A stretch of DNA of 64,000 nucleotides from Halorubrum sp. PV6 (GTDB lineage: Archaea > Halobacteriota > Halobacteria > Halobacteriales > Haloferacaceae): positions 1,798,001 through 1,862,000 of the forward strand of contig NZ_CP030064.1 of the NCBI RefSeq assembly GCF_003990725.2, read 5' to 3'. The position numbers and the translations under genes are program-made. Numbering within the stretch: position 1 is the stretch's first letter; each line of letters opens with the position of its first letter. Below, piece after piece: positions 1-64,000 of this stretch. Below the pieces are notes generated by a model that was not told where the DNA came from, ran no database searches, and was given only the letters and a program-made list of their open reading frames with translations.

Positions 1-359
1 CCGTTTACGTAGACTACGAAACCCCAGCCGACCTCGCCGAGCGATCGCTTGAGGCGCTCGAGGTCGCCCGAGACACCGGTACCGTGAAGAAAGGAACCAA
101 CGAGACCACGAAGGCCGTCGAGCGCGGCAACGCGGACCTCGTCATCGTCGCCGAAGACGTCTCCCCCGAGGAGATCGTGATGCACCTCCCCGAGCTCGCA
201 GAGGAGAAGGGCATCCCGGTCGTCTTTGTCGACACGCAGGACGAAGTCGGCCACGCCGCCGGCCTCGAAGTCGGCTCGGCCGCCGCCGCCGTCGTCGACG
301 CCGGCGACGCCGCCGACGATGTCGAGGACATCGGCGAGAAGGTCGCGGAGCTTCGATAA
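1..359 (+). CDS. rpl7ae: 50S ribosomal protein L7Ae (5' end cut by window)
   Basis: Multifunctional K-turn RNA-binding protein of the large subunit; in archaea it is also a core part of box C/D and H/ACA sRNPs and RNase P. The visible reading frame opens at base 3 and gives 118 residues, so only one or two N-terminal residues are missing from a family of about 120. The signature [17 protein letters not shown] and the following [18 protein letters not shown] are diagnostic of the RNA-binding face. It is the first visible gene of an operon with S28e, L24e and ndk, seven bases ahead of the next start. Confidence 0.97.
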
Positions 360-365
360 CCACCC

Positions 366-590
366 ATGAGCGCAGAAGAGGGCACCGGCGACTCGACGAC
401 CGCGGAGGTCATCGAGGTCGTCGGCAAGACCGGGATGCACGGCGAGGCCATGCAGGTCAAATGCCGCATCCAAGAGGGATCGAACCAGGGCCGGATCATC
501 ACCCGGAACGTCCTGGGCCCCGTCCGCATGGGCGACGTGCTCCAGCTCCGGGAGACCCAGCGGGACGCCGACTCCATCGGAGGTCGATAA
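366..590 (+). CDS. rps28e: 30S ribosomal protein S28e
   Basis: Small-subunit protein located near the mRNA exit channel. The 74-residue length and OB-fold core ([19 protein letters not shown], then [18 protein letters not shown]) match the family closely, and the C-terminus carries the conserved [11 protein letters not shown] stretch. The N-terminus is extended by an acidic, Ser/Thr-rich run, as is common in halophiles. It sits between L7Ae and L24e with only a few bases separating the genes, so it is probably translated from one ribosomal mRNA. Confidence 0.97.
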
Positions 591-593
591 CCA

Positions 594-782
594 ATGGTCG
601 AGACACGCACCTGCGATTACACCGGCGAGGAGATCGAGCCCGGCACGGGCACGATGTACGTCAAGACGAACGGACAGATCCTCCACTTCGTCGACTCGAA
701 GGCGGAGAAGAACTACTTCCTCGGCCGCGAGGCGCGCGACCTCGAGTGGACCGAGGAAGGGCGCAACCAGGGTGGCGAGTAG
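594..782 (+). CDS. rpl24e: 50S ribosomal protein L24e, zinc-finger residues lost
   Basis: Large-subunit protein of 62 residues with the family core EIEPGTGTMYVK and the C-terminal LGREARDLEW stretch. Most archaeal L24e proteins have a four-cysteine zinc ribbon (C-x2-C ... C-x3-C). Here only C7 remains; the other three positions are T10, V33 and A37. This is therefore a cysteine-depleted form of the protein, and metal binding by the usual site is not possible. It lies three bases after S28e, and its stop codon abuts the ndk start, fitting the conserved L7Ae-S28e-L24e-ndk operon. Confidence 0.95.
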   Translation: MVETRTCDYTGEEIEPGTGTMYVKTNGQILHFVDSKAEKNYFLGREARDLEWTEEGRNQGGE

Positions 783-1262
783 ATGAGCCACCACGACGAG
801 CGCACCTTCGTGATGGTCAAGCCCGACGGCGTCCAGCGCGGGCTCATCGGCGAAATCGTCTCCCGCTTCGAGGAGCGCGGGCTGAAGCTCGTCGGCGGGA
901 AGTTCATGCAGATCGACGAGGACCTCGCACACGACCACTACGGTGAACACGAGGGCAAGCCGTTCTTCGACGGTCTCGTCGAGTTCATCACCTCCGGACC
1001 CGTCTTCGCGATGGTGTGGGAAGGCGCCGACGCGACCCGGCAGGTCCGCGCGATGGTCGGCGAGACCGACCCCGCCGAGTCCGCACCGGGCACGATCCGC
1101 GGCGACTTCGGCTTGGACCTCGGCCACAACGTGATCCACGCGTCGGACCACGAGGACGAGGGCGCGAACGAGCGCGAGATCGACCTGTTCTTCGACGAGG
1201 ACGAGCTCGTCGACTACGGCCTCGACACCGCCGCCTGGGTGTACGAGGACGAACAGCACTGA
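783..1262 (+). CDS. ndk: Nucleoside diphosphate kinase
   Basis: Transfers the gamma phosphate of ATP to nucleoside diphosphates through a phosphohistidine intermediate. The 159-residue protein contains the active-site segment NVIHASD with catalytic H119, the N-terminal [13 protein letters not shown] strand and the [13 protein letters not shown] nucleotide-binding region. It starts directly after the L24e stop codon and is the last gene of this ribosomal operon. In many haloarchaea infB follows; here the next gene is on the opposite strand, so infB is not adjacent. Confidence 0.97.
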
Positions 1263-1417
1263 GCGCGCGAACGCTCGCTTTTCCGTGTTCTCGGCCGCCG
1301 AGCGGTAGCTATTCCGACACACCGCGTTTCCGGTGAAATCCGTTTTCAAAACGCCGGCCCGCGAACGGGTGTGCGACGTGTCGTTCTGATAAACCGGCGT
1401 CCGCTCCGTCGCGGCTC

Positions 1418-2653
1418 TCAGTCGGAAAACGCCACGATTCGGCCGGTCTGTGTGACGACGAGTACGTCGTCGCTGCCGTCGCCGGTCACGTCGGCGAACA
1501 GCGGGCCGCTGTAGACGACTCCCCCGACGTCGCCGCGGGCGATCGGTTCGCCCTGCTGGTTCAACGCGAGCATCCCGCCGTCCCGGTTCACCGCGACCGG
1601 TCCCGGCGACCCGTCGCCGTTCACGTCGCCGATGTACGGCGTGTTCACCCGCGTGTCGCCGCCGTACTGCTGTTTCCAGACCACTTCGCCGTCGAGTAAG
1701 TCGACGGCCCAGACGCTCCCGCTGCCGGCGACGTGGACGCGACCGGGGTCCGCGTCGCCCACGGCGACCGGGAGGTCCTGTAACCCAATCTCGTAGCGAG
1801 TGCCTCCGTCCGCGACATCGACGGTCTCTACGTTCCCGTTCGTCCCGCCGATGGCGATTACCGGGCCGTCGCGGGAGTCGGCCGCGCTCCACGTGAACGG
1901 CGTCACTGACGGGGTCGTCGTCCACTGCGCCCGTCCCGACCCGTCGAGCAGGCTGATCGTCCGACCGCCGTCGGTCGCCGTCGCGACCGCGAGGCCGCGG
2001 GTGACGCTCGCCTCGGTGTCGGCGTCGGACCCATCGAAATCGACGGCCAGCGGTCGCCGCTCGATCGATCCGTCGAGTTCGGTCCGGAAGACCGTCTCGC
2101 CGGCGGCGTCGACGGCGACGATCCGACCGTCGGTCGTGGCCGCGGCGACTTCGGTATCGCCGTCGCCGTCGATGTCGCCCATCGCCGGGCGAAGCCCGCT
2201 CGCTCCGCCGAGGTCGACGGTGAATCGGTCGGTTCCGTCGGCCGCATCGAGCACCACGAGCGCGCCCGAGTCGGTCGTGAACGCGACGGCGTCGCCGTCA
2301 CCGAGCGGGCCCGTGACCAGCCCGCTCACGGTCGGCGGGTCCGTGCCGTCGCCGGCACCGACGCCGCCGCCGAGGGGCGTCTCCCACGCAACTGTTCCGC
2401 CGGCGACGGTGGCGCGTATCGTCCGATCGCCGTCCGCGACGGCCGGTTGGAGGACGAGCGGGTCGCCGTCCATGGTGGCGACGACCGCGCCGCTGCCGTC
2501 GTCGCCGTCGCCGGCGACGGGGCCAGACTCCCAGACGACCTCGGCGTCGATGGTGGCGTCGTCGACGCCGACGAAGGCGAACAGCGCGACGCCGACCCCG
2601 GTCGCGCCGCCGGCAAGCAGAATCAGACTCGCGAACAGAACGCGGCGGTCCAT
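1418..2653 (-). CDS. Membrane-anchored PQQ/FG-GAP-type beta-propeller protein
   Basis: Predicted extracytoplasmic protein of 411 residues. Residues 4-28 form one hydrophobic membrane anchor, and the rest is built of repeated blades. Several contain calcium-binding-like loops such as GDIDGDGDTEVAAA, GDVNGDGSPGPVAV and ADVTGDGSDDVLVV, which mark FG-GAP/PQQ-type propellers. These usually serve as binding or adhesion scaffolds, so no enzyme activity is inferred. The ATG chosen is two codons inside a GTG-started frame and places the positively charged DRR just before the membrane segment. It is convergent with ndk and follows carbonic anhydrase on the same strand. Confidence 0.75.
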   Translation of the reverse strand: MDRRVLFASLILLAGGATGVGVALFAFVGVDDATIDAEVVWESGPVAGDGDDGSGAVVATMDGDPLVLQPAVADGDRTIRATVAGGTVAWETPLGGGVGAGDGTDPPTVSGLVTGPLGDGDAVAFTTDSGALVVLDAADGTDRFTVDLGGASGLRPAMGDIDGDGDTEVAAATTDGRIVAVDAAGETVFRTELDGSIERRPLAVDFDGSDADTEASVTRGLAVATATDGGRTISLLDGSGRAQWTTTPSVTPFTWSAADSRDGPVIAIGGTNGNVETVDVADGGTRYEIGLQDLPVAVGDADPGRVHVAGSGSVWAVDLLDGEVVWKQQYGGDTRVNTPYIGDVNGDGSPGPVAVNRDGGMLALNQQGEPIARGDVGGVVYSGPLFADVTGDGSDDVLVVTQTGRIVAFSD

Positions 2654-2699
2654 TACCACTCCGTTCGGTCGTCGGAGTGATACGGCTGTCGGATGCCCG

Positions 2700-3401
2700 T
2701 TATAGCAGCGTCGCCACGCGCGCCGCGTGTTCGGGGCCGACGCGGTCGCGGAGGGCGTCTGGGTCGCGCTCGCCGTCGACGTTCACGAGGTAGACCGCCC
2801 CGTCAGGCCCTCCGTAGGCCCCGTGAAAGTCGTACACGAAGCCGTACACCGACGCGTCGGCGGCCGCGTCGGTCTCGCGGGCCATCGCCACCTGTTCGTG
2901 AACGTTGTACTCCACGAGGCGGTTCCGGACGCTGGCGGTCGCGGCGTCGGCGTCGCCATCCCCGGTGCCGTCGAGCGCGTCGAGCCCCGCCTCGACTATC
3001 GGCACGAGAGTCGACACGTCGGCTTTGACGCCGGGGTCGGCCGGCAGTTCGCCGGTTTCGACCGCGTTGAGCGCGGCGCCGACCGCCCCGCAACCGGTGT
3101 GGCCCACGACCGCGAGAACCTCCGTCTCGGTGTACACGAGCGGGTAGGCGACGCTGCCGTCGAGGACGCGCTCGCCGTCCACGGTGTCGCTGACGCGGTT
3201 TCCGATGTTGCCGGCGGTAAAGAGAAATCCGGGCCGGTCGACCGCCCACATGCCCTCCTGTGACACGCGGGAGTCGGAACAGCAGACGGAGACCACCGGC
3301 GGGCGCTGACCGTCGCGCCGGTTCTCGAAGGCGTCGGCGTCGAGTGACGCAACGTGGTCTGCGTTGCGTTCGAGAAGTTCCGGCAGAAGATCGAAGCTCA
3401 T
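2700..3401 (-). CDS. Beta-class carbonic anhydrase
   Basis: Zinc enzyme for the reversible hydration of CO2 to bicarbonate. The 233-residue protein has the beta-class signature: C41-x-D43-x-R45 in the segment CCSDSRV and H101-x2-C104 in VVGHTGCGAVG, giving the Cys-His-Cys zinc ligands and the Asp-Arg dyad. The GNIGNRV strand between them is also typical. The ATG preceding SFDLLPELL was chosen because the upstream in-frame codons read through non-conserved sequence. A four-copy direct repeat lies just upstream of the start and may influence its promoter. Confidence 0.92.
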   Translation of the reverse strand: MSFDLLPELLERNADHVASLDADAFENRRDGQRPPVVSVCCSDSRVSQEGMWAVDRPGFLFTAGNIGNRVSDTVDGERVLDGSVAYPLVYTETEVLAVVGHTGCGAVGAALNAVETGELPADPGVKADVSTLVPIVEAGLDALDGTGDGDADAATASVRNRLVEYNVHEQVAMARETDAAADASVYGFVYDFHGAYGGPDGAVYLVNVDGERDPDALRDRVGPEHAARVATLL

Positions 3402-3428
3402 ACGCACCGACTCGCTCCCGAGTTTCAA

Positions 3429-3514
3429 AAGGGACCCGAACGGGGCGAGAAGGGACGCGAACGGGCCAAAAAGAGAACGCGAACGGGCCGAGAAGGGGAC
3501 GCGAACGGGCCGAG
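3429..3514. repeat. Four tandem imperfect 21-22 bp repeats
   Basis: Copies occupy 3429-3449, 3450-3470, 3471-3492 and 3493-3514 and share the core CGAACGGG after an A/G-rich lead. They fill the gap between the carbonic anhydrase start and the next small gene, so they lie in the carbonic anhydrase promoter region. Copies 2-4 differ from each other at only a few positions. Function unknown; a multi-site regulator binding region or simple repeat expansion are both possible. Confidence 0.85.
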
Positions 3515-3597
3515 CGTCACCGGCGCGACGAGCGCCCGTGCGCCGGCTGGTCGATTGGTCGTTGCTTATAAAGCTGTCATTGCCTGTCGATTGCCGA

Positions 3598-3732
3598 TTA
3601 CGCGATCAGCCCGACGGCAAACACCAAGAATCCGACGACGAAGACGGCGAGGAGGGCGATCGTCGCGAGCACCACCGCCGGCGCGAGCATCTCCTCGTTC
3701 TCGTCGAGCGCGAGCGACTCCAAGTTTCTCAT
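3598..3732 (-). CDS. Small single-span membrane protein (44 aa)
   Basis: A 44-residue reading frame with a charged N-terminus (residues 1-14) followed by one long hydrophobic helix, roughly residues 15-43 (APAVVLATIALLAVFVVGF and on). I do not recognise a family. Support comes from the clean amphipathic-then-membrane layout typical of small haloarchaeal membrane proteins and from its isolated position between two intergenic gaps. A longer frame on this strand overlaps the divergent kinase gene and is not credible, so the internal ATG is used. Confidence 0.45.
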   Translation of the reverse strand: MRNLESLALDENEEMLAPAVVLATIALLAVFVVGFLVFAVGLIA

Positions 3733-3836
3733 GTCCCGAATCTCGTCGGCGCGGGGTTTGAACGCTTCGCTCGACGGCGCGCTCGGCCCGCGCCGAAAGG
3801 AAGTTTCATTTGGATCTCGACGGATCGTGCGGACGA

Positions 3837-3875
3837 ATGCACGACGGAGACCGGCACGCGGGGGGCCGCCGATGA
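3837..3875 (+). CDS. Putative leaderless 12-aa upstream ORF before P-loop kinase
   Basis: ATG at 3837 followed by 11 more codons (peptide MHDGDRHAGGRR) and a TGA that overlaps the ATG of the next gene as ATGA. A weak TATA-like element (AGTTTCATTT, about 3802-3811) lies roughly 28 nt upstream, where the promoter of a leaderless mRNA would be. Expression of the peptide is inferred, not shown. The layout would make translation of the kinase dependent on ribosomes terminating at the overlap. Confidence 0.4.
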   Translation: MHDGDRHAGGRR

Positions 3876-4444
3876 CAGCGGGCGACGAGACCGACGCCGA
3901 CCGGGCGTCGCCGGACGCGTCGGCCGCCGGCGACCTCGTCGTCGTCTGCGGGCTGCCGGGCGTCGGCAAATCGACCGTCGCGGAGCGCGTCGCCGAGCGC
4001 GTCGACGGCGAGCGGCTCCGAACCGACGTGGTCAGGAAGGAGCTGTTCGAGGAGCCGTCGTACACCGACGCGGAGACGGCGGCCGTCTACGCGGCGCTGC
4101 TCGACCGCGCCCGCGAGCGGGTCGCGAGCGGTGCGTCGGTGGTCCTCGACGCGACGTTCGCGGACGCGCAGTTCCGCGCCGACGCCCGCGAGGTGGGCGA
4201 AAGCGACGCCGGGTCGTTCACCCTCGTCGAGGTGATATGCGAGGAATCGGTCGTCAAACGACGGATCGAGCGTCGCGACGGGATCAGCGACGCCGACTTC
4301 GAGGTCCACCTCCAATTTAAGCGGGAGTTCGACGAGATCGACGCCGACCACGTCGTCATCGACAACGCGGGTGCGGAGGCGGAGACGCTCGCGCAGGTCG
4401 ACGACGCGTTCGGCGGAATCGGGCCGACGACGGGCCGGGAGTGA
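3872..4444 (+). CDS. P-loop kinase of the zeta-toxin/predicted-kinase (AAA_33) type
   Basis: A 190-residue protein with a Walker A loop GLPGVGKST near residue 28, the segment RLRTDVVRKELF and a DATFADAQFR strand, as in small-molecule or polynucleotide kinases of the predicted kinase COG0645/AAA_33 group. ATP-dependent phosphotransfer is expected; the acceptor is unknown. The start was chosen at the ATG that overlaps the upstream 12-codon ORF, because earlier in-frame codons run back into the divergent small gene. It has no obvious antitoxin partner, so a toxin role is not supported. Confidence 0.7.
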   Translation: MTAGDETDADRASPDASAAGDLVVVCGLPGVGKSTVAERVAERVDGERLRTDVVRKELFEEPSYTDAETAAVYAALLDRARERVASGASVVLDATFADAQFRADAREVGESDAGSFTLVEVICEESVVKRRIERRDGISDADFEVHLQFKREFDEIDADHVVIDNAGAEAETLAQVDDAFGGIGPTTGRE

Positions 4445-4654
4445 GTCGCCCGGCGAGCGAACGCTCTGCGAGCGAGCAGGTTAGCGGGGAACCCGGTCCG
4501 AGCGCGACGACCGAACGGAACGCGAATCGCGGGCAGAGAGCGTCTGCGACCGCCCGAAGGCAGGCTCCGCGACGCGCGTCTTGTGGTGTCGTATCGTGTA
4601 CGTGTCGAGTGATGACACACCTCACGACATACGCGCACACGCATCTCCCATCAC

Positions 4655-4659
4655 TTATA
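4655..4659 (+). promoter_or_regulatory. TATA box of aIF-1A gene (leaderless)
   Basis: TTATA centred about 26 nt before the ATG at 4683, the spacing expected for a haloarchaeal transcript that starts at the start codon. The rest of the 4445-4682 gap shows no other gene. Confidence 0.6.
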
Positions 4660-4682
4660 CGGGCGACGGTCGTACTCCCTGT

Positions 4683-4967
4683 ATGAGCGAAGAATCCGGA
4701 CGCAAGAACCTCCGAATGCCCTCGGACGACGAAGTGTTCGCCGTGGTGACAGAGCACCTCGGCGGGAATCACGTGCGACTGCGCTGTGTCGACGGCGAAA
4801 CGAGAATGGGCCGGATCCCCGGCCGCATGAAGTACCGCACCTGGATCAGCGAGGGCGACGTGGTCCTCGCGGAACCCTGGGACTGGCAAGACGAGAAGGC
4901 GAACGTCGAGTGGCGGTACGACGACGACGACGCGGACCAGCTCCGGCGCGAAGGCCACATTCAGTAA
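4683..4967 (+). CDS. eif1A: Translation initiation factor aIF-1A
   Basis: Single-OB-fold initiation factor that binds the 30S A site and helps start-codon selection. The 94-residue protein shows the family signature: [11 protein letters not shown], then [35 protein letters not shown] and an acidic C-terminal tail ending in LRREGHIQ. Length and order match archaeal and eukaryotic eIF1A. The ATG was chosen because a TATA box lies 26 nt upstream and the earlier in-frame sequence is unrelated to the family. It stands alone as a monocistronic gene. Confidence 0.95.
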
Positions 4968-5035
4968 CTCCGCAGCGCGCGGCCGCGACACACGCAGTAT
5001 GCTCTTAACAATCAATCAGCGACGGCGCCGACCGA

Positions 5036-6178
5036 TTACCGACTGAACTCGATCGCCGCGCCCTGCCCGAAGCCGACACACAGCGTCGCGAGCCCGCGGT
5101 CGGCGTCCTGTTTTTGCATCTCGTGGACCAGCGTCACGGGGAGCCGAGCGCCGGAGGCCCCGAGCGGGTGCCCGAGCGCGATGGCGCCGCCGTTGACGTT
5201 GTACTGCTCCTCGTCGATGCCGAGTTCGCGCCGCGAGTACTCACACTGGGAGGCGAACGCCTCGTTGAGTTCGACGAGGTCGTAGTCGTCGATGGTCGTC
5301 CCGGCGCGGTCGAGCAAGCCCCGCGTCGCGGGGACCGGACCGATCCCCATCACGGTCGGGTCGACGCCGGCGACGTTGTTCGTGCCGACCTCCGCCAGCA
5401 CGTCGAGGCCGTGATCCTCCGCGAACGCCTTGCTCGTGACGAGCGTCAGCGACGCGCCGTCGGAGATCTGCGAGGAGTTCCCGGCGGTCACCGACCCGTC
5501 GCCGGTGAAGGCGGGCGAGAGGCCGGCGAGCTTCTCCGCGGTCGTGTCCGGGCGGATCCCCTCGTCTTCCTCGACGAGGCCGTCGTCGGTCTCCACGGGA
5601 ACGATCTCGTCGTCGAAGCGGCCCGACTCCGTCGCCTCGGCGGCGCGCTGGTGGCTCCGCGCGGCGTACTCGTCTTGCGTTTCGCGGCTCACGTCGTACT
5701 CCTCGGCGACCTTCTCGGCGGTCATCCCCATCTGTAGCTGGAAGATGTTGTACTGCTCGGAGAGCTCCGGGTGGAGGTGTTCGTACGAGTCGCCGTCCAT
5801 CGGGACCCGGCTCATGTTCTCGACGCCCCCGGCGATGATGCAGTCGCGGTTTCCGGCCGCGATGGCGTCGGACGCGGAGATGACCGCCTGCATCGAGGAG
5901 GCGCACCAGCGGTTGATGGAGGTCGCGGGCACCGACTCGCCCAGCTCGGAGAGCAGGGCGATGACGCGCGCGACGTTGTTGTCCTGTTCGGTGCGCTGCT
6001 GGGCGACGCCCCACATCAGGTCGTCGACGTGGTCGCCTGTCAGCCCCGTCTCCGCGAGCGTGTGGTCGATGAGCGTCGTCGAGAGGTCCTCGCTGCGAGT
6101 GTCGGCGTAGACGCCCCCGTCTCGTCCCTGCGGCGTTCGATAGGCGGCGGCGATAACCGGAGTGGTTCCGTCTGTCAT
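5036..6178 (-). CDS. Thiolase / acetyl-CoA C-acyltransferase
   Basis: Catalyses thiolytic cleavage or condensation of acyl-CoA (beta-oxidation, acetoacetyl-CoA formation). The 380-residue protein has all three thiolase active-site regions: the nucleophile C92 in NRWCASSMQAV, H337 in GGAIALGHPLGASG and C367 in CVGFGQGAA. These hallmarks make it catalytically complete and distinguish it from SCP2-type non-catalytic thiolases. No acyl-CoA dehydrogenase or hydratase gene lies beside it, so its pathway (fatty acid degradation or mevalonate entry) cannot be decided from context. Confidence 0.92.
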   Translation of the reverse strand: MTDGTTPVIAAAYRTPQGRDGGVYADTRSEDLSTTLIDHTLAETGLTGDHVDDLMWGVAQQRTEQDNNVARVIALLSELGESVPATSINRWCASSMQAVISASDAIAAGNRDCIIAGGVENMSRVPMDGDSYEHLHPELSEQYNIFQLQMGMTAEKVAEEYDVSRETQDEYAARSHQRAAEATESGRFDDEIVPVETDDGLVEEDEGIRPDTTAEKLAGLSPAFTGDGSVTAGNSSQISDGASLTLVTSKAFAEDHGLDVLAEVGTNNVAGVDPTVMGIGPVPATRGLLDRAGTTIDDYDLVELNEAFASQCEYSRRELGIDEEQYNVNGGAIALGHPLGASGARLPVTLVHEMQKQDADRGLATLCVGFGQGAAIEFSR

Positions 6179-6247
6179 GAAAGATGACTCGCCGGTCAGG
6201 GACTTAAAACGGCTGGAACCAGAGACAATCCGACCGTAGTTTACCGT

Positions 6248-7810
6248 TTATTCGACGAGCAGCGACTCGCCGGTCATCTCGGCGGGCCGATCGAGTCCGA
6301 TGAGCTCCACGAGGGTCGGCGCGATGTCACAGAGCGAGCCGTCCTCGCGCACCGTCGCGCCACCGTCGTCACCGTCGGGGCTCACGTAGACGAACGGGAC
6401 CGGGTTGAACGTGTGTGCGGTGTGTGGCTCTTCGCGGGTGCCCATGTCGTCGGCGTTGCCGTGGTCGGCGGTCACGATGGCGTGCCCGCCGGCGTCGGCG
6501 ATCGCGTCGAGGAGCCGACCGAGTTGGGCGTCGACCGCTTCGACCGCCTCGACCGCGGCGTCGAAGTCGCCGGTGTGGCCCACCATGTCCGGGTTCGCGT
6601 AGTTGAGGACCAACAGATCGGGGTCGTCGGATTCGATGATGCTGACGGCCGTATCGGTCACTTCCGGCGCCGACATCTCCGGCTGGAGGTCGTAGGTCGG
6701 CACGTCCGGGCTCTCGACGATCTCCCGGCGCTCGCCGGGGAACTCGACTTCGCGCCCCCCGTTGAGGAAGTAGGTCACGTGGGGGTACTTCTCCGACTCG
6801 GCGAGCCGAAGCTGGGTGAGCCCAGCGTCGGAAACGACTTCGCCGATGGTGTTTTCCGGCATCTCCGGCGGGAACGCCACCGGGAACGCGAACGTCTCGT
6901 CGTACTCGGTCATCGTGATCATCGCGACGTCCGGCTGGTCGAGGTCGAACGCCCACGCCGGCTGTGTGTCGGTGAGCATCCGGACCAGCTGTCTGGCGCG
7001 GTCGGCCCGGAAGTTGAAGAAGACGACCGCGTCGCCGTCGGCGAGCGCGGGCGCGTCGTCGACGAGCGTCGGCTCGATGAACTCGTCGGTCTCGCCGCGG
7101 GCGTGCGCCGCCGTCGCCGCCTCGACGGCCGTGTCGGCGGTGTGTGGCGCCTCGCGGTCGACGATAGCGTCGTACGCCTTCCGCGTCCGCTCCCAGTTCT
7201 CGTCGCGGTCCATCGCGTGGTACCGACCCATCACGGTCGCGACGTGGCCCGTGCCGCGCTCGTCCGCCTTCGCCGTCACGTCGGCGAGGAAGCCGTCGGC
7301 GATCTCGGGCGCCGTATCGCGCCCGTCGGTGAACGCGTGGGTCGTCGCCGGCACCCCGGCGTCGGCGGCGGCGTCGATCAGCGCGAGCAGGTGTTCGATG
7401 TCGGAGTGGACGCCGCCGTCGGAGACGAGGCCCATGAAGTGGACCCGCCCGCTGGTCGCCTCGACGTGGTCGAGCGCGTCGGCGATGGCGTCGATGTCGG
7501 CGAGCGACCCCTCCGCGAGCGCGTCCGTGATCCGCGTGTACGCCTGCTTGACGACTCTCCCCGCACCGATATTTAAATGGCCGACCTCGGAGTTCCCCAT
7601 CTGCCCCTCGGGGAGCCCCACGCGCCGGCTGTGAACTACGAGTTCGCCGTTGGCGCCGCGGTCGGTCGCCCCGTCGAAGGTCGGCGTGTCCGCCGCAGCG
7701 ACCGCGTCGCGGCCCGCCGGTCGGCCCGAGGGATCGACCGGTTCTCCGCCGTCCTCCGCCGTGCCGCCGCCGAGGCCCCATCCGTCGAGAATAACGAGTG
7801 CCGTCTCCAT
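6248..7810 (-). CDS. gpmI: 2,3-bisphosphoglycerate-independent phosphoglycerate mutase
   Basis: Interconverts 3- and 2-phosphoglycerate in glycolysis and gluconeogenesis using two metal ions and a phosphoserine. The 520-residue length matches bacterial-type GpmI. The N-terminal metal-binding LVILDGWGLG, the nucleophile S74 in GQMGNSEVGHLNIGAGR and the late metal ligands in LVLNYANPDMVGHTG and VTADHGNADDM are all present. It ends in a typical alkaline-phosphatase-superfamily domain. Monocistronic, divergent from the ArsR-like regulator. Confidence 0.97.
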   Translation of the reverse strand: METALVILDGWGLGGGTAEDGGEPVDPSGRPAGRDAVAAADTPTFDGATDRGANGELVVHSRRVGLPEGQMGNSEVGHLNIGAGRVVKQAYTRITDALAEGSLADIDAIADALDHVEATSGRVHFMGLVSDGGVHSDIEHLLALIDAAADAGVPATTHAFTDGRDTAPEIADGFLADVTAKADERGTGHVATVMGRYHAMDRDENWERTRKAYDAIVDREAPHTADTAVEAATAAHARGETDEFIEPTLVDDAPALADGDAVVFFNFRADRARQLVRMLTDTQPAWAFDLDQPDVAMITMTEYDETFAFPVAFPPEMPENTIGEVVSDAGLTQLRLAESEKYPHVTYFLNGGREVEFPGERREIVESPDVPTYDLQPEMSAPEVTDTAVSIIESDDPDLLVLNYANPDMVGHTGDFDAAVEAVEAVDAQLGRLLDAIADAGGHAIVTADHGNADDMGTREEPHTAHTFNPVPFVYVSPDGDDGGATVREDGSLCDIAPTLVELIGLDRPAEMTGESLLVE

Positions 7811-7951
7811 ACGCCCCGTTTCACCGTGGTGGACTAACTACTCTTCGCTCCGGACACCGCGCGAGCGTCACGCGGGAACCGCCCGCGGGGAGGCATGCGC
7901 GTCCGTCACCAGAAGTCAGCCTTTTCAACTCACGACGCTAACCATACGTTA

Positions 7952-8623
7952 ATGGATTCTGCGGTACTGCTCGATCTCCTCGGGAACGAGAACCGGCGAC
8001 GCATCCTCCGGCTGCTCGCCACGAAGCCCTGCTACGTCACGGAGATCTCGGAGTACCTCGACGTCAGTCCAAAGGCCGTCATCGACCACCTGCGCAAGCT
8101 CGAAGAGGCCGGCCTCATCGAGTCGACCACCGACGATCAGCGCCGCAAGTACTTCCGGATCGCTCGCAGCCTCCGGCTCGAAGTGAGCGTCTCCCCGTAC
8201 GGCTTCGGCGCGAAGAGCGCGTACCCCGCCAAGAACAGCTTCGATATGGCGTCCCGGTGTCAACACCTCTCGATCGACGACCCGGAGGAGAGCGAGGGCG
8301 CGGACGGGCTGGCCGACCTCGCCGGCGAGTACAGCCGCCTCCAGAACCTCGACCGGGAGCTCTCGCTGGCCCAGCGGTGGGTGCAGGGGCGCGTGGAGGA
8401 CACGCTGGCCGAGATAGACGAGCGGCTCGGCACCGAGTCCGACAGCCGATTTTTCGCCGCCGTCCTCGCCGCGCTGGTCGAGACCGAGGGCACGCCGTCG
8501 GCCGTCGCCGACGAGGTCGGCGCCCGCGAGCGGACGGTCGCCGACGCCCTCCGGCGGCTCGCCGACGTCGGCGTCGTCGCCCGCGACGGCTCCGCAGACG
8601 TGGATCGCTACCGGATCCGATAG
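7952..8623 (+). CDS. ArsR-like winged-helix transcriptional regulator
   Basis: A 223-residue DNA-binding protein. Residues 1-75 form an ArsR-type winged helix (LLDLLGNENRRRILRLL, then VSPKAVIDHLRKLEEAGLI). A middle segment with SVSPYGFGAKSAYP and a helical linker leads to a second, degenerate winged-helix-like domain at about 170-220. This two-domain layout occurs in a conserved haloarchaeal family of unknown target. The ATG was chosen at the start of the family-like MDSAVLLDLLGNE; an earlier in-frame codon would add non-conserved sequence. It shares an intergenic region with gpmI, but regulation of gpmI is only a guess. Confidence 0.8.
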   Translation: MDSAVLLDLLGNENRRRILRLLATKPCYVTEISEYLDVSPKAVIDHLRKLEEAGLIESTTDDQRRKYFRIARSLRLEVSVSPYGFGAKSAYPAKNSFDMASRCQHLSIDDPEESEGADGLADLAGEYSRLQNLDRELSLAQRWVQGRVEDTLAEIDERLGTESDSRFFAAVLAALVETEGTPSAVADEVGARERTVADALRRLADVGVVARDGSADVDRYRIR

Positions 8624-8708
8624 CGACGAACGGGACGCCCGCCGCGCCGATCCCTGCACGGGCGGCCGGTTCCGGAACCTTTTGGCGCGCTGCGGGGAGA
8701 GTCGATGT

Positions 8709-9629
8709 GTGAGCCGAACACGGAACCTCGGGCTGTTTCTCGTCCTCGCCGCGGTGTGGGGGTCGGCGTTCATGGCCATCAACGCCGGCCTCGCGTACTT
8801 CCCGCCGGTGCTTTTCGCCGCGTTTCGGTTCGACATCGCGGGCGTGGTCATGCTCGCGTACGCGGCGTACGCCGTCGAGGACCCGATTCCGCGGGGCCGC
8901 GACGAGTGGACCACCGTCGCCGTCGGCGCGACCCTGATCATCGCCGCCTATCACGTGTTCCTCTTCATCGGCGAGAGCGACCCGGCCGTCACGAGCGCGG
9001 TCGCCGCCGTCATCGTCAGCCTCTCGCCGGTGCTGACGACGGTCTTCGCTCGCGCGTTCCTCCCCTCCGAGCGACTGACCGCGGTCGGCGTGGTCGGTCT
9101 CGTCGTCGGCCTCGTCGGCGCGGTCGTACTCGCCGCGCCGGACCCGAACAACCTCGCCGCCGGCGGCACGGTCGCGAAACTGCTCGTGCTGTTGGCGGCG
9201 GCCTCGTTCGCGCTCGGATCGGTGTTGACCCGAGCCGCGGACGACGACCTGCCGATCGAGACGATGGAGGCGTGGTCGATGCTCGTCGGCGCCCTGTTGA
9301 CGCACGTGGTGTCGTTCGCGCTCGGCGAGTCGGTCGCCGACGTGACGTGGTCGACGGAGGCGGTGCTCGCGCTCGGCTACCTCGCTATCGTCGCCAGCGG
9401 GCTCGGCTTCCTGATCTACTTCGATCTGCTCGACCGGCTCGGGCCGATAGAGATCAACCTCGTCTCGTACGTCGCGCCGGCGTTCGCCGCGGTCGCGGGC
9501 TGGCTGTTCCTCCGCGAGGCGATCACGCCGAACACCGTCGCCGGCTTCCTGATCATCTGTGTCGGCTTCGCGCTGGTCAAGCGGGCGGCGCTCGGGGACG
9601 CGCTCCGCGACTACGGCCTGCTCGACTGA
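8709..9629 (+). CDS. DMT-superfamily (EamA) transporter
   Basis: Integral membrane carrier of the drug/metabolite transporter superfamily, 306 residues with about ten hydrophobic helices arranged as two EamA repeats; substrate unknown. The GTG start gives an N-terminus SRTRNLGLFLVLAAVWGSAF that lines up with the second EamA gene of this window (SRYRTAGRFLLLCAVWGTAF), which is the reason for preferring it over an upstream TTG. The conserved end of the second repeat, LGPIEINLVSYVAPAFAAV, is also shared. The two genes are therefore paralogues. Confidence 0.88.
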   Translation: MSRTRNLGLFLVLAAVWGSAFMAINAGLAYFPPVLFAAFRFDIAGVVMLAYAAYAVEDPIPRGRDEWTTVAVGATLIIAAYHVFLFIGESDPAVTSAVAAVIVSLSPVLTTVFARAFLPSERLTAVGVVGLVVGLVGAVVLAAPDPNNLAAGGTVAKLLVLLAAASFALGSVLTRAADDDLPIETMEAWSMLVGALLTHVVSFALGESVADVTWSTEAVLALGYLAIVASGLGFLIYFDLLDRLGPIEINLVSYVAPAFAAVAGWLFLREAITPNTVAGFLIICVGFALVKRAALGDALRDYGLLD

Positions 9630-9690
9630 TCGGGTCGCGATCGGCGAGCCCTTCGGAGACACGGCAGCGCGTCTCACGCCCGCGGTGGCT

Positions 9691-9696
9691 TTTATA
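9691..9696 (+). promoter_or_regulatory. TATA box of GNAT gene (leaderless)
   Basis: TTTATA placed 26 nt before the GTG at 9719. The spacing supports that GTG as both transcription and translation start. Confidence 0.6.
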
Positions 9697-9718
9697 CGTG
9701 TCCGCGAGACGCTCGGCT

Positions 9719-10312
9719 GTGTTCCCCGAAACGATCGAGACGGAGCGACTCCGATTGGACCCTCGATGGCCGGAGACCGTCGACCTCGACGACTGCTATC
9801 GCATCTGCTCGTCGGACCCCGCCATCGACGAAGTGACCGAACACGTCACGTGGGACCCCCACGAAACGAAAAAAGAGACGCTGGAGTTCCTCGAACGCGG
9901 CCGGAAACGCTGGGAGGACAACGAGGCGGCGGGCTACGTCATCCGCCCTCGCCAGGGCGAGGACGGAGCCGGCGAGATAGCCGGGTTCGGCGGGTTCTCC
10001 GTCGACTGGGAAAAGCGGACCGCGACCCTCGGCACGTGGCTCCGCAAGCGCTTCTGGGGCCGCGGGTACTCCGGCGAGCGCGCCGCGGCGCTCGCCGCCG
10101 TCGCCTTCGAGGACCTCGATTTGGCCCTCGTCACCGTGAGCCACCTTCCGGAAAACGAGCAGTCGCGACGCGCCATCGAGAAGTACGTCGACCGGCTCGG
10201 CGGGCGGCGCGAGGGGCTGTTGCGAAACCACATCACCTTCGCGGACGGGAGCGTCCACGACGAGATACGCTACTCGATCACACAGAAAGAGTGGCGAGAG
10301 GCGACAAACTAA
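9719..10312 (+). CDS. GNAT-family N-acetyltransferase (RimJ/RimL-like)
   Basis: A 197-residue acetyl-CoA-dependent acetyltransferase. It begins with the RimJ/RimL-type strand ETIETERLRLDP and carries the acetyl-CoA loop TLGTWLRKRFWGRGYSGERA around residues 101-120, followed by the C-terminal N-E-Q-S-R-R-A-I-E-K helix. The substrate (protein N-terminus, small amine or antibiotic) is unknown. The GTG start was picked because a TATA box lies 26 nt upstream and the family N-terminus begins exactly there; a much longer frame upstream is only open because of high GC. Confidence 0.88.
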   Translation: MFPETIETERLRLDPRWPETVDLDDCYRICSSDPAIDEVTEHVTWDPHETKKETLEFLERGRKRWEDNEAAGYVIRPRQGEDGAGEIAGFGGFSVDWEKRTATLGTWLRKRFWGRGYSGERAAALAAVAFEDLDLALVTVSHLPENEQSRRAIEKYVDRLGGRREGLLRNHITFADGSVHDEIRYSITQKEWREATN

Positions 10313-10394
10313 CCGATTTCGGGCGTTTCAGATTCTCTTCGACCGCCGCCCCGAGCCAACAAACACTTATGAACGACGAAACGATGCCGGACGC

Positions 10395-10973
10395 ATGTCC
10401 GTCTCCGACCGATCGAACGGTACGAGCGGAATCGTCGCCGGAACCGGCGCGGGCGTCGCCGCGTACGTCCTCGGCTACCTGTTCACCTACGTCACCCAGA
10501 ACGGCGCCGTCGAGGAGCAGTTAGCGGGGTTCAACGCGCTCGCCGACCTCTTCGGCGGCGATCCGATCCCGACGTGGCAGGCGGTCGGCTGGCTGTTCTA
10601 CAACGGCCACTTCGTCGACACGCGAGTGCCGTCGCTGATCGGAGGCGACCAGATGACGAATCTCATCTCGCAGGCCGACGGGGGAACGCTGTCGATCCTG
10701 TTCGTCGTTCCGCCCGTCCTCCTGGTTCTCGCCGGGGTCGTCGCGGGGCGGTTCGCCGGCGGAACCGACCCGATCGACGGCGCGAAGAACGGCGCGCTCG
10801 TCGTCGTCGGGTACCTCCCGCTGGCCGTGCTCGGCGCGTTCCTCTTCCGGTACTCGGTCGGTGACGGGACGGTCGCGCCCGACGTGATCACGGCTGTCCT
10901 CCTCGCGGGGGCGGTGTACCCGGCGGCGTTCGGCGCCATCGGCGGCGCGGCCGCGACGTTCGTGAGCGACTAG
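10395..10973 (+). CDS. Conserved haloarchaeal membrane protein, function unknown
   Basis: A 192-residue protein with five hydrophobic segments (about residues 13-34, 63-70 weak, 98-118, 128-148 and 160-188) and a hydrophilic loop (residues 36-60, 70-95) between the first two. I recognise the general pattern as a halophile-restricted family but cannot name a function. A TATA-like ACTTAT sits 26 nt before the ATG, which supports this start and a leaderless transcript. No neighbours on the same strand suggest a role. Confidence 0.7.
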   Translation: MSVSDRSNGTSGIVAGTGAGVAAYVLGYLFTYVTQNGAVEEQLAGFNALADLFGGDPIPTWQAVGWLFYNGHFVDTRVPSLIGGDQMTNLISQADGGTLSILFVVPPVLLVLAGVVAGRFAGGTDPIDGAKNGALVVVGYLPLAVLGAFLFRYSVGDGTVAPDVITAVLLAGAVYPAAFGAIGGAAATFVSD

Positions 10974-11021
10974 GAGAGAGCCGACGCGAAGCGCGACGAG
11001 ACGCGGGTCGACTGACAGCGC

Positions 11022-11474
11022 TCAGTAGTCGTCCGGGTCGGGCTCGATCCGGTCGCCGTACTCCCGAACGGGGTCGACGGGACGCCCCTCGTCCGTCTCG
11101 GGCGCGACGTAGTCGATGAACTCGTCGACGGCCGGCTCCCTGACGCGCACGTCGACGGTGATCTCGCCGAGCTCGTCCGCCTCGCCGACGGCGAAGTTGA
11201 CGACGCCCTCGAACGCCGCCTGCTTTTTTAAGGCGAACGAGAACCCGTCGTCGGTGCTGCGCTGTAAGAACACCCGGCGGGCCGTGTCGAGGATCTCCTG
11301 TTCGTGGAGCACGTCGGAGAAGGCGTCGAGGGTGTGCGCCTCGGCGACCAAGCGGCCGTCCTCGTGGACCGGCTCCGCGTCCGGAAAGACGTTCCTGACC
11401 GCGTCGGCGACCCGGTCGGTCACCTCGGTGTCGCGGACGGGGGCCTCGATGCGTACGTCGACGCTGTAGATCAC
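11022..11474 (-). CDS. UPF0201-family RNA-binding-like protein
   Basis: A 150-residue archaeal protein of the UPF0201/DUF54 family, known as a small alpha-beta fold related to ribosomal L5-like RNA-binding domains. The N-terminal MIYSVDVRIEAPVRDTEV and the central FLQRSTDDGFSFALKKQAAF are typical. It starts with GTG overlapping the stop of the kinase-like gene (GTGA), so the two are translationally coupled. In some archaea these two families are fused or always adjacent, which suggests a joint but still undefined role in RNA or nucleotide metabolism. Confidence 0.85.
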   Translation of the reverse strand: MIYSVDVRIEAPVRDTEVTDRVADAVRNVFPDAEPVHEDGRLVAEAHTLDAFSDVLHEQEILDTARRVFLQRSTDDGFSFALKKQAAFEGVVNFAVGEADELGEITVDVRVREPAVDEFIDYVAPETDEGRPVDPVREYGDRIEPDPDDY

Positions 11475-12082
11475 GAGCCGTCACCTCCGGTGTTTGCGGT
11501 CGCGGGTGCGGACTCGTCGCCGGCCTCCGCGCCGTCGTCGACGCCGAGAACCTCACGGACGCGGCGCTGGAACTCGGCCAGCGTCCCGGTGTTGTCGATC
11601 TCGACGTCGGCCCGGTCGAGGGTCTCGCCGAGCCCGAGGTCGAGTTCGCGGGCGTCGCGCTCGCGGAGGGCCTCCAGATCGGAGTCGGACTCGTCGCGGC
11701 CGCGGTCGTCGAGTCGCTCGGCGCGGACTTCGAACGGCGTGTTGACCGCCACCAGCGTGAAGTCGTCGCCGAACGCCTCGCGGAAGCGCTCCAGTTCGAC
11801 GGTCGACCGGAGGCCGTCGACGAGGACGGTGTCGCGCTCGCCGTCGGCCGCCGCGTCGCGGATGCGCGGCAACGTCCGGGCGGCGATCGCGTCTGCGCCC
11901 TCCTCCTCGCGGAGCGTCCCGGCCATCCGGCCGTGGTGTTCGGCGGGGTCGAGCCCGCGTCGCCGGCACTCGGCGCGGATCACGTCGCCCATCACGACGA
12001 CCGGGATACCCGCGTTCTCGGCCACGTTCGCCGCCTCCCCTTTTCCGCTGCCGGGGAGACCGACGGTTCCGATGACGTTCAT
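11471..12082 (-). CDS. UPF0200-family P-loop kinase (dephospho-CoA-kinase-like)
   Basis: A 203-residue nucleotide-binding protein with the Walker A loop TVGLPGSGKGEA at its N-terminus, a GDVIRAECRRRGL lid-like segment, VLVDGLRSTVELERF and a C-terminal IDNTGTLAEFQRRV stretch, all typical of UPF0200. The fold is that of adenylate or dephospho-CoA kinases, but the acceptor has not been assigned for this archaeal group. Its last four bases overlap the UPF0201 gene start. The acidic tail after residue 180 looks disordered. Confidence 0.85.
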   Translation of the reverse strand: MNVIGTVGLPGSGKGEAANVAENAGIPVVVMGDVIRAECRRRGLDPAEHHGRMAGTLREEEGADAIAARTLPRIRDAAADGERDTVLVDGLRSTVELERFREAFGDDFTLVAVNTPFEVRAERLDDRGRDESDSDLEALRERDARELDLGLGETLDRADVEIDNTGTLAEFQRRVREVLGVDDGAEAGDESAPATANTGGDGS

Positions 12083-12188
12083 TAGCGCCGAGTAGTCTCG
12101 TGCCGGACTTAGGTCTGCTGTTGGGGCGTGGACGCGCCCGCCGCGAACCGGGGGCGTTTTTTACGCTGGCCGAGTCAGTTGCGGACGA

Positions 12189-12263
12189 GGGCACATAGCT
12201 CAGCCCGGATAGAGCGTCGGACTTCTAATCCGACGGTCGTGGGTTCGAATCCCACTGTGCCCG
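12189..12263 (+). tRNA. tRNA-Arg (anticodon TCT)
   Basis: A 75-nt cloverleaf: acceptor stem GGGCACA pairs with TGTGCCC at the 3' end, discriminator G; D arm around GCTCAGCCCGGATAGAGC; anticodon stem TCGGA/TCCGA with loop CTTCTAA, anticodon at 12224-12226 reading AGA; T arm GTGGGTTCGAATCCCAC. No intron and no encoded CCA. Confidence 0.97.
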
Positions 12264-12384
12264 TTCGCTCACTATCGTCTCGCAACGCGTGCCACGCGGC
12301 CGGTCCGGTTCGGAGGACACGCTCGGCGGCTCGCGGACGGAATTTCGAATCGGGATTTTTACCACGCGCCGCCGACCCGGACAC

Positions 12385-13275
12385 ATGGTCGAGCAAACGC
12401 CCGTCCCGGAGTTGGTGACTGATGTCGTGTCGGTGTACAGCCAAGTGCTGTCGGAGCTCTTCTGGTTCCTCGTCGGGTTCGGCGGCGTCTACCTCCTCGG
12501 TCACCTCGTTTTGATCCCGTTCGGCGTCCGAGCCGTTCGGTCTCGCAACCGGAACAACCCCACCATCGAGACGGCGACGGAGACGTACCTGCGGGTCACG
12601 ATGATCGGGTTCGCGACGCTCACGGGGGTCATCGCCGCCGGCTACGGCCGGGTCCTCTCGGAGTCGGCGGTGATCATCGCGGCGCTGACGTTCGCGCTCG
12701 GCATCGCCGGCCAGCAGGTGTTCGGGTCGCTCATCAGCGGGATGTTCCTCGTCGCGGACCCCGATTTCAACGTGGGCGATTGGGTCGAGTGGTCGGGCGG
12801 CAAAGGGACGATCGAGGCGGTCGACTTCCGCGTCACCCGCATCCGAACGCCGGACCACGAGACCGTCTCCGTCCCGAACACCGAACTCACGACCAACGCG
12901 ATCACCCGGCCGTACGGTCGCGACCGGTATCGGATCACGGAGCAGGTGTACGTCGCCTACGGCGAGGACACGGAGCAGGCGCTGTTGACGCTCCAACAGA
13001 TCCCACCGATGCTGGAGTCGGTTCTCGACGACCCGACACCGAACGCTCGCGTCGTCGAACTCGGCGAGAACGCGATCACCCTGCAGGCGAACCTCTGGGT
13101 CGGAGACCCGAGCAATCAGGACATCCGGTCGCTGCGATCTGACTTCCGGCGGCTGGTGAAACGGCGGTTCGACAAGGAGGGGATCACGCTCGCACCCCCG
13201 TCGGCGCAGTCGGTCACGGGATCGCTCACCGTGACGGAGCCCCGCGGCGAGTCGGGCGGGCCGAGCGACGAGTGA
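12385..13275 (+). CDS. MscS-family mechanosensitive channel
   Basis: Small-conductance mechanosensitive channel that releases solutes on osmotic down-shock. The 296-residue protein has three membrane helices, the third being the pore-lining glycine/alanine-rich segment ALTFALGIAGQQVFGSLISG, then the beta domain DPDFNVGDWVEWSGGKGTIEAVDFRVTRI and the cytoplasmic cage domain. The start follows a T-rich TATA-like element about 28 nt upstream. A paralogue is encoded at 49346-50206 with the same domain order but a different N-terminus. Confidence 0.93.
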   Translation: MVEQTPVPELVTDVVSVYSQVLSELFWFLVGFGGVYLLGHLVLIPFGVRAVRSRNRNNPTIETATETYLRVTMIGFATLTGVIAAGYGRVLSESAVIIAALTFALGIAGQQVFGSLISGMFLVADPDFNVGDWVEWSGGKGTIEAVDFRVTRIRTPDHETVSVPNTELTTNAITRPYGRDRYRITEQVYVAYGEDTEQALLTLQQIPPMLESVLDDPTPNARVVELGENAITLQANLWVGDPSNQDIRSLRSDFRRLVKRRFDKEGITLAPPSAQSVTGSLTVTEPRGESGGPSDE

Positions 13276-13339
13276 GCGGCGGAGCGCGAACACGAGAGCG
13301 CGGGAACGCATTTGTCCGTCGGGCGCGTTGGAGACGAGT

Positions 13340-13738
13340 ATGAACGTCCTCCTCCGTCTCTTGGCGCGGCAGCGAGCGGTCGCCGCGGTCGTAACCGGTG
13401 CGTTGTTGGCGGTCGGCGTCGCCCTCTACGCGACTCTCCCCGACCAGATGGTAATACACTGGAACGCCGCCGGCAACCCGGACAACGCGGTCGGAAAGGC
13501 GATCGCCGTGCTGGCGATGCCCGCCGTCGTCGTGTTCATGAGCGTCCTGTTCGAGGTCTCCGGAAGCGACCTCGGCGAGCGGATCGTCGGCTCGTTGGCG
13601 ATGCTGTTGCTGTTCGTCGTCCAGATCATGGTGTTCGCCGTGAATCTCGGGTACGACGTGCCGATCGTCCCGATCACGCTGGCGCTCGCCGGCGTCGTCG
13701 TGGCGGCGGCGTTCTGGGTCGAATACGGGGGCGAGTAG
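13340..13738 (+). CDS. DUF1648-type (SdpI-like) membrane protein
   Basis: A 132-residue protein with four hydrophobic helices. Between the first two lies the DUF1648 signature LPDQMVIHWNAAGNPDNAV (residues 34-52), the element shared with the immunity protein SdpI. Most archaeal members are of unknown function. The ATG chosen is four codons inside a TTG-started frame and gives a short basic N-terminus before the first membrane helix. It follows the MscS gene on the same strand after a 64-base gap. Confidence 0.75.
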   Translation: MNVLLRLLARQRAVAAVVTGALLAVGVALYATLPDQMVIHWNAAGNPDNAVGKAIAVLAMPAVVVFMSVLFEVSGSDLGERIVGSLAMLLLFVVQIMVFAVNLGYDVPIVPITLALAGVVVAAAFWVEYGGE

Positions 13739-13739
13739 G

Positions 13740-13775
13740 CGCCTCGCTGCGTCGATCCGCCTCGCTGCGTCGATC
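13740..13775. repeat. Perfect tandem duplication of an 18-bp unit
   Basis: The unit CGCCTCGCTGCGTCGATC occurs at 13740-13757 and again at 13758-13775 between the convergent ends of the DUF1648 gene and moaA. No function is apparent; it may be a recent slippage duplication. Confidence 0.85.
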
Positions 13776-13803
13776 GGTGGCGTACCCCGGCCCCTCGCCG
13801 GCG

Positions 13804-14805
13804 TCAGTCCGCGATGGTCGGCGTACCGAGGTACGCCTCGTTGAGTTCGTACTCTCCGTCGTCGTTTTCGACCAGGTACTCGCCGTAGTAGGGGACTCGG
13901 TTGGCGACCACCGCCTCGAAGGTCTCCGCGATCTCGGCGCGAGTCATCTCCCCCATCGACCGGAGGTCGTCGTTGCGGTTGAGACAGCCTTTTAAATACC
14001 CCTCGTGGGTGACGCGGACGCGGCCGCAGTTGGCACAGAACTCCTCGTTTTCGACGGGGTCGACGATTTCGACCATCCCGCCCGCGTCGTCGCCGTCTCC
14101 CCCCACGAAGTACCGTTTCCGGTCGTGCATCTCGCGTCGCTCAACGCGGGTCGCGATCTCCGCGAGCCAGTCGTGGACGCGTTCGATGTCGACGTTCCAC
14201 TCGGGTTTCCCGGTCAGCTCCGGCATGTACTGGATGAGCTGGAGCTGGAGCCCCTCGTTGTCGGCGACGTGCTCGACCATCTCCTCGACGTAGCCGGCGG
14301 TGTGCGTGAACACCACCATGTTCAGCTTTACCGGGTCGAGGCCGGCGTCGACGGCGGCTTTGACTCCTTCGAGAACGCGCTCGTACGCGCCGGATTTGGT
14401 TACCGCCGCGAAGTCCTCCGGGTCGAGCGCGTCCTGTGACACGTTCACGCGGTCGAGTCCGGCTTCCTTCAGGTCCACGGCGCGGCCGGGGAGGAACGTC
14501 CCGTTGGTCGTCATCGACACCTCCATCGAGTCCGGCGTGCGCTCGATTATCTCCTCTAAGTCCTGTCGGAGCATTGGTTCGCCGCCGGTGAACTTCACCG
14601 AGTCGACGCCGTACCCCTCGACGACCTCCAGGAATCGGACCACGTCGTCGGCGCTCATCTCCTCGTCGCTCGGCTCCATCGGCCCCCGCGTGTCGCCTAA
14701 CCCCTCGTTGTGACAGTAGACGCAGTCGAAGTTACACCGGTCGGTGAGCGAGATTCGCACCCCCGTCACCTCCCGTCCGAAGTCGTCAGCGAGTGGGCCG
14801 GTCAT
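13804..14805 (-). CDS. moaA: GTP 3',8-cyclase (molybdenum cofactor biosynthesis MoaA)
   Basis: Radical-SAM enzyme that, with MoaC, converts GTP to cyclic pyranopterin monophosphate. The 333-residue protein has the radical-SAM cluster cysteines C24, C28 and C31 in RCNFDCVYC, the SAM-binding FTGGEP, and the second 4Fe-4S site of MoaA, C257-x2-C260-x13-C274, in [19 protein letters not shown]. The usual extreme C-terminal double-glycine is replaced by an extended tail ending LGTPTIAD; archaeal members differ here. It is a single gene, with no other moa genes in the window. Confidence 0.95.
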
Positions 14806-14942
14806 ACCCGAACGGATCCACCGGGTTCGCTTAAATATCTGGGTCGATCATGACACGAGGTAACTACTCCCGGTTACGTCGGGCCCGCTCGATCGGCGCA
14901 GAGAGTGGAGCGCCCCGGCGTGAAAGCGATCGAACACGCGAG

Positions 14943-15731
14943 TTAGCGCCCCTCCCTCGCCGCGCCGACGGCGACGCGAAGCCCGTCGCTCGCGACCTCG
15001 ACGTCGCCGCCGAACCCGGCCTCCCGGACGCTCCGTGCCATCTCGCGTTCGCGACCCCCGGTGTGCGGGTACAGGTGAGAGAGCAGCACGGTGTCGACGT
15101 CGATCCCGGCGAGCGACGCGCCGAGTTCCGTGGGGTTCGGGTGGTTCGACACGTCGGTCCCGTCGGGGAACGAACAGTCGTGGACCAGCAGGTCGCTCCC
15201 GGCCGCGAACGACGCCATGCCCGCGAACGCCTCGGTGTCGCCCGAGAGCGTGAGCGGCCCCTCCGCCGGGTCTACCGCCGCGCTCGGCGGCGAGAACCGA
15301 TAGGCGAACCCGTCCATCGAGTGCCGCGTCTCGCGGGCGGTCACGTCGAACCCGGCCGCGGTGAACGGGCGCGACGCCGACACCTCGCGGACCGCCAGAT
15401 CGATCCGCCCGTCGAGGTAGTCGTGCACGTCGAGGAGGCCGTCGACGAGCGATTTGGTCCCCGCCGGGCCGACGACTTCGAGGTGTTCCTCGCCGGCGAG
15501 CCAGCGGGCCTTGATAAGCGGCAAGAGCGCCGCGACGTGGTCGAGGTGGTGGTGAGTCAGGAGGACGGTCGACGCGCCCTCGTAGCCGGGTTCGGTGGCG
15601 GCCAGTCGCTGGAGGACGCCGCTGCCGCAGTCGACGAGCAGCGAGCGGTCGCCGTCGGCGAGGAGGTAGCCGGCCTGCGCGCGGTCCGGAACCGGCATCG
15701 CGCTGCCGGAGCCGAGGACGGTGAGTTCCAT
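14943..15731 (-). CDS. Metallo-beta-lactamase-fold hydrolase (RNase Z-like)
   Basis: A 262-residue metallohydrolase with an N-terminal TVLGSGSAMPVPDRAQAGYL and the metal motif THHHLDH near residue 59, followed by SGDTEAF and HDCSF and a late SHLYPH. This is the RNase Z/ElaC-like subgroup of the MBL fold, but it lacks an obvious exosite arm, so tRNA 3'-end processing is not assured. The ATG before ELTVLGSGS was chosen over one seven codons upstream because the fold begins there. Confidence 0.85.
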   Translation of the reverse strand: MELTVLGSGSAMPVPDRAQAGYLLADGDRSLLVDCGSGVLQRLAATEPGYEGASTVLLTHHHLDHVAALLPLIKARWLAGEEHLEVVGPAGTKSLVDGLLDVHDYLDGRIDLAVREVSASRPFTAAGFDVTARETRHSMDGFAYRFSPPSAAVDPAEGPLTLSGDTEAFAGMASFAAGSDLLVHDCSFPDGTDVSNHPNPTELGASLAGIDVDTVLLSHLYPHTGGREREMARSVREAGFGGDVEVASDGLRVAVGAAREGR

Positions 15732-15813
15732 GGTCACTCTCCGTGTGCCCACCCACCTAACTCGGTCGGACGAGGCCGCGCTCGGGGGGCGCCGAAGCGC
15801 CTGACCGACCGCC

Positions 15814-16239
15814 TTACTTTATCAAAAAGACCGGCACGTTCGCGTCGGCCGCCACGCGGTCGGAGACGCTGCCGAGCGACTGGATGCGCTCGCGGGGGGA
15901 CTTCCCCTCGGGGCTCAACACGATCACGTCGATGTCGCGCTCGTCGGCGTAACCGACGATCTCCGTGTCCGGAGTCCCCTCGACGACGTGGGTCTCGACG
16001 TCGAGGCCCGCGTCGGCGGCGCGGTCGGCGACGGCCGCCACCGCGCTCTCGCCTTGCGCTTCCAGGTCGGCGACGACCTCGTCGTGGAGGTCGCCGGAAC
16101 TCGCGGTCGCGATGCGCCGGTCGACGACGTACAGCGCGTGAACCGTCGCGTCGTGGTCAGTCGCCAGTCGAATCGCGTGATCGAGCGCGCGGTCGACCGC
16201 CTCGCTTCCGTCGGTCGGCACCAGCAGGTCGTCGTACAT
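15814..16239 (-). CDS. Universal stress protein (UspA family)
   Basis: Single-domain 141-residue UspA protein: N-terminal MYDDLLVPTDGSEAVDRALD and C-terminal SLGSVSDRVAADANVPVFLI. The usual ATP-loop (G-x2-G-x9-G-S) is degenerate: the first glycines are replaced in SPEGKSPRERIQ while the last GS is kept, so ATP binding is uncertain. The start at the canonical MYDDLLVPTDGS replaces a longer frame that runs into the divergent trpS promoter. One of several Usp-type proteins in this window. Confidence 0.9.
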   Translation of the reverse strand: MYDDLLVPTDGSEAVDRALDHAIRLATDHDATVHALYVVDRRIATASSGDLHDEVVADLEAQGESAVAAVADRAADAGLDVETHVVEGTPDTEIVGYADERDIDVIVLSPEGKSPRERIQSLGSVSDRVAADANVPVFLIK

Positions 16240-16402
16240 GGTCGGCCGTTCGACCCGGTGACAAATAACGGTACGCCCGTTCGGTCGGTCGGTGGGAAGG
16301 CGGTTCCGGGGGCGATGGGCGAGACGCCGAGCGAGAGAACGGGCGTGATACTCGCTCCCGCGCAAGCGAACGGTTTTTGCGTCGACCGACTGGAGGGGAC
16401 GT

Positions 16403-17980
16403 ATGGACGAGGACACCCCCCGTACGGACGGCGGGACCGAGCGCGCGGAACCGACCGAAGACGTCGCGCTCGACCCGTGGGGGTCGGCGTCGGTCGGCGA
16501 CTACGCGGAGCTATTCGAGGAGTTCGGCATCGAGGCGTTCGACGACGTGGCCGACGACGTGGCCGACCCCCATTACCTGATGCGCCGCGGCGTCATCTTC
16601 GGACACCGCGAGTACGACGCGGTCGCAGAAGCGATGGCCAACGACGAACCCTTCGCCGCGCTCTCCGGCTTTATGCCCACGGGCGACCCGCACATCGGTC
16701 ACAAGCTCGTCTTCGACGAGATCATCTGGCACCAACAGCAGGGCGGCGACGCGTTCGGGCTGATCGCCGACCTGGAGGCGCACTCGGCCCGCGGGATGTC
16801 GTGGGACGAGATCGACGAGCACGCCCGCAACTACCTGCTCTCGCTGCTCGCGCTCGGCTTCGACGCCGAGGCGGGCGAGCTCTATCGACAGTCGGACAAC
16901 CGGGCGGTCCAGGACCTCGGCTTCGAACTCGGCTCGAAGGCGAACTTCTCCGAGTTCGAGGCGATCTACGGCTTCGACGGCGAGACCAACATCTCGCACA
17001 TGCAGAGCGTGATCACCCAGACCGCCGACATCCTCTACCCGCAGCTCGTCGACGAGCCGAAGCCGACCGTCATCCCCGTCGGCCCGGACCAGGACCCGCA
17101 CGTCCGCTTGACCCGCGATCTGGCGACTCGGGTGCGCTACTTCAAGGTGACAGAGGCGTTCGCGAGCTTCGAACTCGACGACGACGAGCGGCGGCTCGTC
17201 CGGGCGGCCTACGACGCGCTGGCGGCCGACGTCGACGACGCCGAGACCGACGTGCGGTGTGAGGACGCCGCCGCGTGGCTCGACGACTACGAGCCGCCCG
17301 AGTCGGTGGCCGACGCGAAGCCCGGCGCCCTCGACAAACTCAACGCCGGCGGCAAGGAGCCCCTCCGCCCCCGCGTGCGCTTCTTCGACCGCAACGCCAC
17401 TGACGCGGCGTTCGAGGCCCTGATCGAGGCGGTCGACGGCGACAAGCGCGTCTTCGACGGGCACGTCGACGCCTTCGACCTCACGCGGAGCGAGGCCGAG
17501 TCGCTCGCCCGCGAGGTGGAGATCGACCACGACGGGTTCGGCTTCCGCCAGCCCTCCTCGATCTACCACCGGTTCATGACCGGGCTCACGGGCGGGAAGA
17601 TGTCCTCGTCGGTCCCGGCGAGCCACATCTCGCTGCTCGACGACCCCGAGGACGGGTACGACAAGGTGAAAGCCGCGACGACCGGCGGGCGCGACACCGC
17701 CGACGAGCAGCGCGAGTTGGGCGGCGAGGCCGACGACTGCCCCGTCTACGAGCTGTACGCCTACCTGCTCGCGGGCGACGACGACGAGCTCACCAAGGAG
17801 GTCTACTCGGAGTGCGTGAACGGCGAGCGCCTCTGTGGCGGCTGCAAAGAGCAGGCCGCCGAACTCATGCGCGAGTTCCTCGAAGACCACCAGGCGAAGC
17901 GCGAGGAGGCCGAAGCGCTCCTCGACGACCTCGACATCGACCTGAACTCGGACCGGCGCGGCACCGGCGGCGAACACTGA
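16403..17980 (+). CDS. trpS: Tryptophanyl-tRNA synthetase
   Basis: Class I aminoacyl-tRNA synthetase charging tRNA-Trp. The 525-residue protein carries the HIGH-type motif PHIGH at 96-100 and the KMSKS equivalent KMSSS at 399-403. The N-terminal 40 residues and the spacing match the archaeal/eukaryotic type of TrpRS. An acidic segment around residues 265-320 between the motifs is longer than in many relatives. A T-rich TATA-like element precedes the ATG by about 28 nt. A C-terminal cluster CVNGERLCGGCKEQAAELM is of the kind seen in archaeal members. Confidence 0.96.
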   Translation: MDEDTPRTDGGTERAEPTEDVALDPWGSASVGDYAELFEEFGIEAFDDVADDVADPHYLMRRGVIFGHREYDAVAEAMANDEPFAALSGFMPTGDPHIGHKLVFDEIIWHQQQGGDAFGLIADLEAHSARGMSWDEIDEHARNYLLSLLALGFDAEAGELYRQSDNRAVQDLGFELGSKANFSEFEAIYGFDGETNISHMQSVITQTADILYPQLVDEPKPTVIPVGPDQDPHVRLTRDLATRVRYFKVTEAFASFELDDDERRLVRAAYDALAADVDDAETDVRCEDAAAWLDDYEPPESVADAKPGALDKLNAGGKEPLRPRVRFFDRNATDAAFEALIEAVDGDKRVFDGHVDAFDLTRSEAESLAREVEIDHDGFGFRQPSSIYHRFMTGLTGGKMSSSVPASHISLLDDPEDGYDKVKAATTGGRDTADEQRELGGEADDCPVYELYAYLLAGDDDELTKEVYSECVNGERLCGGCKEQAAELMREFLEDHQAKREEAEALLDDLDIDLNSDRRGTGGEH

Positions 17981-18026
17981 CCTCGGCGACGGGACGCGCG
18001 CTGTTGATGCCGATTTTTGCGTGTCC

Positions 18027-18398
18027 CTACAGTTCGTCGTGTAGGTAGGAGCCGACGTAGCCGCCGAGCGCGCTCAACGCGACGGTGTATACAATTCCAC
18101 CGACCACGATGATGGCACCGAAGACGACGACCCCACCGATCGCGAGGCCGGCTTCGAGCGGGAACCCGAAGAATCCCAAGAACGGGAGGAAGACCAGCCC
18201 GAGCAGGAGGAGCCCGACGACCGGAATCGACGCGATCAGTCCGGAGTACGCGCCGACGCGAAGCCCGGCCTCGCGGTCGCCGCCCTCCAGGTAGGCGGCG
18301 AGCGCGCCGCCGAGGACGGGTGAGATACCGGTAAACGAGAGGACGGCCGTCGCGACGGCGCCGATGAACGCGTTGAGGAGGGTGCTTTCGGTGTTCAC
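18027..18398 (-). CDS. DUF5518-type haloarchaeal membrane protein
   Basis: A 123-residue protein with an N-terminal AFIGAVATAVLSFTGISPVLGGALAAYLEGG stretch, then GAYSGLIASIP and two further hydrophobic helices. The GG-x-AAYLEGGDREAGLRVGAYSG pattern is what I associate with the halophile family DUF5518; its function is unknown. It starts with GTG and is divergent from the HerA-like ATPase gene. Confidence 0.75.
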   Translation of the reverse strand: MNTESTLLNAFIGAVATAVLSFTGISPVLGGALAAYLEGGDREAGLRVGAYSGLIASIPVVGLLLLGLVFLPFLGFFGFPLEAGLAIGGVVVFGAIIVVGGIVYTVALSALGGYVGSYLHDEL

Positions 18399-18523
18399 GC
18401 CCGAGCCGACTCGTGGCTACGGCATACGTCTTGCGGGTCCGACCCCCTCGAATCGGCCGGTCGTTCCGGCCAGCGACGCCCGCGAGCCGATACTTTATGA
18501 GGCGTGCGCTACCTGTCACGAGT

Positions 18524-20593
18524 ATGACCGAGCAGGAGACGATCCACGTCGCGGACGTCAGCGAGGGGATCGGCGGCGACGCGACGGCGGAGCCGGGATC
18601 GCCGGTGAAACTCCCGGTCGTCGACGTGCTCACCGGCCGTTCGTTTATAACGGGAAAAAGCGGGTCCGGCAAGAGCAACACCGCGAGCGTCGTCATCGAG
18701 AACTTGCTCTCGAACGGCTTCCCCGTCATGATCGTGGACACGGACGGGGAGTACTACGGCTTAAAAGAGGAGTACGAGATTCTCCACGCCGGCGCCGACG
18801 ACGAGTGCGACATCGTCGTCTCGCCGGAACACGCCGAGAAACTCGCGAACCTCGCCTTAGAGCAGAACGTCCCGATCATCCTCGATGTCTCCGGCTACCT
18901 CGAAGAGGAGACCGCGAACGAACTCCTCTTGGAGGTCGTCAAACAGCTGTTCGCGAAGGAGAAGCGCCTGAAGAAACCCTTCCTCCTCGTCGTCGAGGAG
19001 TGCCACGAGTACATCCCCGAGGGCGGCGGGATGGACGAGACGGGCAAGATGCTGATCAAGGTCGGGAAGCGCGGTCGGAAACACGGCCTCGGCATCGTCG
19101 GGATCAGCCAGCGCCCGGCCGACGTGAAGAAGGACTTCATCACCCAGTGCGACTGGCTCTGTTGGCACCGACTCACCTGGGACAACGACACGAAGGTGGT
19201 CGGGCGCATCCTCGGCTCGAAGTACGCGAGCGCGGTCGAGGACCTCGGCGACGGCGAGGCGTTCCTGATGACCGACTGGGACGAGTCGATCCGGCGGATC
19301 CAGTTCCATCGCAAGGAGACGTTCGACGCGGGCGCGACGCCCGGACTCGACGACTTCGAGCGCCCGGAGCTCAAGTCCGTCTCCAGCGACCTCGTCGGCG
19401 AACTGGAGTCCATCTCCGACGAGCAGGAGCGCCGCGAGTCCGAACTCGCCGACCTCCGACAGGAACTCGACAAACGCGACCAGCGGATCGCCGACCTCGA
19501 ACGCGAGTTGGAGGAGGCCCGAGACCTGAGCAACATGGCCGACCAGTTCGCGCAGGCGCTCCTCGGGAAGGCCGAGGCCCCGTACCGCGGCGGAACCGGG
19601 CGGCCGATGCCCGCTGGCGACGAAGCGGCCGCCGACGGCAGCGCCGACCAATCCGTACTTAAATCGTACGACGAGGCTGTCGCCGCGACAGAACAGAGTG
19701 CCAACGACGACCGTACCGAGGGTGCCATCGACAGCGAAGTCGCCGACGAGGACGACACCGTGGTCGAATCGGCGGCCGACGAAGACGACGGCGAGGCCGA
19801 TACCGACGCCCCCGAGGCGGTCGCTACGAGTACACCCGACGCCGACGCCCCCGAAGAGCCGCCGGTCGAGGACGTGGACCCGGTCACGCGCGCCGACGTA
19901 GCCGAGAGCGCGCTCCGCTTCGACGACGCCGTCGAACTCGGCACGCGGGAGGCGGTCATCGAGGAGTTGCGCCGCCGGATCGAGCGACTGCCGGAGCTCT
20001 CTCAGGGGATGCTCCGCCACTACCGCCGCGAGGGCGTCAGCGACCCGGTCGCGGCGCACATCGACGCCGGCGGCGACGGCGACTCCGGCCACGCGTACAG
20101 CCGTCATCGGCCGATTCGCCGGGCCGGACTGATCCGACACGCGGGCCGGGGACACTACACCTACGCGGTCCCCGACCTGATCCGCGAGGCGTACGCCGAC
20201 CGGCTCGACGAGGACCGCGTCCAGGAGATTGTGCGGGCCGTCGAGACCGAGTTCGTCCCGCCCGCCGAGCGGAGTTACCCGCCCGACGCCGACCCGGCCG
20301 AAGTCACGGACGATCCGGGCGCCGCCGGCGAAATCGGCGAAATCGGCGAGGCCGGCGGAACCGACGAAACCGGCACAACCGACCCGACCGACGCCGACTC
20401 CCCCTTCGACGAACTGATCGACGGCAGTGGCGACGCGGAACGCGGAGCGGCCGAGGCCGAGCGGGCCGACGCGGACCGGGCCGAGGCTGAGCGGGCCGAC
20501 GCCGAGGCGGAGCCGGACCGACGCCGCTCGGGGCTGAGCGAGGCCGCCCGCCGACTGGCGAAGCGCGGAACGAACCGCGACGGCGACGCGTAG
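18524..20593 (+). CDS. HerA-like / DUF87 ATPase with acidic linker and C-terminal domain
   Basis: A 689-residue P-loop ATPase of the HerA-FtsK superfamily. Walker A is GKSGSGKSN at 44-52, Walker B is FLLVVEECHEYIPEGG, and a sensor region QRPADVKKDFITQC follows. Residues about 300-350 form a coiled coil; then comes a long acidic linker, a second conserved region (ELSQGMLRHYRREGVSDPVA ... GLIRHAGRGHYTY) that may be a winged helix, and a repetitive Ala/Glu/Asp/Arg tail. Unlike canonical HerA it lacks a neighbouring NurA nuclease. A TATA-like TTTATG lies about 28 nt upstream of the ATG. Confidence 0.85.
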   Translation: MTEQETIHVADVSEGIGGDATAEPGSPVKLPVVDVLTGRSFITGKSGSGKSNTASVVIENLLSNGFPVMIVDTDGEYYGLKEEYEILHAGADDECDIVVSPEHAEKLANLALEQNVPIILDVSGYLEEETANELLLEVVKQLFAKEKRLKKPFLLVVEECHEYIPEGGGMDETGKMLIKVGKRGRKHGLGIVGISQRPADVKKDFITQCDWLCWHRLTWDNDTKVVGRILGSKYASAVEDLGDGEAFLMTDWDESIRRIQFHRKETFDAGATPGLDDFERPELKSVSSDLVGELESISDEQERRESELADLRQELDKRDQRIADLERELEEARDLSNMADQFAQALLGKAEAPYRGGTGRPMPAGDEAAADGSADQSVLKSYDEAVAATEQSANDDRTEGAIDSEVADEDDTVVESAADEDDGEADTDAPEAVATSTPDADAPEEPPVEDVDPVTRADVAESALRFDDAVELGTREAVIEELRRRIERLPELSQGMLRHYRREGVSDPVAAHIDAGGDGDSGHAYSRHRPIRRAGLIRHAGRGHYTYAVPDLIREAYADRLDEDRVQEIVRAVETEFVPPAERSYPPDADPAEVTDDPGAAGEIGEIGEAGGTDETGTTDPTDADSPFDELIDGSGDAERGAAEAERADADRAEAERADAEAEPDRRRSGLSEAARRLAKRGTNRDGDA

Positions 20594-20661
20594 GGCCGTT
20601 TCGGCGCGTCGCCGTCGCGGCCCTGCGTAACTTTATCTGGTAACGTCGCTCACCTTGGGTG

Positions 20662-22113
20662 ATGAACCGATCTCGACGAGCGTCACACGCGCTCGTCGTC
20701 GTCGCCCTCGCCGTCGTGATCGTCCTCGCCGGCTGTACGGGGGCGCCGGTCAGCGACCCGACCGCGACCGACGGCTCGTCCGAGGCGCCGTTGGACGACG
20801 CGGCGGAACCGGCGACGGCGAACGGCACGCTCGAAGTCCACTATATAAATGTCGGGCAGTCGGTCAGCACGCTCGTCGTGGGGTCGGGCGGCGAGACGCT
20901 GCTCGTCGACACCGGCCACTACAACGACGACGGCGAACACGTCCTCGCGTACCTCCGACGGCACGGGATAGAGCGGATCGACCACCTCGTCACCTCGCAC
21001 AACGACGCGGACCACATCGGCGGGAACGGGGCCGTCATCGACTACTACGAGACGGAGGCCGACGGGATCGGTGCGATCTACGATCCGGGGATCGCGGCGA
21101 GTACGCGCACCTACGGCGAGTACTTAGACGCCGTTGAGGAACACGACGTGACGCTGTACGAGACGCGGGCGGGCGATACGATCCCCTTCGGCGAGACCAC
21201 CGTCGACGTGCTCGGGCCGCCGGAGCCGTACCTCGAAGGCGGAGACCGAAACGAGAACAGCATCGTTCTCAAACTCACGCACGGCGACACGAGTCTCGTG
21301 CTGTCCGGCGACGCCGAAGACGACCAGGAGGCGTATCTCGTCGACGAGTACGGCGACCGGCTGCGGTCGACGGTGCTGAAGGCGGGCCACCACGGGTCGA
21401 GCAGTTCCTCGGGCGGCGCGTTCATCGACGCCGTGAACCCGCGGGTCGCGGTCGTCTCCAGCGCGTACGACTCACAGTACGGCCATCCCCACGAGGAGGT
21501 CCTCCGGCGCTTCGCCGACCGATCTATCCCGACGTACTGGACGGCGACGCACGGCGACATCGTCTTCGTCAGCGACGGCGCGACCGTCTCCGTGCGCACG
21601 CAGCGCGACGCTCCGACGGCCCCGCTGGCGCTCCGCGACGGCGACCCGGTCGAACCCGGAACGAGCGACGGAGTCGCGGAACGGGTCCAGATAACCGGCG
21701 GCGAGACCGTCGCCGTCGCCGACGGCGGCAGCGAGACGCCCGAGGGCGGTGCCGACGAGGGGTCGACCGCGGAATCTGACGGGGGGCTCGAACTCGCGAG
21801 GGTGAACGCCGACGCCGCGGGCGACGACGGAGCGAACCTCAACGACGAGTACGTCGTCTTCGAGAACGCGGGGAGCGACGCCCTCGATCTGTCCGGGTGG
21901 ACCGTGGCCGACGAGGCCGACAAACGCTACGTGATCCCGGACGGCGTAACGCTCGCGCCGGGCGAGACGCTGACGCTGTACACGGGAAGCGGCGCCGACA
22001 CCGACCGCGAACTCTACTGGGGCGCCGGCTCGCCGGTCTGGAACAACGCCGGCGACACCGTGTTCGTCACGACCGAGACCGGCGAGCGAGTCCTCGCGGA
22101 GTCGTACGAATGA
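20662..22113 (+). CDS. Secreted ComEC-like metallo-beta-lactamase lipoprotein with lamin-tail domain
   Basis: A 483-residue extracytoplasmic protein. The N-terminus has a signal peptide and lipobox VLAGC with lipidation at C25. Residues about 55-310 form an MBL-fold hydrolase like the C-terminal domain of ComEC (NVGQSVSTLVVGSGGETLLV, TSHNDADHIGG, LKAGHHGSSSSSGG). Residues about 375-483 are a lamin-tail domain (ANLNDEYVVFENAG, LDLSGWTVADEADKRYVIPD). The combination suggests surface nucleic-acid or phosphodiester hydrolysis. Its stop overlaps the DUF3006 gene start (ATGA). Confidence 0.85.
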   Translation: MNRSRRASHALVVVALAVVIVLAGCTGAPVSDPTATDGSSEAPLDDAAEPATANGTLEVHYINVGQSVSTLVVGSGGETLLVDTGHYNDDGEHVLAYLRRHGIERIDHLVTSHNDADHIGGNGAVIDYYETEADGIGAIYDPGIAASTRTYGEYLDAVEEHDVTLYETRAGDTIPFGETTVDVLGPPEPYLEGGDRNENSIVLKLTHGDTSLVLSGDAEDDQEAYLVDEYGDRLRSTVLKAGHHGSSSSSGGAFIDAVNPRVAVVSSAYDSQYGHPHEEVLRRFADRSIPTYWTATHGDIVFVSDGATVSVRTQRDAPTAPLALRDGDPVEPGTSDGVAERVQITGGETVAVADGGSETPEGGADEGSTAESDGGLELARVNADAAGDDGANLNDEYVVFENAGSDALDLSGWTVADEADKRYVIPDGVTLAPGETLTLYTGSGADTDRELYWGAGSPVWNNAGDTVFVTTETGERVLAESYE

Positions 22114-22409
22114 CCCGCATCGACCTCGCCGACGGCGCGTACACGGCGGTCGTCGATTCGGTGGAAGATGGCCTTGCGACCCTCTTTTTCGAGGCGGACG
22201 AGGAGACGGTCGGCGACGCCGTCGTCGACGCGGCTCAACTCCCGAAGGCGGGCCGACACGCGGACGCGATCGTGGCCGTCGAAATCGAGGACAACGCCAT
22301 CGCGACCGCGACGTACGACGCCGAGCGAACCGCGGCCCGCGCGGAGGCCGCACAGGACCGGTTCGACCGGCTGTCCCGCCGACCGCCGGGACGCGACAGC
22401 GAGGAGTGA
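22110..22409 (+). CDS. DUF3006-domain protein
   Basis: A 99-residue acidic protein whose first 70 residues (RIDLADGAYTAVVDSVEDGLATLFFE ...) match the small beta-barrel family DUF3006. Such genes are frequent companions of ComEC-like hydrolases in bacteria and archaea. It starts inside the stop codon of the upstream MBL lipoprotein gene, so the two are translationally coupled. The tail after residue 70 is rich in Ala and Arg. Function unknown; an accessory role to the hydrolase is the inference. Confidence 0.8.
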   Translation: MTRIDLADGAYTAVVDSVEDGLATLFFEADEETVGDAVVDAAQLPKAGRHADAIVAVEIEDNAIATATYDAERTAARAEAAQDRFDRLSRRPPGRDSEE

Positions 22410-22529
22410 GGCGGGTCGGACGAGGAGGTGGAGACGGCGTCAGTCGACGGCGAGCGAACGCGCTCGGACCGGCCGGACGGGGGAGCGGACCCGTTATTAT
22501 TATGTGGATTACCCGCATCAAGAACATCT

Positions 22530-24011
22530 ATGACTCCCGATAGTTTGCCGAAGACGCCGTCCGGGACGCCCGGCTTCGATGGCGTCTTGGCCGGCGGCGT
22601 CCCAGCGGGGCAGACGACGGTCGTGTTCGGCGGACCGGGGTCCGGGAAGACGATAGTCGCCTTGCAGTTCCTGGCCGCCGGCGACTCCGGGCTCTACGTC
22701 GGGTTCGAAGAGGCGGAAGACCAGCTCCGGCGAAACGCCGAGGCGCTGGGAATCGATCTCTCGGACGTTTCGGTGCTGGATTTAAGCCCCGCGGGCGAGC
22801 AGTTCTTCGACGACGACTCCTACACCGTCTTCCCGACCGAGGAGGTCGACGGCGAAGAGCTGTTAGGCCAGATCGGGTCGCGGCTCCGGGAGAGCGACGC
22901 CGACCGCCTCGTGATCGACCCGCTCTCGGAACTGCGGGCGCTGCTCCCCGACGACTTCCAGTTTCGGCGCAAGGTCGCGGCGCTTTTCAGCGCGCTCACG
23001 GAGCGGAACATCACGACGCTCTGTACCGCCCAACTGGGCGACCGACCGGCCGAGGACGACCTCCAGTTCCTCGCGAACACGGTCGTCGAACTCCGGAAGA
23101 CCACGGAGCGCCGGACCCTCGAAGTGACGAAGTACCGCGGGTCGGACTTCGCGAGCGGCTATCACACCCTGCGGATCCACGCCGGACGAGGGGCGGTCGT
23201 CTATCCGAAACTCGTCCCCGGCGACTACCACGAGGACTACGAGCGCACGCAGTTGCCCTCCGACGTCCCGAACCTCGACGACCTGCTCTCCGGCGGCATC
23301 CCCCGCGGCTCGGTGACGGTCATCTCGGGCCCCTCCGGCGTCGGCAAGACGACGACCGGCTCGCTGTTCCTGCAGGCCGCCGCGAAGCGGGGCGAGCGGG
23401 CCATCGGCTACCTCTTCGAGGAACTGCGCGCGGATTACCTCTATCGGAGCGAGCAGTTGGGGCTGGACGTGCGATCGCTCGTCGACGAAGGTACCCTCGA
23501 AATCGAGGAGGTGGAGGCGTTGAAACGGAGCCCCGACGAGTTCGCCACGCACGTCAGGGAGGCGGTCGAAGAGCGCGACATCGAGTTCGTGATGTTAGAC
23601 GGCGTTACGGGGTACCGACAGGGGCTCCGCGGCGACGACTCCGACGGGGCGTTGACCCGCGAACTCCACGCGCTCTGTCGATACCTGAAGCGCGTGGGCG
23701 TGACGGTGGTCCTCCTCGAAGAGGTGTCGTACGTGACCGGGGAGTTCTCGCCGACGGAACACCACATCAGCTACCTCGCGGACAACATCGTCTTCCTCCG
23801 GTACCTCGAAGTGGACGGCCGGCTGGAGAAGGCCATCGGCGTGTTGAAGATGCGGTACGGCGACTTCGACAACTCGCTGCGCGAACTGCGGATATCCAGC
23901 GACGGCCTCACGATCGGCGGCCCGCTCTCGGAGTACCACGGCCTGCTCACTGGGATGGCTAACCCGGCCAGTCGGTCGGATGACGACGACCCAGGCGACG
24001 CCGAGAGATGA
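22530..24011 (+). CDS. KaiC-family tandem RecA-like ATPase
   Basis: A 493-residue protein with two KaiC/RadA-type domains. Domain 1 starts TPSGTPGFDGVLAGGVPAG and has Walker A GGPGSGKT at 34-41 and Walker B RLVIDPLSEL. Domain 2 begins VPNLDDLLSGGIPRGSVTV with Walker A SGPSGVGKT at 266-274 and Walker B FVMLDGVTGY. It is the double-domain layout of circadian KaiC, but archaeal members mostly act as signalling ATPases rather than proven clocks. The start follows an A/T-rich promoter by about 30 nt. The last four bases overlap the sensor kinase gene. Confidence 0.92.
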   Translation: MTPDSLPKTPSGTPGFDGVLAGGVPAGQTTVVFGGPGSGKTIVALQFLAAGDSGLYVGFEEAEDQLRRNAEALGIDLSDVSVLDLSPAGEQFFDDDSYTVFPTEEVDGEELLGQIGSRLRESDADRLVIDPLSELRALLPDDFQFRRKVAALFSALTERNITTLCTAQLGDRPAEDDLQFLANTVVELRKTTERRTLEVTKYRGSDFASGYHTLRIHAGRGAVVYPKLVPGDYHEDYERTQLPSDVPNLDDLLSGGIPRGSVTVISGPSGVGKTTTGSLFLQAAAKRGERAIGYLFEELRADYLYRSEQLGLDVRSLVDEGTLEIEEVEALKRSPDEFATHVREAVEERDIEFVMLDGVTGYRQGLRGDDSDGALTRELHALCRYLKRVGVTVVLLEEVSYVTGEFSPTEHHISYLADNIVFLRYLEVDGRLEKAIGVLKMRYGDFDNSLRELRISSDGLTIGGPLSEYHGLLTGMANPASRSDDDDPGDAER

Positions 24012-26194
24012 CGCTGGCTCGTGAGCGCGGTCCGGTTCACCTCGCGTTCGACATCGAGCGCGATCAGAACCGGGAGCTACTCACGGACCTGTTCGCGGCG
24101 TTCGAAATCGTCGAGTTCTCCGGGGCGGTTCCCGACGGAACCGACCTCTGTATCGTCGACGAGCGGGCCTTCCAGCGATCGCCGGAGCGGTTCGTCACGT
24201 GGAAGGCCGAGGAGGGGTCGCTGTTCGCTCCGGTGGCGGTGCTCTCGGAGCCGACGACCGCCGACCCGTGGCAGTCGTTCGACGAGTCGCTGTTGGCGGA
24301 GGCCGACGACATCCTGCAGATCCCCGTCTCGAAGGCCGAGTTCACCTCGCGCATCGAGAAGCTGCTCACGATGCGGGAGTTCACCAGCACGGTGAACGAG
24401 CAGAAACAGTTCTCGGAGTTGGTGTTTCAGTCCAGCCCGCTGGCGAAACTCGTCATCGAGCAGGACGGTACCATCGTCCAGGCGAACGAGCGCGCCGGAG
24501 AGCTGTTCGACGCCGACCCGGCGAGCATCGCCGGAACGGTCTACAACGAGAGCGACTGGGTCGCCGTCGACGACGAGGGCACCGAGATCCCTGCCGAGGA
24601 ACTGCCCTTCTCCCGCGTGTTCGAGACGAACAAACCGGTCTACGGACGCGAGTACACGATCAGGCACCCACAGGGCCCCGAGACCAACGTGTCGGTGAAC
24701 GTGGCGCCGGTTCGGGACGCGTCCGGGTCGATCGAGTACGTCGTCGCGACGCTCGAAGACATCACGGTTCGGCGGGCGCAGTCGGCGCGGCTCGAACGAC
24801 AGGTGGACCTGTTCCGGCAAGCACAGGAGATCGCCAGCCTCGGGGCGTGGGAGTACGACGTTCAGACCGGTGAGCAGTGGGTGAGCCGCGGCGTCGACCG
24901 AATTCTCGGAGTGCAGTCGGCGGCGGATATCCCGATCGAAGAACACTTCGAGTTATACCATCCCACGGACCGCCCGGCCATCCGCGAGGCGTTCGATCGG
25001 GCCGTAGAGGAGGGCGAGCCGTACGACCTCGAACTCAGGATCACTCGTCCCGACGGGGAAGAGCGCTGGGTTCGGACCCTCGGCGAGCCGCAAGGCGACG
25101 ACGGCGAGGTCCTCCGCGTTCGAGGCGCGATACAGGACATCACCAACCGGAAAAAGCGGGAAGTGGAGCGAAAGCGCATGTCGAACGCCGTCGAGAGCGC
25201 GCCCATCGGGATCACGCTCAGCGACCCCGACCGCGAGGACAACCCGCTGATATACGTGAACGAGGGGTTCCTCGACATGACGGGGTACACGCGGGAGGAA
25301 GCGCTCGGCCGCAACTGCCGGTTTCTCCAGGGAACGGACACGCTCGAAGAACACGTCCGCACCGTCCGCAAGGCGATAGACGCCGAGAAGACGGTGACGG
25401 TCACGCTCCGAAACTATCGGAAAGACGGATCGCTGTTCTGGAACCGTCTGACCGTCTCGCCCGTGTACGACGAGGACGGCTCGTTGACCAACTTCATCGG
25501 GTTCCAAGAGGACGTGAGCGACCTCATGCAACAGCAGCGACAGCTCGGGATCTTGGACCGCTACCTGCGTCACAACCTCCGAAACTCGTTGAACGTCGTA
25601 CAGGGACACGCCGAACTCGTCCAGCAGAAGGCCGACCCGCCGGTCGCGGAGTACGGGGCGATCATCGAACGGACCAGCACGACGCTCCTCCAGAACGTGG
25701 AGAAGGAACGCGCGATCACGGAACTGCTCCGGTCGCCGCTCAACCCGACGACGATCGAACTCATGCCGCTGCTCCGATCGATCGTCGACGAGTTCGAGGG
25801 GGCGTACCCGCACGCGACGGTGTCGCTCTCCGGCCCCGACGACATCTGGGTCGACGCGTTGCCCAAACTGGCGGAGGCGCTCGGGGAGCTCATCGAGAAC
25901 GCCATCCAACACACCGACAGCGAGTCGCCGACGATCGATGTCGCCGTCAAGGTCGGCGCCGACACCGCTCGCGTGATCGTTTCGGACAGCGGTCCCGGCA
26001 TCCCGGAGATGGAGGTGAACGTCCTCGTCAACCGAACCGCCGAAAACCCCACCTACCACGGACAGGGGTTCGGCCTGTGGATGGTGTACCTCATCGTGCA
26101 ACACTCCGGCGGGAACGTGACGTTCGAGGGCTCCGAGGAGGGGACGACCGTCACGGTCGAGTTGCCCCTCGCGGACGAGGACGCGACGGACTGA
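24008..26194 (+). CDS. Receiver-like/PAS/LOV sensor histidine kinase
   Basis: A 728-residue cytoplasmic kinase. Residues 1-120 resemble a receiver domain (LCIVDERAF, VAVLSEPTT). PAS domains follow at about 135-260 and 265-385, then a LOV domain at about 390-510 with the photoactive-cysteine motif GRNCRFLQG (C437), the flavin-contact segment NYRKDGSLFWN and NFIGFQEDVS. The kinase core has H522 in RHNLRNSLNVVQGH, an N box ELIENAIQH and G boxes. No membrane helix is visible. Translational coupling to the KaiC-like gene implies the two work together in light or redox signalling. Confidence 0.9.
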   Translation: MTLARERGPVHLAFDIERDQNRELLTDLFAAFEIVEFSGAVPDGTDLCIVDERAFQRSPERFVTWKAEEGSLFAPVAVLSEPTTADPWQSFDESLLAEADDILQIPVSKAEFTSRIEKLLTMREFTSTVNEQKQFSELVFQSSPLAKLVIEQDGTIVQANERAGELFDADPASIAGTVYNESDWVAVDDEGTEIPAEELPFSRVFETNKPVYGREYTIRHPQGPETNVSVNVAPVRDASGSIEYVVATLEDITVRRAQSARLERQVDLFRQAQEIASLGAWEYDVQTGEQWVSRGVDRILGVQSAADIPIEEHFELYHPTDRPAIREAFDRAVEEGEPYDLELRITRPDGEERWVRTLGEPQGDDGEVLRVRGAIQDITNRKKREVERKRMSNAVESAPIGITLSDPDREDNPLIYVNEGFLDMTGYTREEALGRNCRFLQGTDTLEEHVRTVRKAIDAEKTVTVTLRNYRKDGSLFWNRLTVSPVYDEDGSLTNFIGFQEDVSDLMQQQRQLGILDRYLRHNLRNSLNVVQGHAELVQQKADPPVAEYGAIIERTSTTLLQNVEKERAITELLRSPLNPTTIELMPLLRSIVDEFEGAYPHATVSLSGPDDIWVDALPKLAEALGELIENAIQHTDSESPTIDVAVKVGADTARVIVSDSGPGIPEMEVNVLVNRTAENPTYHGQGFGLWMVYLIVQHSGGNVTFEGSEEGTTVTVELPLADEDATD

Positions 26195-26351
26195 CCCGAC
26201 TCACACCGAAACCGCTGCGTCGTCGCAGGCGGTCACTTTTAAACGCTTACAAGTCCGGCACGGAGGCGTCCGTGACCGCGCCGGTCCGGTCACCGTGGCA
26301 CGGTCGTCGTTTTAAAACACCTCCGCGAAGATGGCTCCCCGCGACCGGGAA

Positions 26352-27107
26352 TCAGTCGGACCGCTCCGAGGAGCGGGACGCGGACGCTGCGCCGCCGTCG
26401 GTCGCTGCCTGCGTCTGTGGGGTCACCTGAACCGTCATCTCCGTCGTCGTTTCGAACCCCGCCACCTGGTCGTTGAGGTCTCCGGCCAACGCGGAGAGCT
26501 CTTGAATCGTCTCGGCGGTCTCCGCGAGCGACGAGGTCTGCTCTTCGGTCGCCGCCGAGACGTTGCTCGCCTCCGCGGCGGTCTGTTCGCTCACGCTCGC
26601 CACTTCGTCCACCACCGAGACGACCTCCTCCGTCGAGGCGGCCTGGTCGTCGGTCGCGTCGCTGATCTCTCGGATCCCGCTTTCGGCCTCCTGGACCGCG
26701 TCCGCGATCTCGTCGAACATCTCGATCGCGCTCTCGATCGTCTCCGACCCGCGCTCGACGCGCTCGCTCATCTGCTCCATCCCCGCGACGGTCTCCGTCG
26801 TGCTTGCTTGTGCGTTCTCGATGCGCGCTTCGACGGCGGCCGTCGCCTCCGACGCCTCCTCCGCGAGCGACTTCACCTCGGAGGCGACGACGCCGAACCC
26901 CTCCCCGGCCTCGCCGGCACGCGCCGCCTCGATCGACGCGTTGAGCGCCAAAATGTTCGTCTTCTCCGCGATCCCGGAGATCATCTCGACGATCTCGCCG
27001 ATCTCATTCATGTCCGCTTCGAGCGCCGCGACCTGTCCGGCCGCCTCGTTCGCCTGCGCTTCGATCGACTCGATCTCGTCGGTCGCAAGCGACGCCGCGT
27101 GGCTCAC
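26352..27107 (-). CDS. Methyl-accepting chemotaxis signalling domain, no sensor part
   Basis: A 251-residue protein made almost only of the cytoplasmic coiled-coil of a transducer. The hairpin tip [20 protein letters not shown] is intact and the methylation-helix type repeats surround it. There is no signal peptide, membrane helix, HAMP or PAS domain, and an in-frame TAA lies three codons before the GTG start. It is either a soluble transducer or the surviving 3' part of a longer one. The 44-base gap to the divergent HalOD1 gene is short for two promoters. Confidence 0.8.
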
Positions 27108-27151
27108 CGTCTGGTTTTTATTATCGTCCGTCGTATGTGTTTACCAGTAGG

Positions 27152-27394
27152 ATGTACGACGATCTCACGACGAGTATCATTGCAGCGATTTCTGAGAGGA
27201 AGGACGTCGATCCGAGCGATCTCGAAGTCATTCTCGCCGAACACGTCGATCTACACGCTATCGAACAGCTCGCGAAACACGAGACCAGCACGTGGCAACT
27301 CGAATTCGAACTCCCCGAACATACGGTCTCTGTCACGTCCGACGGCGGGGTTCTCGTCGACGGTCAGGAAACACAGACGCAGCCTACTGATTGA
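27152..27394 (+). CDS. HalOD1-domain protein
   Basis: An 80-residue protein matching the haloarchaeal output domain HalOD1: LTTSIIAAISERKDVDPSDL, then AIEQLA and the beta pair QLEFELPEHTVSVTSDGGVLVD. The domain is found alone or fused to regulators; function unknown. A TATA element (TTTTTATTA, about 27116-27124) lies 28 nt before the ATG, which supports this start rather than one five codons upstream. Its DNA is visibly less GC-rich than that of its neighbours. Confidence 0.8.
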   Translation: MYDDLTTSIIAAISERKDVDPSDLEVILAEHVDLHAIEQLAKHETSTWQLEFELPEHTVSVTSDGGVLVDGQETQTQPTD

Positions 27395-27513
27395 TCGGTA
27401 TCCACAATTCAGCACCGTCGTTTCAGACGAACCGCTCGGTGTGACGAGTCCGCCGACGCCGAGTGCCGTCGCAACCACAACGAACTACACCGCCGTCCGG
27501 TGACTACTAGGTC

Positions 27514-28698
27514 ATGACTCGCCGTCTGTACGGGGGCCTGCTCGGGATGGTCTTCGTTGTCAACTTCGGGCGCGTCGTCTTTGCGCCGCTCGTCGAGCCG
27601 CTCCAAGCCGCGTTTGACGTCGGGCCGGCGACCGTCGGCGCCATCGTCTCGCTCGTCTGGTTCGGCACCGCGCTCCCCCGGCTCCCGCTGAGTTACGTGC
27701 TCACGCGCGTCTCCAGGCGACGGGTCGTCGTCGCGTCCGGCGTGATGCTCACCGCGGCGGCCGCCCTCACCGCGTCGTCGCCCGACATCCGGACGTTTCG
27801 GATCGGGGTCCTCGCCGTCGGCGTCGCCTCCGGCACGTACTTCGTCTCCGCGGTGCCGCTCATCGGGGAGCTGTACCCCGACCGGGTCGGCAAGCGCATC
27901 GGGATTCACGGGACTGCGGCGCAACTCGCGGCCGTGGCCGCCCCGACGGTCGTCGTGTCGGTCGTCGCCGTCACCACCTGGCGGGCCGTGTTCTGGCTGC
28001 TCGCGGCCGCGGGCCTCCTGACCACCCTCGTCTTCGCCGTCGGCCTCCGAGGGACCGAACGATCCCCGGAGGCGCCGCCGGCGCGGAACTTCCGCGGCGT
28101 GCTCGGCAACTGGCGGGTCGTTCTCACGGGGATGCTGTTTATCAGTGCCGCCGGGTTCGTCTGGCAGGGGCTGTTCAACTTCTACGTCTCCGTGATGCTC
28201 GGTCGGGGACTCGATCCGGGGACCGCGAACGCGCTCCTGACGATCACGTTCGCGGCGGGGATACCGGCGTTCTGGGCCAGCGGCGCGCTCGTCGACCGGC
28301 TGCCGACGATCCCGTACATCCTCGGACTCGTCGGCGCGTTCACCGCCGGAGTGTTCGGCGTGACCCTGTTCAGCGGCGCGGTCGCGCTCGGCGCGGTGTC
28401 GGTCGTCCTCGGTTACACCATCCACGGCCTGTTCCCCGCGCTCGACACCTACGTCCTCTCGGCGCTCCCGGCCGACACGCGCGCCGGTACGTTCGCCGCG
28501 TTCAGCGGGCTCTCGATCGCCCTCGAAGCCTCCGGAAGCGGCGTCGTCGGCGCGCTCGTCGAGGCCGGCTACCCGTTCACCACGGTGTTCCGCGGGTTCG
28601 CGGGCGGGCTCGTCGTCGTCCTCGTCGTCGCCGCGGGGCTCTACCGACGCGACCGACTCCCCGCGGCCGACCGCGTCACCGGCGCCACTGAGTCGTGA
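27514..28698 (+). CDS. MFS transporter
   Basis: A 394-residue Major Facilitator Superfamily carrier with about twelve hydrophobic helices. The loop between helices 2 and 3 carries the weak MFS motif LSYVLTRVSRRRVVVASG. The central loop GLRGTERSPEAPPARNFRG separates the two halves. It resembles nitrate/cyanate-type and sugar-phosphate-type carriers only in general layout, so no substrate is proposed. Monocistronic by position, downstream of the HalOD1 gene after a 119-base gap. Confidence 0.88.
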   Translation: MTRRLYGGLLGMVFVVNFGRVVFAPLVEPLQAAFDVGPATVGAIVSLVWFGTALPRLPLSYVLTRVSRRRVVVASGVMLTAAAALTASSPDIRTFRIGVLAVGVASGTYFVSAVPLIGELYPDRVGKRIGIHGTAAQLAAVAAPTVVVSVVAVTTWRAVFWLLAAAGLLTTLVFAVGLRGTERSPEAPPARNFRGVLGNWRVVLTGMLFISAAGFVWQGLFNFYVSVMLGRGLDPGTANALLTITFAAGIPAFWASGALVDRLPTIPYILGLVGAFTAGVFGVTLFSGAVALGAVSVVLGYTIHGLFPALDTYVLSALPADTRAGTFAAFSGLSIALEASGSGVVGALVEAGYPFTTVFRGFAGGLVVVLVVAAGLYRRDRLPAADRVTGATES

Positions 28699-28740
28699 GG
28701 CCGTCGCAGCAGCCGTGCGTCGATCGGCTTTTTAAGTCCC

Positions 28741-28789
28741 CGGCACAAAAAGCCAATTCAGAAATATAACTATAATTAAGTTTGTGCCG
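28741..28789. promoter_or_regulatory. Inverted repeat flanking an AT-rich TATA region
   Basis: CGGCACAAA at 28741-28749 and its exact reverse complement TTTGTGCCG at 28781-28789 flank a strongly AT-rich core with TATAATTAA at 28771-28779. The core sits about 30 nt before the ATG at 28808, so the arms bracket the TATA box. This looks like an operator, though a terminator of the upstream MFS gene is possible. Confidence 0.5.
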
Positions 28790-28807
28790 CTCCTCTGAGA
28801 CGTGATT

Positions 28808-29158
28808 ATGAGTACACCAACACCCCCCGGTACCCGACGGGCCGTGTCACATGGTACCGTTAGTCGTCGGCGCCTCCTCGCGGCGAGCGGTGCCGTCGCG
28901 GTCGGCTCGCTCGCCGGGTGCCTGCATCGAGTTGCGTCGACGGTGACGAACACGGGCTCGTCGCCCGCGGCGGTCTTCGCGGGGACACAGGCGGCGAGCG
29001 TCGGCGAGTTCGTCGTGGGTGAGCCGCACGTGAGTCGACGCGGACGGGTCACCGCTCGAAAAGGATTCGTCAATCCGGCTCGACCAGATTCGGACCGTCT
29101 CGGTTCCGGAACGGATTCACTCGGTCGTCGGTTCACTCGACGGACCTACGATGGCTGA
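28808..29158 (+). CDS. Short Tat-dependent lipoprotein, probably a truncated gene
   Basis: A 116-residue product with a twin-arginine signal SRRRLLAASGAVAVGSLAGC including a lipobox, followed by ASTVTNTGSSPAAVFAG. That start resembles the N-terminus of larger haloarchaeal lipoproteins (from memory, not searched). After about residue 60 the sequence becomes arginine-rich and low in hydrophobic content, unlike a folded export domain, which suggests a frameshift or deletion. An ATG two codons after a GTG was taken as the start. It converges on chorismate mutase. Confidence 0.5.
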   Translation: MSTPTPPGTRRAVSHGTVSRRRLLAASGAVAVGSLAGCLHRVASTVTNTGSSPAAVFAGTQAASVGEFVVGEPHVSRRGRVTARKGFVNPARPDSDRLGSGTDSLGRRFTRRTYDG

Positions 29159-29199
29159 AGTCGACGAGGCGTTACAGCTAAGTCTCGGCCTCGACTGAG

Positions 29200-29493
29200 C
29201 TACCGGCTCTCTCTTTGCTCGACCTTGTTCAGTTCGATCAGCAGGCGGAAGATCGCTTTCACGAGGTTCGCGTCGACGTCGAAACGCTCGGCGTTCGCGC
29301 CGGCGCGCTCCATCACGCGCTCCTCTTGGCCCTCGTCGGTCGTCGGGAGGTCGCGCTCTTCTTTCACGGCCGCCACCGTGTCGGCGACGTAGGTTCGGCG
29401 CGCGATCAGTTCGACGATCTCCTGATCGATGTCTTCGATCTCTCGGCGCAGTTCGTCCAGACTCATCTCTTCGGGGTTCGGTGTTTCGCTCAT
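29200..29493 (-). CDS. aroQ: Chorismate mutase (AroQ type)
   Basis: Converts chorismate to prephenate for phenylalanine and tyrosine synthesis. The 97-residue protein is the all-helical AroQ domain: SLDELRREIEDIDQEIVELIARRTYVADTVAAVK supplies the first helix with the catalytic Arg and Lys, and the C-terminal VKAIFRLLIELNKVEQ helix completes the site. The start at MSETPNPEEM avoids a basic upstream extension that overlaps the shikimate kinase gene. It lies five bases after that gene, so both act on the same pathway from one mRNA. Confidence 0.92.
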   Translation of the reverse strand: MSETPNPEEMSLDELRREIEDIDQEIVELIARRTYVADTVAAVKEERDLPTTDEGQEERVMERAGANAERFDVDANLVKAIFRLLIELNKVEQRESR

Positions 29494-29498
29494 AGGGT

Positions 29499-30404
29499 TC
29501 ACTCTCCGCTGACGGCAGCACCGTCGTTTCTGGTCGTAGTCTCTCGCAGCGTGCCGGGGCGCTCGCCCCACGCGTCGGCGACCGCGTCGAGGTCGGTGTC
29601 GGGGTCGGTCGGGTCCGCGACGGCGACGACGCTCGGACCGGTGCCCGAAAGCGACACCCCGGTCGCGTGGGGCATCGCCTCGACCGCGGGGTCGGCGTCG
29701 AACCCGAGCGCGGCCGAGAAGGCGAGCCCGTTGACCGTCATCGCCTCGGCGTAGCGCCCGTCGAGCGCAAGGTCGGTCACGAGGTCGGCCATCGGCGCGA
29801 CGGCCTCACAGCGCGCCACGTCGGCGTCGGCGCTGTAGGCGCGCTCGGGCGGGGTCCACACGAGCACGTCCCAGTCGACGGCCTCCCGCGAGCGCAGTTC
29901 GTCGGCCCCGTTGTCGGTGACGGTGACGCCGCCGAGCATCGAGGCTGTCGCGTCGTCGAACGCCCCCGTGACCGTCACGCCCGCCTCGCGGGCGGCCCGC
30001 ACGCCGAGCCGGCAGGCCTCGATTCGGGTGACGTCGACCGCCGGGGCCGCGTCGCCGGCCTCGTCTCCCACGGTCAGCCCGAGCGCGTCGCAGGTCGCCA
30101 GCACGGTCGCGTTGGCCGCCGCGCTGGAGCTTTTCAGTCCCGCCGCGAGCGGTACGTCGCTGTCGGTTCGGACGGCCCCGCCTTCGCCGTCGCCCCATCG
30201 CTCGGTCGCGAGCGCGACGCAGCGCTCGATCAGCGCGGTGTCGGCGTCGGGGGCCTCGCTGATCCGTCCGTCGACACCGTTCGCGTCCGGGTCGAGCGTC
30301 ACCGTTGCGCGCGTCTCGACGTCGATACCGAAGGCCGCGCCGGTACCCGTCGCGAGCGCGTTCGACACGGTTCCCGCGCCGAGCGCCGCTGCGCGTCCCT
30401 CCAT
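29499..30404 (-). CDS. aroK: Shikimate kinase, archaeal GHMP type
   Basis: Phosphorylates shikimate to shikimate 3-phosphate. Archaea use a GHMP-superfamily enzyme unrelated to bacterial AroK; this 301-residue protein shows its ATP motif PLAAGLKSSSAAANA and the C-terminal GVSLSGTGPSVVAV. The N-terminal MEGRAAALGAGTVSNALATGTGAAF is the usual beginning, so the second ATG of the frame was taken. The chorismate mutase gene follows after five bases, a common haloarchaeal pairing. Confidence 0.93.
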   Translation of the reverse strand: MEGRAAALGAGTVSNALATGTGAAFGIDVETRATVTLDPDANGVDGRISEAPDADTALIERCVALATERWGDGEGGAVRTDSDVPLAAGLKSSSAAANATVLATCDALGLTVGDEAGDAAPAVDVTRIEACRLGVRAAREAGVTVTGAFDDATASMLGGVTVTDNGADELRSREAVDWDVLVWTPPERAYSADADVARCEAVAPMADLVTDLALDGRYAEAMTVNGLAFSAALGFDADPAVEAMPHATGVSLSGTGPSVVAVADPTDPDTDLDAVADAWGERPGTLRETTTRNDGAAVSGE

Positions 30405-30502
30405 GCACTCACGGCTCGCGAGCGCGGACAAAGAGGTAGCGATCACGGCGAGTCTCTCGATGACGAGAGGGGCGGGGAGCCGCCCCCTCGCCTCGCGGGG
30501 GT

Positions 30503-31132
30503 TTAAACCGGCTCCGCCCGGCGAACGGCGGCGTCGACCTCGTACCAGTCCGGGTGGGCCCGCGCCGCACTCGCCGAATTCCGGAAGGTGATGTCGACGA
30601 CGAACTGCTCGGTGCCGTCGACGAAGCGGTCGTCCGACGTGTACTGCTGTCGGACGTACGTCTCGCCGACCGCCTCGCGCTCGGAGGAACTCGGCCGCGT
30701 CGCGTAGGCGTCCACGCGGAACAGCACGGTTCCGTAGGTGAACCGCCCGCGGTTCTCGACGGTGAACCGCGCCCGGACCGTCGTCTCGAACCCGTCCGTC
30801 GTCACCTCGAAGATCTCGGTCGCGGTCACGACGAGCCCCGACCCGTCCGGTCCGACCGACTCCGGGACGGACTCCTCGTCGGACTCCCCTTCTGACTGCG
30901 CGGCTGGCTCGTCGCCGTCCGACAGCGACTCGGTGGCGCCGTCCGTCTCGGCTCCGCCGGCGTCGGCTTCGCCGGCCCCTGTCTCCCCTCCCGTCCCGTC
31001 GGCGGAGCCCTCGCTCGACTCCACGAGGCAGCCGGCGAGCAGCGCGGGAACGGTCGCCGCCAGGAGCCGTCGCCGGCCGACGGCGGGCGTCGAGTTCGCG
31101 TCTCGGTCACGGGGGCGTAACGGGTCCGTCAT
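30503..31132 (-). CDS. Predicted lipoprotein with extracellular beta domain
   Basis: A 209-residue secreted protein: residues 19-35 carry a twin-arginine/lipobox signal (GRRRLLAATVPALLAGC), then a long acidic Gly/Glu/Ser linker, then a folded part (SGLVVTATEIFEVTTDGFET, VENRGRFTYGTVLFRVDAYA) resembling FxLyD/DUF-type beta sandwiches. Function unknown. It is the last gene of a three-gene set with a membrane protein (two-base gap) and a larger lipoprotein upstream. Confidence 0.75.
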   Translation of the reverse strand: MTDPLRPRDRDANSTPAVGRRRLLAATVPALLAGCLVESSEGSADGTGGETGAGEADAGGAETDGATESLSDGDEPAAQSEGESDEESVPESVGPDGSGLVVTATEIFEVTTDGFETTVRARFTVENRGRFTYGTVLFRVDAYATRPSSSEREAVGETYVRQQYTSDDRFVDGTEQFVVDITFRNSASAARAHPDWYEVDAAVRRAEPV

Positions 31133-31134
31133 CG

Positions 31135-31596
31135 TCACCCCGTCACCGACCCGAGAACCCCGGTCACCGCGCCGACGACGGCGGCGACGACCGCGGTCGT
31201 GAGAAGCGATCCGAGCGCGTCCGCGATGCCGTGCGCCTGCGTCGCCGCTTCCCCCTGCGACGCGACAACGAGGACGACGACGACGAGCCCGTAGATCACC
31301 GCGCCGACGCCCGCGCCGACGCCGCAGGTCGTCGCCGCCTCGGTGGCGCCGTAGGCTCGGGAGCCGACGAGGACGCCGAGGACGCCGGCCAGAACCGGCG
31401 CGAACGCCAGCGCGGAAGCGGTGACGGCGAGGTACGACTGGGCGACGAACACCGGGCCGAACCGCGCGGTCTCGCCGGTGGCCGCGGTGACGAGCGCGGC
31501 CTCCGCCCACCCCGTCGTCGCGGCGGCGGCGAGACCGACGCCGACGCCGATGACTGCGAACACGCCCGCCGTGAGACCGATTCCGTTTCCGTCCAT
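31135..31596 (-). CDS. Four-helix membrane protein, function unknown
   Basis: A 153-residue protein rich in Ala, Gly and Val with four hydrophobic helices (about 7-27, 48-75, 87-108 and 122-150) and a short loop TGWAEAALVTAATGETARFG between the first two. No recognised domain. The ATG overlaps the stop codon of the preceding lipoprotein gene (TGATG), and the next gene begins two bases after its own stop. It is therefore most likely part of a surface complex with the two lipoproteins. Confidence 0.7.
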   Translation of the reverse strand: MDGNGIGLTAGVFAVIGVGVGLAAAATTGWAEAALVTAATGETARFGPVFVAQSYLAVTASALAFAPVLAGVLGVLVGSRAYGATEAATTCGVGAGVGAVIYGLVVVVLVVASQGEAATQAHGIADALGSLLTTAVVAAVVGAVTGVLGSVTG

Positions 31597-32957
31597 CAGA
31601 CGACCACCCACCCGTCCGCGAGCGGACCCTGCCAGCCGGCCCGTTCCTCCCAGGCGTCCCCGGAGAAGCCGGTCGCGAGCACGAACTCGCCGGCCTGTAC
31701 CGCGTAGCCGTACTGTATCCCGGCGTGGTCGTCGTAGCCGTACCGCTCGCCGTCAGCCTCTTGATGATAGACCCGGTGCCACCGCGTCGGCCCCTGACTC
31801 GATTCGGACCGGCTCGCGTCGTCGGCACCCTCACCGTCGCCCCCGGTCGTCGCGTTGCCGGAGAAGTCGGAGCCGGCCGCGGTCGCGTCGGGGTCGATCG
31901 GCGCCCGCCCCTCGGTCGCGGCGTCGCCGAGGGCGGCTTCGAGGCGGTCGCTCGCGATCCGTGCGTTCGGGTACCGCTGGACGTACAGCGTCACGCCGTC
32001 GAGTTCGTGGGCCCACCCGGTGAACGTCTCGGTCGGTCGGTTGCCGGCTTCGGGCCGCGTCGCGAACGCGACGAACAGCTCTTCGGTCCGGTCTGCCGAC
32101 CGCGGTATCGGGCCCAATCGCGCGCGCAGTTCCCTGCGGCGGGCGCCGTCGAACGCCGAGCCGTACACCTTCGGAATCCGGGCGCGATCGTACTCGTCGG
32201 TGTCGTACGGCTCCCGCGCGACCGTCGCGAAGCCGCGGTTCGCGAGCGCCAGTTCGACGAACGCGTCGTCGAGGGTCTCCTCGCGCTCCTCGGTGTCCCT
32301 CGGGAGCGGGTACAACAGCCGATTCAGCAGTCGGTTGTGGATCAGGTCGCGGGAGAACGCCGCGTCGACGTAGAGGCCGGTCGCCATGCCCGCGAAGCCG
32401 CGCCGCATCCGCGACAACTCCTCTAAGAAGCGGTCGACGTCGCCGCGCGGGGCGAACGTCCGCAGCTTCTCGACGTGGCGTTCGGTGCGCGAGGCGAGTC
32501 GCGAGCGGGGGTGAAAGTGCGGCCCTAACGCGTCGGCCGCGGTGTCGGCGGCCGCGAGGCCGACCGCTTCGAGCCGGTCCGCCATCTCCACGCGCACCGC
32601 GTCGCCCGCGTCGGCCGCCTCGCTGACGGCGTCGATCTCGGTGAGAACCGTCTGAACCGCCTGCTGGTACGTCTCGACGGCCGACGGGTACTCGCTCGCG
32701 AACCACACCACGTCGTCGACGACGTTCCGGGTCGCGGTTGCGAGCGCCTCGTTCGGCACTCGGTCGGCGTCGCCGTCGTCGACGGTCTCACCGGGGTCGT
32801 CGTCGCTTCCTTCGCCGCCGTCTCCCCCGTCGTCGACGGCCGGCGGGTCCGGCGCGGCCGCGTCGGGATACTCGACGCCTTGGACGCCGAGACACCCCGA
32901 CAGTCCGGCGACTGCGGCGGCGCCGACGCCCAACAGTCCCCGTCGCGTCCGTTGCAT
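31596..32957 (-). CDS. Large Tat-type lipoprotein, function unknown
   Basis: A 453-residue secreted protein beginning MQRTRRGLLGVGAAAVAGLSGC, with a twin-arginine pattern and a lipobox at C22, then an acidic Asp/Gly linker. The mature part has two conserved-looking blocks: a helical one (ATRNVVDDVVWFASEYPSAV onward) and a C-terminal alpha-beta block (DGVTLYVQRYPNARIASD, YGYAVQAGEFVLATGFSG). The final block suggests a sensor-like or binding domain, but I recognise no family. It is the first gene of the three-gene operon and has a leaderless-type promoter with a palindrome over the start site. Confidence 0.75.
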   Translation of the reverse strand: MQRTRRGLLGVGAAAVAGLSGCLGVQGVEYPDAAAPDPPAVDDGGDGGEGSDDDPGETVDDGDADRVPNEALATATRNVVDDVVWFASEYPSAVETYQQAVQTVLTEIDAVSEAADAGDAVRVEMADRLEAVGLAAADTAADALGPHFHPRSRLASRTERHVEKLRTFAPRGDVDRFLEELSRMRRGFAGMATGLYVDAAFSRDLIHNRLLNRLLYPLPRDTEEREETLDDAFVELALANRGFATVAREPYDTDEYDRARIPKVYGSAFDGARRRELRARLGPIPRSADRTEELFVAFATRPEAGNRPTETFTGWAHELDGVTLYVQRYPNARIASDRLEAALGDAATEGRAPIDPDATAAGSDFSGNATTGGDGEGADDASRSESSQGPTRWHRVYHQEADGERYGYDDHAGIQYGYAVQAGEFVLATGFSGDAWEERAGWQGPLADGWVVV

Positions 32958-32963
32958 GAGATA

Positions 32964-32979
32964 CTCTCCCGCCGGAGAG
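32964..32979. promoter_or_regulatory. Palindrome overlapping the lipoprotein-operon start site
   Basis: CTCTCC at 32964-32969 and GGAGAG at 32974-32979 with a four-base loop lie between a TATA element (ACATTTAAGT on the minus strand, about 32980-32989) and the ATG at 32957. The position fits a repressor operator over the transcription start. Confidence 0.45.
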
Positions 32980-33099
32980 AACTTAAATGTACCATCCCTG
33001 ACGGTCGGCTCGCGCCCGGACACCGCACCACGACGCTGGGGTCGGGCGGGGCGTCCGCCGAACGCGTCGCTTTTGAGGCGCGCGCACCGAGTGACTCGC

Positions 33100-33558
33100 A
33101 TGTCAGCACCCTCACGCAGCGACGTCCCTCCCACGTCGATCGGTATCGACCTCCGCGAGGAGGGCGTCGTCGTCGAGTACCTCGACGGGCGAACCACGCT
33201 CTACCGCGGGGTCCCGGACGCCGCCGAGGGGTCGGTGACGGCCGGCCCCGGTAAGGAGACCCACGTTCTCGTCACCGATCCGACCGAGACGGAGGGCGTG
33301 ATGACGTACGTCAACGACTACAACACCGACGACGAGATTCTCGAAGACTCCGGCGTCGGCCGGGTCATGGTCGACGACGGCGACCGCGACGAGGTGTTCC
33401 CCGGCGTGATCGTCGGCCGCGAGGGGCAGCGCAACGAAGTGATAGCCGACCCCGAAATCGCCGGCGGCCGCGTGTTCGTCTTCGTCGAAGACGGGTGGAC
33501 GGAACGGAGCTACGAGATCGTCGAGGCGCCCGAGGACGGCCTCGACGCGTATCGCTGA
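33100..33558 (+). CDS. DUF5796-type haloarchaeal protein
   Basis: A 152-residue soluble protein with SIGIDLREEGVVVEYLDGR, the strongly conserved block VLVTDPTETEGVMTYVNDYN and a beta-rich C-terminus (GGRVFVFVEDGWTERSYEIV). I associate this pattern with the halophile family DUF5796; its function is unknown. A T-rich promoter element lies about 28 nt upstream of the ATG. It is divergent from the lipoprotein operon. Confidence 0.8.
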   Translation: MSAPSRSDVPPTSIGIDLREEGVVVEYLDGRTTLYRGVPDAAEGSVTAGPGKETHVLVTDPTETEGVMTYVNDYNTDDEILEDSGVGRVMVDDGDRDEVFPGVIVGREGQRNEVIADPEIAGGRVFVFVEDGWTERSYEIVEAPEDGLDAYR

Positions 33559-33637
33559 TCGCGGCGCGGGCGGCGCGAGAGGCCCACCGGCTGAAAACGA
33601 CCGACAGAGGAAAGGCCGGTCGGCGCCGATCGCCGGT

Positions 33638-33988
33638 ATGAGCGACGAGGCGGACGCCGACGGTGAGGTGCTGCGCGCGAGCGATATCGGGGGCGAGGGG
33701 CCGCCGATCGAGGAGAAACCGTACAAGATCGTCTTCGAGGCAAACAAATGCTTCGGGGCGGGCAAATGCGCCGAGGTCGGCGACAACTGGGAGATGGACA
33801 TCCAGAGCGGCATGGCCAAACCGCGATCCTACTACATCGGCGAAGACGAACTGGAGGAGAACGTCCGCGCCGCCGAGGTGTGCCCGGCGAAGAAGGAGCG
33901 CGGCGTGATTCACGTCGTCGATCGCCGGACCGACAAGGAGATCGCCCCGAACCCGCACGGTGACGGGACGCTCTCGGTGGACTGGTAG
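33638..33988 (+). CDS. Single-cluster ferredoxin with three cysteines
   Basis: A 116-residue small electron carrier. The cluster region reads ANKCFGAGKCAEVGDNWEMD with C38 and C44 (C-x5-C), and the last ligand is C82 in AAEVCPAKK. The second cysteine of a C-x2-C-x2-C motif is missing, which points to a 3Fe-4S cluster or to a fourth non-cysteine ligand. An acidic N-terminal extension of about 30 residues precedes the fold. Redox partner unknown; P450- or dehydrogenase-linked roles are typical of this subgroup. Confidence 0.85.
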   Translation: MSDEADADGEVLRASDIGGEGPPIEEKPYKIVFEANKCFGAGKCAEVGDNWEMDIQSGMAKPRSYYIGEDELEENVRAAEVCPAKKERGVIHVVDRRTDKEIAPNPHGDGTLSVDW

Positions 33989-34080
33989 ACGAGACCGGTC
34001 CACGCGAGCGCGTTTCACCCGCGGTGTGCGGCACCGACATTCGAAAGGGGTTTGACCCCGCCGCGGGTATCCAGATTCGA

Positions 34081-34165
34081 GCGGGGGTGGCTGAGCCTGG
34101 CCAAAAGCGGCGGACTTAAGATCCGCTCCTGTAGAGGTTCGAGGGTTCGAATCCCTTCCCCCGCA
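34081..34165 (+). tRNA. tRNA-Leu (anticodon TAA)
   Basis: An 85-nt class II tRNA: acceptor GCGGGGG pairs with CCCCCGC, discriminator A; long variable arm CTCCTGTAGAG; anticodon loop CTTAAGA with TAA at 34117-34119; T arm GAGGGTTCGAATCCCTT. No encoded CCA. Its last 22 bases recur 140 bp downstream. Confidence 0.96.
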
Positions 34166-34167
34166 CT

Positions 34168-34196
34168 CCTGCGGCGAGCATCTCGCGAGCCGCAGG
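34168..34196 (+). terminator. Hairpin just downstream of tRNA-Leu
   Basis: CCTGCGGC at 34168-34175 pairs perfectly with GCCGCAGG at 34189-34196 around a 13-base loop, three bases after the tRNA. A processing or termination signal is plausible; no T-run follows. Confidence 0.4.
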
Positions 34197-34283
34197 TGTC
34201 TGATTAGGAATGGTTTCGAACCCAGAAAGTCGCAGCCCGGACCGGCGAGCGAAGCGAGCCGCACGCCCGGACCGTCTTTCGTT

Positions 34284-34305
34284 GGTTCGAATCCCTTCCG
34301 CCGCA
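34284..34305 (+). repeat. Copy of the tRNA-Leu 3' end (attachment-site-like)
   Basis: Twenty-two bases match tRNA-Leu positions 34144-34165 with one mismatch (GGTTCGAATCCCTTCC then G instead of C, CCGCA), spaced exactly 140 bp. This is the usual footprint of an element that integrated at a tRNA 3' end. No integrase is left between or beside the copies. Confidence 0.75.
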
Positions 34306-34326
34306 TTCTCGCTTCGCTCACACGTC

Positions 34327-34614
34327 ATGAGCGCCGCGGATCGAGTAGAGTTGGCAGTATATAAAGGACAAAAATCATATGTCGATTTGCCAAGTGTCCA
34401 CGGTGTGATCAATTACAACCTGTCGCTTCGAGCGCGAACCGCGTTAGCGGTCTGGGGGCTCGGAGTCATCGTCGTCGTCCGTGCTGCGTTCGAGGTGTTG
34501 GCAGTCTCGAGTACGGAGTTCGCCGCATTCACAGCCGCCGTCGTCATCGGATCGTTTTACGGCGTGTTCATGCCGCTTTGGCGACGGTTCCCTCAAGAGT
34601 GGCGACGAGGCTGA
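34327..34614 (+). CDS. Small two-helix membrane protein in AT-rich DNA
   Basis: A 95-residue protein with a hydrophilic N-terminus and two hydrophobic helices (about residues 38-55 and 63-82) and a basic end RRFPQEWRRG. No family recognised. Its first 90 bases are far richer in A and T than neighbouring genes and contain a perfect-looking TATA box (TATATAAAG, 34356-34364). If that box is used, the true start would be TTG 34387 or GTG 34405, giving a protein of about 70-75 residues. It lies directly after the tRNA-Leu 3' repeat. Confidence 0.55.
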   Translation: MSAADRVELAVYKGQKSYVDLPSVHGVINYNLSLRARTALAVWGLGVIVVVRAAFEVLAVSSTEFAAFTAAVVIGSFYGVFMPLWRRFPQEWRRG

Positions 34615-34717
34615 GACTCGCTTTTTCGTCCGAGTTCGTCCCGAGCGCGGGTTCGGAGACTCCGACAGCCGGGGCGGTTCGACGCATATTTCGCGGTCGG
34701 CGGCGACTCTCTCGTGA

Positions 34718-35608
34718 ATGAGTCGCTACCGGACGGCTGGCCGCTTCTTGTTGCTCTGTGCGGTCTGGGGGACGGCGTTCATGGCGACGGACGTCGGCCT
34801 CGCGGACCTCCCCGCGGTGCCGTTCGCCGCCGTGCGCTTCGACGTCGCCGCCGTGCTGTTGTTCGCCGCCGTGTTCGCCTCCGGGGTCGACGTCCGTCCC
34901 CGGACGCGGGACGACTACGTGTACGTGCTCGTCGGCGGCTCCCTCATCATCGGCGCGCACCACGCCTTCCTGTTCGCCGGCCAGCGACACGTCACCGGCG
35001 GCGTCGCCGCCGTCCTCTTGGGGCTCGTCCCCGTGGTGACGCCCGCACTCACGCGACTCGTCTCCACGGACGAGGAGTTCACCCTCGCCACCGCCATCGG
35101 CGTGGCGCTCGGCTTCGTCGGGGTCGTCGTTATCGCCGATCCGGACCCCGCGAACCTCGCCGACAGCGTCGTCGGCGTGGCGCTCGTGCTCGCGTCCGCG
35201 CTGGCGTTCGCCGTCGCCGCGGTCGTCACCCACAGCCGGTCGCCGTCGATGCCATTTCTCTCGACCCAGGCGTGGGTGATGGCCGTGGGCGCGGTCGTCC
35301 TCCACGTCGCCGTGCTCGCGCTGCCCGGACAGTCGTTCGCGGCCGCGACGTGGACGCCGTCCGCCCTCGGGGCCGTCGCGTACCTCTCCGCGGTCGCCGG
35401 CGTCGGCGGCTTCCTGCTGTACTTCACGCTCCTCGACGATCTGGGCCCCATCGAGATGAGCTTCATCGAGTACGTCATTCCCGTGTTCGCGGCGCTGGCG
35501 GGGTGGATCGTGCTCGGGCAGCAGGCGACGCCGGCGACCGTCGTCGGGTTCGCGTTCATCCTGGCGGGATTTCTCGCCGCGAAGTGGCGAGCGCTGCGTG
35601 GGATCTGA
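34718..35608 (+). CDS. DMT-superfamily (EamA) transporter, second copy
   Basis: A 296-residue carrier with about ten membrane helices in two EamA repeats; paralogue of the protein at 8709-9629, sharing CAVWGTAFMATDVGLADLPA near the N-terminus and LGPIEMSFIEYVIPVFAALA in the second repeat. Substrate unknown. A CATATTT element lies about 30 nt before the ATG, so a short or absent leader is likely. It stands alone between the AT-rich small gene and the sensor kinase. Confidence 0.88.
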   Translation: MSRYRTAGRFLLLCAVWGTAFMATDVGLADLPAVPFAAVRFDVAAVLLFAAVFASGVDVRPRTRDDYVYVLVGGSLIIGAHHAFLFAGQRHVTGGVAAVLLGLVPVVTPALTRLVSTDEEFTLATAIGVALGFVGVVVIADPDPANLADSVVGVALVLASALAFAVAAVVTHSRSPSMPFLSTQAWVMAVGAVVLHVAVLALPGQSFAAATWTPSALGAVAYLSAVAGVGGFLLYFTLLDDLGPIEMSFIEYVIPVFAALAGWIVLGQQATPATVVGFAFILAGFLAAKWRALRGI

Positions 35609-35707
35609 CGCGCGAGGTCCGCCGTCGTCGGTGGAGGCTTCCACTCTGCGGTGAAGGCCTTCCGGTTCGACTGGTGCTCTGTCGACGACGCGGTCGCGCT
35701 GTCAAAC

Positions 35708-36946
35708 CTACTTGCGCCGCGACGGCAACCGGATCACGATCCGAGTGCCACCCCACGCGCTCTCGTCGACGACGAGGGTTCCGTCCGAGTTTCGCACGAT
35801 CCAGCGAGTCAACCAGAGGCCCAGCCCGTTGCTGTGATTGAGCGGCGTTTCTTTCTCTGCCGTCAGTACCTCCCGTTCGAATTCGGGGAGCCCCGGGCCG
35901 TTGTCGGCAACGCTCACCGTGGTCTGGTCGCGGGCGGACTCCCGACTCCTCGACACGGTAATATCCACGAGCGGGGCGTCGGCGTCGTTGTGCTCGACGG
36001 CGTTGTCTAAGACGTTGTCCAGCGCGTACGGGAACAGCGTGTGAGCCATGACGGACGCCGACTCCGGAACCGTCATCTCGATCTCCGCGTCCGCAAACTC
36101 CCGTTGCAGCCGGTCCGCGCGTTCTCTTATCACGCGTCGTAGATCAACTGTCGTCAGTTCGCTCTCGCTTTTGTCGCGCAGCGTTTCGATGTACCGCGCG
36201 GCGTTGCTCAGTTCGACGATGTTCGAGAGCCGGTCGTCCATCACCTGGATATGTTCTGTCCCTTCGGTACCGCCTTCGGCGAGCAGATCGAGGTGCCCTT
36301 GGATTATCCCCACGTCGTTGCGGATGTTGTGTCGCAGCACCCGGTTGAGCACGGCGAGCCGCTGTTCGCGCTGTTTCTGTTCTGTGATATCACTTATCAC
36401 AAACGTCGCGCCCTCAAATCCCTCGCCACGCTCGTGAAACGGGGACGCCCAAATACGGACGTCGAGAGCCGAGCCGCTTCTGTGACGATGCAGCGTCTCG
36501 ATTCCGGTGAGTTGGCTCCCCTCTCGTAACTGCGTCAAATGCGCCGCCATCTCCTCGGGGGAGTCCGCGAGCACGTCGGGATACGACCGCTGCTGGACTT
36601 CCGACTCGCTCCAGCCGAATATTCGTTTGGCGCCGTCGTTCCACAATTCGATCTGGCCGCGCGCGTCGACGGTGAGAATCGCAACGGGCGCCGCCTCGAC
36701 GACGGTGGCGAACCGGTCGAGGAGCTGTTCTATCGCCGCCGTCAGCACCCCGACCTCCTCTTCGGTTTCGAGGTGACGGTCGAGACCGCCCACCACTTCG
36801 GCGAAGAGGTCTTCTGCCAGCGCTTCCCTGTCGGTCTCTGAGTTGTATTGGTACGCGTCTAACAGGGCCGTCTGCGCCTCCGAGTGACCCTCCTCGGCGA
36901 GGGTTCGGAACAAGATTCCGACGAGTTGCTCGACGTGTTCAGACAT
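35708..36946 (-). CDS. PAS-domain sensor histidine kinase with DtxR-box promoter
   Basis: A 412-residue soluble kinase. Residues about 1-75 are helical and unrecognised, 78-190 form a PAS domain (APVAILTVDARGQIELWNDG), and the kinase part has the H box LRHNIRNDVGIIQGH, the N box NVLDNAVEHND and G boxes ADNGPGLP and GLGLWL. No membrane helices, so a cytoplasmic signal is sensed. The ATG is touched by a perfect palindrome of the TTTAGGYNNRCCTAAA type, which links it to the neighbouring DtxR operon. No response regulator gene is adjacent. Confidence 0.9.
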   Translation of the reverse strand: MSEHVEQLVGILFRTLAEEGHSEAQTALLDAYQYNSETDREALAEDLFAEVVGGLDRHLETEEEVGVLTAAIEQLLDRFATVVEAAPVAILTVDARGQIELWNDGAKRIFGWSESEVQQRSYPDVLADSPEEMAAHLTQLREGSQLTGIETLHRHRSGSALDVRIWASPFHERGEGFEGATFVISDITEQKQREQRLAVLNRVLRHNIRNDVGIIQGHLDLLAEGGTEGTEHIQVMDDRLSNIVELSNAARYIETLRDKSESELTTVDLRRVIRERADRLQREFADAEIEMTVPESASVMAHTLFPYALDNVLDNAVEHNDADAPLVDITVSRSRESARDQTTVSVADNGPGLPEFEREVLTAEKETPLNHSNGLGLWLTRWIVRNSDGTLVVDESAWGGTRIVIRLPSRRK

Positions 36947-36964
36947 TTTAGGTAGACCTAAAAT
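36945..36964. promoter_or_regulatory. DtxR-box operator at sensor-kinase start
   Basis: A perfect palindrome ATTTTAGGT-AG-ACCTAAAAT of 20 bp that begins at the kinase ATG. A TATA-like ATTAAATA on the minus strand is about 30 nt before the ATG, so the palindrome lies between TATA and start. Its core is the same as that at 40143-40158. Confidence 0.75.
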
Positions 36965-37291
36965 AGCGTTCTATTTAATAACTTCAGTTCAATCCTCTCG
37001 AAAAGCGGCATCGTCCACCTCGCAGAGTAGTGCGAGGAGAGGGAACGTGACGATGATTCCGGCTCGGCACGTTCGATACCCGACCAAACCGGTCGGGTCG
37101 GACGGTCTCTGAGTCGTGGTGCCGGTGGTCCGCGGCCAGCGAGCGACCGGGGGCGACCGACGAACGGACGAGACCCCCGTGACCGTCTCGGACTCGTGTC
37201 AGAAGCGCCCGCGGAGTGAGCGACCTGCCTCGCGAGGGAACCCGCGGACGGATTGCCGCGTGGATTGCACTCGGCCAAAAGCGGTGGCCGT
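36965..37291. other. Intergenic stretch of 327 bp without a credible gene
   Basis: Holds the kinase promoter at its left end, a perfect 7-bp hairpin (CCCGACC at 37079-37085 with GGTCGGG at 37091-37097) and a 6-bp hairpin right after the Nfu stop (CGGCCA at 37272-37277, TGGCCG at 37285-37290) that could terminate that transcript. A 106-residue reading frame here has no protein-like composition. Confidence 0.6.
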
Positions 37292-37618
37292 CTAGAACGG
37301 CGGACTGTAGTCTTTGTACTCGTCCATCTCGTCCATCTCGTCGGTCTTCGAGGGCATCACCGCGGCGTTCGGTCCGCCGGACCGGACGACCTCGACCGAC
37401 TCGAGACCGTCGACGCTGTCGGGGAGTCGACGCTCGATGGCCTTCATCGTCATCGGGGCGATACCGCAGCCCGAACAGGCGCCGCCGATCGCGACCGTGG
37501 CGGTCCCTGCCTCCTCGTCGATGTCGCGGATTTCGAAGTTGCCGCCGTGTTGTTGAATCTGGGGCACTTCGTTGCTCAGGTAACTACGCGTCTGTCGTTC
37601 GAGTCCTTCTGCGCTCAT
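37292..37618 (-). CDS. Nfu-type (NifU C-terminal domain) Fe-S cluster carrier
   Basis: A 108-residue protein corresponding to the NifU C-terminal domain, which carries an Fe-S cluster at C-x2-C: here GGACSGCGIAPMTMKAIERR. The N-terminal third (LSNEVPQIQQHGGNFEIRDI) and the acidic tail (KTDEMDEMDEYKDYSPPF) flank it. It probably passes clusters to target proteins. Its promoter carries an imperfect DtxR box 40-60 bases upstream of the ATG, consistent with iron- or cluster-dependent expression alongside the DtxR operon. Confidence 0.9.
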   Translation of the reverse strand: MSAEGLERQTRSYLSNEVPQIQQHGGNFEIRDIDEEAGTATVAIGGACSGCGIAPMTMKAIERRLPDSVDGLESVEVVRSGGPNAAVMPSKTDEMDEMDEYKDYSPPF

Positions 37619-37659
37619 TACGCCTTCAGGTTGGAATCACAGTGACATAAATTTATGCT

Positions 37660-37677
37660 GTTTGGTCCACCTAAAAC
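37660..37677. promoter_or_regulatory. Imperfect DtxR-box upstream of the Nfu gene
   Basis: GTTTGGTCCACCTAAAAC has one full half-site (ACCTAAAA) and a degenerate partner. It lies upstream of a TATA-like CATAAATTTATG (37646-37657) rather than over the start site, so its effect could differ from the other two sites. Further single half-sites (TTTAGGC near 37712, GCCTAAA near 37754) lie toward the regulator gene. Confidence 0.5.
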
Positions 37678-37798
37678 CAGTTTCTCGGGGATTCTTTATT
37701 GACTTCTCGAATTTAGGCCCGAATTGGATTCACAAATAGCCAATTTTTCGCATCGCCTAAACTCCCCGCTCGGTCGTGAGGTTCGTCCGTCGACTGCG

Positions 37799-38218
37799 CT
37801 AGCGGCGTTCCTCGTCGGACCCTTCCGAGGCGCTCTCGCTGTCAGCGGGTGACGGTGCGTCCGTCTCCGCGAGCAACGTGTCTGCGAGCCGTTCCGCAAC
37901 GTCCGGACTCACGAGCCCGGCCAGTTCCATCGCTTCCGCTTCGTAGTCGTCGAGCTCCAGAACGCGTCGGAAGAACCACGACAGTGCCACGTACGCCTCG
38001 TGCAGTTCCGTCGCACGTTCGCGTCCTGCATCGGTCAGCGTCACGCCTTCGTAGGCCTCGTACTCGACGAGTCCGTCCGCGTCGAGTCGCTGGAACGTCT
38101 CGGTGACGGTCCCCGGCGAGCGGTCCAGCGTGTCGGCCACGTCGCTCGTTCGAACCGGCTCGTCGTCCCGGTGGTCGAGAATGTATACGGCCAGCAGGTA
38201 CTGTGCCGCCCCGCTCAT
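37799..38218 (-). CDS. DtxR/SirR-family transcriptional regulator with lost metal ligands
   Basis: A 139-residue regulator. Residues 5-65 are the DtxR winged helix (QYLLAVYIL, DVADTLDRSPGTVTETFQRLDADGLVEY) and 66-115 the dimerisation domain. By hand alignment with DtxR, the metal-site residues M10, H79, E83, H98, C102, E105 and H106 correspond here to Q6, Y76, S80, E93, M97, A100 and G101, so metal activation as in DtxR is unlikely. There is no SH3-like third domain. It is the last gene of a four-gene operon whose promoter has a perfect DtxR box, which suggests autoregulation. Confidence 0.85.
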   Translation of the reverse strand: MSGAAQYLLAVYILDHRDDEPVRTSDVADTLDRSPGTVTETFQRLDADGLVEYEAYEGVTLTDAGRERATELHEAYVALSWFFRRVLELDDYEAEAMELAGLVSPDVAERLADTLLAETDAPSPADSESASEGSDEERR

Positions 38219-38373
38219 CGCTCGTCGGACTGCGCCCGTGAGACGGTGCAGTCGGTCGGTTCGCCGTCGGTCGCCTCCGTAGAGTCGTCAGCAGCACCAC
38301 CTTCGGAGCCGAACAGAGACCGGTACACCCATGCCCAGGCGTTCGCCCGCTGACGACGTGCGCTGTCCCGCAT
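38215..38373 (-). CDS. 52-residue protein in the DtxR operon
   Basis: Small reading frame with a basic, aromatic first half (RRQRANAWAWVYRSLFG) and an acidic second half. Its TGA overlaps the ATG of the regulator gene (ATGA), and its ATG lies three bases after the preceding gene's stop, so it fits exactly into the operon. The N-terminal helix has the look of a short membrane-peripheral or protein-binding segment. No family recognised; its tight placement is the main evidence that it is real. Confidence 0.6.
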   Translation of the reverse strand: MRDSARRQRANAWAWVYRSLFGSEGGAADDSTEATDGEPTDCTVSRAQSDER

Positions 38374-38376
38374 CGG

Positions 38377-39168
38377 TCAGGCCCTCCGAACCACGTGGTC
38401 TCGCACGGCGCGTTGACACTCCCGTAGCGTTTCCTCGAGTGTCGCGACCGTCGCCAACACGGGATAGTCGACCGGGAACTCTCGATACAGGTACTGAGTG
38501 AGGCTTCGGTGACGGACACCGGCGTCGAGACCGTTGTTCGTCGTCCCCGCGAGGAACCGCTGTCGGTTGCGAGCCACGTCTCCACAGGCGTCGCGGTGCG
38601 CGGCCAACGTCTGGTGACGCTGTCGGAGCGCGTCGAACCCGTCGACGGTTAGCGGCGTCTCGTCGGTCTCGGCGATCCAGCCGGTGATTTCGCCGACCGC
38701 GGCGCCGGCCTCCTCCAGGTCCGCCTCCTCGCGTTCGAGTGCGCTCTGTAACGCCGTTGCTTCCGACTGCCGAGACTGCGCCTCTGTGAGGACCATCCGT
38801 TTGAGTTCGGGCGTAAACGAGGCGTCGGTCGTCGGGGCCAGAGCCACGGCGATGGGGTCGGAAAGCTCCTGCCGGATCGTTTCTAGCAGGGATTCGGTTC
38901 CCTCGACGTGTGTAACGCTGTGGGGGCGAACGGTCTCTGCGAACGCCGTCCGGACGGCTCGACAGCGGTCGGGGCCGGAGGCGTTCACCGAGGGGGACGC
39001 GACGCCGGCGGTCGCGGTGAAGCCCGGAGCCGACGACGGCGTGCGATCGGCGTGTAGCTCTCGGATGCGCCGGATGAACGCCTCGTAGCCGTCTAACAGG
39101 TCGTCGCTGGCCGCTTGCTCGGTGCGAACGCGTGCTTGCGCCTGCTCGATGTAGGTCTCGACGGCCAT
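38377..39168 (-). CDS. Conserved haloarchaeal helical protein (DUF7260-like), function unknown
   Basis: A 263-residue, mostly helical soluble protein: a long helix at the N-terminus, a coiled coil around residues 125-160 (VLTEAQSRQSEATALQSAL), and a conserved C-terminal block RQRFLAGTTNNGLDAGVRHR followed by YLYREFPVDYPVLATVATLE. From memory this resembles Pfam DUF7260, but I cannot confirm it. No enzyme motif is visible. It lies one base after the preceding gene and three bases before the 52-residue gene. Confidence 0.75.
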   Translation of the reverse strand: MAVETYIEQAQARVRTEQAASDDLLDGYEAFIRRIRELHADRTPSSAPGFTATAGVASPSVNASGPDRCRAVRTAFAETVRPHSVTHVEGTESLLETIRQELSDPIAVALAPTTDASFTPELKRMVLTEAQSRQSEATALQSALEREEADLEEAGAAVGEITGWIAETDETPLTVDGFDALRQRHQTLAAHRDACGDVARNRQRFLAGTTNNGLDAGVRHRSLTQYLYREFPVDYPVLATVATLEETLRECQRAVRDHVVRRA

Positions 39169-39169
39169 C

Positions 39170-40081
39170 TCACGCCACCCCGTCTATCGGAGCGCTCACG
39201 AGCCCGCCGTGTGCGCCCGTGTCGCCGCGGACGACCGTGAGCTGCCACCCCTCGTCGACGGTACGCACCGCAACGGACCGCGGAGGCCGTTTCGCCTGGT
39301 TCCGGTAGAGTTCGAGCGTCAACGGCAACACCGGGAGCCGGTCGTTCTGCGCCGAGAGTGCGTACCCCGAGACCTGCACGACGACGGGGCCGGTCTCGCC
39401 GTCGCGTTCACCCGCGTGCGGCGGGCGGGTGTAGCTCTCGAGGAATCCGTGCCGCTTGAGCGCTTCGAGCGTCCCGTCGAGCGAGCCATCACCGTCGGTC
39501 TGTGTCTCCAGCCGAACCGCGGCGTCGGCGAGGACTTCGGCCTGGTCTACCGGAGACAGGCGCTCGTCAAGCTCGCCGGCGAGACTCTCAAGCAGGCACA
39601 GACAGAGCTCGTCGAGGTCGCCGACCCTCTCTGCGAGTTCGAAGTAGGTGTCCATCACGGCGCGCTCGACGCTGTCGTACCCCGTCTCGGGGAGCGACTC
39701 GAACACCGCACCGGCGACGCGGTGACAGAACTCGACGAGTTCGCGGCGCTCCGGCGTGGTGTTCTCGGTACACACGGACTGATGGCGCTGTGGGGTCTCG
39801 CTCTCCGAGTTCCGGCCCGGTGTCAACACCCCGTCTCGGGGCGACTCCTCGCAGACGATCAAGTCGTAGAAGGGGACCTGCGGGTCGTAGCGTCGCAGCG
39901 CCGAACGATACTGCTCGGTCGCCCGAGCGGCGGCCCGCGCAGTCGCCCGGTCCGGGAACCGACTGCCGGTCGCCGGCACCGGCCGGTCGCCAGTACGGCC
40001 GCAGGCGACGTAATACCGGCCGTCGCTGGTGGCCAAGGTCTCGATGTGCTCCCTGATATCGACGAGTGTTGGACCAACCAT
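39170..40081 (-). CDS. Conserved haloarchaeal protein (DUF7551-like), first gene of DtxR operon
   Basis: A 303-residue protein with an N-terminal globular block (VGPTLVDIREHIETLATSDG, FPDRATARAAARATEQYRSA, RRYDPQVPFYDLIVCEESPR), a helical middle and a C-terminal beta-rich domain (VVVQVSGYALSAQNDRLPVL). From memory the N-terminus matches halophile family DUF7551; function unknown. GTG at 40087 is an alternative start two codons upstream. It is preceded by a leaderless 15-codon ORF and by a perfect DtxR-box operator over the transcription start. Confidence 0.75.
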   Translation of the reverse strand: MVGPTLVDIREHIETLATSDGRYYVACGRTGDRPVPATGSRFPDRATARAAARATEQYRSALRRYDPQVPFYDLIVCEESPRDGVLTPGRNSESETPQRHQSVCTENTTPERRELVEFCHRVAGAVFESLPETGYDSVERAVMDTYFELAERVGDLDELCLCLLESLAGELDERLSPVDQAEVLADAAVRLETQTDGDGSLDGTLEALKRHGFLESYTRPPHAGERDGETGPVVVQVSGYALSAQNDRLPVLPLTLELYRNQAKRPPRSVAVRTVDEGWQLTVVRGDTGAHGGLVSAPIDGVA

Positions 40082-40090
40082 CGTCACCGG

Positions 40091-40138
40091 TCAGGTCTGT
40101 CTGTTGGGTTCGAAACGGGTTCGCCGTGTCTGTTGCAT
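40091..40138 (-). CDS. Putative leaderless 15-aa upstream ORF of the DtxR operon
   Basis: ATG about 27 nt after the centre of the operon TATA box (TTTTTATAC, minus strand 40161-40169), so it would sit at the 5' end of the mRNA. It encodes MQQTRRTRFEPNRQT and stops three bases before the GTG and nine bases before the ATG of the first operon gene. Ribosomes ending here could re-initiate on the main gene. Confidence 0.45.
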   Translation of the reverse strand: MQQTRRTRFEPNRQT

Positions 40139-40142
40139 ATAG

Positions 40143-40158
40143 TTTAGGCCGGCCTAAA
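40143..40158. promoter_or_regulatory. Perfect DtxR-box operator of the four-gene operon
   Basis: TTTAGGCCGGCCTAAA, a perfect 16-bp palindrome directly downstream of the TATA box (minus strand) and over the predicted transcription start. A further half-site GCCTAAAAC lies at about 40187-40195, upstream of the TATA box. The arrangement is that of a classic repressor site. Confidence 0.8.
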
Positions 40159-40386
40159 AGTATAAAAATCCGTTGCCTTTTGATCTGCCTAAAACGGAGG
40201 GCTGCGTGACAGATAGCCTTTCCGCCACCGGCGACCCGTTTCGTTGCGTCGGGTCGTCGGCCGACGAACCGCTCGCGAACCGCCTCACGCGCTCGTGCGG
40301 GTCGACACGGGCGAGCCCGTCGGAGCGCAAGGCCAGCGTTTCAGACGCATGCATAACCTCAATATCTCGAACCCCCTCTCTGGGGT

Positions 40387-40665
40387 ATGCCCGAAGAGAC
40401 GCTATTCGAATTCGAGCGAGACATGACCGCCGCCGATGTCGCAGCGTACCTGCGAACCGTCGCGGACCGCCTCGACTCCGGTTCCGAGTTCACGCTTGAG
40501 GCCGGTACCGAGTCGGTGACGCTCACTCCGCCGGGACGCGTCGCGTTCGAGATCGAAGTCGAACGAGAGACGTCGAAGTCCGGATCCGCTTCGGAGATCG
40601 AACTCGAGATCGAACTGGAGTGGGACGAAAGCGCGGGCGACGCCGGCGACCTCAGCATCGAGTGA
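40387..40665 (+). CDS. Amphi-Trp-domain protein
   Basis: A 92-residue acidic protein that matches the small amphi-Trp domain family: LFEFERDMTAADVAAYLRTV, then a strand pair FTLEAGTESVTLTPPGRVAF and EIEVERE, ending in an alternating Glu-rich strand with one Trp (ELEIELEWDE). Function of the domain is not established. It is divergent from the DtxR operon and lies about 230 bases from the shared operator; whether it is controlled by it is unknown. Confidence 0.82.
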   Translation: MPEETLFEFERDMTAADVAAYLRTVADRLDSGSEFTLEAGTESVTLTPPGRVAFEIEVERETSKSGSASEIELEIELEWDESAGDAGDLSIE

Positions 40666-40861
40666 ACTGCCCCGGAACCGGTGCCGGGCCGTATAAACCA
40701 GCCCGCACGCCGAGCCGAGGGTGGAGCCGGCCCGCGGGCGACGCTTTGACTACGGCCGACGATCGATCCCCGGTCGGCGTGGGTTGCAAACGGCGGCCGG
40801 AACGCGGCCCGGCGAGCCCCGACACAACGCGTTTTTACTCGCGTGACGCCACTGTTCGAGT

Positions 40862-41404
40862 ATGAGCGACCGCGAGAGCGAGGCCGAAGGCGGGACCGGA
40901 GCCGAGGGAGACGCCGAACTTCCCGGCCGCGTGCGCCGCGCGTTCGCCGACCACGGCTCCTTCGAGTCCGCCGGCGACGACGTGTGGACCGCAGAGACGA
41001 CCCCGTTCGACGCGTCGGTTCGCGCCGAACCCGCCGCCGACGGCCGAACGCAGTTCACCGTGCGGGTCGAGGTGCCGACCCTCTCGGCGACCGCGGCCGA
41101 CGAGATCGCGGACGTGGTCGAAGCGGGCTGGGCCGAGACGTTCGAGCTCCGCGTCGTCGACGTCGGGGGCGTGACCCGCGGCGACCACGAGTTCGATCCG
41201 AGCGTCACCGTCGGCGACGACGCGATCGAGGTGGCGTTCGAACTGACGGACATCAACGAGCGGCGGGGCGTCAACGACGCCGGCGCGCTGATCGACTTCG
41301 TGGAAGGAACCTACGTCCAGGGCGTCATCCCCGGCTACGAGTACACGGCGCCGCTCACGGGACTGATTAACGCGGCCCGCCAGCAGGGAGACACCGGCTT
41401 CTGA
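40862..41404 (+). CDS. DUF5813-type haloarchaeal protein
   Basis: A 180-residue soluble acidic protein. After a disordered start the core reads RVRRAFADHGSFESAGDDVW, FDASVRAEPAADGRTQFTVR and FELTDINERRGVNDAGALID, ending with YEYTAPLTGLINAARQQG. I associate it with halophile family DUF5813; function unknown. A TTTTTACT element about 27 nt before the ATG suggests a leaderless transcript. The preceding 196-base gap contains a stray TATAAA near 40691 but no gene. Confidence 0.8.
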   Translation: MSDRESEAEGGTGAEGDAELPGRVRRAFADHGSFESAGDDVWTAETTPFDASVRAEPAADGRTQFTVRVEVPTLSATAADEIADVVEAGWAETFELRVVDVGGVTRGDHEFDPSVTVGDDAIEVAFELTDINERRGVNDAGALIDFVEGTYVQGVIPGYEYTAPLTGLINAARQQGDTGF

Positions 41405-41469
41405 GTCGGCGGGCGACTGACGCGTTCGCCGGCCGATAGGGGCAAATGCCGGGAGCCCGTACGAGGAGT

Positions 41470-41793
41470 ATGCTCGCGTTGTTCGGGTTCGTCAGCCTGG
41501 CCGCACTCGTGGTCGTTCACACGGTGATCGCCGGGGTGGCGACCCGCTTTTTCCGGCTTCGACTGAACACGTCGTGGGGGTCGATCGTGTACACGCTCGT
41601 GTTGACTCCCATGTTGCTGTTGATTTCGATGTTGGTGTTCGCCGGCGTCCTCAACGTCGGCGCCGGGATCAACCTCGGCAGCCCGACGCTCGTCATCGCG
41701 CTGCTCGTCGCGCTCCCCGCCGTCCTCGGGGCGACCATCGACTACCTCTACGTCCCCTCGCCGGACGACGTGGAGCTCCCGGACACGAACTAA
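41470..41793 (+). CDS. Three-helix membrane protein, function unknown
   Basis: A 107-residue membrane protein with hydrophobic helices at about 3-27, 40-66 and 75-93 and a short acidic tail (SPDDVELPDTN). The first loop TRFFRLRLNTSWGSIVYT is conserved-looking but I cannot name a family. The ATG with a GAGGAG ribosome-binding sequence five bases upstream was taken rather than an ATG eight codons earlier, because it starts the first helix. Downstream of the DUF5813 gene on the same strand. Confidence 0.7.
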   Translation: MLALFGFVSLAALVVVHTVIAGVATRFFRLRLNTSWGSIVYTLVLTPMLLLISMLVFAGVLNVGAGINLGSPTLVIALLVALPAVLGATIDYLYVPSPDDVELPDTN

Positions 41794-41826
41794 CCTCGGC
41801 GACGCGGCGACGACGCGCCCCGATCG

Positions 41827-42420
41827 CTACTCGGCCGTCAGGTCTGCGAGGACCGCCTCTACCTGGTCGAGCACCGCCTCCGGCGACCGCGAGGCGTCGA
41901 CCCGAACGAACCGGTCCGGCTCGGCGTCGATCAGCCGCTCGTAGTTTCGCCGGACCGCGGCGAGGTAGCCGTCCTGTTCGAACTTGTTGGTGCGGCCCGC
42001 GCGCTCGGCGGCCTCCCGCGCGTCCAAGTCGAGGTAGATGGTCGCGTCCGGCGGCCGCGAGAACGCGGCGTGGATTCCCTTTATATACTCAAGCGGGCGG
42101 TCGAGGTCGACGTCGCTGGCCTCCAGCGTCGCCGCCTGATACGCGAATCGGGAGTCCGAGTACCGGTCCGAGATGACCAGCGCGTCCTCGGCGAGCGCGG
42201 GGGCGACGGTCCCCGAGAGGTGGTCCGCGTGGTCGGCCGTCAGTAAGAACAGCTCGGCCAGCGGGTCGGCGTCGTCGGCCGCGATGGAGCGGTCGACCGC
42301 TTCGCCGTACCAGCTGTCGGTCGGCTCGCGGGTGAACGTCGCGTCCGGATACACGTCGTGGAGCGCCTCCCAGACGGTGGTTTTCCCGCTGCCGTCGAGC
42401 CCCTCCAGCGTGATCAGCAT
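41827..42420 (-). CDS. tmk: Thymidylate kinase
   Basis: Phosphorylates dTMP to dTDP. The 197-residue protein has the Walker A loop [15 protein letters not shown], the DR(Y/H) substrate motif [13 protein letters not shown] and the lid-side REAAERAGR. Length and order match bacterial-type Tmk. A TTTATTT element on the minus strand sits 26 nt before the ATG, giving a leaderless mRNA, and it is divergent from the CNNM transporter gene. Confidence 0.95.
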
Positions 42421-42503
42421 GGTCGCGCTCCGGCGCGGCGAGAAATAAACCGCCCGGCTTGCGACGGAGACCTTTTTTAACGGCGCCGGGAGAACCGGCC
42501 GGC

Positions 42504-42563
42504 ATGGTCACCAACGTGGACCGCACCCGTCGCGCTCGAACGCCCCGGAGGCGCCGATGGTAG
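42504..42563 (+). CDS. Putative leaderless 19-aa upstream ORF of the CNNM gene
   Basis: ATG 27 nt after a T-rich TATA element (TTTTTTA, about 42473-42479), encoding [19 protein letters not shown], very rich in arginine. Its TAG ends seven bases inside the start of the transporter gene, whose ATG at 42557 has a GGAGG five bases upstream. The arrangement would couple transporter translation to reading of the short ORF. Confidence 0.45.
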
Positions 42564-44008
42564 CCGTCGCGCTCTCCGTCTCGCGGGTGGTCGCGGCGCT
42601 CGTGTTGGTCGTGTTGAACGGCTTCTTCGTCGCCTCCGAGTTCGCGTTCGTCCGCGTCCGCTCGACCTCGGTCGACCAGCTGGTCGCCGACGGGCGTCCG
42701 GGAGCGAACGCCTTGGCGGACGTGATGGGGAGTCTCGACGACTACCTCGCGGCGACGCAACTCGGGATCACGATCGCTTCGCTCGGGCTCGGGTGGATCG
42801 GCGAACCGGCGGTCGCGGCGCTGATCGAGCCGGTGTTGGGATCGCTGCTGCCGGCGAACATCGTCCACCTCGTCGCGTTCGCGATCGGGTTCAGCGTCAT
42901 CACGTTCCTCCACGTCGTCTTCGGGGAGCTCGCGCCGAAGACCATCGCCATCGCGCAGGCCGAGCGCGTCGCGATGCTTCTCGCGCCCCCGATGAAGCTC
43001 GCCTACTACCTCTTTGCCCCCGGAATCGTCGTGTTCAACGGGACGGCGAACCTGTTTACGCGCGCCATCGGCGTGCCGCCGGCCTCCGAGACCGACGAGA
43101 CGATGGAAGAGCGGGAGATCCGTCGCGTGCTCGCGCGCTCCGGAGAAGCGGGGCACGTCGACGACGAGGAGGTGGAGATGGTCAACGCCGTCTTCGAACT
43201 CGACGACACCGTGGTCCGGGAGGCGATGGTCCCCCGGCCTGACGTGGCGAGCATCCCCGCCGACGCCGACCTCGACGCGATCCGCGCCACCGTCCTCGAA
43301 GCCGGGCACACCCGGTACCCGGTGGTGGCGGCCGACGACGCGGACCGCGTGGTCGGCTTCGTCGATACCAAGGACGTGCTCCGCGCCGGCGAGGCGGGCG
43401 AGGCGTCGACGACGGCGGCCGACCTCGCTCGCGACCTCGTGATCGTCCCGGAGACCACGTCGCTGAGCGACCTGCTCGTGCAGTTCCGGGACGAACGCCG
43501 GCAGATGGCCGCGGTCGTCGACGAGTGGGGCGCCTTCGAGGGCATCGCCACGGTCGAGGACGCGGTCGAGACGCTCGTCGGCGACCTCCGCGACGAGTTC
43601 GACCCGGAGAGCGGCGACCACGCGGTCCGGAAGAGCGGTGCCGGGGCCTACGAGGCCGACGGCTCGGTGTCGCTGTCCGCCGTCAACGACGCGCTCGGAA
43701 CCGAGTTCGACGGCGACGGCTTCGAGACGCTCGGCGGCCTCGTCCTCGACCGGCTCGGGCGGAGTCCGGAGGTCGGCGATTCGGTCACCGCGGGCGACTA
43801 CGCCTTCGCGGTCACGGCCGCAGACGGCGCGCGGATCTCGACCGTTCGGATCGAAGAGACCGGCGACGAGACCACAGGCGACGGGAGTAAAAGCGGCGAC
43901 GAGGCGAGCCACAGCGGGGCGGGCGACGACGAACGCGGAGACGGGGACGACGAGCGCGACGAGGGCGACGAGCGCGACGAGGGCGACGAGCGCGGAGACG
44001 GCGCCTGA
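42557..44008 (+). CDS. CNNM/CorC-family transporter (DUF21-CBS-CorC_HlyC)
   Basis: A 483-residue membrane protein with the DUF21 domain in residues 1-190 (three to four helices; GFFVASEFAFVRVRSTSVDQ), a CBS pair at about 205-330 (VREAMVPRPDVASIPADADL) and a CorC_HlyC domain at about 345-430. Relatives export Mg2+ or related divalent cations and bind ATP at the CBS pair. The tail is a repeat of GDERDE-type units. The start is fixed by a GGAGG sequence rather than by a leaderless promoter. Confidence 0.9.
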   Translation: MVAVALSVSRVVAALVLVVLNGFFVASEFAFVRVRSTSVDQLVADGRPGANALADVMGSLDDYLAATQLGITIASLGLGWIGEPAVAALIEPVLGSLLPANIVHLVAFAIGFSVITFLHVVFGELAPKTIAIAQAERVAMLLAPPMKLAYYLFAPGIVVFNGTANLFTRAIGVPPASETDETMEEREIRRVLARSGEAGHVDDEEVEMVNAVFELDDTVVREAMVPRPDVASIPADADLDAIRATVLEAGHTRYPVVAADDADRVVGFVDTKDVLRAGEAGEASTTAADLARDLVIVPETTSLSDLLVQFRDERRQMAAVVDEWGAFEGIATVEDAVETLVGDLRDEFDPESGDHAVRKSGAGAYEADGSVSLSAVNDALGTEFDGDGFETLGGLVLDRLGRSPEVGDSVTAGDYAFAVTAADGARISTVRIEETGDETTGDGSKSGDEASHSGAGDDERGDGDDERDEGDERDEGDERGDGA

Positions 44009-44087
44009 CGCCGGGGCTGTCGACCGAGACGGTCGACGCGTCCGCCCGCCGCGGACCTTTTTATCTGTACGCCGCGACCGTGGGGGT

Positions 44088-44957
44088 ATGTTCAACCGAA
44101 TCCTGTTTCCGACCGACGGCAGCGAAGGGGCGGACGCCGCGTTCGGGCACGTTCTGGACGTGGCGGCCGACACCGGCGCGACCGTCCACATCCTCAACGT
44201 CGCCGACACGACCCACGACAGCGTCACGCGGATCGGCGGCGACGTCATCGACGTGCTCGAACGGCAGGGGGAGACGTTCGTCGAGGCGGCCGCGGAGCGC
44301 GCCGCGGACCGCGGCGTCGAGACGGAGACGGCGGTCGAGCAGGGTGGCGTCGCCGAGACCATCATCGCGTACGCGACGGACCGCGACGCCGACCTCATCG
44401 CCATGCCGACGCGCGGGCGGACGGGGCTCGACCGGCTCCTCCTCGGCAGCACCACCGAGCGCGTCGTCCGCCGGTCGCCCGTGCCGGTGCTCAGCATCGG
44501 TCCCGACGACGTGCCGGCCGACTACCCCTACCGGAACATCCTCGCGCCGACCGACGGGAGCGACCGCGCCGGCGCCGCCTTCGACCGGGCGCTGGAGATC
44601 GCCCGACACGACGGCGCGACGGTACACGCCCTCGCCGTCGTCGACGTCGGAATCATCGGCGCCGACGGGTACGCCGGCGTGGACGCCCTGATATCGGGGG
44701 CCGAACAGACGGTCGCAGACGCGGCGGCGACCGCGGAGGCGGCGGGCGTCGAGGCCGTCGAGGCCGTCGAGGTCGGCGCCGCCGCGGCCCACGGGATCCA
44801 CAGTTACGTCGCGGACCACGACGTCGACCTCGTCGTCATGGGGACGCGGGGGCGGACCGGCGTGGAGCGGTACCTCCTCGGGAGCGTCGCCGAACACACC
44901 GTGCGTACCGCCCCGGTGCCGGTGTTGACGGTGCCGGACGCAGGCGACGAGGCGTGA
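44088..44957 (+). CDS. Tandem universal stress protein (two UspA domains)
   Basis: A 289-residue protein with two complete UspA domains, residues 1-145 (MFNRILFPTDGSEGADAAF) and 148-289 (YRNILAPTDGSDRAGAAFD). Both have the full ATP-binding pattern G-x2-G-x9-G-S (RGRTGLDRLLLGS and GTRGRTGVERYLLGS), in contrast to the degenerate single-domain member at 15814-16239. TTTTTAT about 28 nt before the ATG implies a leaderless transcript. It follows the CNNM gene. Confidence 0.93.
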   Translation: MFNRILFPTDGSEGADAAFGHVLDVAADTGATVHILNVADTTHDSVTRIGGDVIDVLERQGETFVEAAAERAADRGVETETAVEQGGVAETIIAYATDRDADLIAMPTRGRTGLDRLLLGSTTERVVRRSPVPVLSIGPDDVPADYPYRNILAPTDGSDRAGAAFDRALEIARHDGATVHALAVVDVGIIGADGYAGVDALISGAEQTVADAAATAEAAGVEAVEAVEVGAAAAHGIHSYVADHDVDLVVMGTRGRTGVERYLLGSVAEHTVRTAPVPVLTVPDAGDEA

Positions 44958-45064
44958 CTCGGGCCGAGATGTGACGCACCCGCCGGCCGCCGGGCGTCCG
45001 CGCTCGCCGCGGGCGCGTCTGACATCGCGGTAGGTTTACGGGCGTTCCGCTCGATCGGCTGTGC

Positions 45065-45961
45065 ATGAAATTGTTGGTAGCCGGCGGAACCGGATTCATC
45101 GGGTCGTACCTCTGTCGCGCGCTGGCCGACGAGGGACACGAGGTGACGGCGCTCTCGCGCTCTCCGGGCGACACGCCGGAGGGCGTCGCCGCCGCGACGG
45201 GCGACGTCAGCGACTACGAATCGGTCGTCGGGGCGGTCGAGGGGCAGGATGCGGTCGTGAACCTGGTCGCGCTCTCGCCGCTGTTCGAGCCCAAGGGGGG
45301 CAACGTCATGCACGACCGGGTCCACCGGAAGGGCACCCAGAACCTCGTTCGAGCGGCCGAGGAGGGCGGTGCGACGCGGTTCGTCCAACTGAGCGCGCTC
45401 GGGGCCGACCCGGACGGCGACACCGCGTACATCCGTGCGAAGGGGCAGGCGGAGACGATCGTCCGCGACAGCGACCTCGACTGGACGATCTTCCGCCCCT
45501 CGGTCGTCTTCGGCGAGGGCGGCGAGTTCGTCTCCTTCACCAAGCGGCTCAAGGGGATGTTCGCGCCGGGCGTCCCGCTGTACCCGCTTCCCGGCGGCGG
45601 CAAGACGCGGTTCCAGCCGATCCACGTCGAGGACCTCGTCCCGATGTTGGCCGACGCCGTCGACACCGACGACCACGTGGGCGAGACGTACGAGATCGGC
45701 GGCCCGGAGGTCCTGACGCTCCGGCAGGTGACCGACCTCGTGTACGAGGCCGAGAAGAAGGGCATCACGATCGTGCCGCTTCCGATGCCGCTCGCCCGAA
45801 TCGGCCTCGGCGTCCTCGGCGCCGTTCCGGGGTTCCCGATGGGGTCCGACCAGTACCGTTCGTTACAGTTCGATAACACGACGGCCGACAACGACGTGGC
45901 CGCCTTCGGCGTGGATCCGGCGGATCTGACGACACTCGGCGGCCACCTCGGGGTGCGATGA
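45065..45961 (+). CDS. NAD(P)-binding Rossmann protein, complex I NDUFA9-like
   Basis: A 298-residue atypical short-chain dehydrogenase with the nucleotide-binding start LLVAGGTGFIGSYLCRALAD, followed by NLVALSPLFEPKGG, SALGADPDGDTAYIRAKGQA and FRPSVVFGEGGEF. The catalytic Tyr-x3-Lys is present as YIRAKG. This is the group that includes the NDUFA9 subunit of complex I and plant-type atypical SDRs; its substrate in haloarchaea is not known. It lies alone upstream of cetZ. Confidence 0.88.
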   Translation: MKLLVAGGTGFIGSYLCRALADEGHEVTALSRSPGDTPEGVAAATGDVSDYESVVGAVEGQDAVVNLVALSPLFEPKGGNVMHDRVHRKGTQNLVRAAEEGGATRFVQLSALGADPDGDTAYIRAKGQAETIVRDSDLDWTIFRPSVVFGEGGEFVSFTKRLKGMFAPGVPLYPLPGGGKTRFQPIHVEDLVPMLADAVDTDDHVGETYEIGGPEVLTLRQVTDLVYEAEKKGITIVPLPMPLARIGLGVLGAVPGFPMGSDQYRSLQFDNTTADNDVAAFGVDPADLTTLGGHLGVR

Positions 45962-46118
45962 GGCGACCGACCGCCGGACGCGACGGCGATTCGGTGACTG
46001 CGGGCCGTTCCGCGGCGCCGTTCGCGCCGACACACACCGTATCAATGGTGGTAACGCCAACCGAAGGTTTAAATATACGATCACGCTCTGTTCATTTCAA
46101 AGGCGGAGGGAGCACACG

Positions 46119-47297
46119 ATGAAACTTGCAATGATCGGATTCGGACAGGCGGGGGGAAAAGTCGTCGACAAGTTCCTGGAGTACGACAAGCGAACGGGAT
46201 CGGAGATCGTTCGTGCGGCCGCGGCCGTCAACACGGCCAAGGCCGATCTCATGGGACTCGAACACATCGCCGAGGACCAGCGCGTACTCATCGGTCAGTC
46301 GCGCGTCAAGGGCCACGGTGTCGGCGCGGACAACGAGCTCGGCGCGGAGATCGCCGAGGAGGACATCGACGAGGTACAGGGAGCGATCGACTCGATCCCG
46401 GTCCACGAGGTCGACGCGTTCCTCGTCGTCGCCGGGCTCGGCGGCGGGACCGGCTCCGGCGGCGCGCCGGTGCTGGCGAAACACCTCAAGCGGATCTACA
46501 CCGAGCCGGTGTACGGCCTCGGCATCCTGCCGGGCAGCGACGAGGGCGGTATTTATACCCTCAACGCGGCCCGGTCGTTCCAGACGTTCGTCCGCGAGGT
46601 GGACAACCTGATGGTGTTCGACAACGACGCCTGGCGGAAGACGGGCGAGTCCGTCCAGGGCGGCTACGCCGAGATCAACGAGGAGATCGTCCGGCGGTTC
46701 GGAATCTTATTCGGCGCGGGCGAGATCCAGCAGGGCCAGGAGGTCGCAGAGAGCGTCGTCGACTCCTCGGAGATCATCAACACGCTCTCCGGCGGCGGCG
46801 TCTCCACCGTGGGCTACGCCGAGGAGGAAGTCGAGGAGCGCACCTCGGGCGGGCTGCTCTCGCGGCTCCGCAACGACGAGGGCGGCGACGAACTCGACAG
46901 CGCACACACCACGAACCGCATCACCAGCCTCGTCCGGAAGGCGGCGCTGGGGCGGCTCACGCTGCCCTGTGAGATCGAGGGCGCGGAGCGCGCGCTGCTC
47001 GTGCTCGCCGGCCCGCCGGAGTACCTCAACCGGAAAGGTATCGAGCGCGGGCGGAAGTGGCTCGAAGAGCAGACCGGTTCGATGGAGGTCCGCGGCGGGG
47101 ACTACCCCTACCGCGGCGCCGGCTTCGTCGCGACCGTCATCCTGCTCGCGGGCGTCACGAACGTCCCGCGGATCAAGGAGCTCCAGCAGGTCGCCATCGA
47201 GGCGCAGGACAACTTAGACGAGATCCGCGAGGAGAGCGACGAGAACCTCGACGAACTCGTCAGCGACGACAGCGACGAGCTGGAATCCCTGTTCTAA
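46119..47297 (+). CDS. cetZ1: Tubulin-like protein CetZ (CetZ1 type)
   Basis: Cytoskeletal GTPase of the archaeal CetZ family, which controls cell shape and motility rather than division. The 392-residue protein has the start MKLAMIGFGQAGGKVVDKFL, the GTPase loop GLGGGTGSGGAPV, and the T7-type region PGSDEGGIYTLNAARSFQTF typical of CetZ rather than FtsZ. The acidic C-terminal tail ends DDSDELESLF. Unusually for this window it has a leader of about 20 nt with a GGAGGG at 46105-46110, eight bases before the ATG, after a TTTAAATAT box. Confidence 0.95.
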   Translation: MKLAMIGFGQAGGKVVDKFLEYDKRTGSEIVRAAAAVNTAKADLMGLEHIAEDQRVLIGQSRVKGHGVGADNELGAEIAEEDIDEVQGAIDSIPVHEVDAFLVVAGLGGGTGSGGAPVLAKHLKRIYTEPVYGLGILPGSDEGGIYTLNAARSFQTFVREVDNLMVFDNDAWRKTGESVQGGYAEINEEIVRRFGILFGAGEIQQGQEVAESVVDSSEIINTLSGGGVSTVGYAEEEVEERTSGGLLSRLRNDEGGDELDSAHTTNRITSLVRKAALGRLTLPCEIEGAERALLVLAGPPEYLNRKGIERGRKWLEEQTGSMEVRGGDYPYRGAGFVATVILLAGVTNVPRIKELQQVAIEAQDNLDEIREESDENLDELVSDDSDELESLF

Positions 47298-47310
47298 CGC
47301 GCCCCTCCTG

Positions 47311-47976
47311 ATGGAGGTTCTCGTTCCGTTCTCGACCGACCACCCGAAGTCGCGACTCTCCGCGGTTCTCGACGCCGAGGAGCGCGACCGGTTCGCGCGG
47401 GCGATGCTCCGAGACGTCCTCGACGCGGTCGACGCCGCCGGCGGCGACCCGCGCGTCCTCGCGACGGGCCCGCTCGACGAGGACGTGGGCTGTCGCGTGA
47501 CCGTCGACGACCGACCGCTCACGGCGGCGGTCAACGCGGCGCTGGACGCGCGGCTCGGCGGGGGCGACCGCGAGGGCGACGCGGAGCGCGTCGCGGTGGT
47601 GATGGCCGACCTCGCGCTCGCGACCCCCGAGCGGCTCCGCGACCTGTTCGACGCGGGCCGCGAGGCCGACCTCGCGCTGGCGCCCGGCCGCGGCGGCGGG
47701 ACGAACGCGTTCGTCGCCGGCGATCCGCGCTTTTCGGTCGACTACCACGGCGCCTCCTACCTCGACCATCGCGAGATCGCCGCGAGCGCGGGGCTCTCGG
47801 TCGCGGTCGTCGACTCGTATCGCCTCGCGACCGACGTGGACGAACCGGGCGACCTCGCGGAGGTGCTGATTCACGCGGCTGCCGACGCCGACGCGGGGAG
47901 GGCGGCGGAGTGGCTCGCCGACGCCGGCTTCGCGCTCGACACGGCGGACGGCCGGGTCGGCGTGAGACGGGAGTAG
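47311..47976 (+). CDS. cofC: 2-phospho-L-lactate guanylyltransferase (CofC)
   Basis: F420 biosynthesis: activates 2-phospholactate (or phosphoenolpyruvate) with GTP. The 221-residue protein starts EVLVPFSTDHPKSRLSAVLD, the nucleotide-binding glycosyltransferase-A motif, and contains LALAPGRGGGTNAF and RFSVDYHGASYLDH typical of CofC. It lies 13 bases after cetZ and is followed by cofG after a 67-base gap, so F420 genes are grouped here. No cofD or cofE in the window. Confidence 0.93.
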   Translation: MEVLVPFSTDHPKSRLSAVLDAEERDRFARAMLRDVLDAVDAAGGDPRVLATGPLDEDVGCRVTVDDRPLTAAVNAALDARLGGGDREGDAERVAVVMADLALATPERLRDLFDAGREADLALAPGRGGGTNAFVAGDPRFSVDYHGASYLDHREIAASAGLSVAVVDSYRLATDVDEPGDLAEVLIHAAADADAGRAAEWLADAGFALDTADGRVGVRRE

Positions 47977-48043
47977 GCGACGCGGAGCCGCGCCCGGATC
48001 CGCGACCGCGATCCTTTTTGAGTCCGGGCGGCGAGAACCGAAC

Positions 48044-49216
48044 GTGTTCGCGGCCGCCGAAGCGTACGGAATCGACATCGAGCCCGACCCGGCGCGCGTC
48101 GAGCGACTGCTCTCCGTCACCCCGGACGACGTCGAGCCGGCCGATCGGCTCACCTTCGCGCGGAACGTCTTCATCCCGCTGACGACCGCCTGCCGGTACA
48201 CCTGCACGTACTGCACGTACTACGACGTGCCCGGCGAGGCGTCGCTGCTCGCGCCCGAGGAGGTACGCCAGCGCTGTCGGGTCGGCGCCGACGCCGGCTG
48301 TACGGAGGCGCTTTTCACCTTCGGCGACGAGCCGGACGACCGCTACACCGCGGTCCACGACCAGCTCGACGAGTGGGGGTTCGACTCGATCCACGACTAC
48401 CTCTACCGGGCCTGTGAGATCGCCTTAGAGGAGGGGCTGCTTCCCCACTCGAACCCCGGCGACCTCACCGAGGCGCAGTTCGCGACCCTCCGCGAGGTGA
48501 ACGCCTCGATGGGCGTCATGCTGGAGACGACCGCAGAGGTCGACGCGCACAGCGGCGGGCGGCGGAAGACCCCCGGCCAGCGGCTCAACACGATCCGCGC
48601 CGCAGGCCGACAGGGGGTGCCATTTACCACCGGCATCCTGGTCGGTATCGGCGAAGACTGGCGCGACCGGGCCGAGAGCCTGCTCGCGATCCGCGCGCTA
48701 CACGAGCGGTACGACCACGTCCAGGAGGTGATCGTCCAGAACGTCGTTCCGAACGAACGGTCGGATTTCGCGAAGCCGAGCGTCGAGACGATGCGTCGCG
48801 TGGTCGCGATGGCCAGGGCCGCGCTCCCGGCTGCAGTGTCGGTGCAGGTCCCGCCGAACCTCTCGCCCGCGGCAGAACTCGTCGACTGCGGCATCGACGA
48901 CCTGGGCGGCGTCTCGCCGGTGACGGACGACTACATCAACCCCGACTACGCGTGGCCCGACCTCGACGGACTCCGCGAGGTCGCCGACGCCGGCGGGATG
49001 GCGCTGCGCGAGCGACTCCCCACCTACGTCCGGTACCTCCCCGACGAGTTCAGGCCGGCCGGCGTCGAGGCGCACGCGACGCCGAGCGACCGCGACGCGT
49101 GGGTGCCGGCGGCGGTCCGCGACCGGATGCGCGCGGACGACCCGCACGGTCGACGACTCAGGGCGGTCGCGCGCGGTGACGGACCGCTCTCTCCTCGGCC
49201 GTCGCACGGCGATTGA
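48044..49216 (+). CDS. cofG: 7,8-didemethyl-8-hydroxy-5-deazariboflavin synthase subunit CofG
   Basis: Radical-SAM enzyme that, with CofH, makes the F420 chromophore. The 390-residue protein has the cluster motif C50-x3-C54-x2-C57 in ACRYTCTYC, the FTFGDEPDD segment, and the late SPVTDDYINPDYAWP that marks the family. It begins with GTG, about 28 nt after a T-rich promoter element, again fitting a leaderless transcript. CofC is directly upstream, which supports the assignment. Confidence 0.94.
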   Translation: MFAAAEAYGIDIEPDPARVERLLSVTPDDVEPADRLTFARNVFIPLTTACRYTCTYCTYYDVPGEASLLAPEEVRQRCRVGADAGCTEALFTFGDEPDDRYTAVHDQLDEWGFDSIHDYLYRACEIALEEGLLPHSNPGDLTEAQFATLREVNASMGVMLETTAEVDAHSGGRRKTPGQRLNTIRAAGRQGVPFTTGILVGIGEDWRDRAESLLAIRALHERYDHVQEVIVQNVVPNERSDFAKPSVETMRRVVAMARAALPAAVSVQVPPNLSPAAELVDCGIDDLGGVSPVTDDYINPDYAWPDLDGLREVADAGGMALRERLPTYVRYLPDEFRPAGVEAHATPSDRDAWVPAAVRDRMRADDPHGRRLRAVARGDGPLSPRPSHGD

Positions 49217-49309
49217 GTCGAGGGGCCGCGACGTGCGGACCGGCGACTGACCGCGGTGCCGCGACGAGCGGACGCGGCGCCGGACCGCGGGTAAACAACT
49301 GCGCTGCCA

Positions 49310-49326
49310 GTACTTTCTTTAAGTAC
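49310..49326. promoter_or_regulatory. Inverted repeat over the MscS promoter
   Basis: GTACTT at 49310-49315 and AAGTAC at 49321-49326 flank a T-rich centre, covering the TATA-like TCTTTAAG that lies about 26 nt before the ATG at 49346. A possible operator for the second MscS channel. Confidence 0.4.
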
Positions 49327-49345
49327 ACTCCGAAATGGGGTGACG

Positions 49346-50206
49346 ATGCTACCGCTACAGTTCGGACTGACGGGGATTGCAGCGACGGCGTTCGGGTTCC
49401 TGATAACGGCGTTGCTGTTCGTCGTCGGCTTCGCCGCGACCCTGGTGATCGGGAAGGCGGTCTTCGTGCCCGGCGTGGACCGAGCCATCGCGTCGCGGGG
49501 GTTAGACGAGGCGGTCCGGAGCCTGACGAAGAGCGTGGCCAACGCGGTCGTGTGGGTCGCCGCGGTCGCGATCGGGTTCACGATCGCGGGGTACGGCGCG
49601 TTCCTCTCGGCGTTTGCCGTCTTCGGCGGCGCCATCGCGCTCGCGGTCGGCTTCGCGGCACAGGACCTGCTCGGGAACTTCGTCGCCGGCGTCTTCATCT
49701 TAAAAGACAAGCCGTTCGAGGTCGGCGACTGGATCGAGTGGGACGGGAACAGCGGGCGCGTCGAGGACATCGACCTGCGCGTCTCGCGGGTCCGCACCTT
49801 CGACAACGAGCGGATCACGGTGCCGAACGGCGACCTCGCGAACAACGCCGTCACCAACCCGGTCGCGTACGACACGCTGCGCCAGAAGTTCGTCTTCGGG
49901 ATCGGGTACGACGACGACATCGAGCAGGCGACCGACATCATCGTCGAGAAGGCGGCGGCCCACGAGGAGATCCTCGACGACCCCGCCCCCTCCGTCCGCG
50001 TCGTCGAACTGGGCGACTCTGCCGTCGGCCTCCAGTCGCGCTGGTGGATCGACGAGCCCGGTCGCGGCGACTTCGTTCGCGTTCGCTCCGAGTACGTCAC
50101 CGCGGTGAAGGAGGCGTTCGACGAGGCCGGCATCGACATGCCGTACGTCCACCGGCAGCTCACCGGCAGCGTCGAGGTCCTCGAATCAGTCGCAGACGAC
50201 GAGTAA
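49346..50206 (+). CDS. MscS-family mechanosensitive channel, second copy
   Basis: A 286-residue channel protein with three membrane helices, the pore helix FGGAIALAVGFAAQDLLGNF, and the beta domain KDKPFEVGDWIEWDGNSGRV followed by the cytoplasmic domain. Compared with the copy at 12385-13275 it has a shorter N-terminus and a more glycine-rich pore. ATG at 49346 was chosen over GTG two codons earlier because of its 26-nt spacing to the TATA-like element. Convergent with the MATE gene. Confidence 0.93.
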   Translation: MLPLQFGLTGIAATAFGFLITALLFVVGFAATLVIGKAVFVPGVDRAIASRGLDEAVRSLTKSVANAVVWVAAVAIGFTIAGYGAFLSAFAVFGGAIALAVGFAAQDLLGNFVAGVFILKDKPFEVGDWIEWDGNSGRVEDIDLRVSRVRTFDNERITVPNGDLANNAVTNPVAYDTLRQKFVFGIGYDDDIEQATDIIVEKAAAHEEILDDPAPSVRVVELGDSAVGLQSRWWIDEPGRGDFVRVRSEYVTAVKEAFDEAGIDMPYVHRQLTGSVEVLESVADDE

Positions 50207-50215
50207 GGCGGTCGG

Positions 50216-51694
50216 TCACTTCGCCGACGCGTCGTCGGGGGCGTCGGCGCCCTCCGGACGGTACTGCCGGCTGACCGCCTGCCAGCGGTTCGATCGGAAG
50301 CGCCGCAGGTTGATCCCCGCCGGCACCAGCTTCTCCGCGATCACCGCCACGTACAGCCCGCCGACGCCCAGCGGCGTCGCCAGCCCGACCAGCGCGGCGG
50401 GAAGCGCGACGACGTAGAGGCCGACCATGGAGGCGAGGAACGGCCACCGCGTGTCGCCGGCGCCGCGCAGCGATCCGGTGACGGAGCCGTCGACGCCGAG
50501 CGGTATCGCGGAGACGGCGGCGACGACGACGAACGTCGCGGTCGCGGCCACGGCGGCGGGGTCGTCGACGAACACGCCCGCTATCGGGCCCGCGGCGAGG
50601 AGGACCACCGCGGAGGCGACGACGTAGACGAGCGCCGACAGCCGGATCACGTCGCGCCCGTACTCGGTCGCGAGCGACTCCTCGCCCGCGCCGAGCCGCT
50701 GGCCGACGAGGGTGCTCGCGGCGATGGAAAAGCCCCAACTGAAACTGCCGAGTAACCCCCGGACGCGCCGTCCCACTTCGAGGGCCGCGACGGTCGCGTC
50801 GCCGAACGAGGAGGCGATCCAGAGGAGCGGGAAGACGGCCACGCCCTCGGCCACTCGGCGGCCGATAAGCGGAGCGGAGACCCGGAGGAGCTGCCGGACG
50901 AGCTCCCCGTCGATCCACGGCCCCCCGCGACCGATCGGAACCGGCGAGGCGCCGCGCCCGAAGTACGACCGGCCGGTCATCCCCCACGAGAGCGCGAGGC
51001 CGACGGCGACGATGGAGGCGGCGGTGCCGAGCCCCGCGCCCAACACCCCGAGACCGACCCCGAGGACGAGCCAGACCGTGAGCACGACATTTAAAAGCGC
51101 TCCGCCGGCCCGCAGCACCATCGGCGTGACCGTGTCGCCGACGCCGGCGTAGGTGCGACTCGCGATCATGTTGAAAAACTCGAAGGCGAGCGCCGGCGCG
51201 GTGACGGCGAGATAGACGCTGCCGGCCCGGAGCGCGGTCCCCTCGCCGCCGACGAGCGCGATCAGCGGCTCGGCGAACGCGACGAACGCGACGATGAGCG
51301 GCGCCACGAGCGCGACGGCGACGAGCAGCGACGCCTTGACGACGAGCGCGGCGCGGTCGCTCTCGCCGCCGCCGTAGTTCTGCGAGACGAGCGACACCGT
51401 GCCGCCCGCGAGCCCGATAGAGACGAACTTCGCGAGCTGCCAGTAGGCGAACGCGAAGGCTAACCCGGCGACGGACGGCGCGCCGAGTGCGACGCCGACG
51501 ACGGCCAGATCCACCGTGTTCTTCGACATGATGGCGAAGCCGGTGACGATCCGGGGCCACGCCAAATCGAGGGTCTCGCGCAGCCGTCCCCGGTCGATGA
51601 CGCCGGCGCGGGAGAGCGCGTCCGCGGTCGCGCCGCCGAGGCGGGAGAGCGCGCCGCGGAGCCGGACCGCCGCCGCCCGGAGTCGTGAACGCAT
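50216..51694 (-). CDS. MATE-family efflux transporter
   Basis: A 492-residue exporter of the multidrug and toxin extrusion family with about twelve hydrophobic helices in two pseudo-repeats. The start of the first repeat, ETLDLAWPRIVTGFAIMSKN, and its counterpart in the second repeat around GRRVAEGVAVFPLLW are typical. Exchange of cationic drugs or metabolites for Na+ or H+ is expected. An amphipathic basic stretch of about 40 residues precedes helix 1. Confidence 0.9.
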   Translation of the reverse strand: MRSRLRAAAVRLRGALSRLGGATADALSRAGVIDRGRLRETLDLAWPRIVTGFAIMSKNTVDLAVVGVALGAPSVAGLAFAFAYWQLAKFVSIGLAGGTVSLVSQNYGGGESDRAALVVKASLLVAVALVAPLIVAFVAFAEPLIALVGGEGTALRAGSVYLAVTAPALAFEFFNMIASRTYAGVGDTVTPMVLRAGGALLNVVLTVWLVLGVGLGVLGAGLGTAASIVAVGLALSWGMTGRSYFGRGASPVPIGRGGPWIDGELVRQLLRVSAPLIGRRVAEGVAVFPLLWIASSFGDATVAALEVGRRVRGLLGSFSWGFSIAASTLVGQRLGAGEESLATEYGRDVIRLSALVYVVASAVVLLAAGPIAGVFVDDPAAVAATATFVVVAAVSAIPLGVDGSVTGSLRGAGDTRWPFLASMVGLYVVALPAALVGLATPLGVGGLYVAVIAEKLVPAGINLRRFRSNRWQAVSRQYRPEGADAPDDASAK

Positions 51695-51792
51695 TACCGT
51701 CGGTAAGAGCTACAGCCGCTTGGGTCTGTTCACCGCCGCGTCGACCGCGCCCCTGAGGCCGGTCGCGTCAGTTCAAAAGTAGAACGGCCTCC

Positions 51793-52497
51793 TCACCGCG
51801 TCGCCGACTTCCACTCCCGGAGGCCGAGCCGTTCGCCGTTTACCTCCTCGGCGGGCACGTCGGTCGCCGCCCAGACGAAGAGCGGCGCGACGCTCTCGGG
51901 GTCGCGGGCGCGTTCTTTTCCCGTGAGGTCGGTCGCGACGAGGCCGGGATCGACGACGCCGACCGTCACCGAGAGGTCGGCCGCGAACCCGCGCGCGACC
52001 GCCTCGGCGGCCGCCTTCGAGACGGCGTACGCGCCCATTCCCGGCCGGGATTCGTGGGCGATCCCGCCGGAGGGGACGATCACTCGCGCGTCCTCGGCGA
52101 GGTGCGGCACCGCCTCGGTTATCGTCGCGAAGACGCCGCGGGCGTTGGTTCGCATCGTATCGTCGTAGTCGGCGTAGCTCGTCTCGTCGACCGGGCGCTC
52201 GCCGGGGGCGCCGTGGAAGACCGCCGCGTTCGCGAACACCGCGTCTATCGGGCCGCCCTCGCGAGCGACCCGTTCGAAGAAGCGCTCTAAGTCGAACTCG
52301 TCGCGCACGTCGACGCGGGCTCCCCACGCGGTCCCGGCACCGTCCGCCGCGCGCTCGTTCAACGCCGCGACCGTTCGGTCGACCGCGTCGCCGTCGCGTC
52401 CGGAGACGGCGACGAACGCCCCCTCGTCGACGAACGCCTCGGCGATCGCCCGCCCGATCCCGCTCGTTGCGCCGGTGATCGCGACCGTGAGATCCAT
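51793..52497 (-). CDS. Short-chain dehydrogenase/reductase
   Basis: A 234-residue classical SDR: cofactor motif ITGATSGIGRAIAEAF, NAAVF strand, catalytic Ser in VIVPSGGIAHES and Tyr-x3-Lys in YAVSKAAAE. It is likely NAD(P)-dependent, with unknown substrate. The ATG before DLTVAITG was preferred to one 14 codons upstream, as the Rossmann fold begins there. Divergent from the carotenoid operon, so a role in carotenoid or lipid metabolism is conceivable but not shown. Confidence 0.88.
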   Translation of the reverse strand: MDLTVAITGATSGIGRAIAEAFVDEGAFVAVSGRDGDAVDRTVAALNERAADGAGTAWGARVDVRDEFDLERFFERVAREGGPIDAVFANAAVFHGAPGERPVDETSYADYDDTMRTNARGVFATITEAVPHLAEDARVIVPSGGIAHESRPGMGAYAVSKAAAEAVARGFAADLSVTVGVVDPGLVATDLTGKERARDPESVAPLFVWAATDVPAEEVNGERLGLREWKSATR

Positions 52498-52622
52498 GTA
52501 GATATCCGGTACGGCCGTCGCCGACTTAGGCGTACCCACTCGGGGGCGATCCGGGCCGCCGTTGCCGCAATTCCGCGGGCGTCTGGCCGGTATTTATACC
52601 GCTGCCGCCCGTACGGCGATCC

Positions 52623-54122
52623 ATGGACGTGGCCCCCAATATCGACGCCGCGGCCGGCGAATCCGTCATCGTGATCGGCGGCGGATTCGGCGGTCTCTCG
52701 ACCGCGTGCTACCTCGCCGACGCCGGCGCGGACGTCACCCTCTTAGAGAAGAACGAACAGCTCGGCGGGCGCGCGAGCCGGCTGGAAGCCGACGGGTTCC
52801 GATTCGACATGGGGCCGTCGTGGTACCTGATGCCGGACGTGTTCGAGCGCTTCTTCGGACACTTCGGTCGCGAGCAGTCGGAGTTTTACGAACTGGAGCG
52901 GCTCGACCCGCACTATCGGGTGTTCTGGAAGGACGGCGACAAGGTCGACGTGCTGCCCGATCGCGAGGCGAACAAGGCGCTCTTCGAGGAGTACGAGCCC
53001 GGCGCGGGCGAGGCGTTCGAGGAGTACCTCGAAGAGTCCGAGCGCACCTACGAGATCGGGATGGAACACTTCGTGTACGAGGACCGCCCGCGGCTCCGCG
53101 ACTACGTCGACACCGACGTGCTCCGCTACTCGTGGGGGCTCTCGCTTTTGGGCAAGATGCAGGGGCACGTGGAGAGCTACTTCGATCACCCGAAGCTCCA
53201 ACAGCTGATGCAGTACACGCTGGTGTTCCTCGGCGGGTCGCCGTACAACACCCCGGCGCTGTACAACCTGATGAGCCACGTCGACTACAACATGGGCGTC
53301 TACTACCCCGAGGGCGGGATCGGCGCCGTCGTCGACGGCATCGTCGAACTCGGCGCCGACCTCGGCGTGGAGTACGTCACCGACGCCGAGGTGACGGGGA
53401 TCGAAGGCCGCCGCGGGGCGTTCGCGGTCGACACCGCAGACGGCGAGCGGTACCTCTCCGACCTGGTCGTCTCGGACGCCGATTACGCCCACACCGAGCA
53501 GGAACTCCTCCCGAAACACAAACGCCAGTACAGCGACGAGTACTGGGAGTCGCGGACGTACGCCCCCTCGGCGTTCCTCCTGTACCTCGGCGTCGAGGGC
53601 GACGTGCCGAACCTCGAACACCACACGCTGGTGTTGCCGACCGGCTGGGACGACCACTTCGAGCAGATCTTCGACGACCCCGCCTGGCCCGACGACCCGG
53701 CCTACTACCTCTGTGTCCCCTCGAAGACCGACGACACGGTCGCGCCGGAGGGACACAGCAACCTGTTCGCCTTGGTCCCCATCGCCCCCGGACTGGAGGA
53801 CACGCCCGAACTGCGCGCAGAGTACCGTGACCTCGTCTTAGACGACATCGCCGAGAACACCGGCACGGAGCTGCACGACCGCGTCGTCTTCGAAGAGACG
53901 TTCTGCGTCGACGACTTCGCCGACCGCTACAACAGCTACCAAGGAAGCGCGCTCGGCTTAGCACACACGCTCCGGCAGACCTCGCTGCTCCGGCCTCCGC
54001 ACCGCTCGGAGACGGTCGACGGGCTCTACTTCACCGGGTCGACAACGACCCCCGGCATCGGCGTCCCGATGTGTCTCATCAGCGGACAGCTGACCGCGGA
54101 GTCGGTGACCAACGCCACGTGA
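52623..54122 (+). CDS. crtD: Carotenoid 3,4-desaturase (CrtD), CrtI family
   Basis: FAD-dependent desaturase of 499 residues: dinucleotide-binding VIVIGGGFGGLSTACYLADA, LEKNEQLGGRAS and the C-terminal FTGSTTTPGIGVPMCLISGQ of the phytoene-desaturase family. Sequence alone would allow CrtI, but the order desaturase-UbiA enzyme-CruF is that of the haloarchaeal bacterioruberin operon, where this gene is the 3,4-desaturase. A TATTTATA element about 29 nt upstream (52592-52599) supports the ATG. The product acts on membrane carotenoids. Confidence 0.88.
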   Translation: MDVAPNIDAAAGESVIVIGGGFGGLSTACYLADAGADVTLLEKNEQLGGRASRLEADGFRFDMGPSWYLMPDVFERFFGHFGREQSEFYELERLDPHYRVFWKDGDKVDVLPDREANKALFEEYEPGAGEAFEEYLEESERTYEIGMEHFVYEDRPRLRDYVDTDVLRYSWGLSLLGKMQGHVESYFDHPKLQQLMQYTLVFLGGSPYNTPALYNLMSHVDYNMGVYYPEGGIGAVVDGIVELGADLGVEYVTDAEVTGIEGRRGAFAVDTADGERYLSDLVVSDADYAHTEQELLPKHKRQYSDEYWESRTYAPSAFLLYLGVEGDVPNLEHHTLVLPTGWDDHFEQIFDDPAWPDDPAYYLCVPSKTDDTVAPEGHSNLFALVPIAPGLEDTPELRAEYRDLVLDDIAENTGTELHDRVVFEETFCVDDFADRYNSYQGSALGLAHTLRQTSLLRPPHRSETVDGLYFTGSTTTPGIGVPMCLISGQLTAESVTNAT

Positions 54123-54130
54123 TCGGAGCC

Positions 54131-55018
54131 GTGAGCGACACCGCGACCCCCACCGACCGACGCTCGATGTCCGAGCTGTTCCGGTACCTGCTGGTGTTGT
54201 CGCGACCGCGGTTCTGGCTCTACCTCGCCGGCCCCGTCGCCGTCGGCGTCACCTACGGCATCTCCGACGTGAGCGGGCTGTTCACGCCGATGACGGTCGG
54301 GCTCGCGGGGTACTTCCTGGTGCCGGCGAACGTCTTTTTATACGGCGTCAACGACGCCTTCGACGCCGACATCGACGAGTTAAATCCGAAAAAGGAGGGC
54401 CGCGAAGCGCGCTGGCAGGGGAGTCGCCCCGTCGCGCTCGCCGTGGCTTTCGCCTTCGCGCTCGGGCTCGTCGCGTTCGCCGCCACGCCGCCCGTCGCGT
54501 GGCCGTACCTCGCCGGCTTTCTCCTGCTCGGCGCCGCCTACAGCACGCCGCCGGTCCGGTTTAAAACGACCCCGTTCCTCGACTCCGTCTCGAACGGGCT
54601 CTACATCCTCCCCGGCGCGGCCGCGTACGCCGCCGTGACCGGGTCGCACCCGCCGGTCGCGGCGCTCGCGGGCGCGTGGCTCTGGGCGATGGGGATGCAC
54701 ACGTTCTCGGCCATCCCCGACATCGAGCCGGACCGCGCCGCCGGGATCCGGACGACGGCGACCGTGTTGGGCGAGGGGCGGACGTTCGCGTACTGTATCG
54801 CCTGCTGGGTCGCCGCCGCCGCCGCCTTCGCCGCGGTCGACGTGCGACTCGGGGCGCTCCTCTCGGTGTACCCGATTTTCGCGGCGTGGGTCGCCCGGTC
54901 GTCGATCGCGGTCGACCGCGCGTACTGGTGGTTCCCGGCGCTGAACACCGCCGTGGGCACCCTGTTGGCGATGGGTGGCCTGTGGCGCGTCTACCCGCTC
55001 TCGGAGGCGCTCGCGTGA
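54131..55018 (+). CDS. lyeJ: Lycopene elongase/hydratase (UbiA family)
   Basis: Membrane prenyltransferase of 295 residues adding C5 units to lycopene ends in bacterioruberin synthesis. It has the UbiA aspartate motifs NDAFDADIDELN and DIEPDRAAGIRTTATVLG and about eight membrane helices. Two GTG starts are possible: one overlapping the crtD stop (GTGA, 54119) and this one, preceded by GGAG, giving MSDTATPTDRR; an internal ATG at 54167 is less likely. Its own stop overlaps the cruF start. Confidence 0.92.
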   Translation: MSDTATPTDRRSMSELFRYLLVLSRPRFWLYLAGPVAVGVTYGISDVSGLFTPMTVGLAGYFLVPANVFLYGVNDAFDADIDELNPKKEGREARWQGSRPVALAVAFAFALGLVAFAATPPVAWPYLAGFLLLGAAYSTPPVRFKTTPFLDSVSNGLYILPGAAAYAAVTGSHPPVAALAGAWLWAMGMHTFSAIPDIEPDRAAGIRTTATVLGEGRTFAYCIACWVAAAAAFAAVDVRLGALLSVYPIFAAWVARSSIAVDRAYWWFPALNTAVGTLLAMGGLWRVYPLSEALA

Positions 55019-55896
55019 GCGACCCCGGCGGCTCCGCCCCGACCTCGGGCGGCCTCGACGCGCTCCGCGCCCGGCTCCCCGACACGCGCGGGGAGGCGGA
55101 GCGACTGCTCGACCGGACCGTCCGCGAGAACCGCTTTACCATCGCGGTGCTCTTCCCGCTCGTCGGCGCGCTCGCGCTCGTCGGCAGCGCAGAGGGGTGG
55201 GTCCCCGACCCGTTCGCGTTTAACCCGTGGTTCGTCCTGTTCGGCGTGTTGGTGATGCGCTCCCCGCTCGTCGTCGGGGTGTTGCCGGCGATAGACCGGC
55301 GCGCTCTCGGCTGGATCGGCGTCCTCATCGCCTACACCTACGCCATCGAATTGCTCGGCGTCGCCACCGGCTGGCCGTACGGCTCCTTCGAGTACACCGT
55401 CAGCCTCGGGCCGATGCTCGGCGGGGTGCCGGTCGCGCTCCCCGTCTTCTTCATCCCGCTCGTGGTGAACGCCTACCTGCTCTGTCTGCTGCTGCTCGGC
55501 TCGCGGGCGGCGAACGGCTGGCTGCGGCTCGCGACCGTGATCGCCGCGGTGGTCGCGATGGACGTGGTCTTAGATCCCGGCGCGGTCGCGCTCGGGTTCT
55601 GGAGCTTCGGCGGCGGCGCCTTCTTCGGCGTCCCGCTCTCGAACTACGCGGGCTGGGTGTTGTCCGCGACGGTCGCGGTGGTGACGCTCGACCGCGCGTT
55701 CTCGCTGGACGCGCTCGGCGACCGGCTGCGCAACTGCGAGTTCATGCTCGACGACATGGTGAGCTTCGTGATCCTCTGGGGCGGGATCAACCTCTGGTAC
55801 GGGAATCTCATCCCCGCCGCCGTCGCCGTCGCGTTCGGCGTGGGGCTGGTCCGCGCGGACCGGTTCGACGCCAGCCTGTTCGCTCAGTGGCGGTGA
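55015..55896 (+). CDS. cruF: Bisanhydrobacterioruberin hydratase CruF
   Basis: Membrane protein of 293 residues that hydrates the C50 carotenoid ends in the last step to bacterioruberin. It shows the DUF422/CruF pattern: TYAIELLGVATGWPYGSFEY, PVFFIPLVVNAYLL and DPGAVALGFWSFGGGAFFGV, with about seven helices. It begins with GTG inside the stop codon of lyeJ (GTGA overlap), so all three carotenoid genes are translationally linked. Confidence 0.93.
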   Translation: MSDPGGSAPTSGGLDALRARLPDTRGEAERLLDRTVRENRFTIAVLFPLVGALALVGSAEGWVPDPFAFNPWFVLFGVLVMRSPLVVGVLPAIDRRALGWIGVLIAYTYAIELLGVATGWPYGSFEYTVSLGPMLGGVPVALPVFFIPLVVNAYLLCLLLLGSRAANGWLRLATVIAAVVAMDVVLDPGAVALGFWSFGGGAFFGVPLSNYAGWVLSATVAVVTLDRAFSLDALGDRLRNCEFMLDDMVSFVILWGGINLWYGNLIPAAVAVAFGVGLVRADRFDASLFAQWR

Positions 55897-55907
55897 TCCG
55901 GCACCCC

Positions 55908-55913
55908 TTATAT
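55908..55913 (+). promoter_or_regulatory. TATA box upstream of the dacZ leader ORF
   Basis: TTATAT centred 26 nt before the ATG at 55936, inside the 83-base gap after cruF. It predicts a transcript that starts at the small ORF, not at the cyclase start codon. Confidence 0.6.
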
Positions 55914-55935
55914 GCGCCCCGCCCGTCGTGAACGT

Positions 55936-55983
55936 ATGCGCAGTCCCGACAACGCCGGTCGCCGAACGGAGGGGGTCGAATGA
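55936..55983 (+). CDS. Putative leaderless 15-aa leader ORF of the c-di-AMP synthase
   Basis: ATG at the predicted transcription start, peptide MRSPDNAGRRTEGVE, TGA overlapping the cyclase ATG as ATGA. The sequence GGAGGGGG inside this ORF, four bases before the cyclase ATG, can serve as its ribosome-binding site. Whether the peptide is made is not known; the geometry strongly suggests translational coupling or control. Confidence 0.5.
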   Translation: MRSPDNAGRRTEGVE

Positions 55984-56537
55984 GCGACCTCGCGGTCGAG
56001 TACGGCAGCCACGAACGCGTCCGAGAGGTCATCGACCGGCTGACCTACTGTGCCGAACACGTCAGCCTCTCGTTCGGCGAGTGGGAGGAACCGCACGTCA
56101 AGGGGCCGGGACTCTACTTCGCGGTGGTCGCCGACCGCGACTACGGCGCCTACGCCGACCCGATGGGCGACAACACGTGGCCGCGAACGCGGTGCTCGAC
56201 GACGTTCGCCGAAGACGGGTTCATCGAGGCCGCGGAGTCCGTGAGCCGCAAGCAGGACGGCGGCGTCGTCGTCGCGGTCGACGGCGAAATCGAGGCGCAG
56301 ATGGTCCGGTTCCGTGATCTGGGGACTCGCCGCGACGAGACGGAGCTAGTCGACGACGTGGGCTACGAACCGTGGATGGGGTCGCGACACATGAGCGCCA
56401 TCGAGACCTCGGTCCGCCCGGAGGTCGTCGCGACGGTGACGCTGAGCGAGGAGACGGGGCGAGTGAGCGTGTTCCGCGACGGCGACGCCGACTCGATGAC
56501 GCGCGACGAGCTCGGCGGCCCGTGGCGCGCCGAGTGA
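55980..56537 (+). CDS. dacZ: Diadenylate cyclase (c-di-AMP synthase) DacZ
   Basis: A 185-residue protein with DisA_N-type cyclase features: VVVAVDGEIEAQMVRF after D93-G94-G95 (the DGA motif position) and W-M-G-S-R136-H137-M-S-A140 followed by TLSEETGRVSVF (the RHR(A) and SEETG motifs). It would condense two ATP into c-di-AMP, an osmostress and potassium signal, essential in a related haloarchaeon. The motif variants DGG and RHMSA are departures from bacterial DisA. The start is set by a strong GGAGGGGG and by the overlap with the leader ORF. Confidence 0.82.
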   Translation: MSDLAVEYGSHERVREVIDRLTYCAEHVSLSFGEWEEPHVKGPGLYFAVVADRDYGAYADPMGDNTWPRTRCSTTFAEDGFIEAAESVSRKQDGGVVVAVDGEIEAQMVRFRDLGTRRDETELVDDVGYEPWMGSRHMSAIETSVRPEVVATVTLSEETGRVSVFRDGDADSMTRDELGGPWRAE

Positions 56538-56599
56538 GGGCCGCGAGCGCGTCCGGCCCGACCCTCGGTGTCAAGTAGGCGCTCCGAGTAGGGCGTGGT

Positions 56600-57043
56600 A
56601 TGCTCGTAGAGGAGGTGATGACGACGGATCTGGTCACCTGCGACGCCGGTGCGTCGGTCAGGGACGCGAGCGAGCGGATGCTCAGGAACCGCGTCGGCAG
56701 CGTGGTCGTCACGAACGAGGGGTCGCCGGCCGGCATCGCCACCGAGTCCGACGTGTTGTACGCCGGGTACGTCACCGACGACCCGCTCTCACAGATCCCG
56801 CTTCGAAAGGCGATGAGCAGCCCGCTCGTCACCGTGCAACCGACGAAGACGCTCCGGGTCGCCACGGACCGGATGCGCACGGAGGAGGTCAAAAAGCTCG
56901 TCGTCGTCGACGGCATGACGCCGGTCGGTATCCTCACGACGGGCGACATCGTCAACAACTACTCCGCGATCAGGCGCGAAGTGCGCGACCTAGCGGCCGA
57001 GGCGGACGGCTGGTTGAGCCGGAACCGCAGCATCGACGAGTGA
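56600..57043 (+). CDS. CBS-pair protein
   Basis: A 147-residue protein made of two CBS domains (VEEVMTTDLVTCDAGASVRD and RKAMSSPLVTVQPTKTLRVA) and a short C-terminal helix. Such pairs bind adenine nucleotides and regulate partner proteins. It lies 62 bases after the c-di-AMP synthase on the same strand and is convergent with the amino-acid transporter, so it could sense adenine nucleotides for either; that is an inference only. Confidence 0.9.
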   Translation: MLVEEVMTTDLVTCDAGASVRDASERMLRNRVGSVVVTNEGSPAGIATESDVLYAGYVTDDPLSQIPLRKAMSSPLVTVQPTKTLRVATDRMRTEEVKKLVVVDGMTPVGILTTGDIVNNYSAIRREVRDLAAEADGWLSRNRSIDE

Positions 57044-57048
57044 GTCGT

Positions 57049-57088
57049 CGGGGTCGAGGATAGTTCGCCGGGGTCGAATATAGTTCGC
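57049..57088. repeat. Tandem 20-bp duplication between convergent genes
   Basis: CGGGGTCGAGGATAGTTCGC (57049-57068) is followed by a copy with two changes (57069-57088) in the short gap between the CBS gene and the transporter stop. No function apparent. Confidence 0.7.
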
Positions 57089-57103
57089 CGGCGGCGCGAC
57101 GCC

Positions 57104-59506
57104 TTACTCGCCCGTCTCCGACTCCGCGGCCTGCGTCGGGCTACGCTGGATTCCACGGAGGTACCGGTACACCGGGTAGACGTACTCCTCGATGGGGCCT
57201 TGGACCCCGCGCGGACTGGAGTACACCAACACCGGAAGCCCGCTCCCGCGGGCGAGTTGGATCACGTTGTCGGGGGTGCTCCCGAAGACGCGCCGGCGGA
57301 GCCGACGCGTTCGGGTGGCGCCGATGAGGAGGAGCCCCCCGTTCTCGCTCGCCTGTTCGACCAGGCCGTCGGCGATGGTCTGGGCCGTGATGTTCTGTAT
57401 CTGCACCGTCGACGCGTCGGGGAGGCCGGAGACGGTCGCTTCCGTGTTCTCCGGGCGCCCCTCGCCGCCCTCGGGCGTGATGTTGATCACGTTTATCTCC
57501 GCGCCCCGCTCGCCCATCCGGTTGATAATCGAGAGGAGGTCCATGTGGTGTGGACCGCCGCCCGCGCCGACGTTGACCACGTCGAGCGCGTCGGGGTCGA
57601 CCACGCCGCTGGCGAACAGCACGCCGCACGGCGACTTGTACTCGACGTGTTCGGCGACCTCGGTGTGTTCCTCGGGGTAGCCCATCAACACGAGGTCGGA
57701 CTCCTCGTTTCGCGCCGTCTGGACGATGTCGAAGCCGACGTCGCGACAGGTGTGGCCCTCAACGGCGTACGACACGTCGAGGTCCTCGGCGGCGAGCAGC
57801 TCTTGAATCCGCGTGACGCGACCGCGAGTGACCTCCTCGACCGCCTCGTAGGGGGTCTGTTCCGGGATCTGCGTGACCGTCATCACGTCGACGAACGGCT
57901 CGCCCTCCTGGAACCGCCCGATCGACGCTGCCAGTCGGACGTATCTGACGGCGCGCTCCGGGCGCGCCACCGGAACGAGGATGCGGAACGAGTCGTCTCC
58001 GGGCGTCTCCGAGGCCGTCGCGTCGGTTGCCGCCTCGTCCGTCAGGTTGGCGCCGGCTCCCGCGGCGGTCTCGGTCGAGGGCGTGGACGGGACGACCTCC
58101 TCGTACAGCTCGTCCATGTCGGGCTCGCCGCCCCAGATCAGGTAGACCGCGAGCACGCCGACGATGAGGACGCTGCCGACGAGGACGCCCTTCGGCGGGA
58201 GGTTAGTGATGAGTCCGACGTTCGCGATCACGCCGACGATCGGGACCAGGGGGACGCCCGGCACGCTGAAGCCGCGCTCGATGTCGGGGAACCGGCGCCG
58301 CGAGTAGATGAGCGCGATGTTCACCACGGAGAGCGGCAGGAGGAGGTTCAGCGTGGCGAAGCCGGTGAGCGTCGTCAGTCCGAGCTCCGTGAGCGTGAGC
58401 TGTCCGACGGCCGGCAGCGTGACGGTGAGGTCGAACGGGATCAGCCCCCCCTCGGCCGGGAAGAGCCCGATGAACACGACGATGAGCGCGACGATGACCC
58501 CCGTGGCGGACATCACGCTCCAGAACGGCGTCCCGTACTGCCGGTGAATCCGCGAGAACGGCCGCGGCGCCTGCCCCTGCCGGCCCATCAGCGACCCGAT
58601 CCCGCTCGCCGCGAGGATGCTCGCGTTCGACGCGCTCACCATGCTGAAGATCGCTCCCGCGACGATGAGCGACCGCCCCGCGGGGCCGAGGAACCCGGCG
58701 GCGACGCGACCCATCGCGGTCTCGCCCTCCTGTGCGATCACCTCGGCCGGGACCGGTGAGTTGACCATCGACACGATGACGAGCGCGTAGAGGACCGTGA
58801 CCGTGAGGATGCTCGCGCCGATTGCGAGCGGAACCGTCCGGCGGGGTTCGATGATCTCGCCGGCGCTCGCCGCGATGGCGGAGAACCCGAAGAAGGTGAT
58901 GAACGCGAGCGCCGCGATCGAGACGATCCCCACCGGGTCGGTCGTGAAGCCGGCGGCGAAGGTGTCTGCGGCGACCGCCGGGCCTCGGAACGCGACCGCG
59001 CCGCCGACGAACGCTAAGAGGACGGCCACCTTCGCGCCCGTGACGAACAGTTGGAAGGTGCCGCTCTCTTCGGTCCCTCTGGCGTTGAGCGCGCCGAGCA
59101 ACAGGGCCGCGAGGACGCCGGAGGTCCCGTGCGGGAGGAAGTGCAGCGATTCTGGGAGGATGAATCGAATGACCCACTCGTCCATCGTCGCGAGGTAGAA
59201 GGCGGTGGTTCCGGTGTAGCCCAAAAACAGCATGGCGCCGACGACGTAGATCAGGGTGTCGTGTTCGAAGGTGCGCGAGGAGAACAGATAGCCGCCGCCG
59301 TTCTCGGAGTAGATCGACGCGAACTCCGAGTACGACGCCGCGGTCAGGCCGGCGACGATCGCCGCGAGGACGAAGGCGATGACGGCGCTGCTCCCGATCT
59401 CGGCGACGGCGGTGCCCGAAAGCGAGAAGATCCCCGCCGCGATCATCGTCCCGAGCCCGATCGCGTAGGCGATTTTGAAATCGAGCGTCCGGGTGTGCTC
59501 TACCAT
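57104..59506 (-). CDS. APC-family amino-acid transporter fused to stress-protein domains
   Basis: An 800-residue protein. Residues about 1-470 are an APC transporter with twelve helices (GLGTMIAAGIFSLSGTAVAE, FGFSAIAASAGEIIEPRRTV). Residues about 515-650 and 655-775 form two UspA-like domains (FRILVPVARPERAVRYVRLA; GADGLVEQ-type helix, LLLIGATRTRRLRRRVFGST), cytosolic regulatory modules seen in archaeal cationic amino-acid transporters. The ATG before VEHTRTLDFK was chosen over a GTG seven codons upstream. Confidence 0.9.
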   Translation of the reverse strand: MVEHTRTLDFKIAYAIGLGTMIAAGIFSLSGTAVAEIGSSAVIAFVLAAIVAGLTAASYSEFASIYSENGGGYLFSSRTFEHDTLIYVVGAMLFLGYTGTTAFYLATMDEWVIRFILPESLHFLPHGTSGVLAALLLGALNARGTEESGTFQLFVTGAKVAVLLAFVGGAVAFRGPAVAADTFAAGFTTDPVGIVSIAALAFITFFGFSAIAASAGEIIEPRRTVPLAIGASILTVTVLYALVIVSMVNSPVPAEVIAQEGETAMGRVAAGFLGPAGRSLIVAGAIFSMVSASNASILAASGIGSLMGRQGQAPRPFSRIHRQYGTPFWSVMSATGVIVALIVVFIGLFPAEGGLIPFDLTVTLPAVGQLTLTELGLTTLTGFATLNLLLPLSVVNIALIYSRRRFPDIERGFSVPGVPLVPIVGVIANVGLITNLPPKGVLVGSVLIVGVLAVYLIWGGEPDMDELYEEVVPSTPSTETAAGAGANLTDEAATDATASETPGDDSFRILVPVARPERAVRYVRLAASIGRFQEGEPFVDVMTVTQIPEQTPYEAVEEVTRGRVTRIQELLAAEDLDVSYAVEGHTCRDVGFDIVQTARNEESDLVLMGYPEEHTEVAEHVEYKSPCGVLFASGVVDPDALDVVNVGAGGGPHHMDLLSIINRMGERGAEINVINITPEGGEGRPENTEATVSGLPDASTVQIQNITAQTIADGLVEQASENGGLLLIGATRTRRLRRRVFGSTPDNVIQLARGSGLPVLVYSSPRGVQGPIEEYVYPVYRYLRGIQRSPTQAAESETGE

Positions 59507-59623
59507 TGGCGCAAGATCTGAAACCACCCTACCAAAAACTATTGATTCGTCACTCGGGCGGCGTCTATACTATTGAATCCGTATCGGCGGGGGATTTATT
59601 CGCGTCCCCCGTGAGGCTGTGAC

Positions 59624-60172
59624 ATGCGCGTTGGTCTCGTCTCAGACACTCACGACGACCTCGCCGCCGTCGAGGCGGCCGTAGCGGCCTTCGAACGCGA
59701 GCGCGTCGACGTCGTCGTCCACTGCGGCGACTTCGTCGCGCCCTTTTCCGTGACTCCGTTCGAGATGGACGGAGTCGACTTCTACGCCGCGCGCGGCAAC
59801 AACGACGGGGAGTGGGCGGTACAGTCGACCGTCGAGTCGTTCGGGACGTACCTCGGCGAGGCCGGGACCCTCTCGCTCGGCGGCGAGGGAGCGCGCGGCG
59901 AGCAGGGCGCCGTCGACATCGCCGTCACCCACGGAACGAGCGGCGTCGTCGTCGACGCGCTCGTCGACTGCGGCGACTACGACTACGTGGTTCACGGGCA
60001 CACCCACGCGCACGGCGTCGAGGAGCGCGACGGGACGGTCCGGATAAACCCCGGCGGCCTCCCGATTCCGGTCGAGGGCGCCGACGAGACGTTCAGGGTC
60101 GCGACGCTCGACGTCGACGCGGACGGCGCGTCCGGCGCCGAGGCGGTGACGCATCACGCGCTCGATTTATAA
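59624..60172 (+). CDS. YfcE/MJ0936-type metallophosphoesterase
   Basis: A 182-residue calcineurin-like phosphodiesterase with the complete metal motif set: SDTHDD at 8-12, HCGDF at 33-37, GNNDGEW near 58, TH at the second domain and the C-terminal GHTHAHG. It hydrolyses small phosphodiesters in characterised relatives; physiological substrate unknown. A GATTTATT element about 30 nt upstream supports the ATG. Convergent with the sensor kinase. Confidence 0.93.
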   Translation: MRVGLVSDTHDDLAAVEAAVAAFERERVDVVVHCGDFVAPFSVTPFEMDGVDFYAARGNNDGEWAVQSTVESFGTYLGEAGTLSLGGEGARGEQGAVDIAVTHGTSGVVVDALVDCGDYDYVVHGHTHAHGVEERDGTVRINPGGLPIPVEGADETFRVATLDVDADGASGAEAVTHHALDL

Positions 60173-60211
60173 CTGATCGCGGCGTCGGTTTATAGCGAAT
60201 CGCGGCGTCGG
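60166..60211. repeat. Two 23-bp direct repeats each starting TTTATA
   Basis: Units at 60166-60188 and 60189-60211 share TTTATA and ATCGCGGCGTCGG; a third TTTATA follows at about 60219. They overlap the end of the phosphoesterase gene and fill the gap before the kinase stop. They may be promoter-like or a chance duplication. Confidence 0.7.
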
Positions 60212-60242
60212 GTCGCTGTTTATAAACGGCACCGCCCGAGGC

Positions 60243-61775
60243 TCACTCGTCCGCGGCGACGTCGACGCCTCGGAACTCGAAGCGCGCGCCGCCCGCGTCG
60301 CCGTCGCCGAGGGTGAGCGTCCAGCCGTGGGCGTCGGCCACCTCCGAGACGATTTTGAGGCCGAACCCCGTCCCCTCCGGGTCGGTCGAGATGCCGGCGT
60401 CGAACACCTCGTCGCGGCGGTCGGCGGGAATTCCCGGTCCGTCGTCGACGACGTAGAACCCCTCGCCGTCGGCGAGGGCGCCGACCTCGACGCGGACGGA
60501 GTCCCCGGCGTGAGCGACGGCGTTCGCGAACAGGTTCTCGAGCGCCTGTCGGAGCCGGCTCCGGTCGGCCTGCAGGCCGAGGTCGTCCGCGACGACCATC
60601 GCTGCGTCACCGGCGTCGACGGCCTCCCACGACTCCGTCGCCACGGCGGCCAGCGACACGGCCTCGGTCTCGTCGATGGCGGCGCCCTGTCTCGCGAGCG
60701 CCAGCATGTCTTCGACGAGCGCCTCCATCCGGGACAGCGCGCGGGCCAGCGCGTCGACTTCGGCGGCGTCGCCGTCCTCGCCTCGAAGTTTCTCGCGGAG
60801 CAGGTCGAGGTTCCCCGCGGCGACGTTGAGCGGGCTCCGGAGGTCGTGTGAGACGAGGCTCGCGAACTCCTCTAAGCGGTCGCGCTCGCGGAGAATCTCG
60901 CGTTCGCGGACGCGAAGTTGGCGTTCGCGTTCGATCCGGACGAACACCATCGTGACGGTGGCGGCCCACAGGCGAGCGACGGCGAGGTCGGTCTCGTCGA
61001 ACGCGTCTCGTTCCGTCGCGCCGATGTCGAGCAGTCCGTACCGGCCGAGCGGGAGGATCAGCTCGCTCAGGATCGGCGAGTCCGGGTTGTGACGGTCCGT
61101 CTCGGCGTGCGTGTCGGCGACGTACACCGCGTCGCCGGACTCGAACGTCGCCCACGAGATGCTGGGGTCGTGGGGACCGAAGGTCGGGTGATCGCCCACG
61201 ATCTCCTCAGCGGTGTCGGTCCACACCGCCGGAGCGAGGACGTCGCGGTCGTCGTCGTACAGCCAGATCGCCGCGATCGAATGGCCGAGCACCTCCTCTA
61301 CGTACTCGACCGCCGCCTCCGCGGCGAACTCCCGGTCGGTCGTCTTCAGCAGTTCCTGGGTCGCCTCGTGAAGCGCCTCCAGCGTCTGTGTCCGGCGGTG
61401 CAGTTCGGCCTCTTGCGCGCGCTTCTCTCTGACGTCGACGATGGTGACGACGAGGTAGCGCTCGCCGCCCTGCTCGAACGGCCCAAGGCTGATCGTGACG
61501 GGGACTTCGGTCCCGTCCGCGCGTGACGCGTGCAGATCCAGGCTCGCGGCCATCGAGCGCGGCTGTGGGTCGCGGATGTATTGGTGTAGCTCCGCCCCGG
61601 CCGTGCCGTCGTCGGGGTCGTACAACAGCGACTCCAGGGACATTCCCTCCACCGCGTCCGGCGCGTATCCGAGGTTCGCCTCGATCCGGCTGTTGCCGGC
61701 GCGGACGACGCCCTCGCTGTCGACGATGACGACCGCGTCCGGGATGCCTTCGAGCGCCTCCGGGAATCGCTCCAT
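60243..61775 (-). CDS. PAS-GAF sensor histidine kinase
   Basis: A 510-residue soluble kinase: PAS domain at about 5-125 (IPDAVVIVDSEGVVRAGNSR), GAF domain at about 140-285, and kinase core with the H box SLVSHDLRSPLNVAAGN, N box NLFANAVAHAG and G boxes VDDGPGIP and GTGFGLKIV. No membrane helix. The ATG overlaps the end of the preceding DUF5806 gene region by context (two bases after its stop), so they form one transcript. No response regulator is adjacent. The signal sensed by PAS or GAF is unknown. Confidence 0.9.
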   Translation of the reverse strand: MERFPEALEGIPDAVVIVDSEGVVRAGNSRIEANLGYAPDAVEGMSLESLLYDPDDGTAGAELHQYIRDPQPRSMAASLDLHASRADGTEVPVTISLGPFEQGGERYLVVTIVDVREKRAQEAELHRRTQTLEALHEATQELLKTTDREFAAEAAVEYVEEVLGHSIAAIWLYDDDRDVLAPAVWTDTAEEIVGDHPTFGPHDPSISWATFESGDAVYVADTHAETDRHNPDSPILSELILPLGRYGLLDIGATERDAFDETDLAVARLWAATVTMVFVRIERERQLRVREREILRERDRLEEFASLVSHDLRSPLNVAAGNLDLLREKLRGEDGDAAEVDALARALSRMEALVEDMLALARQGAAIDETEAVSLAAVATESWEAVDAGDAAMVVADDLGLQADRSRLRQALENLFANAVAHAGDSVRVEVGALADGEGFYVVDDGPGIPADRRDEVFDAGISTDPEGTGFGLKIVSEVADAHGWTLTLGDGDAGGARFEFRGVDVAADE

Positions 61776-61777
61776 CA

Positions 61778-62539
61778 CTACTCCTCGCTCGACTCGTGGA
61801 CGTGCCCGCACTCGGGACACCGGACCTCTTCGCCCCGGAGGTCCGCGGAGGAGGCGCGCACCTCGCGCATCACCTCGCTGATTCGGTCTTCCGCTTCGAG
61901 CTCGTCGGCGACCGCGAGGTCGACGCCCTCGACCTCCAAGAGGAACTTCGCGACCTCGGTCACCTCGTACATCATCTCGTCTAAGTCTTCGGCGGTGAAA
62001 AAGCCCGACATCGCCCCGTAGAGGAACGTCGCGCCCGCTTTCGTCACTTTCTCTTCGAAGGAGTACCGCGCCTGATTGACCGCCTGCGGGGTGTAGGTGT
62101 CCGTCATGAACGGGACCAGTTCGGGGAGGTTCTCGCCGATCTTCGTCATCTCGACGCCCGTCTCGGTCCGGAAGTCGGCGCAGAGTCGCGCTATCGCCCA
62201 CTCGCGGGCCGTGATGTACGTCCGGTCGCGGAGGAACTCGTTGACGCGCTCGTAGCGAGCGCCGTCCATCTTCTTGAACCGCTCGTACTTGCGGACCTCT
62301 GGCGGCACGTCGTCTCCCGCCGGGGCGCTGTCCTCGTCGTTCGTGTCGCTGGCGCCGTCCTCGGCCTCGTCGTCGTTCGTGTCGCTGCGCTGGGCCTCGT
62401 CGCTGACGCGCCCGCTCGCCGTCTCGTCGACCGCCTGCTGGGGCTGATCGCTCGTCTGCGAGGCCTCCGGCGCGGAACCGCCGCGCTCGCCGGAGGGCTC
62501 CGATCCCCGCTCCGATTCGGGATCGGTTGAATCGTTCAT
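61778..62539 (-). CDS. DUF5806-type haloarchaeal protein
   Basis: A 253-residue protein. The first 75 residues are a disordered acidic extension; the rest is helical (KYERFKKMDGARYERVNEFL, ITAREWAIARLCADF, ENLPELVPFMTDTYTPQAVN) and ends in a CPECGHVH knuckle. I associate it with DUF5806; function unknown. A CTTTTATCC element about 26 nt before the ATG suggests leaderless expression. The histidine kinase follows directly, so the two may be functionally linked. Confidence 0.8.
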   Translation of the reverse strand: MNDSTDPESERGSEPSGERGGSAPEASQTSDQPQQAVDETASGRVSDEAQRSDTNDDEAEDGASDTNDEDSAPAGDDVPPEVRKYERFKKMDGARYERVNEFLRDRTYITAREWAIARLCADFRTETGVEMTKIGENLPELVPFMTDTYTPQAVNQARYSFEEKVTKAGATFLYGAMSGFFTAEDLDEMMYEVTEVAKFLLEVEGVDLAVADELEAEDRISEVMREVRASSADLRGEEVRCPECGHVHESSEE

Positions 62540-62634
62540 ACGCTGTATGGGTTTCTCCCCGGATAAAAGGGTTGTCGGTGGCTGCCACCGTCATCGGAGA
62601 TCCATTTTTTGTACCACCGTGCGGACGTGGAGAT

Positions 62635-63003
62635 ATGAAGGTGCTTTGCGGAATCGGTGGCAGCGAGGACTCGTTCCGTGCGTTAGATCAGACCGTCGAA
62701 CGCGCCGCGGTCGCGGACGACGATCTCACGGTCGCCGTCGTCGAGAATCCGGACTCGTCGGTCGACCCGAACGAGATCGTCACGCGGGCGGAGTCGACGG
62801 TCGCCGACGCGGGACTCGACGCGGAGGTCCGACAGGTCGAAGGCGATCCGGGGAGCCGGCTGGTTGAGATCGCCGAGTCCGAAGGGTTCGATCAGATCGT
62901 CCTCGGCGGCGGACACACGAGCCCGATGGGGAAGATCACGATCGGGTCGATCGCCGAGTTCGTACTGCTCAACGCAAAAACGTCCGTGACGCTGGTCAGA
63001 TGA
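62635..63003 (+). CDS. Short universal stress protein
   Basis: A 122-residue UspA-like protein, MKVLCGIGGSEDSFRALDQT at the N-terminus and LGGGHTSPMGKITIGSIAEF with a recognisable G-x2-G-x9-G-S-like loop. The first helix is shorter than in standard UspA. It starts after a T-rich promoter element and its stop codon overlaps the acetyltransferase start (ATGA), so the two are co-translated. Confidence 0.88.
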   Translation: MKVLCGIGGSEDSFRALDQTVERAAVADDDLTVAVVENPDSSVDPNEIVTRAESTVADAGLDAEVRQVEGDPGSRLVEIAESEGFDQIVLGGGHTSPMGKITIGSIAEFVLLNAKTSVTLVR

Positions 63004-63596
63004 GCGACCGAGGATACCCCGCCGAGGTGGCCGACGAGTTCCCCGCGCCGCCGACGGAGTTCACCGACGGGGAGGACCGGACCGTCGAGGTCCGGCCGTA
63101 CGACGGGACCGACGAGGAGTACGAGTCGCTCGTCGAGATGTACGACGACTTCGACCCGGCCGACCGCGCACAGGGGATCCCGCCGGGCGGCGAGGCGCGG
63201 ATCCGCGAGTGGTTAGACGCGATCCTCGGCGACGACTGTCTCAACGTGATCGCGTGGTGCGGCGGCGAGGTCGCCGGGCACGCCACCCTCGTCCCCGACG
63301 AAGACGCGAACGAACTCGCGATCTTCGTCCACCAGACGTACCAGCGGGCCGGCATCGGGACCCACCTGATCCGCGGGCTCCTCGGGTACGGACAGACGGA
63401 GGGCGTCCGGAAGGTGTGGCTCACCGTCGAGCGGTGGAACCGCGCCGCTGTCTCGCTGTACAAGAAGATCGGCTTCGAGACCTCCAACGCGGAGAGCTTC
63501 GAACTGGAGATGGGGCTCCGGCTGAATCCGGACGGCGGCGCGGGCAACGCCGAGTCGGACGAGGACGCAGACGAACCCGAAACGGACGACGCGTAG
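63000..63596 (+). CDS. GNAT-family N-acetyltransferase
   Basis: A 198-residue acetyltransferase with the acetyl-CoA loop VHQTYQRAGIGTHLIRGLLG and the following WLTVERWNRAAVSLYKKIGF. The acidic N-terminal 30 residues and a poly-acidic tail are halophilic features. Overlap with the upstream Usp gene implies a two-gene operon. Haloarchaea often pair Usp and GNAT genes; a role in lysine acetylation of a stress protein is a guess. Confidence 0.9.
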   Translation: MSDRGYPAEVADEFPAPPTEFTDGEDRTVEVRPYDGTDEEYESLVEMYDDFDPADRAQGIPPGGEARIREWLDAILGDDCLNVIAWCGGEVAGHATLVPDEDANELAIFVHQTYQRAGIGTHLIRGLLGYGQTEGVRKVWLTVERWNRAAVSLYKKIGFETSNAESFELEMGLRLNPDGGAGNAESDEDADEPETDDA

Positions 63597-63707
63597 CACC
63601 GACCGCCCGGCCGCGGCGACCGCAGTCGGCACCGCCGATCGGGGGGAGTCGGCGTAGGGTTGGCCGGGATCTTTAACCCTTTACGTGCGGCGGGCGAGCG
63701 CTCGGTT

Positions 63708-64000
63708 ATGAGCCATCGGATTCTACTGCTGGGAGCGCCGGGAGCCGGAAAGGGGACACAGAGCAAGCGACTCGCCGACGAGTACGGCGTCGAGCACGTG
63801 ACGACGGGCGACGCGCTCCGCGCGAACAAGGATATGGAGACGGAGTACGGGACGCCGCGGTCGTTCATGGAGGCGGGCGACCTCGTTCCGGACCCGGTCG
63901 TCAACGAGATCGTCGAGGCCGCCCTCGCGGACGCCGACGGGTTCGTGCTCGACGGGTATCCGCGCAACCTCGAACAGGCGGAGTTCCTCTCCGAGATCAC
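63708..64000 (+). CDS. adk: Adenylate kinase (3' end beyond window)
   Basis: Interconverts ATP, ADP and AMP. The first 97 residues are present: Walker A in [20 protein letters not shown], the AMP-binding [11 protein letters not shown] and [10 protein letters not shown]. The frame is open to the window end. The start is supported by a TTTAACCCTTTA element about 30 nt upstream. Confidence 0.95.

Follow-up and report, generated by a model that had tools for sequence, protein, structure and literature searches.

A haloarchaeal KaiC-type ATPase paired with a predicted LOV histidine kinase, and a pseudo-receiver domain linked to KaiC in archaea and bacteria

A double-domain KaiC ATPase and a histidine kinase with a predicted photoactive LOV domain are encoded by overlapping genes in a haloarchaeal genome of 3.04 Mb (Halorubrum group), within a window of 64,000 nucleotides (the whole stretch of DNA that was analysed). 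The kinase begins with a pseudo-receiver (PsR) that, judged from sequence comparison, is almost exclusive to the neighbourhood of KaiC genes and looks like the domain coupling effectors to KaiC; this exclusivity, together with the swapping of effectors behind PsR, is the stronger general result. We think it rather probable that the pair forms a two-gene module in which a KaiC ATPase ring and a docking kinase would integrate light with the state of KaiC. The KaiC-kinase operon family has been known in bacteria since 2011, and the new parts are its LOV-bearing haloarchaeal version and the near-exclusive association of PsR with KaiC.

Results

Organization of the gene pair and features of the KaiC protein

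The original prediction described an ATGA-overlapping gene pair whose first member is a double-domain KaiC homologue, and both the overlap and two PF06745 stretches in the KaiC ORF (Pfam, 227.7 bits) were recovered. The features of the pair, with the evidence for each, are:

22494..22503, + strand: TATA-like element TTATTATTAT, about 27-36 nt 5' of the KaiC ATG (read from sequence)
22530..24011, + strand: KaiC-family ATPase, double-domain, 493 aa (ORF, PF06745, relatives)
22557..23210, + strand: KaiC domain CI, residues 10-227 (Walker A GGPGSGKT at residue 34; EE at 60-61)
23256..23915, + strand: KaiC domain CII, residues about 243-462 (Walker A GPSGVGKT at 267; EE at 297-298)
24008..26194, + strand: LOV histidine kinase, 728 aa (ORF; start codon overlaps the KaiC stop, ATGA)
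24038..24433, + strand: PsR, residues 11-104 plus a long helix to 142 (profile, model, alignment)
24443..24760, + strand: PAS domain 1, residues about 146-251 (Pfam and AlphaFold model)
24839..25138, + strand: PAS domain 2 (PAS_3 type), residues about 278-377 (Pfam and AlphaFold model)
25178..25543, + strand: LOV domain, residues about 391-512 (all canonical flavin-contact motifs present)
25316..25318, + strand: TGC codon of the predicted adduct-forming Cys437 (sequence; genome-wide motif scan)
25517..25732, + strand: DHp dimerisation helices, residues about 504-575 (predicted phospho-acceptor His522 at 25571-25573)
25748..26170, + strand: HATPase_c catalytic ATPase domain, residues about 581-721 (Pfam, model, motifs)

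The ATGA overlap points to co-transcription of the two genes, and the position of TTATTATTAT suggests a promoter element with a leaderless transcript starting near 22530. The pairing is far beyond chance, as it recurs in more than 100 genomes.

With two Walker A domains and their catalytic Glu pairs, the protein belongs to the double-domain KaiC superfamily (PF06745). Its Ser414-Tyr415 align with S431-T432 of cyanobacterial KaiC, so that Ser-Tyr stands in place of the S431/T432 phosphorylation pair; in an alignment of 142 KaiC relatives the S431 position was Ser in all 142 and the T432 position Tyr in 136. The scores fell far below the NCBIfam cut-offs for clock-KaiC equivalogs (TIGR02655, 157 vs 546; NF006799, 256 vs 408), and a whole-genome search gave no match to KaiB (PF07689). 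On these three grounds, identity as a clock KaiC was rejected.

Domains of the kinase

A full LOV signature with C437, other PAS domains and a kinase core had been claimed for the second gene, and all of them were found. The stretch GRNCRFLQG, beginning at residue 434 and containing Cys437, agrees with the GxNCRFLQ pattern of LOV photoreceptors and is followed by NYRKDG at 469, FWN at 477 and GFQEDV at 498. The flavin contacts N469, N479 and Q500 are all present and invariant or nearly so among relatives, and the closest solved structures to residues 391-513 are LOV kinases and YtvA; the domain is thus predicted to bind flavin and to be photoactive. Two further PAS domains precede it. In the kinase core, HATPase_c was matched at E 9e-21 (Pfam) with N and G boxes present. 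The HisKA match lay below the Pfam cut-off (21.3 vs 26.9 bits, E 2.7e-4), but two long helices are predicted there and the putative phospho-acceptor His522, in RHNLRN, is invariant in 16 relatives. An AlphaFold model built with 16 relatives placed the LOV domain at about residues 391-502; it had a mean pLDDT of 85 and a pTM of 0.44, which leaves the domain arrangement uncertain.

The N-terminal domain is a pseudo-receiver

The N-terminal domain of the kinase, taken alone, matched no Pfam family, PF00072 included. A profile of its relatives nevertheless matched receivers, the best being the second receiver of PleD (E 1e-16), and the model showed a receiver fold (pLDDT 91.7) with Foldseek matches mostly to receivers, in agreement with the receiver-like N-terminus of the original prediction. 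The alignment shows no conservation of the acidic DD pair and catalytic Lys that mark phosphorylatable receivers, and the phospho-Asp position (Asp51) alone is mostly kept. Because a receiver fold is combined with degenerate DD and Lys columns, we regard the domain as a pseudo-receiver. Its likeness to the pseudo-receiver of CikA had been called only architectural: the receiver-like domain is real, but it belongs to a distinct PsR family that occurs almost only beside double-domain KaiC genes. The parallel with a clock kinase is not supported in a genome without KaiB, with Ser-Tyr at the 431/432 site of KaiC and with PsR at the N-terminus; the PsR of CikA is C-terminal.

PsR is tied to KaiC across genomes

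In a first set, 50 of 51 KaiC-linked kinases carried PsR. A set of 157 double-KaiC genes was then gathered by KaiC similarity from haloarchaea, cyanobacteria, Chloroflexota and others, and 146 of them had a PsR neighbour within 600 bp (117 co-directional, 29 divergent). The linkage was reproduced in 48 further haloarchaeal genomes, where all 49 listed KaiC genes had PsR within 3 kb.

Searches with the PsR profile gave the same picture, with some circularity in the resulting exclusivity since proteins adjoining KaiC had served to build the profile. In the first 40 haloarchaeal genomes, where HATPase_c was matched 1417 times, there were 63 PsR matches: 58 beside intact KaiC, 2 beside KaiC fragments and 3 elsewhere. 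The 48 further genomes held 82, with 61 by listed KaiC genes, 12 by further intact KaiC, 3 by KaiC fragments and 4 at 3 loci without KaiC, the 2 remaining weak matches being left out of the neighbour check. Across 15 bacterial genomes, 16 matches scored above 88 bits and the next below 35 bits (34), leaving a clear gap from ordinary receivers. A few PsR kinases (at loci L202, L204, L253, L262 and L267) have no adjoining KaiC. One of the 3 KaiC-less matches in the 40 genomes is weak (34 bits).

The domains that follow PsR are diverse, comprising histidine kinases, GAF-BAT-HTH_10 regulators, GGDEF, HD or PAS-only proteins. Since KaiC and PsR persist whatever effector is attached, it is PsR, and not the kinase, that constantly accompanies KaiC. 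Pairwise distances among KaiC proteins correlated more closely with those of PsR (r 0.78) than with those of the kinase core (0.62, n=112); in the LOV subset the two correlations were nearly equal (0.87 for KaiC-PsR and 0.85 for KaiC-HK). Gene linkage and distance correlation together suggest that PsR may contact KaiC physically.

LOV kinases are enriched beside KaiC

Sites encoding the LOV Cys motif were located with an exact DNA pattern, which matched 106 times in 58 haloarchaeal genomes with 2031 HATPase_c matches; its reversed control matched 3 times. Of the 106 sites, 28 were no more than 5 kb away from one of the 71 double-KaiC genes, where about 0.4 would be expected by position, an enrichment of about 60-fold. 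The odds ratio was 15.7, and when each genus was represented by a single genome the median p was 1e-8. The enrichment was replicated in the 48 further genomes, in which 18 of 109 LOV-Cys sites were by KaiC (14 by listed genes, 4 by other intact KaiC). The LOV-KaiC pairing occurs in two gene arrangements, co-directional and divergent.

The LOV Cys motif was present in 64 partner kinases. About half of the partners lack LOV, and the KaiC-PsR module can therefore do without light. Mapped onto the KaiC tree, LOV requires 13 changes, of which at least 11 fall on well-supported branches, indicating that LOV was gained or lost repeatedly; the divergent arrangement needs 1 change. In several partners a LOV-like domain has Pro or His in place of the Cys, constituting natural Cys-less variants. 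Treatment of the 'GRNPRILQ' motifs as ordinary PAS was rejected, as their LOV-profile scores of 146-182 bits mark them as LOV-like domains without the Cys.

Origin of the pair in the window

The KaiC of the window shares 72-73% identity with the KaiCs of Halorientalis pallida and genome G190, compared with about 46% with those of other Halorubrum, most of which have a divergently oriented KaiC/LOV-kinase pair in its stead. Six other Halorubrum genomes possess the upstream HerA-MBL-DUF3006 genes but lack a pair of the window's type, and in three of these six chorismate mutase comes next, within about 0.5 kb. Because the KaiC is closer to Halorientalis and the pair is missing from the Halorubrum counterparts, the block at 22.5-28.7 kb was probably acquired horizontally.

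Discussion

Brucella LOV-HK and the YtvA family have the closest solved LOV domains, yet the window's LOV domain misses their sub-family cut-offs, and we know of no KaiC partner or PsR in that family. CikA and SasA resemble the window's kinase as KaiC-tied histidine kinases, CikA also having a pseudo-receiver; to our knowledge neither contains a LOV domain. They differ in that the CikA PsR binds KaiB (PMC12632262) and SasA uses a KaiB-like domain (PMC3164672), whereas the window's genome has no KaiB match. A review of pseudo-receivers is aware of no functional work on any from archaea (PMC12632262).

The nearest described system is bacterial. De Luca et al. reported in 2011 a KaiC(SY)-kinase operon whose kinase has a receiver-like N-domain, and proposed a family of KaiC-interacting kinases (PMC3164672). 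In Ramlibacter, Rta_04330/Rta_04340 comprise a double KaiC with an SY-type CII site followed by a kinase, without kaiB; the two are cotranscribed, and the kinase has a conserved receiver-resembling N-terminal domain, 'Nt_HK' (PMC3164672). The window's pair shares the SY-type KaiC, the histidine kinase with a receiver-like N-domain and the lack of kaiB, RtaNt and the window's PsR being likened by description only. It differs from the Ramlibacter family, for which no LOV is described and whose N-domain was compared with SasA/KaiB (PMC3164672); we rejected a SasA/KaiB-like N-domain for the PsR family, for which model and profile give a receiver fold. Archaeal LOV kinases are also known. Those of Lake Diamante carry LOV within multidomain kinases with REC/PAS, and one LOV domain is photoactive and photocycles in 3 M salt; no linkage of these kinases to KaiC is described in the available text of that report (PMC12202551). 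Our literature search, which did not extend to the 2017 KaiC-hub study, found no paper joining LOV to KaiC in archaea.

An archaeal system studied experimentally may be of the same kind. In Haloferax volcanii, cirC lies between orc2 and 'fixL', cir expression is rhythmic in light-dark cycles and light-dependent, and the light dependence is lost in cir knock-outs (PMC3941300). Among 15 Haloferax genomes searched the kinase was found in 8, and seven named species have KaiC followed by the LOV kinase; in locus L100, the one read along its whole length, an Orc/Cdc6-like ORF precedes the genes and the KaiC has a mass of 52.6-52.9 kDa. Gene order (orc-KaiC-kinase) and protein mass (CirC, 52.7 kDa; PMC3941300) thus match these loci to the H. 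volcanii cirC locus, and by analogy the kinase beside cirC would contain a LOV domain. The Haloferax KaiC clade differs from the window's KaiC, with about 48% identity.

In the mechanism that we propose, the N-terminal PsR would dock on the KaiC ring, and the LOV domain would sense blue light through a flavin-Cys437 adduct. Both would act on the dimerisation helices (DHp), so that the kinase could respond jointly to light and to the nucleotide or phosphorylation state of KaiC. The phosphoryl group on His522 would then be handed to a response regulator whose gene lies elsewhere. The contact, the photochemistry, the control of the kinase and the direction of signalling are each conjectural here. 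More tentatively still, and falling short of an even chance in our estimate, PsR may be a general plug from a non-clock KaiC ring to interchangeable effectors in archaea and bacteria, to which haloarchaea would have repeatedly added LOV, producing a light-gated KaiC switch and with it a dedicated photoreceptor of a KaiC system.

It had been proposed that the pair is an input module joined to a KaiC hub. On this reading the LOV kinase would change the ATPase activity or phosphorylation of KaiC, which would then distribute the signal. The enrichment of LOV beside KaiC agrees with this, as do the light-dependent cir expression and its loss in cir knock-outs (PMC3941300), and a hub role for archaeal KaiC has been proposed (cited in PMC5847659). 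Nevertheless, the same PsR is fused to HTH_10 regulators, GGDEF and HD outputs, a sign that KaiC acts on the PsR protein and not the other way round, and LOV is dispensable across the family. We therefore consider one-way input unlikely and hold it more likely that the kinase reads KaiC and light together.

Improbable to a greater degree is that the flavin domain serves mainly as a redox or oxygen sensor with no light switch, the chemistry of Cys437 being incidental. Such a role would suit the partners in which Pro or His replaces the Cys, and fixL is the annotation given to the H. volcanii neighbour (PMC3941300); against it, the window's LOV domain retains the Cys and every flavin contact, the Cys motif recurs in those 64 partner kinases, and a canonical haloarchaeal LOV domain does photocycle in 3 M salt (PMC12202551). 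We give very little credence to the idea that KaiC and the kinase are genomic neighbours only, brought together by common regulation or joint transfer and having no functional contact. Although the window's pair looks horizontally acquired as a block, the linkage extends across archaea and bacteria in both co-directional and divergent orders, and held in 49 of 49 cases in the second genome set. An archaeal circadian clock with a photoreceptor kinase, which the double-domain KaiC and the rhythmic cir expression of H. volcanii in light-dark cycles (PMC3941300) might recall, is the least credible reading: the genome search turned up no KaiB, 136 of the 142 relatives have Tyr where T432 would be, and the scores are far under the clock-KaiC cut-offs.

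Archaeal KaiC proteins, the proposed signalling hubs, have few known partners, and PsR offers a strongly linked partner domain with a photosensor attached. In Haloferax, which is genetically tractable, a cirC knock-out has been published and cir expression depends on light, so that a path from light to KaiC can be tested there, and the natural Cys, Pro and His variants of LOV beside the same KaiC family provide ready-made controls. In some myxobacteria, phytochrome genes lie in tandem with kaiC (PMC11832031).

Genomic context of the KaiC-LOV kinase pair

The HerA-MBL-DUF3006...chorismate mutase gene order is broken in the window by KaiC, the LOV kinase, an MCP-signal protein and an MFS transporter; in six other Halorubrum genomes it is unbroken or carries other filling. 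This block is likely a horizontal insertion.

20659-22113, protein that has a metallo-beta-lactamase fold and ends in a lamin-tail domain; the DUF3006 gene comes next
22530-28698, the interrupting block named above, which includes the KaiC-LOV kinase pair
26352-27107 (-), short MCP-signal protein with an MCP signalling domain (PF00015)

The MCP-signal gene is convergent to that of the LOV kinase, and its product, with hardly anything beyond PF00015, could be a soluble transducer or a remnant.

LOV domains and other partners at KaiC loci

KaiC-linked kinases at loci L047-L049, L054, L062, L063, L072, L112, L127 and L129 carry LOV-like domains with mostly Pro or His at the adduct Cys position (variants GRNPRILQ, GRNHRFLQ and GENHRFLQ). 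Two more LOV Cys motifs in the window's own genome (G000:C1:2492005 and G000:C2:151052) are not linked to double KaiC. The LOV/KaiC pairing extends beyond archaea to L179 (uncultured Aliifodinibius), possibly by transfer; there a bacterial KaiC precedes a 1116-aa pseudo-receiver (PsR)-LOV-kinase protein.

At L060, L066, L092 and L213, KaiC is followed by a PsR-GAF-BAT-HTH_10 transcription regulator (domain scan covering L066, L092 and L213), a KaiC module in which a DNA-binding output replaces the kinase. Bacterial loci often place a stand-alone receiver-like gene between KaiC and the PsR protein (L139, L142, L150, L151, L155, L160, L164 and L171).
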